From Crambe crambe (Eukaryota; Porifera; Demospongiae; Poecilosclerida; Crambeidae): a stretch of DNA of 64,000 nt. Position 1 is the stretch's first letter. Each line of letters opens with the position of its first letter. This document shows, piece after piece, positions 1-64,000 of this stretch. Where the stretch lies: positions 1,736,001 through 1,800,000 of the forward strand of contig OZ004587.1 in NCBI GenBank assembly GCA_963924555.1, written 5' to 3'. A model generated the notes under the pieces. The model had not been told where the DNA came from and searched no databases. It saw only the letters and a program-made list of their open reading frames with translations. The position numbers were made by a program, and so were the translations under genes.

Positions 1-320
1 CTCAAGAAAGTGCAAGTGTAAAGATGCAGGGCTCTCTTGCACTGCTTTGTGCAATTGCAGTGGAAATTGTAATTCATAATCAATTTATATTTCGTGCTTT
101 TTTATTTTGCTATGTTATCTCTATGGGTAGCGAAAAATTAAATTTTCGTGCTTACCGCAAAACAAAAAAAAATCTAAACAAAATGTCATAAAAACTCTCC
201 AAACCACTCAAACTGATGGCACCCCTTATAATTTTCTTTAGTATGGATTCATAAATGATGTTATGAAGTTTCACATTTTGGTCCACTTCGTAACAATAAA
301 ATATAAAATTGACCTGACTA
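1..320. other. AT-rich intergenic DNA, no gene seen
   Basis: No open frame with protein-like composition and no splice-bounded exon was found. The stretch ends where similarity to the element at 24193-25291 begins. Confidence 0.5.
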
Positions 321-1016
321 CAAGAAATAGATTAACAATATTGAAACTGTATTAGTTATTTCAGGGAAAGGATAGAACAGTAAATGGAATTGGTGCATTC
401 GTTTTCTATACAATAGTCATCCTATGGAGATGGCAAGCTTACTATATTTCCCCCCTAATATCCATAGGGTCCACAGGACAGCTGACTGAGCCGAATTCTT
501 GAGGTGGATGGTGTCAAAACCCAACAGCCAAAAGCTGGAAGTATTGCAATAATGTTGATGAGGGAGAACTGAGCAGAAACTGGCGGATAACTTTGGGGCA
601 AAATTATCTAGCTATAATGATAATGAATTTATGTCTAATTTTAATACCAAAAGTCATTCTGGCCTTTTTTTCAAATCAATCACATAAAATTAATGTATAA
701 TGAGCAATGATAGGTACTCATAGTTATAATTACAAGGAAAAAAGTTATGAATAATTAATAACTTCCTTCCTCAGACTCTCCAACTTCAACTCTATGACTC
801 TTCACTTCTTCAATACCTTCCCCTTAGCTTACTTGTACTATTCTGTGAGCTGTAGGGGCAGAATATCACTTTAACTGCCTTGAAAGGAGTGAATATTGAT
901 CTCTTTTCACAACGATTAATATAATTAATGCTGCATGTGCGTGCGCATCTGTCAACGCACCACGGTTGTGCAGTTCATTGGGCGTTTCCAATCCCGTAAA
1001 ACCTCTTATATCTATG
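321..1016 (-). mobile_element. Partial inverted copy of the 24193-25291 element
   Basis: The reverse complement of this stretch matches 24193-24878 almost base for base, with small indels. The outer end at 1016 carries the same terminal word (CATAGATATAAGAGG on the minus strand) as the full element. Similarity stops abruptly at 321, so the second terminal repeat is missing or replaced. No open frame with a transposase signature is visible, so it looks non-autonomous. Confidence 0.8.
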
Positions 1017-1378
1017 CTATAACAACCATAATTATTACAGGATCGGGAGGCCATTTTCTTCGCACGAGATGTGTTGCTATGACAATTAGACAAGACAATG
1101 TCATTTTACAACACTAAAACATCATATTATGTAACTAAAAAAATTAGGCCACGAACAAGTGTGTTACCTGACCCTTATGCTGGAATCCGAAAGTGCCTGG
1201 GGCTGGCTGCATCAGACTAATGACAGCCTAAGTGTTAGGATATGACAGACTAAAAAAACTTGCAAGTTTCAAAATCAGTTAGTGACTTAGATCTGACCAC
1301 GTCTGGATAGAAATATGATTGATGGCCATTTCAACCACTGCAAAGGAGGCAGCCAGGCGTTAGTGATACAAGACTGAA

Positions 1379-1428
1379 AGCATAGATACTACTATACTCT
1401 ATAATTGGCGGAGTATAGTATCTATGCT
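1379..1428. repeat. Imperfect hairpin
   Basis: The arms at 1379-1399 and 1411-1428 (GAGTATAGTATCTATGCT on the right) are reverse complements apart from a 3-base bulge, with an 11-base loop. It could be a tiny foldback element or a chance palindrome. Confidence 0.65.
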
Positions 1429-2170
1429 GAAAGCCTGCATGATATGAGCTTCAAGTAACTTGGAATACGCATGCGCAACATGATAATTGAATTCCACAAG
1501 AACTGATCCAGTCACCAGATCCAATCCCATTGATAATTTCTGAGGTTGAACTCCCTGTGGAGCACAGCCACTAACTCATATTGCTGAACACACTTGAGTT
1601 TTGCTTTTTTGCTTTTTGCTCTTTGCTTCATTTTACTCTACTTGCCTTTACATGTCTTCCTTTAGTTGTTACCTGAAAGTCATCCAGTCACCAGACCCTA
1701 CGGTCTTATTGCGCGAGGGGTGGCTACACCAGATTAAATTCAGACATGAACAGGTCTCTAGGCTTAGAGCAAAAAGCATTGCCCAGTGCATTGTTTGGGG
1801 TACAAAAACAGGTGTGCGCCACTTTTTAATAGTGTAATCTTCCAAATTCCTTTGATTTTTTCCCTCTCTGCCACAAAGCTGTAATAAGCCTATCATGTGT
1901 GTCCACTATAACACATGATCCTAGCCTGTTCAATAGCTTGGTGAGTTTCCTTGAACCACCTTGAACTTCAATACCATGTGGTGCAATTCTGTAGCGTAAG
2001 TCATCGATCCTCGTACACTTAAGGAGGAAATATTCATAACTTTATAGAAATTCAATTTTTTTTTTGGAAAAAAGATTTACGGATAATTATAATTATACCT
2101 CACTTCCTAACTCAGAATTAAACTTCCTTGCACATTCTTAACGTTAGATATATTATATGTGACGAAGGGT
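1429..2170. other. No gene recognised
   Basis: Frames of up to 78 codons occur on both strands around 1600-1900 but overlap each other and show no domain or exon border. I see nothing supportable here. Confidence 0.4.
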
Positions 2171-3544
2171 ATCTCTCCATCTATTCTCGTCCTACTCCAT
2201 CTATTGTCGCCCTCCCATATCGTTGCACTATATCTATTGTCGACCTCTACCCTAAAGTCATCTACAGTTTTGGAGACCATTACCGCAAAATTTGAATGCC
2301 ATCATTAACTTTCACACCAACAGTCCAGTAACTTGCACTTTATTATAATAACCTAAAAAATCGATGCCCAAACATTTATTATTAAAAAAATCCAATAAAG
2401 CAATATGAAGTATTATTAAAATTATAGAAATAATGTGTCACAAAGTGGGCAAATCATGCCTCCTTCACCAGCATCCAAACAATCAACATGCATCCATTTT
2501 GAGCAAGACAAGTGTGTACATTGTATCCAACTTTGGATCGTTGCCTGTGCTAGTGCCACAGGTGTTGCGCTACCTCCTATGGTGATACGATTGTGATCTG
2601 TGCCTTGTTACCCGAAGATCTCCCATAAACTTTCTTCGTGCCTCTCTCAGCTACTCGCTTTGGCTGCTTATGCTCAAGGGGCATCCCACTTTCATCAACA
2701 TTGTAAATACGATGTGGTTTATCGGCAAGGTCGTGTTCTTCAAGTGTTGACTCGAGCAATTTGAAGTATTTATCAATCTTATCCTGTGTGACAACATCTG
2801 CCCTAGCTTTTGATAGAGGGTCAGCAGTACGCAAAGATAACTTAGGATTACGGCTCATAAATTGAGACCACCAGCCCTCTCCATTGAATTTCTCTGTATC
2901 AACGCCTTTCTTTTCTACTGTCTTTTGAACCATTGCAAGTACCTCTTTCTTGGTTTTTCCATAACCTATGGATGCTGCTTGCTTGAGAAAAGTCACAAGC
3001 TCCTTCTCTTCTTCACTGGAAAGGTAAGGCTTGGGGCCAGATTTCTCTCCATGCGTTACTCGGCCAGTAATCGTCCCTCAGGGTTGATCTAGGCACCTGG
3101 TAACTTCTAGATGCTTCATTCAGCCCAAGGGTTCCTTCCTTAATGGCTTCTACAGCTTGTAGCATGCTTTCATCCGACCATTGCTTGAATTTTTTTGGCC
3201 TTCTACTTGTTTCAGCGACTCCCTTTCGTTTTTCCCATCCTCTCTTGGCAGCTTCTGCTCTCTATAATACGATTCATATTAATGGTGTGAAAAAAAACCG
3301 AAAAAAAACACGAATAAGAACCGAACAAAAACCAAAAGTAGAAAGAAACAATGAATGGCGACCTACCTTTCGTTTTGACATTGATTACCACACAAAAAAC
3401 AGCTATCTTGTAGGATAGAACGACAAACCATCAACACAATAAAACTCCTGGCAACGTGGCGCCACTCCGTAATCTTTTGTGGTTTGTGATACTTCCGCGC
3501 ATGAAACTGGTCGACATTGGATGACGAGAATAGATGGTGGAGAT
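2171..3544 (-). mobile_element. Decayed pogo-type DNA transposon with terminal inverted repeats
   Basis: The ends 2171-2191 and 3523-3544 are inverted repeats sharing a 15-base core (CCATCTATTCTCGTC), and they bracket a transposase relic on the minus strand. Two further core-like words lie inside the left end, at 2197-2211 and 2231-2245. They form a subterminal series of the kind transposases often bind. Pogo elements target TA, and a TA lies near each end, but the exact element ends are uncertain because the outermost bases diverge. The relic has lost most of its catalytic domain, so it cannot move on its own. Confidence 0.7.
2422..3381 (-). pseudogene. Pogo-like transposase relic (psq HTH, CENP-B-type HTH, start of DDE domain, PHD-like finger)
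   Basis: Exon 1 (3381-3367) encodes five residues from an ATG and ends at an AAAG/GTAGGT donor. A 105-base intron ends at TATAG, and exon 2 starts at 3261. Exon 2 first gives a pipsqueak-type helix-turn-helix (core around EASRSYQVPRSTLRD). The frame then slips by one base near 3080. The next frame carries a CENP-B-type HTH and the first catalytic motif, NVDESGMPL. At about 2580 the protein jumps, with a stop, to a C-terminal finger at 2580-2422 (CxxC-type spacing with WMHVDCL and ICPLC) ending at TAA. Most of the DDE domain is therefore deleted. The domain order fits pogo/Tigger-like transposases. Frameshift, stop and deletion make it a pseudogene. Confidence 0.78.
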
Positions 3545-3710
3545 GACTTACGCTATTGCATGTGGGGTTTGTTGTGAAAAGCATCATGCACATGTGAGGA
3601 AAAACCTTCTCACAGTCTTCTCATGGGCATTGTCTTTGTTTGTGTGTCCAGTTCTATCCCTTACAGACTGGATGCATGAGCATATGAATTCTCACAGCAT
3701 TGTGTTGGTG

Positions 3711-3924
3711 GCTATTTGGAATGGCCGCTCTGAAGCAGTTCCTGATTCACTTTCCGAAGCACTGAATTCTTCTGTTGTCTGTCTCAAATCTTTCCCAAAT
3801 ATTGCAACCACATTTCATATTTTATCTGTACTTCCAATAGCTACAATTGAAAGAGCAAATTCGGCATTGAAACACCTAAACGATAGACTGAATGCTTTAT
3901 TTTTCTTATTGTATATGCGTGCAT
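3711..3924 (+). pseudogene. hAT transposase C-terminal dimerisation domain, inverted fragment
   Basis: The plus-strand frame shows the classic hATC signature: SFPNIATTFHILSVLP, then an ER-x-NSALKHL core, then DRLNALFFLLYM. About a dozen residues expected between KHL and DRL are missing. The rest of a hAT transposase lies immediately next door on the opposite strand, where this domain would be expected at its C-terminal end. A local inversion of the element's 3' end is the simplest reading. Two separate insertions are the alternative. Confidence 0.72.
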
Positions 3925-3978
3925 GCCTATGGTATGCAGTGACTGTCCCTATATTATTCCAATTCATGAAGTTGGCAA

Positions 3979-5270
3979 CTAGCTATGTGTAATAACCCTT
4001 TCTTCGTTGGATGTGACCTCAAAATAGGTAGGAACTAGCTTAAGTCCAATTACAGAATTCTCACTAAGCTGGTTAAATCTCTCTTCAAATTCTGTATTCA
4101 GATGATCCATGAATGGTATAAACATAACACGTCTCCAATATTGTTCAGGTGTTGAGGACTCCACATTATTTCTACCAATTTGATGCCCACATCTTCTTAG
4201 AATAGACATTCCATCAAGGCCAGCCACAGTAGCCATGGACTTCATAGCATCATACATTGGGCTAAATTCTTTTTCTGGATCTTTTCTGAGGTCTGTTAAT
4301 ATGTATGATTTTAACTGTTTTATCTCTTGGTATGCTTGAAGCACATCCATATTATCAGAACCTTGAAGAAAAATACTACGTAGGTGGTTTCGTATATCCA
4401 AAATATGAAGGTTGACTTGAAATGCAGCGATAAATTCAGGAGATGTTAGATTTGAAAGTAGCCCATTTGCTTCAATGATAGCCTTTCCATCCCAAATCTT
4501 ATTGTTAGCTATTACTAATGATCGATTTAAGACAATTTATAACAGCAGGATATAGGATGTTGAAATCTTCCATTGAGGTATTTCTCTCTACCCACCCTGT
4601 TTGGCACATTTTTTTGAGTTTTGGTCTTTAGTATTTCTTTCTTTCCTTGCTCTTTTAACTCTTTATTAAATTCACTTATACTTTCTTCTAGATGTCTTTG
4701 CTTTTTTGGAGAATATTTAAAGAAAAGACCAATGCTTGTTAGTGTGCTCAGCATGCAGTTAATTTCAGCTACTGCAGTTTTTGACAAGGCAAGATTTAAA
4801 TCATTACTGACTCAATGGTAGTATGTAGCCTTCAACCATTGAGATGGCCAGCCAAGTTACCGTCTCCATCATAGGTTTGAGCTCTCCATAACTCTGGGCT
4901 TATAGCTATTATTACTAGCGAGGAAATGAACATATGTGGCTGACCCAGTGATAGCTTCACACTCAATAAATTCAACTAATTTCTCCACTGGCTTCCCTTT
5001 CTTGATATAGCTACTTTAACATTATATCTAGTTGCTCGGTATTAGAAGAATCAGAATTCCAAAATAGCTAGACCATATCTCAGATTGATGATGAATATTC
5101 TCAATTATGGCCTTCTGAAAAGTTTCACGTATACAGTCAAATAGCTCATTTTGAGTTGTCTTGGAGATATATGTGGCATTCTTGGCACAATTTTTGAGGT
5201 GGTTTTCTAATGCAATTTCTCCAGAATCGATTCTGAACTCTAGGAGGGCTTTGAAGTTAGCTACCTTGTA
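3979..5270 (-). pseudogene. hAT-family transposase relic (ZMYM1/P52rIPK-like)
   Basis: Reading from 5270 downward, the minus strand gives the conserved start block NFKALLEFRIDSGE, then NATYISKTTQNELF. A decayed catalytic region follows with stops near 5040-4900. A block with NVPNRVGREK (normally QTRWVERH) appears near 4600-4640, and the C-terminal half at 4530-3979 contains PEQYWRRVMFIPFMDHL. These blocks are typical of domesticated and transposon hAT proteins of the ZMYM1-like group. Several stops and frame changes show it is dead. The missing C-terminal domain appears on the other strand at 3711-3924. Confidence 0.78.
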
Positions 5271-5289
5271 GGAATGGAAAAAGTTTCAA

Positions 5290-7559
5290 ACTGTACATTG
5301 GACGTAACAGTGCCATTGATACTTTTATGACGACACCATTGGCAATAAGAGCATAAGTTCATTGAATGGAACTTAATCATTGCCGGTATTCATTGTTTCT
5401 TTATTCATATTAGTGACTATCAATAATTGCTACAGTGAATACATAGTGAATTTAAAGTGCCACTGAAAGATACATATTGTACACTGGGAACATTACCTAT
5501 CTATGATGTTCTCCACATACAGGACTTCCACAATATCAAAATACTCACTTGAGTAACATCAATTTTCTAAGTTGCTCCAAAAAGTTGACACCCTGACATT
5601 ATAGCTAGAGGCCAGCCATAGGTTCAGACTGGTTCATCAGTGAACATTCTAGGGTCAATTTCCATCCTACATGAATGCACCAATTCATGTACAGTGATTA
5701 TAAGTACCAGGAGAACAATTGAGCGGGAAGATGTAGCTAACAGGAACAAAAACATTTAAACACGACTGGATATATTGTATCAATCTCTATAGCATGAATA
5801 CTTTCATGATTCTTTGTAGCTAGCTAATCATCTTTTACTTACACTTGTGGCATAAAAAAATTTACTTATAAAACCCTGGGTGCTTACGATGTTATAAGTC
5901 AGTCTTGATACAGCCCTGAAACAACCTGGATTCGATACTGTATCAGCCTGTGCTGCATAATTATGTTGATACCACCTACCAGGGGTGTAATCTTGAGGTT
6001 TTATTTGGTCAGGCTGTTGTGACCACACAGCATGTGAAGCATGCCATCTTGGGGGCCCCAGGAAATTTTTGTGATTCATGGCATCTGAGAAGCAAAAGTT
6101 TTGGCATGTATATTGATAAAAAATATCCAAACAAGGATAGTCTGTTTTCATGTTCAGCAATGAAGTCATTTACAACATCTTTGAGATTCAGTGAATCTGG
6201 ATCCAAAAATGCCGTATCAACCCACCTGGTATCCAGTCTAATCGCCAGCGTGCATCCGGTTGTATTTACGCAATACAATTTCATTTACATGCTCATCACA
6301 CGGAATATACGGACACTAGGATACTAGGAAATTTTTATGACCTTGTATCTCTGGATTCTGTCAACATAATTCAACAAGACTTGGGCGGCAGTTTTAGGCC
6401 GGCACAGATGACCTTTAGTATGAATTTGGTACACGTAGCTATTACCACTAGAGAGTTATCAAGCCATGTCTCAATTTCAAGTGTATTGTTGGATTATAGG
6501 GCCATTTCCTGTAAACAAGTTATTTCATTTTGATACCAGGTACATTCTATAGAGGAATACTTACTGCATGTATAAATCCAACAATCATTTCTGTTCAAAC
6601 ATAATAACACAGTATAAATGACACCACATCTTTGCCACAAATAAATCACAATACACACTACAATGACTACAGTCTTGACAGCTTTGTTTCTTGAATTTCT
6701 ACATCAGTGCCTGCAGTGATCAATGACAAGTAAAGTACATCAGAGTAAACGTGGCCCCTGCTACATTTGTGTCATAAGGAGAGCGTGCAGTATACACATC
6801 CAGAGAATATGGAACAAATATTAATTTTGGACCCAATGTCAAGCTTGCTATAACCGAGTAGCAGGAAATGTAAATTTTCACCCAGGACCGAAGGCCTAAA
6901 CCAGTAACTACTGGTATAGCTATTAAACTGCAATGCAAAACAGGGTCTACAGGCATACTAACATAGCCACACCTTCTAACAGGGAAATAACTGGTGGTGT
7001 TCACTGTGAATAACACAGTAAACACACTTTCAAGGAACACTACATTCAGGTTTACAGTACCGTGCAACTTGCAAGCTCATAGGGAGTGAATGTGTATCAG
7101 ATCCAACACAGAGAACAGTACTCTAAATATTGCCCATCACCCGACATATCAACCCTTATTTGAGCCAGATCAGTAATGAACAGTCTACCCTATCAAAGTA
7201 GACATGAAAATTATTTGAGACAGATGAAAAATTCTAACTTGAGAATGATTCTAACACTGCTATGATTATATTAAACATACACTTATATATACAAACATGG
7301 GCCATTTGCTGTAAAATGTAAGTATCAACCTAAAGTATGGACATACATGTTAGAATACATACTGACTATATGTTTGTAGTAAGATAACTTCTGTTCATCT
7401 CTCTGAAGGGCCCTTAAAAGCCATCTAAACTTCCATGACTCTCAACCACCATGGCTATTCTATGCTAAAAAGAGTTACTGTTTACTTACATAGCGGATGG
7501 TAAGGTAGAATAAGCCTATCACCATCTGTTGAGAACAAACCTACCACCTATAAGGTATC
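5290..7559. other. Intergenic stretch, no gene assigned
   Basis: Three minus-strand frames stand out (5828-6169, 6009-6284, and 6720-7067 of 115 codons). None has a domain I recognise, and they lack convincing exon borders. The 6720-7067 frame alternates hydrophobic and polar residues and ends in a stop, so it might be the last exon of an unknown extracellular protein. I do not call it. Confidence 0.35.
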
Positions 7560-7960
7560 TAGTCTGATGAAAAGCCGAGCTCAAGAGATGTACCTCAGCG
7601 GCCATTTTCTCAAAAATTATGACGTCATCATGTAATATAAAAAGTATTGTAAATGTACGCTGGCGCGCGTGTAGACTGTATCAGGTGGATACACTAAGTG
7701 TGACCTTTGACCTGAATCTGGTGATGTCACTACCCGGAAAATTTTTGTTAACGTGACTCCGCCCACTTAATGTATGGAAATTTGATCACGTGCGCGAGTA
7801 ATACGTTAATGTTAGGTTACAGGATGACTGCATAGACCGGTCGTATCTTTCGTTGCAGTAAAGATCATTGAACTCCTTCGTAACGGCCGGTAACCTATTT
7901 GCTACGGCAGCACTCAATAAGGGGCACGGTGCCAGTGCTATTCATCTGTGTCTAGGAAGC
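7560..7960. promoter_or_regulatory. Possible promoter-like patch with a CRE-like site
   Basis: This patch is locally richer in CpG than the flanks. It contains TGACGTCA at about 7619-7626, a related GATGTCAC at about 7724 and a CACGTG E-box at about 7788. Such clusters are common at animal promoters, but no first exon can be tied to it. A transposon fragment would also explain it. Confidence 0.22.
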
Positions 7961-8710
7961 TCTGCTTTGAGTATTATTTAGCGTGAGATAGCTAGCTATC
8001 TGATAAGCTATAATTATAACTAGCTAGCTAGCTAAACCCATTGCTTGTATAGCTATGGTCTTGGAGGAAGTGGGGAAATAGGGAAAATAATACAGCAGCT
8101 GTTTGGAGCCTGTTTTCTCCAGTGTTTGCATATGAACCAGGTCTTTAAATTCGCAGCAGGGCTAGAAACCATGCATACATGTGAGGTTGATTAATGACTT
8201 ATAGCTACCATGGCCATAAATTGTAAGGCAAAGCGGGACTATTCCGAACGGCAAGGCTATTCCATACAGTCAAATATTTTCAAGAGCTTATGAGCTCTAT
8301 TTTGGAAGATATAGTGTACTACTAGCTAGATATATCCTCAGCTTAGAAGTCTCAGTAGTTTCAGAATATTGCAGAATTACCCACCGTTCGAATATGCTTT
8401 ACCTTATAAGTTGGCTAGCTATAGTTAATGAACAAAATTGAGAAAATTTTAGCTAGTTGATCAATCCTTATACAGCAAAATCAGTAGCCCTGTAGCTAAA
8501 TTTTTATTACAGTCATAGCTATAATTATGGCAGTGCAACTCCTTGCTTCACTCTAAAAAAAAATATGGTCTGGTAAACATGTTTATAGCTATACGACATT
8601 CACTATCATTTCTCAGAAGTTATTAGATAAGAGAGATAAAAAACCTGATGTAACTATAACAAACTAGTCAAGGTTCTCCATACCATCATTAATTATTTTG
8701 CCGTATTATT
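7961..8710. other. AT-rich DNA with GCTAGCTA runs, no gene seen
   Basis: Repeated AGCTAGCT tetramer clusters (for example 8020-8034) are scattered here. They also recur near 9017 and elsewhere in the window. No coding signal was found. Confidence 0.45.
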
Positions 8711-8974
8711 AAAGGAAAAAAATTATGCTAATTAAAAAGGCCATGTAGGGTAAGTCTGTACTTTTACCTATATACCAGCTTCTGTGAACTAACATCAAAT
8801 AATCCCTACATCACTGCCTCCCACCAAGCTGTTTTAATTGTTCATGTCAGTATAAAAGTTCTGCTTGGTTTAGGCAGTGATGGAGGGATGAAGGCAGTAT
8901 AATTTTGATGTTAGTTCACAGAAACAGACTTACCCTACATGGTCTTTTTATTTAGCATAATTTTGTTTTCCTTT
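8711..8974. mobile_element. Palindromic miniature transposon (about 264 bp)
   Basis: Nearly the whole unit folds back on itself. The left arm 8711-8833 and right arm 8857-8974 share long blocks such as CCATGTAGGGTAAGTCTGT and CTGTGAACTAACATCAAA in inverted order. The tips are AAAGGAAAA. No convincing target duplication is visible. No coding capacity. Confidence 0.75.
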
Positions 8975-9829
8975 CATTTGTTTGTTTACTTTTTATATGA
9001 CCTTTTCTCAACTCAAGGCTAGCTAGCTAGCTAGGTACTGGTTGGCATGCGCGTATATGCATGTGATCGTAACAGACGCTGAATAATGACGTCATTAATT
9101 TCAAAATGGCTGATATAGTATCATTTATTATGAAAAGTCATTCGATATGACTGCTTATTTTTGAGAAAAACTGTGTGGATAATGATAGTAAAAGCACATC
9201 ATGTGATTATAGTTGACCATGCATGTGGGTGTATCCCACCATTATCATTACTGAGTATCGCATGCTTGCTGCTGTCCTGTTGCTTTGAGTCTCTAGTTTT
9301 GTAGCTTGTATAGTTTCTAGTTCAAGAGTGATGTCAGCAAGGAATAGAAAGTCTGAGCCTGGCAAAGGAGAAATACAAAAATAATTATACAGTAAAACAA
9401 TAGGCCCAAGAAATTGAAGGCATGGTCTAATAAGTCACCTGTGGAATTCTGGGTGTATGCAGGGCTACTAGCACCTTTAGGATTCCTCCATCTACAGTAA
9501 GATGAGAGCAAAGACATTTTTTTGTATGTTTCAAATATTACAGTACTCAGTTGTAATATTTCAATTAATATGAAATTCAGCTTATTTTTAGTTAAAATGC
9601 TAGGGATTGCATTGAATTATGATAATTATGACTTCATGTCCACTAGGCCTATATGGAGATGAAAGATAATTATAGCCAGATAAATTATAACAGTATCTAG
9701 GAAATGAAATTTGTCAGGTTCATAACAGTTAGCTAAATAATAATGGGACGTAAAATTAGCATGCTGACTATTGACGAATGAAAAATCTCACTTTATATAT
9801 TCAGACGAAATCATAGGCTTTAGGGAAAG
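8975..9829. other. No gene recognised
   Basis: Only short frames, for example 66 codons on minus at 9317-9517, with no domain or exon support. A TGACGTCA-like site occurs near 9088. Confidence 0.4.
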
Positions 9830-9907
9830 TACATAAACCAGTACATAGTACATACGTAAACCAGTACATAGTACATAAACCAGTACAAAGTACATAAACC
9901 AGTACCT
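9830..9907. repeat. Short tandem repeat (about 19-bp unit)
   Basis: Roughly four copies of a unit built on CATAAACCAGTACATAGTA, with one copy interrupted by CGTA. No coding frame. Confidence 0.75.
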
Positions 9908-10440
9908 CATTCAACTTTTTTCTTCTTCTGAGCAGTGACCTTCTCAGTATATTCCATTAGGTCTTGATCTGTAGCATGAAGGAATCATAGCTAATACTCT
10001 GTTCAGTTGTTGCCTCTTAGATATTGGATAGGCAGGTTGCACTCTATACTTTTTTTTTCCTAATTTTAGTCTCTCTTCTCTCGTTCTAGGCCTACAATAT
10101 ACGTACATATATCACAGCTCCTTTCCTAAAGTTATCTATAGCTATTGGTATTACTCATTTTGGATAGCAACGCCTAAGAACACTTTGTATAGCTAGTGGA
10201 CTGGTGTTTATGGCTCACCTTCTCTTCCGTGTCTAAATCAGAGAGTATAGCTATACATTAGTACTCTCTATAGGTAGGGACGGCACAGGTGCCCAATTGG
10301 AGTTCATAGTACTTCTCTCCTTCAAGAGAAATACATGCCTGATAAGTAGGCAGGTTCATCATCTATATACGTAGGAGCTCTCATTTACAATTAGGAGCTC
10401 TTAATTTTTATGTAGCTAAATAGGAGCTAGCTACTCATAC
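9908..10440. other. No gene recognised
   Basis: AT-rich sequence without a usable open frame or clear repeat structure. Confidence 0.4.
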
Positions 10441-10444
10441 TTAA

Positions 10445-11093
10445 GGGTGGTGGCACATAGCAACGCATGTGCTAACAATTAAATTTTAGTCTTTCTTACA
10501 TAACTCCAAAATTACTATAGTTATGGACTTCAAATTCCACAGAGTTATAAGGTAGTATATCACTAATACACACACTAAAAATGAAGAAAAAAGGTTAATT
10601 CTTACAGGTGCTAGGAGTCTTTTTATTCTTTAGAGATAAAAAGCATTGCTTCTCACTGACCGCTGGAATTAAGTGGCTGATTTTTGGCCTAGAGCTTCTT
10701 AGTATCCCTCTCTACAAAATTACAGAAGGATTTGTTGGTATCTTCTTTACTTTTTGACTTCCCAAAAGTGAGTATTTAAGTTTCTGGGCTAAATCAAGAA
10801 ATAAAATAGATACCAACAAACCCTTCTGTAATTTTTAGAGAGTGGTGCTAGAAAGCTACAAACCAAAAATCAGCCAGTGAAGTTTGGTGGTTGGTAAGAA
10901 ATAATACTTTTTAGTTTGAATTTGAAAACTGTTCATAGTACCTGTAGGATTTAACCTTGCTTCTTCTTTTTTTTTGTGTGTGTAGTATTACTAAGCTGCT
11001 TTGTGGCCATGTGCAGTTTAAAGTCTATGGTGCTAGTAGTTTTGGAGATATGACCCCTTAGCAACCATGTGTGGGCGGGATGTGCCACCACCC
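10445..11093. mobile_element. Full-length palindromic (foldback) element flanked by TTAA
   Basis: The ends are perfect 14-base inverted repeats (GGGTGGTGGCACAT) flanked on both sides by TTAA (10441-10444 and 11094-11097). The inner sequence is also inverted-repeat along its length. The blocks near 10690-10745 (GGCTGATTTTTGG, ACAGAAGG-TTTGTTGGTATC) reappear reversed near 10810-10880. TTAA is the target of piggyBac-like and Kolobok-like elements, so this is probably a non-autonomous derivative of one of them. No transposase is encoded. Confidence 0.82.
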
Positions 11094-11097
11094 TTAA

Positions 11098-11574
11098 GTA
11101 AGAGGCATTCATAAATAATTTTTGTGACAGTTAGCTATGACTCTAAGGGGGAGGGGACTGAGGGTGTAACGCTAATTATTCTATCACTAATAATCACCTT
11201 GAGTATCAGCTTGTCCAACCACCCATATTCAGACTTCTATTGTCATAATGTGTCTTCAATATTTGAATAGTTCATCATTGCCATGAACTTAGTGTCATAA
11301 TGACGCTAACTGTTGGAGAAATCATTTGAGAAAGCCCCCAACTCACTAGCAATAGCTAGATAAATGAATTCTCACATTATTATTCCCACTACAAATTTTT
11401 TCATGGAAATTTTTTTGAGAAAAATCATGAAACTTTTTGACCTCGAAAAATTTCAATGGTAGCTTAACAGAGACAAAAGTGAAATTTTTAATCACAACAA
11501 TAATATCCTTTTATTGTATGTACTAACTCCATCTTATTCGTGTGCAGTAGAGCACCTCATGCAAATCAAAGAAA
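11098..11574. other. Upstream region of the Ig/FN3 gene
   Basis: About 480 bases separate the TTAA element from the start codon at 11575. No TATA box or other promoter element is clear enough to call. A CA dinucleotide with a pyrimidine tract (TTCGTGTGCAG, about 11538-11548) lies 27 bases before the ATG and could be a 3' splice site of a 5' UTR intron. Confidence 0.35.
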
Positions 11575-11644
11575 ATGAAGAGAAATGATCATCCATTGCT
11601 GGTGGGAGTTATGATCCTATACTTCTCCTTCACTTCTGCTCAGA
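11575..11644 (+). CDS. Exon 1: signal peptide
   Basis: The ATG at 11575 opens a 23-codon exon with two basic residues, a hydrophobic stretch and a small-residue end. The donor is A/GTGAGT, leaving phase 1. The next exon begins only 66 bases later. Confidence 0.75.
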
Positions 11645-13484
11645 GTGAGTAGCTATAATATTACCCACTCTTGATTATTCCAAAAATTAATGTTATTCTC
11701 AAATATTTAGGAGCAGTTATTGCAAACACTAGAGCAGTGGCTGGCACTCAACATACTTTGACCTGTACACTAGAGAACTTTGACTCCTCTAGTATTACTC
11801 TCTTGTACACATGGTCCATAGCAAGTCAAAGAATATCCACTTGTACAAGTGAACAGTGTGTAATACCTGATATACAGTTAACTTATGCCCGCACTGACTA
11901 TCGTTGTGAGGTCCGTAGACATGATGACAATACTGTGATTGCAATTTCAGATGATACCAGCCTTGAAGTCTCCAGTAAGTTATCAATAATTATTATTCAC
12001 AGCATCATAATAGTTTATTCATTTATAATGCCTATGCCCATAATCCCCTGTTAACATCCTGTACTGAACTTAACAGTGAATACGTACATAAGTACATACT
12101 ATCCCACTTGTTATTGGAGTAGGACTGAGACAGACTTGAGGCCATTATGTGACAGCATTTGAGAAAGTTTCAAATTACAGGTTTTGATATGTATATTAGT
12201 ACTGATTTAAAGAATTTCAGAATACTATTGAAATTTTGGCTTCAAGTACGTTTTGTATACGTGTAGGTTTTAAACTTTAACAGACTTATGAACTTGTACC
12301 TTCTGTCAAATACAGTCCAATAATTATTGTGCCTTCATAATTATTATCAATGTTTTGAGCCTGCCCCTGCATGTAGGCTCCCCTATTTTTTTAGTGGTTT
12401 ATGTAGTGGGATACTATAAGTACTTGAGGGTGATAGTAGCATATGCCTCCTTGAATGGCCCTTCCGGTTGAATGGCCATGATGTAAAAGAGTTGGGTGAC
12501 CAGGTCATAAGGCACAAGAATAGGCTTGACATTGTCTTTATATGGATCGTGGCCCTATCTGGATCATGTCTTTAAGATAGAGTATAAGTACACTAAGGAT
12601 AGAGGGCGGAGGGAATAATTCTGCTGTGCGGCAAGTGCTAGGAAACTGTCACCTCAACAGCTCCCTTTCTCACAAGTAGTCATAGAACTATAGCTCATTT
12701 GAACCTCCACTGTATAATTTTCGAGAGATTCATAATTTTCGCAAATATAAGCTTAATTTTCTTGTTGTAGAATCTAATTTCACAAAAGACGTCAGCAATA
12801 AATCCACACCTATCAGTCAGCATAATTTCTTTGCATGGCCTGCCTTCTTCCCCTGCCATCCATCATTTATTATTTTCTGAAGACACAGACTACTACTAAC
12901 TTAGCTTGTAGCTACTAGGTCTAGCTAGCTACGAGCTACACTGCACTGCTGACAGAGGTCCACTATGTTGAACTTGCTTGAAGAATGGAGGACCATCACA
13001 AATCTCTAGCTAAACTAGCAACTAGTATAGTTACTTTAGTTTGTGTAGCTGGTCATTCCTCTCCACAGTTGTGTGCATGCAGGACTCAACTGAACTAGCT
13101 TGCAGGCCACACCATAATTCTGCAGTTGTTTTTTTTTTGTTTTGTTTTTTATTTTATTATTTTTTTGGAAGTTTGCAATTTTCATGAGTGTACCAGTGGA
13201 CAATTCAGGACTCCAACCACTTAATCATATCATTATTAGTCACACAAGATTTTTGAGCATTTTTAAATGCTGGATGTAGTGGAATGCTAAAACTATGAAG
13301 CATTAAATTTTGGACAAAGTTATGCTTGTTGTCTAATCAACAACATTTAACAATTCAGGGCAATCCACTACTATCCACTATAATTATTGCCAGCCATACA
13401 GTTTAGTAAAAATTAATGATAATATGACAGCAAGCACAATATTTATTTTATCTTCTTTTTGTATATGTGGTGTGTTGTGTTGTG

Positions 13485-13546
<62 letters not shown>

Positions 13547-16500
13547 AGTTCCTCAAACACTACTGCAGTTTCAGGAGATAACCATCATGCAAGACCTCTA
13601 TGTTGGTTCAAATGTGACTTATAGATGTTTTTTCAGCTACTTTAATATAAGAAATATTGCAGCTGATATATCAATTTCTGGACCTGGAATTGATCAAAAC
13701 TCTGACCATGTATTTCTTGGAGAAGTTATCCAAGTCCCTGATGGTTTTGGTAATATTGAGTTTAAGCGTAGGTTGGAGTTCAACCCTATAAGTTCATCAG
13801 ATGCTGGAAGTTATCTTTGCAATGTAACAGTCACATCTGCTGAACCTAATCCTCTGGTCATGAGTAGAATGGAAGAAACAACTCAAAATATTCAAGTATT
13901 CAGTATGTAAAGATAAGTCATTCAGCTCTGTTATTATTGGCCTCATAGGAAATAGTGCACAAGCTAAGTAAGCTTTAACAAAATTTAAACATAATTTATA
14001 TGAATTTTATTTACAGTAAGTGTTATGACCTAGTATAGTTTGTGACTAGAATTATTTTTAAGGGTGCATGGAGGAATTAATGAACTTTATTTGAGGTTTC
14101 TATAATATAGGACCAATGATTGATAATTTCTCTGAATGCCTGTTTGAGTGAGCATTACTTTGATTTCATTCCTTATAACAATCTCTCTTTCATCTGCTCT
14201 GCTAATATAACTGTTAGGGGCACTCCAGTTAATCTTAACAGGGTTTATGGCTGGCGCATATCATCTAACATTTCTGCCAAGTTTTTTACTGGCAGTCAGT
14301 CAAGTACCAGAAGCAGGAATCCACACGTATAGTGGGGAAAAGCAAAAATAAACTACCAAATTACATATGCTTGTTTATATACATAAGGCTATATAAGGCC
14401 TTCAGACTTAACTTTAGTCTACAAGAGTGGGAAATTAAACTAAACCTACAGTTCTTTGCAGGGGAACTATAATATGAAGACTGAATTTAGACAGTATCGT
14501 GAGTAGATACCAAGAGGATTTAGCTACATTATTTGTGCACAATTTATCAGAGAACACGGTAGTAGCTCGTCCTTGCATAATTAACTCTTGTTCCAACTCT
14601 TTTTTGACAAGTTAACTAGTCATCCCTACATCACCTTCATTTATTTGTTTTTTCCCTTTACTTGTGTACATTATGACCCCTAATTAGCTATGTGGCAAAA
14701 TAATTATTCCAAGTGCATTCATTTTCCACTGCACTTCTTGGTTTGGAGCAAATATTGGAATTTAAGTCATGGATATCAGCTAGAGCTTTTGAAATAAAAA
14801 TGGAATTAATTTATAATTTTTTTGTCCAAGAGTTAGTTATGCTTTATAAACTAAGGGGATAGAAGTAACTAGGATTATTGGTGATGAAGTAGTAGATTGA
14901 TTTCCCCAGAGGCTTGATGTATGAATTTAAGCGCAATGCTGCCATTCTACTTAATTTAGTAGATTGGTGGGGGTGGAACGTATAGTGCAGTGTATTGATG
15001 TATCATGATCATACTAACCTTTCTGAATCTATAGGACCAACGATTAACATTTCTTTGGATCCTGTGTATCCTGTTGCTGATCATTACCTGAACATTGCTC
15101 CTTATAACTATTTCTCCTTCAACTGCTCTGTGGTCATAACCGTTTTGGACACTCCACTAAATCTTAACAGGGTTTTTAGCTGGCAGCGTACAATAGAGGG
15201 GTCCTCATCTAACATTTCTGCTGAGTTCTTTACTGGTAGTCAGTCAAGTAGCAGTGGAAGTAGTGTACTTTCAATGAATGCCACTGAAGCAGGAATCCAC
15301 ACTTACACCTGCACAATTACTCTGGATGTCTCCCCAGCCCCTGATATCATCACTAATTCTTCTTCACTACATATCACCATTACTGGTAAGGACTCCAGCT
15401 AAGAATAAGTTCAACATTTTTTATGATACCACAAAAGGGAATAGCTAGATAGCTAAGTTTGGATGATTTCTGATCATGCAGTTGAGTCAGCTAATCAATC
15501 CATGCATTAGCTATATGGAGTCAACTATGCACTGTTCAGATTTGGAACCAGGGGATCAGCTAGCTGCTTCTACTCTAACTATTTCATTCATTATTTATTA
15601 CAAGTAATTAATGGAATAAGTGGAGAATGATCATTAATTAATTATGAGAGTGATAATTTTATCCTTTAAGAGATTATGTATGACAAAATTTAATTCTTTT
15701 GGTAATGTTATTCTTTGGATGGACCCAAAAGAATTAATGCATGGAGGTTACTTCCTAGCTATTATTCATTCCATCAGCATTAGAAATAATATTACTCACC
15801 TACCTTAAGGTGACCATTAAAAACGGGTACTAATTTTAGCGAATTTTAGCGATTTATTAATAATCGTTAATATTTGTACCCGCTAATAAAACATTATATC
15901 ATAAAGTAACTATGAATATCACTATGAATATTATTACAATTAACAAACAGAATTTTCACAACATGACAAGCTTCCCACAGCTGGCTAGTGTTGCTCTCTT
16001 CTCTGTACTTTCTTCACTAGTGCAGCAGTTTATTGATCTTGCTCTTCTTCATCTGTATCAGAGTCTAAGCCTTCAAGAACTTCATCAGTTCTACATCTTC
16101 ATACTTCCCATCTTCAGGCTCCTTGTAGAGCTTGGTAACAAGCTTCTCATACTTTACCAGGGGTTTCTTGTATTGTAGCTGTCCGTGTGTATTGTGGTTC
16201 ACTAATCGCTAAATTTAGTACCCATTAAATACAATGAAATGCAAAATCGCTAAATTTTGACCCTGTTAATAATAGTCACCTTAAGGTAGCTACATGCATT
16301 TGTTATTATGTGCAGGTCCTTCCAATCCAGCTGTGCCTATAGGACTCAGTGCAAATTTCAGCACCAATGTGACTTTAGTAATGTGGCTAATCCCCTTAAT
16401 AACATACGATCCTGAAACACATGTGGTGCAGTATGGCCTATCTGTATCCAACATGAATCTCAACAGTTCTTTGGTCCTCATTAACTCAAGTATAAGAAGC

Positions 16501-16630
16501 ACCAATTTAATAGGCAGAGTGGAACTAACAGATCTCATGGTGAACACAATATATTTCTATCGTGTGATAGCCAGAAACTCTGCAGGAATTACCAGCAGTG
16601 CTATAGCTTCCTTCACTACAGGCAGTGTGG
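11575..16630 (+). CDS. Secreted or membrane Ig-Ig-Ig-FN3 protein, 3' end not found
   Basis: Five exons can be joined without breaking frame: 11575-11644, 11711-11974, 13549-13902, 15035-15385 and 16316-16630. Every junction is phase 1 with GT-AG borders, the pattern typical of shuffled extracellular domains in animals. Exon 1 encodes a signal peptide (hydrophobic core VGVMILYFSF, cleavage probably near TSAQ). Three Ig-like domains and one fibronectin III domain follow, totalling about 451 residues. N-glycosylation motifs (NISA, NATE, NVTL) fit an extracellular protein. Such proteins serve as receptors or adhesion molecules. No transmembrane or cytoplasmic exon is seen before the Gypsy element at 17.9 kb. 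The gene may continue into unread sequence, skip the element, or be truncated. Confidence 0.8.
11711..11974 (+). CDS. Exon 2: Ig-like domain 1
   Basis: 88 codons between TTTAG and A/GTAAGT, phase 1 at both ends. The Ig core is seen as LTCTLE (first Cys), YTWS (core Trp) and YRCEV (second Cys). Two extra cysteines in the STCTSEQCV loop suggest an additional disulfide. Confidence 0.78.
11975..13488 (+). other. Intron between Ig exons 1 and 2
   Basis: This is the first part of a 1.57-kb intron, non-coding throughout. It contains poly-T stretches near 13130-13160 and ends in a GT microsatellite abutting the next acceptor. No extra Ig exon could be read in it. Confidence 0.5.
13489..13544 (+). 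repeat. (GT)n microsatellite next to a 3' splice site
   Basis: About 28 uninterrupted GT pairs lead straight into TTTAG, the acceptor of Ig exon 2 at 13549. The tract sits where a polypyrimidine tract normally lies, so its length could affect splicing. Confidence 0.9.
13549..13902 (+). CDS. Exon 3: Ig-like domain 2
   Basis: 118 codons, phase 1 at both ends, donor A/GTATGT. Core features are VTYRCFFS (first Cys), a long C-D region, and SSDAGSYLCNVTV, the usual DxGxYxC motif with the second Cys. In-frame sequence upstream of 13549 only translates the GT repeat and is not coding. Confidence 0.8.
14111..14335 (+). pseudogene. Decayed duplicate of Ig exon 4
   Basis: This stretch is a copy of the exon at 15035-15385. 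Shared blocks include PYN-LSF-CS, TP-NLNRV-W, SSNISA-FFTGSQSS and the following GIHT region. It keeps an AG acceptor at 14109-14110. One extra base near 14119 shifts the frame, about 30 bases are lost after GSQSS, and a stop follows before the second cysteine. It would be skipped or would truncate the protein. Confidence 0.82.
14336..15034 (+). other. Intron sequence between pseudo-exon and Ig exon 4
   Basis: About 700 bases without a readable exon. It ends in the CTATAG acceptor at 15034. Confidence 0.45.
15035..15385 (+). CDS. Exon 4: Ig-like domain 3
   Basis: 117 codons, phase 1 at both ends, donor G/GTAAGG. It shows FSFNCSV (first Cys), FSWQR (core Trp) and ATEAGIHTYTCTI (DxGxYxC-like with second Cys). 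It is the intact sister of the decayed exon at 14111. Confidence 0.82.
15690..15736. repeat. Perfect 13-bp hairpin in intron
   Basis: TTAATTCTTTTGG at 15690-15702 and its exact reverse complement at 15724-15736 are separated by 21 bases. Confidence 0.7.
15809..16280. mobile_element. Intronic TTAA-flanked element (472 bp)
   Basis: The ends are GGTGAC-type inverted repeats. TTAA flanks both sides (15805-15808, 16281-16284), making the flanks CCTTAAGG-like. AGCGA/TCGCT words recur near both tips. A plus-strand open frame (15912-16178) runs through it, and the minus strand over 15960-16190 also reads fairly protein-like, but I recognise no domain. It sits in the intron between Ig domain 3 and the FN3 exon. 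Confidence 0.7.
16316..16630 (+). CDS. Exon 5: fibronectin type III domain
   Basis: 105 codons starting after TGTGCAG, with donor G/GTAAGT, phase 1 at both ends. The FN3 pattern is clear: NPAVP at the start, LVMWLIP (core Trp), THVVQYGLS (the YxV strand), LTDL--NTIYFYRVIARNSAG, and FTTG at the end. Confidence 0.82.
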
Positions 16631-17574
16631 GTAAGTAGCTGTAATGATTACGGGAGAACTAAAAGAGCTGATTGGATAATGGAGCAGAGATTGCCTGCTT
16701 CAGTTAGAGTTTAGTGCCAAAATCAAAAAAGTAGGCAAGCTGATTCAAGTAATTTGCAATCTGTGGGAGTGGATATTGACATGTACATAGGTAACATAGT
16801 GAGTTTTTATTTACGGTACCAAAATTTCAACCTTTATAGCTAGTGCTTGCTGTGTATCCAGCTTTGATTCAGTTCTTTGTTGTAAGGCTCACAAATACAA
16901 GCTATAGATTACTGCACATTTTTATGAATTACAGTATTAGCTAGCTTGATTACAATGAATGGGGAAAGGCATGGTCAGTTGGTCACGAATATTAAAGTCA
17001 AGATTAATGTTGGTGGGAACTGATTTTTGAACTTGTATTTAATCAGCCATTTTTTTATGTACTGTTTTTTTGTTTGTTTTTTTAATAAGATCTAGTAAAG
17101 TATGAGGCTGAGGAAGTTGTTAAAATTTCATATAAGATGTTTTTAGGAGACCAGAAAACCATAGGCTAAGTTGAGCACATCAACACCTGAATAAACATTA
17201 TTATCACTTCTAGCTATAGTTATAATTATTTGCAGTGATTAACTCAATAGCTAGGCTACATGGTGCACAAAGTGTGCCATCTAGCCCCTGGGAAATTTTG
17301 ACTTTTAGATCCCCTTAGATTGCATCTGGTACAATCTGGGTTTACGTCACCAATATGGTTTGTGCATTATGATGATGAATTTTTGGGGGAAGTTTTGTGT
17401 AGGAGTTTCTACCCTGATTGAATTCTATTGATAATTAGCTAGCTATATTAATATTATTGTAAACATCTAGAATTTACAGAAACAAATTATTTTGCAATTT
17501 CAGTTCATCTGTCCTTCTGATAAATTGCTTATTAATCATGTATTCTTGGAAAGTTAACAAGTTATTACAACTTT
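16631..17574 (+). other. Downstream of FN3 exon, no further exon found
   Basis: I searched for a phase-1 acceptor followed by a transmembrane or FN3/Ig reading frame and found none. One acceptor-like TTTGCAG near 17236 opens about 20 codons without domain character and then stops. Confidence 0.4.
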
Positions 17575-17916
17575 ATGTCTGGAAGTATATGTTTAGGGAT
17601 GTTTAGGGGGACTGTAGCCCCCCTGCCCCTCTGGTTCCTACACCTATGGTGCAGGTCATTCATGTATTTGCTATTAAAGATTGATCCCATTTCCATCCTT
17701 CATCCCTGGCTGCCTTACTTTTTTGAGCAATGGTCATCCCTGTGGCATGAAGTGACCTTTGACTCATGTGTGTATTATTCATTGATTTGTGTCATTACAG
17801 TAATCTTTTGTCTATCACTAGAATTTTTTCACTTGGTATTTAAGCACTATGCTGGTCATTATGTGTTCACTTCTCTTTTTGACTTGACTAAAATTTTAAT
17901 TTGAAAAAATACTACA
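17575..17916 (+). repeat. Probable end of a Gypsy LTR
   Basis: The sequence ends in ACTACA directly before the primer-binding-site word at 17917, as expected of an LTR ending in CA. The LTR start is not determined because no second LTR is visible for comparison. Confidence 0.45.
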
Positions 17917-17930
17917 TGGTGGCAGCAGTG
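17917..17930 (+). other. Gypsy primer-binding site
   Basis: TGGTGGCAGCAGTG begins with TGG, complementary to the CCA end of a tRNA, right after the LTR end. The identical word follows an unrelated LTR at 21360. I do not assign the tRNA. Confidence 0.6.
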
Positions 17931-18192
17931 AAACAACTCCATGGCTCAAATTCACTTACAACCTCCTGGAATTTTGACTTCAAAAATCCTGATGGGTGGC
18001 AGCTCTGGAGAAAGAGATTTGAACAATTTCGTATAGCCTCTGGCCTAGGAGAAGCAACTGGACAAGGACAAGTGAGCACCTTCAGGCTTGCTATATTGTT
18101 TAGGTTCTCAATTCTACTGACACAACTGGAGAAGAGAAGAATGTGTATAATACCGTGCTTGAGAAATTTGATTCATGAGGAAGAACACTATA

Positions 18193-18703
18193 CCGTAATC
18201 ATATAAATTTTTGATGGGGTTTTATTTTCGTTTTTTTTTTTTCGTAGTTGACCGAAAATAATAAACGAAATCTTAGTACTATGATGTCATAATGACGACG
18301 ATGCACATGCATGCGTGATGCGATACTGATAGCAGCTGGAAAAAACCTGGAGCAGATAGTCCGTGAAACTAAAGTATCATATGCTTCATTACTGGGATCA
18401 TGGCCATTATAATGAAGTGTCTCGCCTTCTGTAGCAGTCTAGATTTTAGTCTGGCGTCGCCAGCCCAGCTTTTCTTCTTTTTAGGGGACTATTTAGATTT
18501 CTTTGTAGTAGCCACGAATCATGAGAAGGTAGCCATCATGCATGTCACTCAGCCCCAGCAGCAGGCAATGATATAGCTATTATTCGCATGCATTATCTTC
18601 CATGTGCTTGCTACAAAAATTTGACCTATACAGAATTTTTTTATTATAGGAACAGCTCCGGAAATCACGAAAGTTTAAACTCCGAAAATTTATACGATTA
18701 CGG
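18193..18703. mobile_element. TA-flanked miniature transposon inserted in gag
   Basis: The ends are inverted repeats (CCGTAATCATATAAATTTT on the left, its near-complement on the right) flanked by TA at 18191-18192 and 18704-18705. Removing the element plus one TA rejoins the gag frame across the site, which identifies the exact insertion point. TA targeting fits Tc1/mariner-like elements. It encodes no protein. Confidence 0.82.
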
Positions 18704-20088
18704 TATTTGAAAGAGCAAGATTTAATGGCCGCAACCAGTTCGAGACAGAAACTATAATAATGGAATTACACAAGCTCGCAAAAAACTGTGAATATGGTGA
18801 CATGAAGGACGAACTCCTCCGTGATCGGCTCGTTGTTGGCATTCAGGACAGTTCACTTTCAAGACGTCTTCAGCTGGATCCTAAACTCACGTTAGAGACA
18901 GCAAAGAAAGCCATACAACAGAAAGAAGCTGTTAGCAAACAACAGCAGGAGCTCATTGGAAGAGAGTAAGAAAAGTCTGGAGGAATTGAAATATAAAAAA
19001 GGGAGAAACTACTCCAGACTGAGAGGAACTAAAGGTAGAGACTTTCACAAGAAATCTACAAGATGTGGAAAAGAAGGACATGCCAGAGACAAATGTCCTG
19101 CCAGAGAAGCTATGTGTCACAATTGCCAAAGAAAAGGGCACTATAAATCCCAATGTTTCTCTAAGTCTGTGTCTACAATCAAAGGAGGTCCAAGAGTCAC
19201 TGCAGATGCAGAAGAGAGCCTACTGACTTCTGAGCACACGGGGAAGCCAAATTGGTACACAAGACAAAGTCTTCTATTCAGCCGGTATTTGTTATTAAAG
19301 GCCTCAAGAACAATCTCCTCAGGCTGCCAGCAATAACTGCCCTAAATTTGGCAGTTAGAGTGCATGCAATAGGGCATGCCAACAAGAGCATACTGATCTT
19401 TGGTGGTCTTGGTAATCTGGGAGAGGAATACGAGATCAGCAAAACTTGGAGCTATCACAGAGATGAAGCCTCCAACCAACTAACATTCTAGAGCTTCAAT
19501 GATTTCTGGGAATGAATAATCAGCTGGGGAAATTTTCTATGAAGCTGGCAGACCTAACACACCCATTAAGAGAGTTACTGAGTAAGAGCAGCTCAAAAGG
19601 AAAAATTTAACAAGGTGAAGGCAGAATTAATAATCCAGAAGCAGAGACAAAAATTTCTACAGATGCCTCCTCGTTTGGGCTCGGGGTGGTTCTTCTACAT
19701 AAAAGTGAGGATATCTGGAAACCAATCGCCTATCCATCTCACTCCATGTCTGAAACGGAGGGTTGTTACACCTGAATTGAAAAGGAAGCTCTGGCTGTGA
19801 CATGGGTAGCAATGTGAGAAATTTGTAAGTTATATACTTGGAGGCAGAATTATTATTGAAACTGATCATAAGCCATTGGCTCATCTGTTGGGAAACAAAT
19901 CTCTTGACACTCTGCCCCCAAGGATTCTCCGATTTCACCTCAGACTGGCTTGATTTGAATACCCTATTGTGCATGTCCCTGGGAAATTTCTTTACACAGC
20001 CGACACGTTAGCTATCTCATTCACCAGTGTCACCTCCGGATACCAGTATCCAAGAAGATACAGAAGCAGTCATGGAGGTGTATCTCTC

Positions 20089-20288
20089 NNNNNNNNNNNN
20101 NNNNNNNNNNNNNNNNNNNNNNNNNNNNNNNNNNNNNNNNNNNNNNNNNNNNNNNNNNNNNNNNNNNNNNNNNNNNNNNNNNNNNNNNNNNNNNNNNNNN
20201 NNNNNNNNNNNNNNNNNNNNNNNNNNNNNNNNNNNNNNNNNNNNNNNNNNNNNNNNNNNNNNNNNNNNNNNNNNNNNNNNNNNNNNNN
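20089..20288. other. Assembly gap (200 N)
   Basis: Exactly 200 undetermined bases separate the Gypsy RNase H/linker region from a minus-strand exon. Reading frames drawn through it are meaningless. Confidence 1.
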
Positions 20289-20611
20289 CTTAGTCTTAGG
20301 ATCAACTGAAAGTATATCCAAGATCATGTGACACCGATGGTGAAAATTTTTCTTATTAGTTTTATCTGATAAAGTTTTCAAAAAATTATCTCGTAATTTG
20401 ATGAATTTCCATTCTATGTCTTCTGTTTTTTCCTTTATACGTGCTAAATAGCTTTGTTTAGGAGGCCAGTTAAATGCACCTTGGCTTAGTGAAGATTGTT
20501 CAATATGGCAGGCTAATTTTCCAACTTTATCTTGGTGAAGATAACATGTTTCAGGGGATAAAATGCTTTCGTCTTCTTGTACATCATGTGGTCTAGCTGG
20601 AGTGTGGTAAT
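20289..20611 (-). CDS. Probable exon of the Death-domain gene, unknown domain
   Basis: The exon starts after TTTATGCAG (acceptor at 20612-20613) and stays open for about 107 codons into the gap. Its phase (1) matches the donor of the Death-domain exon upstream on the same strand, so the two can be spliced in frame. The protein is rich in Lys, Glu and aromatic residues, and a stretch like IKEKTEDIEWKFIKLRDNF is likely helical. I do not recognise the domain. It could be the linker between a Death domain and further signalling domains. Confidence 0.5.
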
Positions 20612-20639
20612 CTGCATAAATTATGATTGCATGCATGTT

Positions 20640-21359
20640 GGAACATAGAGACTAAAATAATGAGCCTGTGCTAAGGGGTCATAGTAACAAGTGTTTGACA
20701 TAATATGTGTGATCAAAACGTATGCAATTTGATGCAATCATAGAATATAGCTACCTGAGGAAGTTCATGTAGCTAAACGATGAAGCGAGCTCATCCACAT
20801 ACTACACATGTTGACAGAGAAAGCATACCATATTAATTCTAGAGGGGTAATTGTTTCATGGTTTTCGTGGTTGAAAAAAATTTTACACACAAATAAAATA
20901 ATTATACCACACGTGCAAAAAATCAACCATGCCCACATATTTATGGTAGTGTGGTAGTAGTATAGACTATAAGTACACAGGACACAGTTTATAGCTAAAT
21001 ACTGGCAAAATAATAATTGTAAAGAAAAGAAGTGTGCTGAATTTCTGCTCAACTCTAAGCAATAATTGGCAAGTTTTGAGAATGCAAAAGGCTATATTAA
21101 ATAAGTATAGCATTAGTTAGTCTAATATTTGTGGGACTCATTGTCCAGTATTCCCAACTAAATTGAATATTTATAAGCATATTATATTCCTAGATTCACC
21201 CAATGTTCTTATAGTGAGACTTTTTGTACTATAATACTGTTGTTGTACTTGTGCTATAATCATGTAGTTAGCTTTTAATAACTAATAACTAATGTGACGT
21301 CATATTGTGTTATGTTGTATCACTGTGCTTTCTCTACTGAGTAATTGCCTAATACTACA
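20640..21359. other. Intron and presumed LTR of second Gypsy element
   Basis: AT-rich, with no coding frame worth calling. The last part ends in AATACTACA directly before a primer-binding site at 21360 and is probably LTR. It contains a TGACGTCA site near 21296. Confidence 0.4.
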
Positions 21360-22620
21360 TGGTGGCAGCAGTGTCAAACCTCTATTTCTAAGATGTCAAG
21401 ATCGCCAACTCTAAACCCAACAGTCAGGCCTAAGACTAACCATGTGATGATAACCACAACCTATCAAGTAGCACCTCCCAAGACCTTAAGTGGCCAAAGT
21501 GGATACTTCATTTGAACAATTCAGGAAAGCGTCCATGTTGGATACCAAAGATGAGGAAGCACAGGTCAATACTCAATAGATGACAAGGCCGATGACATTT
21601 TCTAATCGCTAAGAATTATCTGAGGATAATTATAACGAGTAAAGGCAATGTTTGACAATCATTTTGTGAAGAAAAAAAAATCCATGAGAGAGCAAAGCAT
21701 GAGGAAATGAGAAAATGAAATGATGAGGGACAGATTGGTGGTGGCCAAGTTATCAGAAAAACTGCAGCTTGACCCCTCATTGACATGGAAATCACACAAG
21801 CTAGAGAGAGTGAGTCAGAGGGAAAGCGTTAGAAGTACCTGACCTCCTTATTGGAACTATCCAAAGGAGAAAAAGCTATTCCCAGAAAATTATACATACC
21901 CGCAAAGTGAAATAAATATGGGAAATCACCGACAACACTGCCCAGCACGAGATGTCAGCTGCCAAAATATGATAAGAAAAGATATTATCAATCAGTGTGC
22001 TGAACTTCCACAAAGGTAGACAACATTCACCAGAGTGGTACGTAGCAGCAGATGCCTTCCTTGGGGCAGTAACAACAGATGCAAAAGAATCCGACACTTG
22101 GGAAGCTACTGTAAAAATTAATGACACACCTGCCAATTTCAAATCGACACTGGAACTGAGGTAACTTCCATAAGACCATTGGAAGTCCTCCATTGTCATC
22201 ACCAGGAAAAGGTCCCAGTAATAGTAACCTTCCAGTCCTTGGGAAATTCACAGCAACACTAAACAGAGGACTGATCAGAGTCCCTATGTGGTCCACAAAC
22301 CACTTCTTGGATGACCAGCAATTGAAGACTGGAGTTATTAAGCATGAATCAAAGATCACCATGATCCAAAGCAGAAATTTTCACATCTCATTCAAGGACT
22401 TGGCAAGTTGGAAGGAAACTACACAATCAAGTTGAAAAATGGAATTGAACCTCATGTCCTCACTACTCCTCGGAGAGTCCGCATTGATGGAAGCAGTTCG
22501 AAATGAGTTGCAAAGGATGGAAGAGATAGGAGTCATTACACCAGTCACAGAACCTACAGCCAACTGGACAACCTCAAACACAAGATGAGGAACTCCATGC
22601 AACAAGATTACAAACTATTA
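21360..22620 (+). pseudogene. Second Ty3/Gypsy element, 5' half only
   Basis: After the primer-binding word TGGTGGCAGCAGTG, a gag relic starts near 21391 (ATG) and can be followed through several frame changes to about 21960. A degraded zinc-knuckle region follows. The protease active site DTG is at 22146-22154 within FQIDTGTEVTSI. An RT entry region is seen at about 22395-22560 (GLGKLEGNYTIKLK, then GVITPVTEPTANW). The sequence stops there, with no RT catalytic core, RNase H or integrase. Gag and LTR differ from the element at 17.9 kb, so it is another family. It lies on the opposite strand inside the presumed intron of the Death-domain gene. Confidence 0.78.
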
Positions 22621-22719
22621 GTGCCACTGTTCAGTGGCCCTTGGGCAACTAATCTGATATGAACCTTGTGTCCATGCTTAACTATCAATAATTAGCTATG
22701 CTATATGCAGTCAATGTAC

Positions 22720-22998
22720 CTTTCTTAGGGCAGTACTTTTCCTGTATTTGCTTTGCTAATCCTGACTCATCAACAAGAGGATCATTTAGGACTGTGATTA
22801 CAAATTCCCAGGATACTGGAACATTTGTATTCTTACCAAACCAATAGTTCAAGGTTTCTATCATGCGTCTGGAAGTGGAAGGATGATCACATTCAAATGT
22901 TTTGAGTTTACTTCCTTCAATGCCCAACTGGATGCCTATTTCAAACCATTTGGTCTGCACTTTAGCTAGTTCCTTTAGCAACATCTTTTCATCAATAT
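22720..22998 (-). CDS. Death-domain exon
   Basis: 93 codons between a TTTTCATAG acceptor (22999-23000) and an AAAG/GTACAT donor, phase 1 at both ends. The sequence has the Death-fold pattern: KWFEIGIQLGIEGSKLKTFE, a basic-polar helix ending in NYWF, then SWEFVITVLNDP and a last helix GLAKQIQEKY. Death domains pair with each other in apoptosis and innate immune signalling, usually in the cytoplasm. Exons before it (higher coordinates) are not identified. The next exon is probably 20611-20289, about 2.1 kb away, across the second Gypsy element. Confidence 0.78.
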
Positions 22999-23213
22999 CT
23001 ATGAAAACATATGAGTTGAATTCACTTAAAAGCACTTATTAGCTGATCAATCATGTTTTTAGCAATTAATTATTTAAGCAATTAATTATGAGGTAGTAAA
23101 TATGAGTAAATACACCATGAACTAAATGCAGGTAAGCAAGAATTACTGCATACCCCAGTAGTGTCTAATTATCCCTGTTATCCAAATTTTAACACACAAC
23201 ATGAAATTATGGC
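22999..23213 (-). other. Upstream intron of Death-domain gene
   Basis: No exon could be read; the stretch is short and AT-rich. Confidence 0.4.
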
Positions 23214-23220
23214 CCTATAC

Positions 23221-23589
23221 TAGCGATTCCGGAAGCCATACATTTCCTGAAACTTTGGCCGGCCAGCGCAGCCTGACGGTTATAGAAGCGCTTGATGTTT
23301 AGATATCACTAGCTAGCTTATAACAAGGCCTACCTGCTGGTGTGGGTTAACCAAGGAACAGGTGAAGCACATAGATGTTATACAGATTTACCGTTTTCCC
23401 TATATAAATCTCCATAGAACTAAAAATCAACGGTGCTAACTGTGAACATAACACACTGGTTCATTTGGTGTTTGAGTACTTAGTACATTTATTAAGCTGC
23501 TGCTGGATACGAGTTAAGCGTTCATGTGTTGATTGATCTTTGAGATAGAGCTAGTTATATGTGGGCAGGTCTAGCTTCCGGAATCACTA
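23221..23589. mobile_element. Miniature transposon with 7-bp target duplication
   Basis: The terminal inverted repeats read TAGCGATTCCGGAAGC on the left and TAGTGATTCCGGAAGC on the right (reverse complement). CCTATAC flanks both sides (23214-23220 and 23590-23596). It has no coding frame. A 7-bp duplication is uncommon, so I do not assign a superfamily. Confidence 0.8.
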
Positions 23590-23894
23590 CCTATACACTC
23601 ACTTTCAACCTCTGGGCCATCTCTCGATAAAGCACTACTACATGTACATGGGGAACAGAAAAGCAACACATGCACACAATTGTCTTCATTTTGCCTCTCT
23701 GGACCTAGCCACACCCATACAACGCCTAGCCTATACATAATTCATTAATTTTGTCGTAAGCATTAAATTTTATGCAGCTGCCTGCCACTTACATTATTCA
23801 CCAGCAAAATCTAAGGAGTTGAAGCACAAAAGTAATATCAGCTCTAAAAGCCTATAGAAATACATGCTCGCTCGCTGTAAAAATTAATGTTGCA

Positions 23895-24092
23895 ATACTG
23901 GAATGATGTGGGACTAGCACAGGAGTGAGCCAGACTGGAATGATAAGAGCTGGAATGAGAATACTGGAATGGTGCTGGACTTGCACAGGAGTGAGCCAGA
24001 CTGGAATGATAAGAGCTGGAATGAGAATACTGGAATGGTGCTGGATGCGGGACTTGCACTGGAGTGATGCCACTGGATTGAGGCGTGACCTC
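23895..24092. repeat. 66-bp tandem repeat, about 2.7 copies
   Basis: Units start at about 23895, 23961 and 24027 and are nearly identical (GTGAGCCAGACTGGAATGAT in each). The unit is 22 codons and all frames stay open on minus, giving a repeated PAPFQYSHSSSYHSSLAHS motif. This may simply reflect the unit length. Confidence 0.8.
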
Positions 24093-24192
24093 CGGGGCCA
24101 CCGTAGGCCACCGTACCTTTGACCCTGACCACAGTTAATTGCAATACAAAACATGCGCAGTAGCCCACGCAATTTTCAAACGCAAGTGACAT

Positions 24193-25291
24193 CATAGATA
24201 TAAGAGGTTTTACGGGATTGGAAACGCCCAATGAACTGCACAACCGTGGCGCGTTGACAGATGCGCACGCGCATGCAGCATTAATTATATTAATCGTTGT
24301 GAAAAGAGATCAATATTCACTCCTTTCAAGGCAGTTAAAGTGATATTCTGCCCCTACAGCTCACAGAATAGTACAAGTAAGCTAAGGGGAAGGTATTGAA
24401 GAAGTGAAGAGTCAGAGAGTTGAAGTTGGAGAGTCTGAGGAAGGAAGTTATTAATTATTCATAACTTTTTTCCTTGTAATTATAACTATGAGTACCTATC
24501 ATTGCTCATTATACATTAATTTTATGTGATTGATTTGAAAGAAAGGCCAGAATGACTTTTGGTATTAAAATTAGACATAAATTCATTATTATTATAGCTA
24601 GATAATTTTGCCCCAAAGTTATCCGCCAGTTTCTGCTCAGTTCTCCCTCATCAACATTATTGCAATACTGGCTGTTGGGTTTTGACACCATCCACCTCAA
24701 GAATTCGGCTCAGTCAGCTGTCCTGTGGACCCTATGGATATTAGGGGGGAAATATAGTAAGCTTGCCATCTCCATAGGATGACTATTGTATAGAAAACGA
24801 ATGCACCAATTCCATTTACTGTTCTATCCTTTCCCTGAAATAACTAATACAGTTTCAATATTGTTAATCTATTTCTTGGGAGAGGGATTACAGTTTTAAC
24901 ACCACTTGCAAATGCTAGAGACAATATATGTCAGCTAATACAAAAACCAACATTACTATTCCATGTAGCTAAAGTTTACATGCCTTTTGATCAGAAAATG
25001 GGCAACAGCAATTGATTCCATCAAGCGTGAGAGGGATTACAGTCCCATTAACCACTACAGTAGTATTTGTAGGAATAAACTTGAAAATCTGACCTGAAAT
25101 TTATTTCATACAGTAAATCTATGCCCTAGTGTATTATAGTATCATTGGCATAAGTCTTACCTCATGGATCTTATCAGAACAGCAACTTTGACAAAAGTGC
25201 TATGTCATTCAGCTGTCAACGCGCCTCAGTTGTTAGTTGCTAACGAGAGCACGTGATCCGTTTCCAATCCCGTAAACCTCTTATATCTATG
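24193..25291. mobile_element. 1.1-kb DNA element with 7-bp target duplication
   Basis: The ends are inverted repeats beginning CATAGATATAAGAGG, followed by TTTACGGGATTGGAAACG on both sides with a one-base indel, and they share GCGCGTTGACAG further in. GTGACAT flanks the element (24186-24192 and 25292-25298). An internal word GAGAGGGATTACAG occurs twice (about 24880 and 25028). No transposase is evident. A truncated inverted copy lies at 321-1016. Confidence 0.85.
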
Positions 25292-25705
25292 GTGACATAG
25301 ACAGCCGGTTGAACCACGCATGCGCAGTAAAAATTAATAAATTTATTAGTATCAATTTGACCACAAATACTAATTAAAATAATGTGTGATGTTTCAGGAA
25401 TAGTTCTTCTCTGGTTCATTTCACCTTTGACCTGTGTGAGAGGGAAAGATGAAAACAATATTGATGCAGTTAAAATGTCTAAAGTAGCTGAAGTATGTGT
25501 GAAGTATGTGTAAAGTATATTAACTTGTAGACTTGAACACCATCCACCTTTTAGATTACTGATGACTGGAACTGTGAGGATTAAGGGTCAGTCAGAGATG
25601 TAAGAATGGGAGGTAGGTAGGCCAAACCAAACCATAAATTAATCTGACGAGGAAAAAGACGAAAAGGAGCACACAGGCCTGAGGGGGAGGTATCGAATGC
25701 CACAT

Positions 25706-26045
25706 GCATAACTCAAGTGATATACTTCATTACTTTGACTCCATGTGGGAGATACTTCTACTACTTCACACATTTATTCCACCTCACAGAGTGAAGCACT
25801 CCTACAACAAAGAAAATTCTATTTGAGGCCACACCCATGAAGGGGGGAGGGGGCCTTGTAGACTCAATGGAATATTTAAGTTATCACCATTAATTACTAA
25901 ACTACAAAAGTTTAGCAAGCAGATAAATAATGACCATGTATTCTTGATGAAGTTCTACACCTGACACTCACAGCTAGTATATTTTATGAGATACATGCAT
26001 GAGCATGGTCAAGCACAGAACTTTCTGGGGCACTAATTTAAAGTT
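25706..26045. repeat. Dispersed block, copy 1 (partner at 46540-47175)
   Basis: Segments such as TTTGACTCCATGTGGGAGA, CACAGAGTGAAG, AATAATGACCA and TTCTGG-GCACTAATTTAAAG occur in the same order and orientation here and at 46.5-47.2 kb. The second copy carries extra sequence. No coding signal. Confidence 0.65.
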
Positions 26046-26149
26046 TGCCTAACAACAGTTAATTAGGTGTATCATTTTTTATTATATGAATTAATTACCA
26101 GAGAGTTCAGACCTGCCTCTCAGGTTCTCCCACACTGGTTGACAGTGGT

Positions 26150-26257
26150 CATTCTTGCCACCACTTCGGCCACCACTTGCTATTTCAACCACCACTTGGC
26201 TATTTCGGCCACCACTTGGCTATTTCGGCCACCACTTGGCTATTTTGGCCACCACTC
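26150..26257. repeat. 20-bp minisatellite
   Basis: About five copies of a unit based on CCACCACTTGGCTATTTCGG; the first copies are diverged and the middle ones identical. Confidence 0.85.
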
Positions 26258-26276
26258 ATTATACTTAGCTGTAATC

Positions 26277-26810
26277 CAGGGTTCTGCCCAGGATTCTTGA
26301 TCTTATAAAGTGGGCATGGCAATATAAATTTAGGCTGCCATTTATGTTCATTTAGGGGGTGTCCCTTTGGAATCATGAAGAATGAGTGGGTGGTCAAAAT
26401 GAGGGACTGGCACATTCTGGCATCTGCCAACATATCAAAGCAGGAAACATAATGCTGACATAATAGGTTATTGAAAGTGAATTCCATGGTTGATCTTGAA
26501 ATGTGTGCCTACACATACTTCTTGCATGCTAGTTTCATGCACACAGCCCCTTAAAGCTGCGCATGGTGAGACTGTATACTTGACCAAACTTGTCTACAAG
26601 CATAATTAAAGCAGAATAATGACTTTATACAGCTGGAATTAAAGAATGAAGCAAAAAAAGCATAATGTGCCAGTCCCTACCACTGTCAACAAGTGTGGGT
26701 AGAACCCTGGTAATCATACTACATATCAGTGAAAGGGACACTACTAAGTGGGCATGACAAATAAATTTCGCCCAACACTCAAAAATCCTAGACAAAACCC
26801 TGCGGGCCTC
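26277..26810. repeat. Imperfect inverted repeat, possible old miniature element
   Basis: CAGGGTTCTGCCCAGGATT near 26278 reappears inverted near 26780-26805, and both are followed inward by a GTGGGCATG-x-CAAATAAATTT block. The arms are diverged and the ends unclear. Confidence 0.45.
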
Positions 26811-27447
26811 CACTGTACCTACGTACCGTCACAGTCCTATCCAATTAAGACTGTGGTCCTTCACAACTATAATACATCCAGAAATATTAATGTGATTGGG
26901 TTGAGAGAGGTCATGACCTACCACTTACATACACCATGTACCATAGTCCCATCCATTAATATTTGGAGTGAGTCAAAGTAATGAAATCGAATCACTTCAT
27001 TATGTTAATGACGCATGTGGGAGAGGTAGTTGTGTTACCTCACACACTCACTCACTGTCCAACAGTTGAGAGGGTGCATGGTCACACCAAATCCAAATGG
27101 ATAAAACTAGACTTGTAGTTGTAGTCATCAATCTATATCATCTAGTCAAGAACCAACCAATAGAATCTGCACTCCATAAATCTCTTTCCATCTATGTACA
27201 TACGTAGCATGGAAAGGTCAAATATCAAATACTTGAGAGTGTAAAGGTCCCTATGTAGAAGTGACCTTCATGTAGCCAAATAGATTGATAACTACAATCA
27301 CAATCCAGTCATGTGGTAAGTAAGAGAGACGTAGACATAGGACCTGCACCTCTCACCTCAATTTCATAGAGAGTGTTGGCATTATTCAATGTCATGACAG
27401 TCTCTGTACAGTCATTTTATCCTCCCAGTCAATAACATGTTGCTACA
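26811..27447. other. Left flank of the satellite, no gene seen
   Basis: AT-rich with no coding frame. It does not resemble the satellite unit until CTTAGAGAGG at about 27449. Confidence 0.45.
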
Positions 27448-30400
27448 CCTTAGAGAGGACTCTCAAGTCTCCATATTGACACACATCTACAGTGGAACCT
27501 CTTAGAGAGGACTCTCAAGTCTCCATATTGACACACGTCTACAGTGGAACCTCTTAGAGAGGACTCTCAAGTCTCCATATTGACACACGTCTACAGTGGA
27601 ACCTCTTAGAGAGGACTCTCAAGTCTCCATATTGACACACATCTACAGTGGAACCTCTTAGAGAGGACTCTCAAGTCTCCATATTGACACACGTCTACAG
27701 TGGAACCTCTTAGAGAGGACTCTCAAGTCTCCATATTGACACACGTCTACAGTGGAACCTCTTAGAGAGGACTCTCAAGTCTCCATATTGACACACGTCT
27801 ACAGTGGAACCTCTTAGAGAGGACTCTCAAGTCTCCATATTGACACACATCTACAGTGGAACCTCTTAGAGAGGACTCTCAAGTCTCCATATTGACACAC
27901 GTCTACAGTGGAACCTCTTAGAGAGGACTCTCAAGTCTCCATATTGACACACGTCTACAGTGGAACCTCTTAGAGAGGACTCTCAAGTCTCCATATTGAC
28001 ACACATCTACAGTGGAACCTCTTAGAGAGGACTCTCAAGTCTCCATATTGACACACGTCTACAGTGGAACCTCTTAGAGAGGACTCTCAAGTCTCCATAT
28101 TGACACACGTCTACAGTGGAACCTCTTAGAGAGGACTCTCAAGTCTCCATATTGACACACGTCTACAGTGGAACCTCTTAGAGAGGACTCTCAAGTCTCC
28201 ATATTGACACACATCTACAGTGGAACCTCTTAGAGAGGACTCTCAAGTCTCCATATTGACACACGTCTACAGTGGAACCTCTTAGAGAGGACTCTCAAGT
28301 CTCCATATTGACACACGTCTACAGTGGAACCTCTTAGAGAGGACTCTCAAGTCTCCATATTGACACACGTCTACAGTGGAACCTCTTAGAGAGGACTCTC
28401 AAGTCTCCATATTGACACACGTCTACAGTGGAACCTCTTAGAGAGGACTCTCAAGTCTCCATATTGACACACGTCTACAGTGGAACCTCTTAGAGAGGAC
28501 TCTCAAGTCTCCATATTGACACACGTCTACAGTGGAACCTCTTAGAGAGGACTCTCAAGTCTCCATATTGACACACGTCTACAGTGGAACCTCTTAGAGA
28601 GGATTCTCAAGTCCCCATATTGACACACGTCTACAGTGGAACCTCTTAGAGAGGACTCTCAAGTCTCCATATTGACACACGTCTACAGTGGAACCTCTTA
28701 GAGAGGACTCTCAAGTCTCCATATTGACACACGTCTACAGTGGAACCTCTTAGAGAGGACTCTCAAGTCTCCATATTGACACACGTCTACAGTGGAACCT
28801 CTTAGAGAGGACTCTCAAGTCTCCATATTGACACACGTCTACAGTGGAACCTCTTAGAGAGGACTCTCAAGTCTCCATATTGACACACGTCTACAGTGGA
28901 ACCTCTTAGAGAGGACTCTCAAGTCTCCATATTGACACACGTCTACAGTGGAACCTCTTAGAGAGGACTCTCAAGTCTCCATATTGACACACGTCTACAG
29001 TGGAACCTCTTAGAGAGGATTCTCAAGTCCCCATATTGACACACGTGAACCTCTTAGAGAGGACTCTCAAGTCTCCATATTGACACACGTCTACAGTGGA
29101 ACCTCTTAGAGAGGACTCTCAAGTCTCCATATTGACACACTCTACAGTGGAACCTCTTAGAGAGGACTCTCAAGTCTCCATATTGACACACGTCTACAGT
29201 GGAACCTCTTAGAGAGGACTCTCAAGTCTCCATATTGACACACGTCTACAGTGGAACCTCTTAGAGAGGACTCTCAAGTCTCCATATTGACACACGTCTA
29301 CAGTGGAACCTCTTAGAGAGGACTCTCAAGTCTCCATATTGACACACGTCTACAGTGGAACCTCTTAGAGAGGACTCTCAAGTCTCCATATTGACACACG
29401 TCTACAGTGGAACCTCTTAGAGAGGACTCTCAAGTCTCCATATTGACACACGTCTACAGTGGAACCTCTTAGAGAGGACTCTCAAGTCTCCATATTGACA
29501 CACGTCTACAGTGGAACCTCTTAGAGAGGACTCTCAAGTCTCCATATTGACACACGTCTACAGTGGAACCTCTTAGAGAGGACTCTCAAGTCTCCATATT
29601 GACACACGTCTACAGTGGAACCTCTTAGAGAGGACTCTCAAGTCTCCATATTGACACACGTCTACAGTGGAACCTCTTAGAGAGGACTCTCAAGTCTCCA
29701 TATTGACACACGTCTACAGTGGAACCTCTTAGAGAGGACTCTCAAGTCTCCATATTGACACACGTCTACAGTGGAACCTCTTAGAGAGGACTCTCAAGTC
29801 TCCATATTGACACACGTCTACAGTGGAACCTCTTAGAGAGGACTCTCAAGTCTCCATATTGACACACGTCTACAGTGGAACCTCTTAGAGAGGACTCTCA
29901 AGTCTCCATATTGACACACGTCTACAGTGGAACCTCTTAGAGAGGACTCTCAAGTCTCCATATTGACACACGTCTACAGTGGAACCTCTTAGAGAGGACT
30001 CTCAAGTCTCCATATTGACACACGTCTACAGTGGAACCTCTTAGAGAGGACTCTCAAGTCTCCATATTGACACACGTCTACAGTGGAACCTCTTAGAGAG
30101 GACTCTCAAGTCTCCATATTGACACACGTCTACAGTGGAACCTCTTAGAGAGGACTCTCAAGTCTCCATATTGACACACGTCTACAGTGGAACCTCTTAG
30201 AGAGGACTCTCAAGTCTCCATATTGACACACGTCTACAGTGGAACCTCTTAGAGAGGACTCTCAAGTCTCCATATTGACACACGTCTACAGTGGAACCTC
30301 TTAGAGAGGACTCTCAAGTCTCCATATTGACACACGTCTACAGTGGAACCTCTTAGAGAGGACTCTCAAGTCTCCATATTGACACACGTCTACAGTGGAA

Positions 30401-33400
30401 CCTCTTAGAGAGGACTCTCAAGTCTCCATATTGACACACGTCTACAGTGGAACCTCTTAGAGAGGACTCTCAAGTCTCCATATTGACACACGTCTACAGT
30501 GGAACCTCTTAGAGAGGACTCTCAAGTCTCCATATTGACACACGTCTACAGTGGAACCTCTTAGAGAGGACTCTCAAGTCTCCATATTGACACACGTCTA
30601 CAGTGGAACCTCTTAGAGAGGACTCTCAAGTCTCCATATTGACACACGTCTACAGTGGAACCTCTTAGAGAGGACTCTCAAGTCTCCATATTGACACACG
30701 TCTACAGTGGAACCTCTTAGAGAGGACTCTCAAGTCTCCATATTGACACACGTCTACAGTGGAACCTCTTAGAGAGGACTCTCAAGTCTCCATATTGACA
30801 CACGTCTACAGTGGAACCTCTTAGAGAGGACTCTCAAGTCTCCATATTGACACACGTCTACAGTGGAACCTCTTAGAGAGGACTCTCAAGTCTCCATATT
30901 GACACACGTCTACAGTGGAACCTCTTAGAGAGGACTCTCAAGTCTCCATATTGACACACGTCTACAGTGGAACCTCTTAGAGAGGACTCTCAAGTCTCCA
31001 TATTGACACACGTCTACAGTGGAACCTCTTAGAGAGGACTCTCAAGTCTCCATATTGACACACGTCTACAGTGGAACCTCTTAGAGAGGACTCTCAAGTC
31101 TCCATATTGACACACGTCTACAGTGGAACCTCTTAGAGAGGACTCTCAAGTCTCCATATTGACACACGTCTACAGTGGAACCTCTTAGAGAGGACTCTCA
31201 AGTCTCCATATTGACACACGTCTACAGTGGAACCTCTTAGAGAGGACTCTCAAGTCTCCATATTGACACACGTCTACAGTGGAACCTCTTAGAGAGGACT
31301 CTCAAGTCTCCATATTGACACACGTCTACAGTGGAACCTCTTAGAGAGGACTCTCAAGTCTCCATATTGACACACGTCTACAGTGGAACCTCTTAGAGAG
31401 GACTCTCAAGTCTCCATATTGACACACGTCTACAGTGGAACCTCTTAGAGAGGACTCTCAAGTCTCCATATTGACACACGTCTACAGTGGAACCTCTTAG
31501 AGAGGACTCTCAAGTCTCCATATTGACACACGTCTACAGTGGAACCTCTTAGAGAGGACTCTCAAGTCTCCATATTGACACACGTCTACAGTGGAACCTC
31601 TTAGAGAGGACTCTCAAGTCTCCATATTGACACACGTCTACAGTGGAACCTCTTAGAGAGGACTCTCAAGTCTCCATATTGACACACGTCTACAGTGGAA
31701 CCTCTTAGAGAGGACTCTCAAGTCTCCATATTGACACACGTCTACAGTGGAACCTCTTAGAGAGGACTCTCAAGTCTCCATATTGACACACGTCTACAGT
31801 GGAACCTCTTAGAGAGGACTCTCAAGTCTCCATATTGACACACGTCTACAGTGGAACCTCTTAGAGAGGACTCTCAAGTCTCCATATTGACACACGTCTA
31901 CAGTGGAACCTCTTAGAGAGGACTCTCAAGTCTCCATATTGACACACGTCTACAGTGGAACCTCTTAGAGAGGACTCTCAAGTCTCCATATTGACACACG
32001 TCTACAGTGGAACCTCTTAGAGAGGACTCTCAAGTCTCCATATTGACACACGTCTACAGTGGAACCTCTTAGAGAGGACTCTCAAGTCTCCATATTGACA
32101 CACGTCTACAGTGGAACCTCTTAGAGAGGACTCTCAAGTCTCCATATTGACACACGTCTACAGTGGAACCTCTTAGAGAGGACTCTCAAGTCTCCATATT
32201 GACACACGTCTACAGTGGAACCTCTTAGAGAGGACTCTCAAGTCTCCATATTGACACACGTCTACAGTGGAACCTCTTAGAGAGGACTCTCAAGTCTCCA
32301 TATTGACACACGTCTACAGTGGAACCTCTTAGAGAGGACTCTCAAGTCTCCATATTGACACACGTCTACAGTGGAACCTCTTAGAGAGGACTCTCAAGTC
32401 TCCATATTGACACACGTCTACAGTGGAACCTCTTAGAGAGGACTCTCAAGTCTCCATATTGACACACGTCTACAGTGGAACCTCTTAGAGAGGACTCTCA
32501 AGTCTCCATATTGACACACGTCTACAGTGGAACCTCTTAGAGAGGACTCTCAAGTCTCCATATTGACACACGTCTACAGTGGAACCTCTTAGAGAGGACT
32601 CTCAAGTCTCCATATTGACACACGTCTACAGTGGAACCTCTTAGAGAGGACTCTCAAGTCTCCATATTGACACACGTCTACAGTGGAACCTCTTAGAGAG
32701 GACTCTCAAGTCTCCATATTGACACACGTCTACAGTGGAACCTCTTAGAGAGGACTCTCAAGTCTCCATATTGACACACGTCTACAGTGGAACCTCTTAG
32801 AGAGGACTCTCAAGTCTCCATATTGACACACGTCTACAGTGGAACCTCTTAGAGAGGACTCTCAAGTCTCCATATTGACACACGTCTACAGTGGAACCTC
32901 TTAGAGAGGACTCTCAAGTCTCCATATTGACACACGTCTACAGTGGAACCTCTTAGAGAGGACTCTCAAGTCTCCATATTGACACACGTCTACAGTGGAA
33001 CCTCTTAGAGAGGACTCTCAAGTCTCCATATTGACACACGTCTACAGTGGAACCTCTTAGAGAGGACTCTCAAGTCTCCATATTGACACACGTCTACAGT
33101 GGAACCTCTTAGAGAGGACTCTCAAGTCTCCATATTGACACACGTCTACAGTGGAACCTCTTAGAGAGGACTCTCAAGTCTCCATATTGACACACGTCTA
33201 CAGTGGAACCTCTTAGAGAGGACTCTCAAGTCTCCATATTGACACACGTCTACAGTGGAACCTCTTAGAGAGGACTCTCAAGTCTCCATATTGACACACG
33301 TCTACAGTGGAACCTCTTAGAGAGGACTCTCAAGTCTCCATATTGACACACGTCTACAGTGGAACCTCTTAGAGAGGACTCTCAAGTCTCCATATTGACA

Positions 33401-36400
33401 CACGTCTACAGTGGAACCTCTTAGAGAGGACTCTCAAGTCTCCATATTGACACACGTCTACAGTGGAACCTCTTAGAGAGGACTCTCAAGTCTCCATATT
33501 GACACACGTCTACAGTGGAACCTCTTAGAGAGGACTCTCAAGTCTCCATATTGACACACGTCTACAGTGGAACCTCTTAGAGAGGACTCTCAAGTCTCCA
33601 TATTGACACACGTCTACAGTGGAACCTCTTAGAGAGGACTCTCAAGTCTCCATATTGACACACGTCTACAGTGGAACCTCTTAGAGAGGACTCTCAAGTC
33701 TCCATATTGACACACGTCTACAGTGGAACCTCTTAGAGAGGACTCTCAAGTCTCCATATTGACACACGTCTACAGTGGAACCTCTTAGAGAGGACTCTCA
33801 AGTCTCCATATTGACACACGTCTACAGTGGAACCTCTTAGAGAGGACTCTCAAGTCTCCATATTGACACACGTCTACAGTGGAACCTCTTAGAGAGGACT
33901 CTCAAGTCTCCATATTGACACACGTCTACAGTGGAACCTCTTAGAGAGGACTCTCAAGTCTCCATATTGACACACGTCTACAGTGGAACCTCTTAGAGAG
34001 GACTCTCAAGTCTCCATATTGACACACGTCTACAGTGGAACCTCTTAGAGAGGACTCTCAAGTCTCCATATTGACACACGTCTACAGTGGAACCTCTTAG
34101 AGAGGACTCTCAAGTCTCCATATTGACACACGTCTACAGTGGAACCTCTTAGAGAGGACTCTCAAGTCTCCATATTGACACACGTCTACAGTGGAACCTC
34201 TTAGAGAGGACTCTCAAGTCTCCATATTGACACACGTCTACAGTGGAACCTCTTAGAGAGGACTCTCAAGTCTCCATATTGACACACGTCTACAGTGGAA
34301 CCTCTTAGAGAGGACTCTCAAGTCTCCATATTGACACACGTCTACAGTGGAACCTCTTAGAGAGGACTCTCAAGTCTCCATATTGACACACGTCTACAGT
34401 GGAACCTCTTAGAGAGGACTCTCAAGTCTCCATATTGACACACGTCTACAGTGGAACCTCTTAGAGAGGACTCTCAAGTCTCCATATTGACACACGTCTA
34501 CAGTGGAACCTCTTAGAGAGGACTCTCAAGTCTCCATATTGACACACGTCTACAGTGGAACCTCTTAGAGAGGACTCTCAAGTCTCCATATTGACACACG
34601 TCTACAGTGGAACCTCTTAGAGAGGACTCTCAAGTCTCCATATTGACACACGTCTACAGTGGAACCTCTTAGAGAGGACTCTCAAGTCTCCATATTGACA
34701 CACGTCTACAGTGGAACCTCTTAGAGAGGACTCTCAAGTCTCCATATTGACACACGTCTACAGTGGAACCTCTTAGAGAGGACTCTCAAGTCTCCATATT
34801 GACACACGTCTACAGTGGAACCTCTTAGAGAGGACTCTCAAGTCTCCATATTGACACACGTCTACAGTGGAACCTCTTAGAGAGGACTCTCAAGTCTCCA
34901 TATTGACACACGTCTACAGTGGAACCTCTTAGAGAGGACTCTCAAGTCTCCATATTGACACACGTCTACAGTGGAACCTCTTAGAGAGGACTCTCAAGTC
35001 TCCATATTGACACACGTCTACAGTGGAACCTCTTAGAGAGGACTCTCAAGTCTCCATATTGACACACGTCTACAGTGGAACCTCTTAGAGAGGACTCTCA
35101 AGTCTCCATATTGACACACGTCTACAGTGGAACCTCTTAGAGAGGACTCTCAAGTCTCCATATTGACACACGTCTACAGTGGAACCTCTTAGAGAGGACT
35201 CTCAAGTCTCCATATTGACACACGTCTACAGTGGAACCTCTTAGAGAGGACTCTCAAGTCTCCATATTGACACACGTCTACAGTGGAACCTCTTAGAGAG
35301 GACTCTCAAGTCTCCATATTGACACACGTCTACAGTGGAACCTCTTAGAGAGGACTCTCAAGTCTCCATATTGACACACGTCTACAGTGGAACCTCTTAG
35401 AGAGGACTCTCAAGTCTCCATATTGACACACGTCTACAGTGGAACCTCTTAGAGAGGACTCTCAAGTCTCCATATTGACACACGTCTACAGTGGAACCTC
35501 TTAGAGAGGACTCTCAAGTCTCCATATTGACACACGTCTACAGTGGAACCTCTTAGAGAGGACTCTCAAGTCTCCATATTGACACACGTCTACAGTGGAA
35601 CCTCTTAGAGAGGACTCTCAAGTCTCCATATTGACACACGTCTACAGTGGAACCTCTTAGAGAGGACTCTCAAGTCTCCATATTGACACACGTCTACAGT
35701 GGAACCTCTTAGAGAGGACTCTCAAGTCTCCATATTGACACACGTCTACAGTGGAACCTCTTAGAGAGGACTCTCAAGTCTCCATATTGACACACGTCTA
35801 CAGTGGAACCTCTTAGAGAGGACTCTCAAGTCTCCATATTGACACACGTCTACAGTGGAACCTCTTAGAGAGGACTCTCAAGTCTCCATATTGACACACG
35901 TCTACAGTGGAACCTCTTAGAGAGGACTCTCAAGTCTCCATATTGACACACGTCTACAGTGGAACCTCTTAGAGAGGACTCTCAAGTCTCCATATTGACA
36001 CACGTCTACAGTGGAACCTCTTAGAGAGGACTCTCAAGTCTCCATATTGACACACGTCTACAGTGGAACCTCTTAGAGAGGACTCTCAAGTCTCCATATT
36101 GACACACGTCTACAGTGGAACCTCTTAGAGAGGACTCTCAAGTCTCCATATTGACACACGTCTACAGTGGAACCTCTTAGAGAGGACTCTCAAGTCTCCA
36201 TATTGACACACGTCTACAGTGGAACCTCTTAGAGAGGACTCTCAAGTCTCCATATTGACACACGTCTACAGTGGAACCTCTTAGAGAGGACTCTCAAGTC
36301 TCCATATTGACACACGTCTACAGTGGAACCTCTTAGAGAGGACTCTCAAGTCTCCATATTGACACACGTCTACAGTGGAACCTCTTAGAGAGGACTCTCA

Positions 36401-39400
36401 AGTCTCCATATTGACACACGTCTACAGTGGAACCTCTTAGAGAGGACTCTCAAGTCTCCATATTGACACACGTCTACAGTGGAACCTCTTAGAGAGGACT
36501 CTCAAGTCTCCATATTGACACACGTCTACAGTGGAACCTCTTAGAGAGGACTCTCAAGTCTCCATATTGACACACGTCTACAGTGGAACCTCTTAGAGAG
36601 GACTCTCAAGTCTCCATATTGACACACGTCTACAGTGGAACCTCTTAGAGAGGACTCTCAAGTCTCCATATTGACACACGTCTACAGTGGAACCTCTTAG
36701 AGAGGACTCTCAAGTCTCCATATTGACACACGTCTACAGTGGAACCTCTTAGAGAGGACTCTCAAGTCTCCATATTGACACACGTCTACAGTGGAACCTC
36801 TTAGAGAGGACTCTCAAGTCTCCATATTGACACACGTCTACAGTGGAACCTCTTAGAGAGGACTCTCAAGTCTCCATATTGACACACGTCTACAGTGGAA
36901 CCTCTTAGAGAGGACTCTCAAGTCTCCATATTGACACACGTCTACAGTGGAACCTCTTAGAGAGGACTCTCAAGTCTCCATATTGACACACGTCTACAGT
37001 GGAACCTCTTAGAGAGGACTCTCAAGTCTCCATATTGACACACGTCTACAGTGGAACCTCTTAGAGAGGACTCTCAAGTCTCCATATTGACACACGTCTA
37101 CAGTGGAACCTCTTAGAGAGGACTCTCAAGTCTCCATATTGACACACGTCTACAGTGGAACCTCTTAGAGAGGACTCTCAAGTCTCCATATTGACACACG
37201 TCTACAGTGGAACCTCTTAGAGAGGACTCTCAAGTCTCCATATTGACACACGTCTACAGTGGAACCTCTTAGAGAGGACTCTCAAGTCTCCATATTGACA
37301 CACGTCTACAGTGGAACCTCTTAGAGAGGACTCTCAAGTCTCCATATTGACACACGTCTACAGTGGAACCTCTTAGAGAGGACTCTCAAGTCTCCATATT
37401 GACACACGTCTACAGTGGAACCTCTTAGAGAGGACTCTCAAGTCTCCATATTGACACACGTCTACAGTGGAACCTCTTAGAGAGGACTCTCAAGTCTCCA
37501 TATTGACACACGTCTACAGTGGAACCTCTTAGAGAGGACTCTCAAGTCTCCATATTGACACACGTCTACAGTGGAACCTCTTAGAGAGGACTCTCAAGTC
37601 TCCATATTGACACACGTCTACAGTGGAACCTCTTAGAGAGGACTCTCAAGTCTCCATATTGACACACGTCTACAGTGGAACCTCTTAGAGAGGACTCTCA
37701 AGTCTCCATATTGACACACGTCTACAGTGGAACCTCTTAGAGAGGACTCTCAAGTCTCCATATTGACACACGTCTACAGTGGAACCTCTTAGAGAGGACT
37801 CTCAAGTCTCCATATTGACACACGTCTACAGTGGAACCTCTTAGAGAGGACTCTCAAGTCTCCATATTGATACACGTCTACAGTGGAACCTCTTAGAGAG
37901 GACTCTCAAGTCTCCATATTGACACACGTCTACAGTGGAACCTCTTAGAGAGGACTCTCAAGTCTCCATATTGACACACGTCTACAGTGGAACCTCTTAG
38001 AGAGGACTCTCAAGTCTCCATATTGACACACGTCTACAGTGGAACCTCTTAGAGAGGACTCTCAAGTCTCCATATTGACACACGTCTACAGTGGAACCTC
38101 TTAGAGAGGACTCTCAAGTCTCCATATTGACACACGTCTACAGTGGAACCTCTTAGAGAGGACTCTCAAGTCTCCATATTGACACACGTCTACAGTGGAA
38201 CCTCTTAGAGAGGACTCTCAAGTCTCCATATTGACACACGTCTACAGTGGAACCTCTTAGAGAGGACTCTCAAGTCTCCATATTGACACACGTCTACAGT
38301 GGAACCTCTTAGAGAGGACTCTCAAGTCTCCATATTGACACACGTCTACAGTGGAACCTCTTAGAGAGGACTCTCAAGTCTCCATATTGACACACGTCTA
38401 CAGTGGAACCTCTTAGAGAGGACTCTCAAGTCTCCATATTGACACACGTCTACAGTGGAACCTCTTAGAGAGGACTCTCAAGTCTCCATATTGACACACG
38501 TCTACAGTGGAACCTCTTAGAGAGGACTCTCAAGTCTCCATATTGACACACGTCTACAGTGGAACCTCTTAGAGAGGACTCTCAAGTCTCCATATTGACA
38601 CACGTCTACAGTGGAACCTCTTAGAGAGGACTCTCAAGTCTCCATATTGACACACGTCTACAGTGGAACCTCTTAGAGAGGACTCTCAAGTCTCCATATT
38701 GACACACGTCTACAGTGGAACCTCTTAGAGAGGACTCTCAAGTCTCCATATTGACACACGTCTACAGTGGAACCTCTTAGAGAGGACTCTCAAGTCTCCA
38801 TATTGACACACGTCTACAGTGGAACCTCTTAGAGAGGACTCTCAAGTCTCCATATTGACACACGTCTACAGTGGAACCTCTTAGAGAGGACTCTCAAGTC
38901 TCCATATTGACACACGTCTACAGTGGAACCTCTTAGAGAGGACTCTCAAGTCTCCATATTGACACACGTCTACAGTGGAACCTCTTAGAGAGGACTCTCA
39001 AGTCTCCATATTGACACACGTCTACAGTGGAACCTCTTAGAGAGGACTCTCAAGTCTCCATATTGACACACGTCTACAGTGGAACCTCTTAGAGAGGACT
39101 CTCAAGTCTCCATATTGACACACGTCTACAGTGGAACCTCTTAGAGAGGACTCTCAAGTCTCCATATTGACACACGTCTACAGTGGAACCTCTTAGAGAG
39201 GACTCTCAAGTCTCCATATTGACACACGTCTACAGTGGAACCTCTTAGAGAGGACTCTCAAGTCTCCATATTGACACACGTCTACAGTGGAACCTCTTAG
39301 AGAGGACTCTCAAGTCTCCATATTGACACACGTCTACAGTGGAACCTCTTAGAGAGGACTCTCAAGTCTCCATATTGACACACGTCTACAGTGGAACCTC

Positions 39401-42400
39401 TTAGAGAGGACTCTCAAGTCTCCATATTGACACACGTCTACAGTGGAACCTCTTAGAGAGGACTCTCAAGTCTCCATATTGACACACGTCTACAGTGGAA
39501 CCTCTTAGAGAGGACTCTCAAGTCTCCATATTGACACACGTCTACAGTGGAACCTCTTAGAGAGGACTCTCAAGTCTCCATATTGACACACGTCTACAGT
39601 GGAACCTCTTAGAGAGGACTCTCAAGTCTCCATATTGACACACGTCTACAGTGGAACCTCTTAGAGAGGACTCTCAAGTCTCCATATTGACACACGTCTA
39701 CAGTGGAACCTCTTAGAGAGGACTCTCAAGTCTCCATATTGACACACGTCTACAGTGGAACCTCTTAGAGAGGACTCTCAAGTCTCCATATTGACACACG
39801 TCTACAGTGGAACCTCTTAGAGAGGACTCTCAAGTCTCCATATTGACACACGTCTACAGTGGAACCTCTTAGAGAGGACTCTCAAGTCTCCATATTGACA
39901 CACGTCTACAGTGGAACCTCTTAGAGAGGACTCTCAAGTCTCCATATTGACACACGTCTACAGTGGAACCTCTTAGAGAGGACTCTCAAGTCTCCATATT
40001 GACACACGTCTACAGTGGAACCTCTTAGAGAGGACTCTCAAGTCTCCATATTGACACACGTCTACAGTGGAACCTCTTAGAGAGGACTCTCAAGTCTCCA
40101 TATTGACACACGTCTACAGTGGAACCTCTTAGAGAGGACTCTCAAGTCTCCATATTGACACACGTCTACAGTGGAACCTCTTAGAGAGGACTCTCAAGTC
40201 TCCATATTGACACACGTCTACAGTGGAACCTCTTAGAGAGGACTCTCAAGTCTCCATATTGACACACGTCTACAGTGGAACCTCTTAGAGAGGACTCTCA
40301 AGTCTCCATATTGACACACGTCTACAGTGGAACCTCTTAGAGAGGACTCTCAAGTCTCCATATTGACACACGTCTACAGTGGAACCTCTTAGAGAGGACT
40401 CTCAAGTCTCCATATTGACACACGTCTACAGTGGAACCTCTTAGAGAGGACTCTCAAGTCTCCATATTGACACACGTCTACAGTGGAACCTCTTAGAGAG
40501 GACTCTCAAGTCTCCATATTGACACACGTCTACAGTGGAACCTCTTAGAGAGGACTCTCAAGTCTCCATATTGACACACGTCTACAGTGGAACCTCTTAG
40601 AGAGGACTCTCAAGTCTCCATATTGACACACGTCTACAGTGGAACCTCTTAGAGAGGACTCTCAAGTCTCCATATTGACACACGTCTACAGTGGAACCTC
40701 TTAGAGAGGACTCTCAAGTCTCCATATTGACACACGTCTACAGTGGAACCTCTTAGAGAGGACTCTCAAGTCTCCATATTGACACACGTCTACAGTGGAA
40801 CCTCTTAGAGAGGACTCTCAAGTCTCCATATTGACACACGTCTACAGTGGAACCTCTTAGAGAGGACTCTCAAGTCTCCATATTGACACACGTCTACAGT
40901 GGAACCTCTTAGAGAGGACTCTCAAGTCTCCATATTGACACACGTCTACAGTGGAACCTCTTAGAGAGGACTCTCAAGTCTCCATATTGACACACGTCTA
41001 CAGTGGAACCTCTTAGAGAGGACTCTCAAGTCTCCATATTGACACACGTCTACAGTGGAACCTCTTAGAGAGGACTCTCAAGTCTCCATATTGACACACG
41101 TCTACAGTGGAACCTCTTAGAGAGGACTCTCAAGTCTCCATATTGACACACGTCTACAGTGGAACCTCTTAGAGAGGACTCTCAAGTCTCCATATTGACA
41201 CACGTCTACAGTGGAACCTCTTAGAGAGGACTCTCAAGTCTCCATATTGACACACGTCTACAGTGGAACCTCTTAGAGAGGACTCTCAAGTCTCCATATT
41301 GACACACGTCTACAGTGGAATCTCTTAGAGAGGACTCTCAAGTCTCCATATTGACACACGTCTACAGTGGAACCTCTTAGAGAGGACTCTCAAGTCTCCA
41401 TATTGACACACGTCTACAGTGGAACCTCTTAGAGAGGACTCTCAAGTCTCCATATTGACACACGTCTACAGTGGAACCTCTTAGAGAGGACTCTCAAGTC
41501 TCCATATTGACACACGTCTACAGTGGAACCTCTTAGAGAGGACTCTCAAGTCTCCATATTGACACACGTCTACAGTGGAACCTCTTAGAGAGGACTCTCA
41601 AGTCTCCATATTGACACACGTCTACAGTGGAACCTCTTAGAGAGGACTCTCAAGTCTCCATATTGACACACGTCTACAGTGGAACCTCTTAGAGAGGACT
41701 CTCAAGTCTCCATATTGACACACGTCTACAGTGGAACCTCTTAGAGAGGACTCTCAAGTCTCCATATTGACACACGTCTACAGTGGAACCTCTTAGAGAG
41801 GACTCTCAAGTCTCCATATTGACACACGTCTACAGTGGAACCTCTTAGAGAGGACTCTCAAGTCTCCATATTGACACACGTCTACAGTGGAACCTCTTAG
41901 AGAGGACTCTCAAGTCTCCATATTGACACACGTCTACAGTGGAACCTCTTAGAGAGGACTCTCAAGTCTCCATATTGACACACGTCTACAGTGGAACCTC
42001 TTAGAGAGGACTCTCAAGTCTCCATATTGACACACGTCTACAGTGGAACCTCTTAGAGAGGACTCTCAAGTCTCCATATTGACACACGTCTACAGTGGAA
42101 CCTCTTAGAGAGGACTCTCAAGTCTCCATATTGACACACGTCTACAGTGGAACCTCTTAGAGAGGACTCTCAAGTCTCCATATTGACACACGTCTACAGT
42201 GGAATCTCTTAGAGAGGACTCTCAAGTCTCCATATTGACACACGTCTACAGTGGAACCTCTTAGAGAGGACTCTCAAGTCTCCATATTGACACACGTCTA
42301 CAGTGGAACCTCTTAGAGAGGACTCTCAAGTCTCCATATTGACACACGTCTACAGTGGAACCTCTTAGAGAGGACTCTCAAGTCTCCATATTGACACACG

Positions 42401-43354
42401 TCTACAGTGGAACCTCTTAGAGAGGACTCTCAAGTCTCCATATTGACACACGTCTACAGTGGAACCTCTTAGAGAGGACTCTCAAGTCTCCATATTGACA
42501 CACGTCTACAGTGGAACCTCTTAGAGAGGACTCTCAAGTCTCCATATTGACACACGTCTACAGTGGAATCTCTTAGAGAGGACTCTCAAGTCTCCATATT
42601 GACACACGTCTACAGTGGAACCTCTTAGAGAGGACTCTCAAGTCTCCATATTGACACACGTCTACAGTGGAACCTCTTAGAGAGGACTCTCAAGTCTCCA
42701 TATTGACACACGTCTACAGTGGAACCTCTTAGAGAGGACTCTCAAGTCTCCATATTGACACACGTCTACAGTGGAACCTCTTAGAGAGGACTCTCAAGTC
42801 TCCATATTGACACACGTCTACAGTGGAACCTCTTAGAGAGGACTCTCAAGTCTCCATATTGACACACGTCTACAGTGGAACCTCTTAGAGAGGACTCTCA
42901 AGTCTCCATATTGACACACGTCTACAGTGGAACCTCTTAGAGAGGACTCTCAAGTCTCCATATTGACACACGTCTACAGTGGAACCTCTTAGAGAGGACT
43001 CTCAAGTCTCCATATTGACACACGTCTACAGTGGAATCTCTTAGAGAGGACTCTCAAGTCTCCATATTGACACACGTCTACAGTGGAACCTCTTAGAGAG
43101 GACTCTCAAGTCTCCATATTGACACACGTCTACAGTGGAACCTCTTAGAGAGGACTCTCAAGTCTCCATATTGACACACGTCTACAGTGGAACCTCTTAG
43201 AGAGGACTCTCAAGTCTCCATATTGACACACGTCTACAGTGGAACCTCTTAGAGAGGACTCTCAAGTCTCCATATTGACACACGTCTACAGTGGAACCTC
43301 TTAGAGAGGACTCTCAAGTCTCCATATTGACACACGTCTACAGTGGAACCTCTC
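27448..43354. repeat. 52-bp satellite array, about 306 copies
   Basis: A 52-bp unit repeats head to tail over 15.9 kb. Phase is kept exactly: identical line patterns recur every 780 bases, which is 15 units. Landmarks in the unit are CTTAGAGAGGACTCTC, AAGTCTCCATATTGACACAC and CTACAGTGGAACCTC. The first kilobase holds variants (CACAT versus CACGT) in an ordered pattern. Variant units with TTCTCAAGTCCCC occur near 28604 and 29020, the latter with a short deletion, and a 2-base deletion is near 29140. From there to about 37870 I see no variation, then one C-to-T change. Four units with GGAATCTC occur at 41.3-43.04 kb. The unit contains short self-complementary words (CCTCT/AGAGG). No reading frame survives because 52 is not a multiple of three. 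Confidence 0.98.
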
Positions 43355-43781
43355 GTTGTGGACACCTTTGCAACATGTAAGAGTCCACATTAGAGAAGTC
43401 TCCAACATTCAGGTTACTCCATTTTGCTATGGGAAAAGGTGTCATGACTATTATAGAGAGTTTAGTATTTGAGGGAGTCCACAATAAGGGGATCCACTCT
43501 ATAAGGAAGTGACTCTATTTACAACTAATGAAGGTCATAATAATAATAATTAGCACAACTTGGTGCAGCTCTCCTGCCCTGATTTGGTACATGAAGTGTC
43601 TTCATTAAGAGGTTGTCTTTATCCTTTATTCGGACGTTTCTTTGATCCCCCACCCCATCCTTGTCCCCAATAGCAAGACTTAATGAAGACACTTGTTGAG
43701 GACCCATCATTAGTGATAGTGCACTTTTAACAAGGACACTCTCTACAATGCACAAAATACTAGGTCCCCACCACCTGTCTG
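43355..43781. other. Right flank of satellite, transposon-like sequence
   Basis: The last CTACAGTGGAACCTCT runs directly into CGTTGTGGACACCTTT, the kind of end seen in Tc1/mariner- or pogo-like miniature elements. Further on, GAGTCCACATTAGAGAAGTC and GAGTCCACAATAAGG echo the same words. No partner end was located. Confidence 0.45.
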
Positions 43782-43784
43782 TTA

Positions 43785-44461
43785 GGGAGGATTATACCAT
43801 AAAAAATAAAAATTTTAAAACGTCCATATCATACTACCCCTATAAGCTTGATTTAGGTCTCAAAAGAGAGCTATCTTTGAGAGCTTTCCAGTGGTGTACT
43901 TAGTTACAACTTTACACCCCCCCCCCCCCCCCCCCCCCCAATATATGGAAGACCTGACATGACTTCATTAATTAACAAAATTCTTTTAAATTACCACATA
44001 CTTAGGAGGCCTTTGATACTCCTATCATAGCTTCTATGGGCCTAGCTGCTTTGAATGAACGAAGGGATTTCAAGGGGGGGGGGGGGGGGGGGGGGGGGTA
44101 TAATTCCAAAGAAAAAAAGGTAAATGTGAAAAAAGTGTCATTTTTTTACATCTCCCTTCATATGTTTGGAACCATACCCCCCCTTGAAATCCCTTCGTTC
44201 ATTCAAAGCAGCTAGGCCCATAGAAGCTATGATAGGAGTATCAAAGGCCTCCTAAGTATGTGGTAATTTAAAAGAATTTTGTTAATTAATGAGGTCATGT
44301 CAGGTCTTCCATATATGGGGGGTGTAAAGTTGTAACTAAGTACACCATTGGAAAGCTCTACAAGAGAGCTCTCTTTTGAGACCTAAATCAAGCTTATAGG
44401 GGGTAGTATAATGAAGATATGGACGTTTTAAAATTTTAATTTTTTATGGTATAATCCTCCC
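43785..44461. mobile_element. Foldback element with TTA target duplication (PIF/Harbinger-like)
   Basis: Two arms of about 300 bases (43785-44098 and 44170-44461) are near-perfect inverted copies, starting GGGAGGATTATACCATAAAA. TTA flanks both sides (43782-43784, 44462-44464), the target usual for PIF/Harbinger. The left arm carries a run of 23 C (43917-43939) and one of 25 G (44074-44098). Their counterparts in the right arm are only 6-7 bases long. No protein is encoded. Confidence 0.85.
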
Positions 44462-44544
44462 TTATTAAGACGTTTCACTATACACACCACAACTATAACT
44501 AATGACCTGTTCTGCTTCACCTACTCCACATGCTTTAAAGCATG

Positions 44545-44666
44545 TACAGTTGATTTAGTAAAACTTGCAACAGAGTTTTGGACTTTTGTAGCCAATGAAA
44601 TATGGTAACCTGTGATAACATTGTAGTAGAAAATTTGTCGCAAGTCTTATTAAATCAACTGTACAA
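44545..44666. repeat. Short inverted repeat
   Basis: GTACAGTTGATTTAGTAAAACTTGC near 44544 pairs with its near-complement at about 44632-44664, leaving about 60 bases between. It may be a very small foldback element. Confidence 0.6.
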
Positions 44667-44811
44667 AAATGCTGGTCCCAAAGTGAAAGATTCCATTGTA
44701 ACCACACACACACATAGTCCTAATTTTATGGTACTTGGTCAGCTGGCATGCCTTAGAAGGATTTGTTCTATGGTTTACAGGTCCTTGCAAGCTTATGGAT
44801 AACCATCAGCA

Positions 44812-44957
44812 GTACAGTTCAAGAGTAACATGTGAACTTTGACCTTAAATATCTGAGAAATGAAGATTCAGAGGTCAAAGGATAGGAGGGAGACACTATT
44901 AGTAACCCCCACACTTACAGGATGTTTGCAACAAATGGAGTGCACCAGTGGTGCAAA
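44812..44957. repeat. Dispersed repeat, copy 1 (partner at 47775-47930)
   Basis: GTAACATGTGAACTTTGACC, CAGAGGTCAAAGGA-AGGAG and GTTTGCAACAAATGGAGTGCA occur in the same order in both places. No coding signal. Confidence 0.75.
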
Positions 44958-45035
44958 TTGTGATGTAGTATGTTACTTTGAGGGGTTTGAACAATAATAG
45001 TACAGGTATTTGCCTGCCACTTACTGACTGATTTT

Positions 45036-45870
45036 GCCTCGGCACTTCGCGCAGTGCTGGAGGCGACTATGGTGGTACATTACATGCGCACGCGCAATGA
45101 TGCACGATGATGCGTATCGAGCACGTGCATTAGCTCTAGCTACACTAGCCTCGTCCCCAGGCCCGAGGCTATCTAGATACAAGCTCTACTACAGTACTAA
45201 GGACAGACAGACAGGCAGTCACTACCAGTATGCGGTAACTCTACACCGTGAAGAGAGTGCTGATGCTTCTTGGCCGTCTTTGCCAACAAATCAAACCCAT
45301 TATGACATGCAGAGAACTGACTAAAAGACAACAGTGAACAAAAACAACAGAGATTGCAGTGTACATGAACTAGTGATTGTTTGAAATGCCAAAGAGAGAG
45401 CCATGGTGAAGGAGAATCTCAGAGCTAAGACTTTGAGGCTTCCAAATATAAATGAGAGAATCCAGTACACATACTTCAATCAAGCTATGCATGAAAGTAA
45501 CTATTCAAAACGGCAGTTTGAAAGCGTTGAACAGCAAAAATACTAGCTGCGTAAATACTAATCTTACTACAATAAGCCATGTTGCTCAGTGCACATTATT
45601 TAGAACTCTCCACAGCCAGAATTAAAAAGAAGCTGAGAGAAATATTATTTTGTATAATGAAACATTTGACCCCACAAACCCCTGCACTTTTCATTATTTA
45701 TGCCCCATGCAGCAAGTATTCAGCAATTCCTTCAAATTTTGAGATAATAATTATCCTTGCAGGACTCCAGCTTCAAGCCAGTGATCCCTCACAGTACATA
45801 TCACCTTTTACTTGTCTCTCATATTCACTGTAAAGGGTTTAAAATAAAGGTTGCACTGAAGTGCCGAGGC
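45036..45870. mobile_element. DNA element with GCCTCGGCACTTC terminal repeats
   Basis: The left end GCCTCGGCACTTC matches the reverse complement of the right end exactly over 13 bases, followed by similar GCAGTGC/AGTGC words. It encloses 835 bases with no transposase. Target duplication is not clear. The plus-strand frame at 45034-45324 begins in the terminal repeat and is not a gene. Confidence 0.6.
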
Positions 45871-46539
45871 ATTCCTAGTCTTTTAAAAGACTAACTTATA
45901 AAACTAGCTTCTCTTACTTTGTGGCCATAATAATAATTGTATTATGTGAAATGATCCCTACACTAATACTGATTGGTCACTATAATACTATAACCTTCTT
46001 AAAATGAAAAGCACTGAGTGTTAACCCTCAGCGCACACTAAGAGTCAAAGTGGTTTGCAGATTTCAAGCAAATCATCGATAAGCAGGAGATATTTATAAT
46101 AATAAGTATCGTTTACTCTCAATCATCTATAAAACATTCCATATTGTTGAGCTAGCTAGCAGTACTACAGAGTCCATTCATCAGTCCCTGTATGTAGAAA
46201 TACTGCTTGAAGAACTGCAGAGATGCATGCAGGTAAGACAGTAGCAGCTACATAGCTAATGGTTGCATAAAGCTGGTCATGAGCAACACCATTGTAGACT
46301 TGTCACTAAAGGCACTCCAGAGAACTACATACGTATTCATGCTTCTGGTCTACATCAGTCCATAGATGCAGATCTAATAAGCATAGTACTATAAATGTAT
46401 GGAATAGAAGGCTTGTTGTATTAACTGTGTCATTTAGTCAATATTACTTAAATCTCAAGGGGGGTGGGGGACCATTGCCAACCCTAAATGAACCCCTGAT
46501 AGTATAGACCATTTTTTGTCGGGGGTGTGACTGAGTTTG
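45871..46539. other. No gene recognised
   Basis: AT-rich, only short frames, no repeat structure noted. Confidence 0.4.
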
Positions 46540-47175
46540 CATAACTCAAGTGATTATCATTTCATGCTTCATTACTTTGACTCCATGTGGGAGAGATCTC
46601 AACTACCTCACACATTTCACCCCCTTCACAGAGTGAAGTATTCCTCGGAACATGAATAGATCCTACATCGCCATTAACAACAAAAATTTGGGAATGGAAT
46701 ATTGTACTACATTACAGCTGAACATCCACCTACACTTGACATAACCTATTACCTTGACAACTAGTCTGGAGGCTTTCATGTGCACCTGGTGTCGGAATGT
46801 TGATGGAAACTAATTGGCTGTGACAATCAGTAACACAAAGAAGGCACCAAAAACTAAACAACAAAAGTTTGAGTGAGCAGAGAATAATGACCAGTGGTGA
46901 AACCAATAATTCCACACCTGACACAATGACCATGTGTTCTTGGTGAAATAATTCTACACCAGCTTAACATTCTTTATGGTCACAGGTAAGGGGAAGGGAA
47001 ACAGGTAGTAATTGATATTTAAATCAGTGCAAGATGTTGGACTTCTTTTCTATTCCGACCCTCAGATACGGATTTTAAATCCATTCCATAATTCCATTCA
47101 GTGTACGTATATCACATGGTTGGGCAAAGTGGGTATGGGTCAAGTACAGAATTTTCTGGGCACTAATTTAAAGCC
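46540..47175. repeat. Dispersed block, copy 2 (partner at 25706-26045)
   Basis: It shares the ordered words described for the partner, ending in GGTCAAG-ACAGAA-TTTCTGG and CACTAATTTAAAG. It holds about 300 extra bases relative to the partner. Both copies read in the same direction on either side of the satellite. Confidence 0.65.
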
Positions 47176-47186
47176 CCTTCATAGAG

Positions 47187-47340
47187 TGTCACAATAAGGA
47201 CCTCATTATAGAGTCACCATAAGGACTTCATATAGAGTCACCATAAGGACTTCATACAGAGTCACCATAAGGACTTCATACAGAGTCACCATAAGGACTT
47301 CACCATAAGGACTTCACCATGAGGACTTCATAATAGAGAC
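47187..47340. repeat. 24-bp minisatellite
   Basis: Four to five copies of AGAGTCACCATAAGGACTTCATAC at a 24-base step (47221, 47245, 47269, 47293), then two short 14-base copies (AAGGACTTCACCAT). Confidence 0.88.
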
Positions 47341-47607
47341 ACCATATTAAGAACTAGGAGGTTTTAGTGGAAGTATGCATATTTAATTATGAAGTGTATT
47401 GAGGAAGTCTGAGGAATGTGGCAAAGACATCCAATCAAGCACATGATTCATCTCACACTTGATTGAACTCACTCTCTCCAAGGCATGCAGGGAGAAACAC
47501 AAGCTGATCACACAACACTTGAAAAATTCTGAAAAGCTTACAGGGGAACCTCTCTTAGTGATCAGGATGCAATATAAAACCTCTATTAGGTGTTGTGTGA
47601 TAAGTAC

Positions 47608-47660
47608 CCACATGTGGTTACAATGGAACCTTTATATAGTGGACACTTTGGGAGGAAGAG
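47608..47660. repeat. Single transposon-end-like motif
   Basis: TACAATGGAACCTTTATATAGTGGACACTTTGG resembles the CAGTGGAACCTCT word of the satellite and the sequence at its right edge. No partner end was found. I read it as a solo remnant of the same kind of DNA element. Confidence 0.45.
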
Positions 47661-47774
47661 GTGGATAGGTTATACAACTGCATGGATTGTATAAGACATG
47701 AAAGGATCAGGTTTCTTATGTCCTTTTGTAAGTCACTACCTATTTCTCATTCCTTGTGGACAACTATCAGTTCA

Positions 47775-47930
47775 AGTGGTAACATGTGAACTTTGACCTT
47801 AATTACACTGGAGATGGCCAGGGGCTGAGATCCAGAGGTCAAAGGAGAGGAGAGAGGACAGTATTAGTAATCCCCATGCTTAGAGACTGCAGAATGTTTG
47901 CAACAAATGGAGTGCATGTACCAGTCAGGA
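47775..47930. repeat. Dispersed repeat, copy 2 (partner at 44812-44957)
   Basis: Same orientation as the partner, with small insertions. It lies 3 kb downstream. Confidence 0.75.
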
Positions 47931-48248
47931 TTTATTAAAGGAGTGTTAGAGGAAAGATAGTAAGCCATGTCACTATGCCTTCCATTCCTACAAGTCTACC
48001 ACACAGAGAGCTATGTCAATTTCCTTTTATCTGACAAGTCCACCACCATGAAGACCACACCCATCCTTCCACCCATTTTTGGTCTACATAGTAGGTCCCA
48101 AGATACCTGGGTACTGGGGATTATGTGACTTGGAGGAAAGGTTTGTCATTATCAAATTACAACTTGCATGCATTCTGTAGGTGACCTCCTGACATGGCAC
48201 TCTTGCCACAGCACTAAGTAACAGTCAAGTGATCAGTGGTGCCATATC

Positions 48249-48792
48249 TTAGTCTGGCGGCGCGGCGACCCCTGGTAAAAAATAGGGGTCTGGTGACACC
48301 GCTATACTGAACCAGTTTTTACCCCACGATTCTGGGGGGGGGGGGGGGGGGGGAAGTTGCGGTATCATGAATATCAATTTAGCGCAATCAAAGAATTCAA
48401 TTAGCCAAAGAGCGACTTCCGCATGGCTGCAATTGGGCGCCATAGATGGGAGCCCGAGACTGAATCTTTGAAGGTTGAGTCAGCTGGCGTAGCAGCGGGT
48501 CACAGGAAAGATCTACAGTTGCAGGTTTCAGAGATGTTTTCGGGATCTTGCCTACGGGGTATGGGAAAAGCCTTTGCTATGGACATTCGACAAGATCTGC
48601 AGCTCTGAATCCCCTGAGCCATCTATAGTTTGTGCTGTGACTGTAGAACAAGTTATGTGCATCGCGCAGGCGGCTGACCGTGGTTTTTTCCGTGACCGCG
48701 ATGACATCCTGATCACATTCCATTAGAACTGGTCCGGTATAGCGGTGTCACCAGACCCCTATTTTTACCAGGGGTCGTCGCCTGCCAGACTA
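48249..48792. mobile_element. hAT-like miniature element with 8-bp target duplication
   Basis: The terminal inverted repeats extend about 65 bases. The left starts TTAGTCTGGCGG and the right, reversed, TAGTCTGGCAGG. Both then continue with CGACCCCTGGTAAAAA and GGGGTCTGGTGACACCGCTA. GCCATATC flanks both sides (48241-48248, 48793-48800), the 8-bp size usual for hAT. A run of 20 G (48334-48353) lies inside the left half. The inside is GC-richer than the surroundings and holds a 61-codon frame (48423-48608) of no recognised type. Confidence 0.85.
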
Positions 48793-48800
48793 GCCATATC

Positions 48801-50067
48801 TCAGATCAAAAACTGGTATAACCAGTTAACACTAGTTGATTCACTAAAGTCATCATGATTGTTCCTCTCAAGACTTGTCAACTGGTGTACTTGAATGGAC
48901 TGATGATGACAGACTGTTACTTTATGCTCTGTTGTATGTACAGAACATTTCTGGAGCACTTATGGTGAATCTCTTAACTATCACTATACCTGCTACAGTT
49001 TATATTACTGTTGACTACTGCAAAGAAAGTTTTTCATCACACTGCTTCAAAGCTTCAGCTCAGACATCTCATGGTTTGGTAAGGGTTGTCGCAAGTCACG
49101 TGGATGGGCATTATTAGGGGAAAAAGAGCCCGACTTCAAGTTCGACCTAGCTGTTCAAGGTAAATGCACAGCATAATAATCACAGTAATAGATTAAATTC
49201 CATGAATTATCCTTGTCTAGTCTATTCAACCATACACGACTTAAGCCCCTAGGGTCTTATTTCTCTATTGATCACCATTTTGTTTGCATTCTTTCTTGGT
49301 GGTCCCACTCAGATGCTAGTTGATTGGCTGAAAGCACTTGGATTACTCAAAGTAACAAGCTGCTAGCCTTTGAACCTACCCTAAAGGATAAAGATGGTGA
49401 ATGACAAGGTATATTTTGTAAGATGTGGGTATAAATGATAATGATGAATGACAAGATGCATTAATGACATAATTCATGGGACAGGATATTGGTTAGCTAT
49501 GGCATCCAATAAAGAACCAAAGCCTCTGAATGTGTTTCACCCTCCACATAAATTTGTTAGCTGAAATTAAATTTTCAAAATCCATGAAAGTTAAAATCTC
49601 CTGTTATACAGTATATTAATGATGTCACAACATTATAATAACTCCTGTCCTTCAACCATAACAGCTGCTTGGTGATCTGTTATACTTAAGGTACAGTGTG
49701 AATCAACATCTCACTCTACTTAAATAAAGGGGGTACATGGTTGGACCAAAAGCAAAGCCATTTTTATTACTGAAATGAGCAAGAACAGGTCAAGATTTGC
49801 TTCCTAATTTAAGGGTCTCATCCCTCCTACATGTTATGAAGACAATTTCATGTTTACAAGAAGATTGCAGTTCCCTAGGACTCGCCACCATAAAGGCCAA
49901 TATAGATTCATTGATAACAACGACAGTTGCTTTTGCCAGTGGGAAATTTTTGAGGAGGTGGTTTTAAAAATAATCAAATTTCTACCCCACGAAAATTTCC
50001 TGCTATCCTATGGATAATATTCATGGAAATTCTCTACCTGTTAACTTGTGTACATTATGACTGTTAG
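48801..50067 (+). other. Region with one unassigned open frame
   Basis: A plus frame at 48875-49117 (80 codons) contains a hydrophobic stretch and a possible donor (TTTG/GTAAGG at about 49077). I do not recognise it, and it cannot be tied to the talin-like exon at 50068. The rest is non-coding. Confidence 0.3.
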
Positions 50068-50700
50068 GTTCTGGGAGAGGCAGGTGTCTTGATCACTACC
50101 CATGCCAAGAATGGAGAGATTGATGAGTTCAGCAAAGCAGTGGACAGTACAGCCAATTCAGTGTACCAACTGACAGAAGCCAGTCCTCAGGCTGCATGTG
50201 TACTTGGTGGGTATAGCCGACTCAAGTAATACTGCTACCACTCCATGACTTGTGGACCAGACACAGAGCCTAGATCACAGGTAAATCACATCACCCAGTA
50301 CATATGTGCATGACTATAGTAGCTTCTTCTTCAGCTTCATCATCATCATCTTCTTCTTCTTTAAGTTCCCTTTTTTTTTTGTTTAATAATAAAATTGTGC
50401 TAAATAATAAATTTTGCTCATCCTGCTTCTTATCCCACCCCTGAAGGTCTCATACTTAGTAGGAAGAGAGATGTAAATGTGGACTCCATAATAATTCCTG
50501 CAAGGGTCCATCCAAATAATGGACCAGTTACAATATACGTACCTGCTATTGAATCCCTCCCCTTTAATAGGAAAAGCCTTTTATATAGTGGCCCTGTCCC
50601 ATGTGTTTTAACAATGTGTTTGTACTGTAGATGGCTGGTGAAGAAGACAACTGAAACCGCCTCTGCCAATGTAACTGATGAAGATACTCCTAAGATCAAG
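50068..50700 (+). pseudogene. Talin-like exon relics, first block
   Basis: After a CTGTTAG acceptor, 50068-50210 reads about 47 codons: VLITTHAKNGEID, then KAVDSTANSVYQLTEASPQAA. This is the talin rod pattern just before the AAYLVG block. A second exon relic lies at 50631-50700 between CTGTAG and AAG/GTATGT, reading VKKTTETASANVT. It is the first of five copies of this exon in the window. Talin links integrins to actin, and these rod exons belong to its C-terminal half. The exons are too few and too far apart to form a gene here. Confidence 0.5.
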
Positions 50701-51419
50701 GTATGTATGTGTACATGAAACAATTAAACCTCCAAAAATTGCAGCTGTTTGAATACCTGAGATACTCTGCTTGGGTCGGAAAAGCTTTTTGCAAAATTGG
50801 CTTAACCTTTTTTCTGAATCTGAATCTCCAAAACAGGATGGGGATCAATTGGGTTCATTCGCTTTTCATAAATCTACCTGTTAGATTTATCTATGGTCCA
50901 ATTTGAGTCCATTCAAAGTGTACCCACCTCAAGGAATATGTGAATAAAAAGTGCCTACTCAGCAATAATAGACCTTGTACCCCCTGACTCTGCCCTTCCC
51001 AGGACATGCCTCGACTTGTCTGATTCAACATCTTACACATGCTTAGAACTTCAGAATAAACGCTTTCATATCTTTCCAGGCATGTAGATTACATCATCAT
51101 CTCTCAAGAGAGAGTAAATTATCGTTATTAGGCACACCTCATTCATAAGCACTGTTAGTCGCTGGTTACTATTCTTGTTGCTTCATCATGCAATCTCACT
51201 GTTGGACACATACTGCTTGTTAATTTATTATGTGAATAATTTCTTAGTTTGTTGATTGGACTATGAGACAGGACTAGGACTATGAGACAGATACCTAGGA
51301 CTAGGGTATGTAATTTGCTCATTCAGGAAATGATCTTGTAGTAATTTAGCTCATACATAAAATTATGCTTTTAAAAAATTTATTCCATTTATGGTGGGCA
51401 TTATATTGAGATCAAGGTA

Positions 51420-51560
51420 TGCACACATCAAACAAACCTCTTAAAATTCTAGCTGCTGAAGAATATTCTACCCCCAGCCTTCAGGGTTTCAGGATGCATC
51501 CCCCCTCCTCCCATATCTGTGACTTCCTTACTATATCTGTTGGGCCACTCGTATGGTATC
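51420..51560. repeat. Direct repeat, copy 1 (partner 52200-52360)
   Basis: GGTATGCACACATCAAACAAACC and CCCAGCCTTCAGGGTTTC are shared with 52.2 kb. A diverged version follows the talin exon relics at 55258 and 61635, so this block is probably the donor-side intron start of lost talin exons. Confidence 0.6.
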
Positions 51561-51699
51561 AAAGGTAATCTTTATATATAGACGGCAAATTTGATGACAT
51601 TTGGTACAGTTGTTGCTGACTGTTGCCTTAGATATCCTGGAATGGCATCTTAAACCATCCACATGCATCGGGTGGTCCTAATACACACTGGTAGGGTAA

Positions 51700-51960
51700 C
51701 TGTGGATAATTGCTGGTATTTCACATATCCCAAGAGATACTACACATACTATGTGCCATTGTGACATATACTTTGCATATCCTAGGATACTCCTTGGGAT
51801 ACTCCCTCTGGCAGATTATCTATGGACCTGGGATATTCGCTCATCCCAGTATACTACTGGGATACTACATATACATGCACTGCAGCCTCTTTTCACTGAC
51901 AGAGTACGTATGTAGAGGCACCCGAGATACGTCCATTCCAGGACACTCCTAGGATACTAT
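51700..51960. repeat. GGGATACT-rich minisatellite, copy 1
   Basis: Degenerate repeats built on GGATACT (for example AGGATACTCCTTGGGATACT). Related blocks are at 53190-53490 and 59200-59490. Confidence 0.7.
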
Positions 51961-52199
51961 ACATACACTGTGGTATATCTCCACCACTGGTAGGATATAC
52001 CTTGACCTGTCTGATTCAACACCTTACACAGGACTTCATTTTGAAATCTGTCCAAAGATTTTAATGGATTTTAGTAGGTTACATCATCATCTCCATTCAG
52101 AGAGTGTATGATCGTTATTAGGCACACCTCACTTATAAACACAATTAACTCCCTTTGTTTATGCTCCTTAATTCTAGTGAAAACAGCTCAATACTGACA

Positions 52200-52360
52200 A
52201 GGTATGCACACATCAAACAAACCTCTTAAAATTCCAGCTGCTGAAGAATAGTCTATCCCCAGCCTTCAGGGTTTCATGAATTGAATTGAGGCATTTAGGG
52301 AATGATCCCCATATCTGTGACTCCTTCACTTTCTTACTCTATCTGTCAGACCACTTGTAT
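52200..52360. repeat. Direct repeat, copy 2 (partner 51420-51560)
   Basis: Same words and orientation as copy 1, about 780 bases downstream. Confidence 0.6.
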
Positions 52361-53189
52361 GGTGTCTGTGCTGTATGTAGAAAGGTTTATTAGTATAGAG
52401 GCAAATGTATTTTCTATTGATGACATTTGCTGCAGTAGTTGCTGACTATTCCCAAGGACATGGCAATTGCTTTAGGATCGAGATCTGATAGGCACATGCC
52501 ACTCACTGCCACAGACAAGAAAGTGTCCAGGACCCTACCTTGGACAAACTGAAGACGTCTGTTAATTAAGGTTGGTATGCATGCTTCTGATGTGATCCAC
52601 TATAATTATAATTATGGTGCTCTTTATCTGGAAAATAATTATCCTTTTTTCCCCTTAGCTAATATTTCTTCCCCACTAAAGACAGTGAAGAAAGGGAGTT
52701 AGATCCCCGATCGATGCCATGGATTGATGCTCAGTTGGAGAGATATGACTCTATCCAATGACCTCCTGTTTCTGAATGATGCCACCCCTGCAGATCTCAC
52801 ATGTAGTACAAAGGGTGGACTCCATAATTATACATCTTTTTCCTGGTCCATCCATGCAAGTGTGTAATGACAATAATACCTGCTATTGAATCCCCTCCCC
52901 TTTAATAGGAAAAGCCTTTTATATAGTGGCCCTGTCCCACTCATGTCCAAGTTTGCCATCATAATCCTCCATGTGTCTGTACTGTAGGTGGTGCAGCTGT
53001 GAAGAAGGCCACTGAGACATCAGTGAAAGCAACTCAACAAGTCTTTGCCAATGTAACTTACTAAGATCAAGGTATATACGTATGTGTACAAACTTATTTC
53101 CAGCTGTTTCACTTGTGCTGGTGTATAGTCCAGAGGGGACATCCCTCTTCAAATGTATTGGTGCATCCAGGTGGTCAATTGGTCATATG

Positions 53190-53490
53190 CGTACACACTA
53201 GTAGAGTATCTGTAAATAACTGCTGGGATACTTCACATATCCCAGGAGATACTACACATACTCTGTGGCATATACTTTGCCCATTCCAGGATACTCCTTG
53301 GATACTACTGGGATACTCCCCATATATATATACCCACTGGCAGAGTATCTATGGATACCTGGGATAGTTTGCCCATCCCAGTGGGATATTACACATACGT
53401 ACACTGCAGCACATCCTCATGTACCCACTGGTAGAGTGCCAGGGACCATCCCAGGATACTACTGGGATACTACACACAGTACTGCAGTAT
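53190..53490. repeat. GGGATACT-rich minisatellite, copy 2
   Basis: Nearly the same as 59200-59490, and more distantly related to 51700-51960. It lies in the intron after the first talin relic exon. Confidence 0.75.
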
Positions 53491-53509
53491 ATCCCTAGCC
53501 TCGTCCCCA

Positions 53510-53530
53510 GGCTCTATTGAAAATAGAGCC
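53510..53530. repeat. Perfect 9-bp hairpin
   Basis: GGCTCTATT and AATAGAGCC are separated by three bases, right after CTAGCCTCGTCCCCA. The same hairpin occurs in copy B near 59502-59522, and the CTAGCCTCGTCCCCAGGC word also occurs near 45147. Confidence 0.75.
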
Positions 53531-55599
53531 TGATATCCACGTTTGTACATGCGTGTAGTATACAGGCAATAACCTGAAAGTTTACTGAGCGAGATTCCTT
53601 TCTCCTTTTTATTGTTTTTGTCCAGTTTTCCATACCATTTGCTACTCAGTACTTAGGTATGCTCCAAAAGACTATCTTTTGACCAAGTATCTATGGATAC
53701 CTGGGACACTGCCCCTCCTAGGATAACATTGATTCTACACCTTACATAGTAGGTTACATCATCATCTCTAAAGTTACCTCATCAGATTGTCTAATTGCAT
53801 CGTTTATAAGTACAATTATTAACTGTTGGTCGCTGGTTAATTTTCTTGCTGCTCAGTTGTTAATTTAAGTTCCCCTTACTTATATAATTATCTGCTCGTT
53901 TAACTTCCTAGCCTTTTGTTAGAGTTTGTCCTCGAGTATGAGTGAAATTAGCTAGCTGCCCTTTGTACCAAATTTTCCAATTTTTTTTCTCTCTAATTAA
54001 TCAAAAGTGATCAAAGATAAATGTTAAGTGACGTAATAAAATAAGTCAAATGGCGTGAAATAAATCAAACTAGCAATGACTAACAATACACTAACACCCT
54101 TTGCTAAATTTACTCACTTGAAATGCCTATTTCTGCATGTTACTTCCCACCCAAAATTAAATTATTACTTATCATGCAATCTCACTGTTCATTCTGGAGA
54201 GCCCTGTAATAAAAGTACTTTTTTTTGATGTCTTGACAGTCAGAACCTGTTGAACCCATCTTCAAGTGTTGGCACCTGCCACAGAATTGATAGATTTGTG
54301 CACTCCATTTAAATGTACGTAGTTTGATGTGGTAAAGGGTCTTCACTCATCTCTTACTTTAGCGGTTTATAATATAATGCACCTCCATCAAATGTATACA
54401 TCTTTGAATACATTTGACTGAGGCCAACTGTTATCATTATTATCCCTCTCCTCTGTACTTGAAGCATGCAGATGAAGACAAATTCTTGAAACAGCTAAGA
54501 ATATTGCTATTGCTAGCTCTGTTGTGAAGGGCAACCCAAATCAGAGGATGGACTTGAGTAGAAACTTCATAGCACTACTTTTGATACAAGAATTGTTTAT
54601 TTGTTTGTTTTGATAGTGAAGAATGAGTTGTTATTACTAGTTGGTTGGCAGTTGTGACTATGTAAACTTATTATGCTCACAGTATCAAGCATTCTGCAAA
54701 GTTATCAATTGGTGTGATCAGGTATTGTTTTGTGTGTGCAGGCTAAGCTGGTTACTAGTGCTATGAGCAATCTGTGAAGCTGCCAATGGAGTGGTGTGAG
54801 GTCAGGCTCAGGAGGAGAAACTGATAGTGGCTATCAAGGCTGTGGCTTCTCCTCTGTTGCTCAGCTGCTCAATGCCTGTCAGGTGAAGGCTGATGGAACA
54901 ACAGGAGATTACAGGTACATACTCACAACATAATCTTGTACAGTACATGTACGTATGAGTGGTAAGAGGAATATACATGTTTGATGACCCCTTACCAATC
55001 CATAGCCTTTATTTAATATTACAGTAGGACCTCACCCCTTGGGATTTTTGTTGTTTATAACTCGTATTTTTTGAAGCTAATATTTGAATGAGGTTGCTGA
55101 AAAAAGTGATGTAAATTGTGGGTGTGGTTGTGGGTGTGTGCAATGAAATCACTGTGTATTTTAACAATGTGTTTTTTCTGATGCAGCTGTGAAGGCCACT
55201 GAGACATTCGTGAAAACCTCTACCAATGGAACTAACGAAGATGCTACTATGATCAAGGTATGCATACATTAGATAAACTTCTTAAAATTAGAACTACTGA
55301 CTCTAATAGTCCACCCCCAAACTTCCTTAATCAGTGGGGACATGCATACTCATTAAATTCATTCTGTTGTCTCGATGATCCTTTACCAATCAATGAGGGC
55401 TCAGACTATGATGGAGAAGGTGACGTAACCCTCAATTCAAACATATCTTCCCATTTTCATGGTTCAGGTGTGATGGAGGATTTCTGAAAGGAGCTGGAGG
55501 TTCAGTGAAGGATGGTTAAAATGCAGTGAGAGCTGGAACTGGCCAAGGAGCAGTTGTACAAGATCCAAAAGGAGAAAACCAAGCACCAAGCCCACACTT

Positions 55600-56286
55600 A
55601 TCCCCTCAACATGATATCTAAAACTAATACATTTCTCGTGGAACTGCTAACGATAATATTGTAGTGATGCTTTTTTTTATGTTTATGTTGTTTGAGAAAG
55701 TATTGATGATTTCCTCATTGCAATCGTTAGCTGATAACTGTCTATAATTATGTTGTCTCTCAAAGAAATGAAAATGAAACCTTCCAAATATCATGAATGT
55801 CAATAATTTTGCCAGCACTGCTCCCATAGCAGCAACCACAGTCCACTCCATTTACCTGAAATAGTACAGGAATGAACAAAGGATGCTTCTCTAGTCTCTA
55901 CTGCTTTAATCTTCCACTGTGGTATTTATATCTCTATGACCAAGTCTTTCTAATTACATTGTGATTAAGATGTTCCTCAATCAACACCCAATTATGACAA
56001 AAGTCTAATGACAAGATTTATCAACCAAAATTATCACTTTGATAGTGCAGCACTGTCCAACAGTTAGTGCCAAAACTTCCAATTCACCACAATTGATAAG
56101 AAAATTTATTATTAAAATAATTTCAACATTCACAAGTAAAATATTTAGAATGAGTGGGAGGTACAAAGTAAACTAAAGGAAAGAGGTGAAAAAAATGAAA
56201 TGGCATAAACAAAAACAGTTGCATATATGCAAATAACATAAAACTATGAAAGGTGAAGTAAAATTAGAATAGAATATCATGGAACA
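55600..56286. other. Intergenic spacer between convergent talin relic and ankyrin gene, copy A
   Basis: No gene seen. It aligns with 61960-62400 and 62770-63049 of copy B; copy B carries extra sequence. Confidence 0.5.
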
Positions 56287-57540
56287 TTATAAAAATAAAG
56301 TTATAGTACGCAAGTAATCCACCACCTCACTGTGACCCTCTTCTAGGGCCAGCTGGAGTGGTGTCTGGTTGGAATTGTTCTTGATGTTCGGGGGGCAACG
56401 GACCTGTTCAACAAGATGTTTCACTATTGCAAGATGACCTTCACTTGCTGCCCAATGGAGTGGAGTGTATCCATTGATCTCTTGACAAATGCAGTCAGTA
56501 TCTTTGTTTCGGGTTACGTATTTAACGATGGAGAGATGTCCAAACTGAGCTGCCAGGTGCAGAGGTGTGAATTTATGCTCATCCAGAATATTGGGGTCAC
56601 AGCCATGCTTCTCAATGAGGTTCTTGACGAGGTGGAGGTGACCCTCTTGTGAAGCAATATGCAGTGGAGATCTTCCATACTCACCTGGAAGATGAGGACT
56701 GCACTGCATTACAGTGATGAAGTACTCCACCACATCACTGTGACCTTTAAGAGCTGCATTATGCATTGGAGTACTGTTATAGTTATTTCTTGTAGTTAGT
56801 TTACATTTCCTATCTGCTGTGAGATATTTGACTGTTTCCAAGTGACCGAACTGTGCAGCGAAATGTAGGGGGGTGTCTTGATTCGTGTCTGTAGAAGCTG
56901 GGTCACACCCACACTCCACTATCAAGTACTTGACAGTGGACAGGTGACCCTCCTGAGCAGCATCAAAGAGAGGTCCTCTACCGAAACCATTAAGAAGGTT
57001 GGGGTCACATCCACATTCCTCAATGAGGAACTTGATGATATTGGTGTGACCCTTCAGAGCTGCCTCGTGGATGGGAGGATTCTTGAACTTGTTGGGGAAT
57101 GTTAAAATGTCATTCATTGACATGTGTTGCAGCATCGACTGTATCAAATGTTTGATGATTTCTAAACTGCCACCACAACAGGCCCTGTGTAGAGGTAAAT
57201 AACCATATTCATCCTTGTCAAGGGGATTGGCTTTATGCTTGTCCATTAAGTACTGGACGATGGAGAGATGTCCTCCTTCAGCTGCACAGTGTAAAGGAGT
57301 AGTTCCGTGCCAGCCTGGAAGTGAAGGGTTGCAGTGTAGATCCTCAGTAAGGTACTTGATCACCTCCAGCTTTCCAAATCTTGCTGCTGTATGTAGAGTT
57401 GTGTCATTATCACTGTTCTTTGTTAAAGGATCGAGTCCCTTTGCTATGAGACGTTTCACTTCTTCCAGGTTTCCTTCTTTGGCAGCATCGTGTAGGTCTG
57501 AGTTGTGCTCTGTTGTGGTTTCTACTGAGACTGTCTTTTC
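56287..57540 (-). CDS. Ankyrin-repeat protein, copy A (last exon)
   Basis: A 417-codon exon begins after a CATGACAG acceptor (57541-57542) and ends with a stop at 56287. It encodes twelve ankyrin repeats of about 33-34 residues in a row (pattern TPLHxAAxxGHLxxVKYL). The first is DLHDAAKEGNLEEVKRLI. The fourth has a 6-residue longer loop (MLQHMSMNDILTFPNKFKNP). The last is degenerate. Ankyrin repeats are protein-binding scaffolds. No other domain is present on this exon, and the first in-frame ATG lies only in the third repeat, so an upstream exon must supply the start. It is not identified. The gene faces the talin relic tail to tail. Confidence 0.85.
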   Translation of the reverse strand, partial: EKTVSVETTTEHNSDLHDAAKEGNLEEVKRLIAKGLDPLTKNSDNDTTLHTAARFGKLEVIKYLTEDLHCNPSLPGWHGTTPLHCAAEGGHLSIVQYLMDKHKANPLDKDEYGYLPLHRACCGGSLEIIKHLIQSMLQHMSMNDILTFPNKFKNPPIHEAALKGHTNIIKFLIEECGCDPNLLNGFGRGPLFDAAQEGHLSTVKYLIVECGCDPASTDTNQDTPLHFAAQFGHLETVKYLTADRKCKLTTRNNYNSTPMHNAALKGHSDVVEYFITVMQCSPHLPGEYGRSPLHIASQEGHLHLVKNLIEKHGCDPNILDEHKFTPLHLAAQFGHLSIVKYVTRNKDTDCICQEINGYTPLHWAASEGHLAIVKHLVEQVRCPPNIKNNSNQTPLQLALEEGHSEVVDYLRTITLFL

Positions 57541-58579
57541 CTGTCATGTGAGAAGAATTCAGTGTGAACTTCAATTTCATTATGGCTTAATATCTCATAC
57601 ATGGGCGAGATTGAAGGGCCACGGCAAGTCATATTGCCCCACCGTCCATGGAAACAATGTTTAATCTCCATGGAGACAAGAATGCATGGCCACTAACATC
57701 AAGGTAAAGTTACTTTACTGTAGCTAGCCTAGTCTATACTCACCTTAGCTAGCTATAGCAGGATATAAAACAAAACAGGGTACCATGGGTTTATGGATAA
57801 TAACCCTCGCCCTAGGGCTGCGCATTGCACCCATGTTCTATTACATAGAAATCTAGAAGTTTTTGAATTCAACATCAAGTCACAATGAAGAAATTTTATT
57901 CACCTGAATATGATCTGGAAGTTTATGGGTTGTGTCTCTATTTACAAGATTGAGTTACATGAAGTACAACATTGTTTACAAGTAACTGTAATTAGAGCTT
58001 GTAATGATTGTATGTAGCTAGTGCTACACACTTCTCCTGTGCATTAGACACAGAGATATAGCTGAAGTCAATGCTCATTATTAATACACATACGTATGCA
58101 GTAGTTATAAACATTATAATAGGAAATTAATTTGTGCTTTTTAAGTGGTCACAGGTAACACAAAATTTTTGTTGGGTTTGAGGATATAGAATAGGCATGA
58201 CTGCTGGTCATATCACAATCTGATTGGTCAATTACCATGTGATATGAGCATGACTATAGTTGTATTAACATACTATTATTGCTAGGAGATTTTCATAGAT
58301 GAATTTCTAAAACAAAATGTTTGCTCTCTCCACCTAGTACCTGCTAGTTGAGAAAATTAAAAAACTGAATAACTAAATAAGCCACCATTCATAAATGTTG
58401 GTAGCACAGCTATTTGCAGGGGTAAGTAAGTCGGCTCTAGCTTGAGATGGTGCTTTATCGTTATCTACGTAATACCCTACCAAAACCCACTGCTTCTAAG
58501 GAGACTCAACCATACCCTATTCATTTGTTTGGGTGTTGATATTTGAAGCTCTTCAGAGGAAAATAAAATTAATTTAATC
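57541..58579. other. Spacer between duplication copies, 5' side of ankyrin gene A
   Basis: It should contain the first exon and promoter of ankyrin gene A (minus strand), but no phase-0 exon ending in a good donor could be fixed. A minus-strand open stretch starting at an ATG near 57671 runs into the ankyrin exon in the wrong frame. Confidence 0.35.
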
Positions 58580-58987
58580 ATCGCACTCTCTGATTATGGT
58601 ACTCTTTATCTGGAAAATAATTACGAATATCACTTTTTTTTCCCCCTTAGTTAATATTTCTTCCCTTCTAAAGGCAGTGAAGAAAGGGAGTTAGATCCCC
58701 ATGGATTGATGCCATGGAGTGATGCTCAGTTGGAGAGATATGACTCGATCCAATGACCTCCTGTTTCTGCACTCTCCACCCCTGCAGATCTCACATGTAG
58801 TACAAAGGTATAAAAGATATGTAAATGTGGACTCCATAATTATACATCTTTTTCCTGGTCCATCCATGCAAGTGTGTAATGGCAATAATACCTGCTATTG
58901 AATCCCCTCCCCTTTAATAGGAAAAGCCTTTTATATAGTGGCCCTGTCCCACTCATGTCCAAGTTTGCCATCATAATCCTCCATGTG

Positions 58988-61958
58988 TCTGTACTGTAGG
59001 TGGTGCAGCTGTGAAGAAGGCCACTGAGACATCAGTGAAAGCAACTCAACAAGTCTTTGCCAATGTAACTTACTAAGATCAAGGTATATACGTATGTGTA
59101 CAACTTATTTCCAGCTGTTTAACTTGTGCTGGTGTATAGTCCAGAGGGGACATCCCTCTTCAAATGTATTGGTGCATCCAGGTGGCCAATTGGTCTTATA
59201 CTTACACACTAGTAGAGTATCTGTGGATAACTGCTGGGATACTTCGCATATCCCAGGATATACTACGCATACTCTGTGGCATATACTTTGCCCATTCCAG
59301 GATACTCCTTGGATACTCCCCATATATATACCCACTGGCAGAGTATCTATGGACCTGGGATAGTTTGCCCATCCCAGTGGGATACTACACATACGTACAT
59401 TGCAGCAGATCCTCATGTACCCACTGGTAGAGTACCAGGGACCATCCCAGGATACTACTGGGATACTACACACACTGCAGTATATCCCTAGCCTCGTCCC
59501 CTGGCTCTATTTAAGATAGAGCCTGATATCCATAGTTTGTACAGGCAATAACCTGAAAGTTTACTGAGTGAGATTCCTTTCTCCTTTTCTTTATTGTTCT
59601 TGTCCAGTTTTCCCATACCATTTGCTACTCAGTACTTAGGTATGCTCCAAAAGACTGTCTTTAGGCTGGTTTTATTGTTTGGTGCTCAGATTATTTTTTC
59701 AATGAATAAACATCCATTTACGGAGAGTGTATGAGGAATATATGGAAGCCTCAGAATTCCGAGGCTAACATGAACAACTGATGCCAGGCTCTCTTTTAGA
59801 CAGAGTGCCTGGGGCTGAGGCCAATCCTCATATGCCTACCAACCAAGTATTTATGGATACCTAGTACACTGCCAATCCCAGTAACCTGTCTGATTCAATA
59901 CCTTTCACATTATGCTTCAAAATTGAAATCTGTCCAAAGATTTTAGTAGGTTACATCATCATCTCTAAAGTTATCTCATCAGATTGTTCAGTTGCATCGT
60001 TTATAAACACAATTATTAACTGTTGGTCGCTGGTTAATTTTCTTGCTGCTCAGTTGTTACTTTAAGTTCCCCCTACTTATATAGTTATCTACTCCTTATT
60101 TTTTAACTTCCTAGCCTTTTGTTGGAGTTTGTCCTCGAGTATGAGTGAAATTAGCTAGCACCCATCCTTTTCTCCTTTGAAGAGAGCCTCTTTTGGAGTA
60201 CTTTAGATCGTTCTTTGTTGAGAGCTTATTGAAGTTACCACTGTATTCCTATTTGTGGTCAGGGATTTCCCCACAACTATGGGCTGGGAGGAAAACTAGA
60301 AACTAGGAAACAGAGGACTTTTCAATCTTGTTGTAGTTGCCACATAAAAAATCTTTCTAGTAGTAGTATACTGTACCAAATTTTCCAATTTTTTTTTCTC
60401 TCTAATTAATCAAAAGTGATCAAAGATAAATGTTAAGTGACGTAATAAAATAAGTCAAATGGCGTGAAATAAATCAAACTAGCAATGACTAACAATACAC
60501 TAACACCCCTTGCTAAATTTACTCACTTGAAAATGCCTATTTCTGCATGTTACTTCCCACCCAAAATTAAATTATTACTTATCATACAATCTCACTGTTC
60601 ATTCTGGAGAGCCCTGTAATAAAAGTACTTTTTTTTTGATGTCTTGACAGTCAGAACCTGTTGAACCCATCTTCAAGTGTTGGCACCTGCCACAGAATTG
60701 ATAGATTTGTGCACTCCATTTAAATGTATGTAGTTTGATGTGGTAAAGGGTCTTCACTCATCTCTTACTTTAGCTGTTTAGCTGTAATATAATAGAATGC
60801 ACCTCCATCAAATGTATGCATCTTTGACTGTTACCATTATTTTCTCTCTCCTCTGTACTTGAAGCATGCAGATGAAGACAAACAGCTAAGAATATTGCTA
60901 GTGCTCTGGTGTGAAGGGCAACCCAAATCAGAAAATGGACTCATCTCAGCTGTGAGTAGAAAATTCATGGCACTACTTTGATACAAAAATTGTTAATTTG
61001 TTTGTTGTGATAGTGAAGAATGAGTTGTTATTACTAGTTGGTTGGCAGTTGTGACTATGTAAACATATTATGCTCACGTACAGTATCAAGCATTCTGCAA
61101 AGTTATTAATTGGTGTGATTAGGTATTGTTTTGTGTGCAGGCTAAGCTGGTTGCTAGTGCTACGAGCAATCTGTGGAGCTGCCAATGGAGTGGTGCGAGG
61201 TCAGGCTCAGGAGGAGAAACTGATAGTGGCTATATCAAGGCTGTGGCTTCTCCTCTGTTGCTCAGCTGCTCAATGCCTATCAGGTGAAGGCTGACGGAAC
61301 AACAGGAGATTACAGGTTCATACTGACAACACAATCTTGTACAGTACATGTACGTATGACTGGTAAGAGGAATATACATGTTTGATGACCCCTTACCAAT
61401 CCATAGCCTTTATTTAATATTACAGTAGGACCTCACCCCTTGGGATTTTTGTTGTTTATAACTCGTATTTTTGAAGCTAATATTTTAATGAGGTTGCTAA
61501 AAAAAGTGATGTAAATTGTGGGTGTGTGCAATGAAATCACACAATGTATTTTTTCTGGTGCAGCTGTGAAGGCCACTGAGACATTAGTGAAAACCTCTAC
61601 CAATGGAACTAACAAAGATGCTACTATGATCAAGGTATGCACACATTAAATAAACTTCTTAAAATTAGAACTACTGACTCTAATAGTCCACCCCCAAACT
61701 TCCTTAATCAGTGGGGACATGCATACTCATTAAATTCATTCTGTTGTCTCGATGACCCTTTACCAATCAATGAGGTCTCGGACTATGATGGAGAAGGTGA
61801 CGTAACTCTTGATTCTTCCCATTTCCATGGTTCAGGTGAAGGGGTGTGTGATGGAGGATTTGCTGGAGGTGCAGGAAAGGATAGCTAAAATGCAGCGAGA
61901 GCTGGAACTGGCCAAGGAGCAGTTGTACAACATCCAAAAGGAGAGAGTCAAGCACTAA
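58988..61958 (+). pseudogene. Talin C-terminal (I/LWEQ) relic, copy B, with an intact last exon
   Basis: Pieces are: 58999-59084 (as in copy A, with the same stop), 60868-60960 (VKGNPNQ relic, damaged), 61141-61315 (AKLVASATSNL, GQAQEEKLIVAI and QLLNAYQVKADGTTGDY, each in a different frame), 61564-61634 (VKATETLVKTSTNGT) and 61836-61958. The last two splice in frame. The final exon is fully open for 40 codons (MEDLLEVQERIAKMQRELEL...) and ends in TAA, matching the charged C-terminal helix of talin. Frame breaks in the 61141 exon show the copy as a whole is not functional, though a short tail could still be expressed. Confidence 0.72.
59200..59490. repeat. GGGATACT-rich minisatellite, copy 3
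   Basis: Copy B counterpart of 53190-53490, with a few units lost. Confidence 0.75.
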
Positions 61959-63049
61959 GCCACACTCATCCCCTCGACATTATAGATTATCTTTGTATTA
62001 TTAATACATTTCTTTGTGGAACTGCTAGTAATAATTGTAGTGATGCTTTTTTGATGTTTGTTTTGTTTTGTTTGAGAAAGTATTGATGATTTCCTTATTG
62101 CAATCGTTAGCTGATAACTGTCTATAATTATTTTGTTGTCTCTCAAAGAAATGAAAATGAAACCTTCCAAATACCACCAAAGGGTCTACTCTGCTGTCAA
62201 TTCTCTGGCCAGCACTGCTCCCATAGCTGCAACCACAGTCCACTCCATTTACCCAAGAATGAACAATGGATGCTTCTCTAATCTCTACTGCTTTAATCTT
62301 CCACTGTGGTATTTATATCTCTATGATAAAGTCTTTCTAATTACATTGTGATTAAGATGTTCCTCAATCAACACCCAATTATGATAATTATGACAAAATT
62401 TGTCACCAAATTAAAAATAATTATTGGAACCAGGTTTTAATTCCGCTTCAACATCATCTCCAAAACTATAAGGTATTTAATTAGAGGGACATCCTTAACA
62501 TTAAAATGATATTGGTATACAGAGGGACTGCAGTATGAACACAGCAGAGATTAGAGGGACATATACTCATTGGGATTAAGTTATTTTCACAGTGGAGATC
62601 AGAGACATCCTCTTACATTAATTAATTTGCTGAATATCACAATAGTACAATTTCTTGTAAAGATTATTATTATATGCCACTTGAATGGATTATATTTTGA
62701 GTTTAGATTAGAAGGACTTCCTCATTAGGATATCAAGACAATTTCTGAGTAAGGTGATAATTATGATAGTCTTTGATAATGAAGTGCTGTCCAACAGTTA
62801 GTGCCAAAACTTTCAATTAACCACCATTGATAAGAAAATTAATTATTAAAATATTTTAAATATTCACAAGCAAAATATTTAGAATGAGTGGGAGGTACAA
62901 AGTAAACTAAAGGAAAGGAGTGAAAAATGAAATGGCATAAATAAAAACAGTTGCATATATACAAATAAAATAAAACTGTGAAAGGTGAAGTAAAATTAGA
63001 ATAGAACATCATGGAACATTATAAAGATAAAGAGTAGGAAAGTTATTGT
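61959..63049. other. Spacer between convergent talin relic and ankyrin gene, copy B
   Basis: No gene seen. The insertion at about 62400-62760, absent from copy A, contains the word TTAGAGGGACAT twice plus related ones. It loosely resembles the TTAGAGAGGACT of the satellite. Confidence 0.45.
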
Positions 63050-64000
63050 TTATAAAGTACGCAAGTAATCCACCACCTCACTGTGACCCTCTTCTTGGGC
63101 CAGCTGGAGTGGTGTCTGGTTGGAATTGTTCTTGATGTTTGGGGGGCAACGGGCCTGTTCAACGAGATGTTGCACTATTGCGAGATGATTGTTATATGCT
63201 GCTAAATGGAGCGGAGTGTTCTTCTGTTTGTTTTGATACGTAACGATACAATCTTTGTTTTTAGTCAGATATTGCACGACAGAGAGATGTCCAAACTGAG
63301 CTGCCAGGTGCAGAGGTGTGGATTTATCATCATCCAGAACATTGGGGTCACAGCCATGCTTCTCAATGAGGTTCTTGACAAGGTGGAGGTGACCCTTATT
63401 AGAAGCAATATGCAGTGGAGATCTTCCATTGAACCCTGGAAGATGAGGACTGCACTGCATTACAGTGATGAAGTACTCCACCACATCACTGTGACCATGA
63501 AGAGCTGCTAAATGCATTGGAGTATTGTTATAGTTATTTCTTGTAGTTGGTTTACATTTCCTATCTGCTGTGAGATATTTGACTGTTTCCAAGTGACCAT
63601 CCATTACAGCGAGATGTAGGGGGGTCTCTTGATTTGTGTCTGTAGAAGCTGGGTCACACCCACACTCCACTATCAAGTACTTGACAGTGGACAGGTGACC
63701 CTCCTGAGCAGCCATAAAGAGAGGTCCTCTACCATCCACACCATCAGGAAGGTTGGGGTCACATCCACATTCCTCAATGAGGAACTTGATGATATTGGTG
63801 TGACCCTCCAGAGCTGCAACGTGGATGGGAGGATTCTTGAACTTGTTGGGGAATGTTAAAATGTCATTTATTGACATGTGTTGCAGCATGGACTGTATCA
63901 AATGTTTGACGATTTCTAAACTACCACCTACACAGGCTATGTGTAGAGGTAAAGAACCATTTTCATTTTGGTCAAGGGGGTTGGCTTTATGCTTATCCAT
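63050..64000 (-). CDS. Ankyrin-repeat protein, copy B (partial, continues beyond window)
   Basis: 316 codons of the same protein as copy A are inside the window, open to the edge, with the stop at 63050. It holds at least nine ankyrin repeats. The long loop in the repeat after PLHIACVGG and the order of repeats match copy A. The C-terminus is five residues shorter. About 50 residues differ from copy A. They cluster in hairpin tips and the variable first-helix positions, while the second helices are nearly unchanged. The upstream part lies outside the window. Confidence 0.85.
   Translation of the reverse strand: MDKHKANPLDQNENGSLPLHIACVGGSLEIVKHLIQSMLQHMSINDILTFPNKFKNPPIHVAALEGHTNIIKFLIEECGCDPNLPDGVDGRGPLFMAAQEGHLSTVKYLIVECGCDPASTDTNQETPLHLAVMDGHLETVKYLTADRKCKPTTRNNYNNTPMHLAALHGHSDVVEYFITVMQCSPHLPGFNGRSPLHIASNKGHLHLVKNLIEKHGCDPNVLDDDKSTPLHLAAQFGHLSVVQYLTKNKDCIVTYQNKQKNTPLHLAAYNNHLAIVQHLVEQARCPPNIKNNSNQTPLQLAQEEGHSEVVDYLRTL

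Follow-up and report, generated by a model that had tools for sequence, protein, structure and literature searches.

Copies A and B, the two neighbouring ankyrin exons of this region of Crambe crambe, are probably the ligand-binding ends of intracellular Death-type recognition receptors that belong to a large, arrayed family, and the site pattern of their sequences and those of their relatives indicates that the ankyrin surface is under diversifying selection. About 94 such ankyrin exons were found, arranged in arrays. The features that concern us in the window, by which we mean the whole stretch of 64,000 nucleotides analysed, are the following:

56287–57543, minus strand: copy A, a complete ankyrin exon of 418 codons with 12 repeats, based on an open frame, a Pfam Ank_2 match (1.5e-85), a structure model and an acceptor.
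63050–64000, minus strand: copy B, the 3′ portion of a 415-codon ankyrin exon, which crosses the window edge with its frame open up to the edge; the whole exon is locus L009.
57544–58590, minus strand: upstream flank of copy A, a putative intron with approximate end; its nearest relative is the L013 flank, 287 kb away, with 11 mismatches in 1063 aligned bases.
52611–58068, unstranded: tandem-repeat unit with exon A and its 3′ flank, matched in pieces to 58593–64859.
58593–64000, unstranded: second tandem-repeat unit, with exon B, which runs about 860 bases beyond the window.

Both copies carry 12 tandem ankyrin repeats, and the structure model of copy A shows all 12 with a pLDDT of 90.3. Within the window they differ at 52 of 311 compared codons, in agreement with the count of about 50 in some 315 residues given in a preliminary description of this DNA, and every sequence example cited there is found in our alignment. 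Over the whole exon there are 62 amino-acid differences in 395 codons, 34 of which fall on the 68 sites that correspond to repeat positions 2, 3, 5, 10, 13, and 14 (hypergeometric P 4e-14). Half of the sites differ at positions 10/13/14 (18 of 36) as well as at positions 2/3/5 (16 of 32), and the second helix (positions 17–26) has differences at 7 of its 116 sites. The suggestion that the two products differ mainly at binding-surface positions is thereby confirmed, and it extends to the family.

The selection analysis covered 60 of the 94 exons from four arrays, treated as four groups (G1–G4), with surface positions assigned from the repeat register, DSSP, and published statements. The 12-repeat scaffold is constant across the family. 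Nonsynonymous change peaks at the same six positions with the same positional profile in all four groups, and differences are unevenly spread over the two helices in each of them. Pooled pN/pS at positions 10/13/14 is 1.59 (1.30–2.02; the lower bootstrap bound in G2 is 0.97), compared to 0.32 for both helix 2 and the core of helix 1. The preliminary expectation of a ratio above one at the variable sites thus holds for positions 10/13/14 of the inner helix and hairpin and does not hold for positions 2/3/5, where the pooled ratio is only 1.02 despite high pN, and 0.68 in the A/B clade. A FUBAR-like site test, which takes a single tree for each group despite the recombination, places 109 of the 153 sites with P(beta>alpha)>0.9 at these six positions; 14 positive sites in G2 lie in helix 2. 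The earlier proposal that diversification targets the contact surface of the ankyrin repeats is thus supported in four arrays. In designed ankyrin repeat binders (DARPins), repeat positions 2, 3, 5, 13, and 14 are varied and, to our knowledge, position 10 is not randomised. The C. crambe exons share these five varied positions with them, but here position 10 is the most changed of all and the family is a natural, arrayed one. DARPins bind through the randomised positions on their concave surface (PMC8229355).

Copies A and B had initially been regarded as a duplicated pair that has since diverged, which the flanking sequences do not support. The two tandem units, compared in the extended sequence (52611–58068 and 58593–64859), are related only in pieces, which are gapped and 88–95% identical. 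The upstream flank of copy A differs by 1.0% from that of L013, and only about 0.5 kb of it is related to the upstream flank of B, whereas its downstream flank is B-like (4.1–7.7% different) and unrelated to the downstream flank of L013. With such mismatched affinities, copy A is a recombinant rather than a straightforward duplicate of B. Exchange is also evident in the family, since linkage falls with distance (in every group, none of 500 permutations was as extreme) and ankyrin exons reassort between flanks, indicating that exchange between copies also supplies differences. Moreover, divergence is greater in exons than in closely matched flanks, and this holds at framework synonymous sites too, so that such exchange probably supplied part of the differences between the copies.

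For copy A alone, there is close to an even chance, falling slightly on the lower side, that it is an orphan or dying recombinant exon lacking signalling exons, whose differences from B would be irrelevant to binding; this concerns only copy A and does not compete with the family reading. A search for relatives of 15 signalling exons found none between A and B, and the reading frame of copy A closes with an altered tail. Neither copy contains a stop codon, as a check for pseudogenes showed, but for copy A this is weak evidence, as only about two stops would be expected without constraint and the chance of none is 0.11–0.13. Against decay of copy A, its frame is intact, its acceptor at 57543/57544 lies in a context common to copy B, and framework pN/pS against B (0.048/0.133) is within the usual range.

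The reading of A and B as members of a receptor family draws on the exons that accompany their relatives. Of the 94 ankyrin exons, 70 are preceded on their own strand by a TRADD-N-like exon no more than 12 kb upstream. The two such genes that were read, L081 and L082, also have Death-like exons, in the order Death-like, TRADD-N-like, ankyrin, with linker donors and ankyrin acceptors compatible in phase 0. In the A/B clade no TRADD-N-like exon was found upstream of any of the 11 exons; ROCO exons take its place upstream in B's clade, and five of the 11 lack a Roc-like exon within 15 kb. Upstream of B itself lie a Roc GTPase exon and a CPH/Cul7 exon. Synteny at five loci predicts that the ROCO-side exons are joined to the ankyrin exon in B's clade; for B's CPH exon, no in-phase junction to the ankyrin exon was found with the donor patterns tried.

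The Death-like exon of L082 matches Pfam Death at 2.9e-4 (21.3 bits, below the cut-off of 22.6) and that of L081 at 0.018 (15.6 bits); the first exon of B is without a Pfam match and resembles that of L082 at 8e-9. TRADD-N (PF13820) matches 16 of 29 relatives at E ≤0.1, the best at 0.001, with scores below cut-off. The TRADD-N-like model shows a b-a-b-b-a-b arrangement at 135–221 with a pLDDT of only 68 and ferredoxin-fold matches in Foldseek only at E > 0.001, with no TRADD chain among the best 50. Searching PDB sequences with the TRADD-N-like alignment yielded weak, unrelated matches only (best 0.058), and a PF13820 search of the genome gave none, its controls being equally silent. Roc was recognised in exon L060:5-778 (6.5e-11, 42.9 bits, cut-off 27), which also has an nSTAND3 match below cut-off; the exons next to it have no Pfam match, and COR was assigned by eye only. 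No NACHT or NB-ARC match was found in the scanned exons of three genes, which are incomplete. A by-eye reading of part of a 564-codon exon as a pseudokinase was dropped for want of Pfam support. 2A-like signal sequences are linked to sea-urchin NLRs. In two genes, L060 and L081, the Death-like exon is preceded upstream by an exon with GDVExNPGP, which resembles 2A-like signals (Roulston et al. 2016, PMC4981915). In a large protein collection, the Roc-like and TRADD-N-like exons have matches of 99–100%, and the closest match to the ankyrin exon reaches 43% identity among the best 120 of 6064 (7986 candidates scored). A search for relatives of copy A in viral contigs returned two pattern-matching stretches, neither of them a relative by tblastn.

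The neighbouring Death-like, TRADD-N-like, and Roc exons suit the recognition or immune family proposed at the outset. In another sponge, Amphimedon, proteins with Death-like and TRADD-N (NCOA6 clade) domains have ankyrin C-termini, and Kaur et al. 2021 (PMC8195603) propose that the ankyrins recognise invaders. The C. crambe family shares with them a large lineage-specific expansion and, in the two genes that were read, the order of modules; it differs from that account in the site-resolved evidence for selection on the ankyrin surface, the recombination between copies, the ROCO-linked subclade, and the sub-threshold TRADD-N matches. With its Roc, Death, and ankyrin modules close together, the neighbourhood of B recalls DAPK1 and other ROCO proteins, from which it departs in module order and in having a CPH/Cul7 exon as well as a second Roc-like exon. 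In the fungus Podospora anserina, the ANK-repeat NLR Pa_3_8560 has five selected positions on the inner helices and hairpin (Dyrka et al. 2014, PMC4986451), resembling the positions selected here, and exchange among repeats and family members is likewise shared. In contrast to the exons scanned here, the fungal proteins carry NACHT or NB-ARC domains, and their repeats vary within and between alleles. Among the open-access literature matches listed, none reported surface-focused selection on animal Death–ankyrin receptors.

Each member of the family may bind its own ligand through the concave ankyrin face. Binding would release the Death/TRADD-N-like (or Death/ROCO) part, allowing it to recruit partners and to trigger defence or cell death. 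New surfaces would come from duplication and from exchange between copies, and selection would retain them. We think that microbes are likelier to be sensed than self. The same molecules might instead have a conspecific ligand and mediate self/non-self recognition between individuals or cells, an unlikely alternative in our estimate, although the observations fit either ligand: within any group, pairs differ at 16–46 of 67–69 surface positions, as expected of a recognition repertoire, and the fungal proteins similar in logic act in incompatibility (PMC4986451), but about 90 loci are, in our judgement, many for a self-recognition locus.

Still less probable is that relaxed constraint lets exposed positions drift and that gene conversion between old copies makes them seem fast. 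Recombination is clear, as is the excess of framework synonymous divergence of exons over closely matched flanks; the group trees are star-like, with summed terminal branches 4–7 times the internal ones, and pN/pS is about one at positions 2/3/5. However, drift cannot yield a ratio above one, as is found at positions 10/13/14, where dN is 2.9–4.3 times the dS of other codons. Multi-nucleotide changes as the source of these ratios were set aside by scoring only codons with one nucleotide difference, in which N/S between nearest pairs is still 2.1–8.6 times the neutral expectation (50/2, 99/15, 87/11, and 133/15 in the four groups). Mutation directed specifically at the variable codons, by targeted hypermutation or codon replacement, would fit the frequent two- or three-base codon differences between nearest copies at 10/13/14 (85 of 282 in G1) and the raised NG86 pS there, but is very improbable given that no strong base signature is seen at the variable codons and that same-amino-acid synonymous differences at 10/13/14 (0.013, 0.047, 0.030, and 0.053 in nearest pairs of G1–G4) exceed those of core, helix 2, and loop (0.019–0.066) all together only in G4. 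Tip codons in G1 and G2 have higher values (0.140, 0.089), which this comparison leaves unexplained.

Going beyond diversifying selection on receptor ends, one might speculate, at a rather low probability, that the arrays form a germline library of binders, renewed by short-stretch exchange between paralogous terminal exons and by selection on six contact positions per repeat, and that an extra terminal exon such as A could replace B in splicing to a single ROCO-Death module, giving that one signalling gene two recognition surfaces. How animals without adaptive immunity maintain many specificities is an open question, which a family of about 90 ankyrin exons, in which identical contact positions vary in four arrays, makes testable: the surface that varies is known beforehand, its scaffold is similar to that of designed ankyrin binders, and the signalling modules nearby belong to known types. 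The family would extend to animals the mode described for fungal NLR ankyrins, and it would add evidence of selection for receptors hitherto proposed from domain architecture.

Between copy A, a 12-repeat ankyrin exon (window 56287-57543, minus strand), and copy B, which lies on the same strand and runs past the window edge, 62 amino-acid differences were found in 395 aligned codons. Thirty-four of these fall at positions 2, 3 and 5 (hairpin) and 10, 13 and 14 (inner helix) of the repeat, the places expected to contact ligand (68 sites; hypergeometric P 4e-14). The preliminary description, which had put the differences mainly on the binding surface, was right and even understated. The second helix carries 7 differences in 116 sites. 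Over the whole exon dN is 0.099 and dS 0.153, with pN/pS of 0.349/0.212 at 10/13/14, 0.271/0.271 at 2/3/5 and 0.048/0.133 outside the six positions.

A genome search with copy B gave 166 matches, and 94 of those in the part of the list covered were taken as separate exons (or 93, counting the neighbouring matches at C10:587830-589483 as a single broken exon). They lie on C10 (0.15-1.25, 1.36-2.2 and 4.1-4.5 Mb) and C9, with a few elsewhere, and an internal stop was reported in 4 of the 94. Seventy were fetched, and ten loci were removed prior to the selection counts: L017 and L018 for extra repeats, L026, L048, L056 and L078 by judgement for greater divergence, L032 for a stop, and L047, L062 and L070 for mis-trimming or a changed start or end. 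The remaining 60 form four groups, G1 (the A/B clade) to G4.

Selection and linkage by group (G1; G2; G3; G4)
Exons: 8; 18; 14; 20
pN/pS at 10/13/14 (bootstrap lower bound, codons taken as independent): 1.54 (1.11); 1.50 (0.97); 1.75 (1.15); 1.61 (1.02)
pN/pS at 2/3/5: 0.68; 1.09; 1.77; 1.17
Sites with P(beta>alpha)>0.9: 27/396; 60/394; 26/395; 40/396
Single-nucleotide N/S at 10/13/14 (relative to expectation): 50/2 (8.6x); 99/15 (2.1x); 87/11 (2.6x); 133/15 (2.9x)
Single-nucleotide N/S at 2/3/5, relative to expectation: 1.1x; 1.6x; 5.0x; 1.2x
Mean r2, framework sites within 30 bp: 0.52; 0.23; 0.16; 0.16
Mean r2, framework sites 800-1200 bp apart: 0.09; 0.06; 0.07; 0.06

The positional pN profile is alike in all four groups. 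Pooled over the 60 exons, pN is 0.148, 0.259 and 0.240 at hairpin positions 2, 3 and 5, and 0.328, 0.292 and 0.289 at helix positions 10, 13 and 14, with values of at most 0.083 at every other repeat position. The site-wise selection over paralogues anticipated in the preliminary description was borne out at 10/13/14, where pooled pN/pS exceeds 1 (1.59, bootstrap 1.30-2.02), but not at 2/3/5 (only 1.02, 0.79-1.36); these bootstraps assume independent codons, and the pairs are not independent. As it had also expected, differences remain uneven across the helices with paralogues aligned, helix 2 standing at a pooled pN/pS of 0.32, like the helix 1 core; the loop reaches 0.42 (0.82 in G1). With a custom FUBAR-like grid, 109 of the 153 sites above P(beta>alpha)>0.9 fall on the six contact positions, and helix 2 of G2 holds 14. 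Single-nucleotide counts were taken from nearest pairs, at codons with one-nucleotide differences. Taken together, these results make a strong case for selection on the inner helix and a weaker one for selection on the hairpin.

The decay of r2 with distance was matched by 0 of 500 permutations in every group, with the floor reached beyond about 30-100 bp in G2-G4 and only past 400 bp in G1. Summed terminal branch length exceeds the internal sum by a factor of 4 to 7. Flanks in G1 reassort across the exon; L009 (the full copy B) and locus L012 have a common downstream flank (1.6% different) and upstream flanks that differ by 0.40. Six pairs whose downstream flanks are 1.2-2.1% apart were compared over repeats 8-12. 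They differ at 5/87 to 15/86 framework synonymous sites, and their nonsynonymous differences at 10/13/14 range from 8/36 to 16/36; L009-L012 has 2/294 framework nonsynonymous differences there. The downstream flank is less diverged than the exon in 61%, 13%, 33% and 60% of sampled pairs (G1-G4), a contrast that is not general over all pairs because many flanks are simply unrelated. In difference-rich stretches a third copy is mostly nearer one pair member than its partner and rarely identical, as mosaics would give.

Since its 5′ flank resembles that of locus L013 (11 mismatches in 1063) and its 3′ flank that of copy B, copy A is a recombinant. The earlier proposal of a duplicated pair diversified for recognition of different targets was right in kind, but its history of the pair was wrong. 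Copy A could serve as an alternative terminal exon, or it could be an orphan; its intact reading frame counts as weak evidence. Fragments between the ankyrin exons (window 54832-55600 and 61233-61960, plus strand), which resemble the C-terminal region of a talin/I-LWEQ-type protein, are duplicated with the tandem unit and partly out of frame.

Read in order along one strand, locus L081 (C9) has an exon with a 2A-like motif, then a Death-like one (Pfam Death E 0.018), one of 268 codons, an acidic linker and finally the ankyrin exon. The 2A-like motifs of L081 and of L060, the locus with signalling exons upstream of copy B, belong to two different clades:

L081:2632-2865, minus strand, 2A-like motif GDVESNPGP, exon upstream of the Death-like exon
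L060:4811-5209, minus strand, 2A-like motif GDVETNPGP, exon upstream of the Death-like exon

At locus L082 (C10), a Death-like exon (Pfam Death 2.9e-4, slightly below cut-off) and a 280-codon exon and linker, both related to those of L081, lie upstream of the L020 ankyrin exon. Using 86 of the 138 matches to this 280-codon exon, at least 70 of the 94 ankyrin exons are preceded, within 12 kb and on the same strand, by one of these matches (by clade, at least 36/37, at least 23/25, at least 7/17, and 4/4), where a single upstream exon can count for two ankyrin exons; in the A/B clade the same matches gave 0/11. We call the domain of the 268/280-codon exons TRADD-N-like: PF13820 matches 16 of 29 relatives (best E 0.001), and the model predicts a b-a-b-b-a-b unit at moderate confidence (pLDDT 68), with ferredoxin-fold structure matches of weak E-value. 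A PF13820 search of the genome gave no match, its controls being silent as well.

Upstream of copy B on the same strand are the 2A-like exon, a Death-like exon (without Pfam match, 8e-9 to that of L082) and one of 564 codons that shows weak similarity to the TRADD-N-like exons. The same strand also has a Roc exon (Pfam 6.5e-11), two exons read by eye and without Pfam match, one COR-like and the other a degenerate second Roc-like exon, a second Death-like exon whose match to the first is weak (0.04), and a Cul7/CPH exon (1.1e-17). The second Roc-like exon occurs within 15 kb upstream of 6 of the 11 A/B-clade exons, at five loci, copy A sharing that of B; none was found within 15 kb for the other 5. 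An upstream CPH exon occurs at B, at L011 and at L015, where it is in two pieces. No in-phase join of B's CPH exon to the ankyrin exon was obtained with the donor patterns tried, so that either an exon is missing from the gene model or the link is wrong.

Relatives of B's second Roc-like exon cluster at C8 0.6-1.03 Mb (about 50% identity) and C11 1.6-3.8 Mb (mostly 22-25%), with Death-like exons related to B's also on C11. The window itself has a Death-like exon at 22685-23035 (minus strand; Pfam Death 0.0031, under cut-off) with 70% identity to the first one upstream of B. It also holds an open frame at 2577-3077 (minus strand), which resembles a transposase of pogo/Tigger type, and exon-like frames at 11659-16638 (plus strand), similar to a receptor's immunoglobulin and fibronectin type III domains. 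Ankyrin matches within single open frames were reported at C13:2747118-2768237 (8104 codons, recurring every ~6.7 kb), C6:8868085-8879982 (4443 codons) and C16:1975817-1985365 (3502 codons).

The family combines a constant scaffold, changing contact positions, recombination and nearby signalling exons. Ankyrins are among the commonest C-termini of Amphimedon Death-TRADD-N proteins (PMC8195603), and Podospora NLR ankyrins have five selected positions in inner helices and hairpin (PMC4986451); by analogy, these published parallels lend support to each half of a proposed mechanism. The concave ankyrin face would bind a ligand, binding would release the Death/TRADD-N-like or Death/ROCO modules, and the released modules would lead to a defence or death output.
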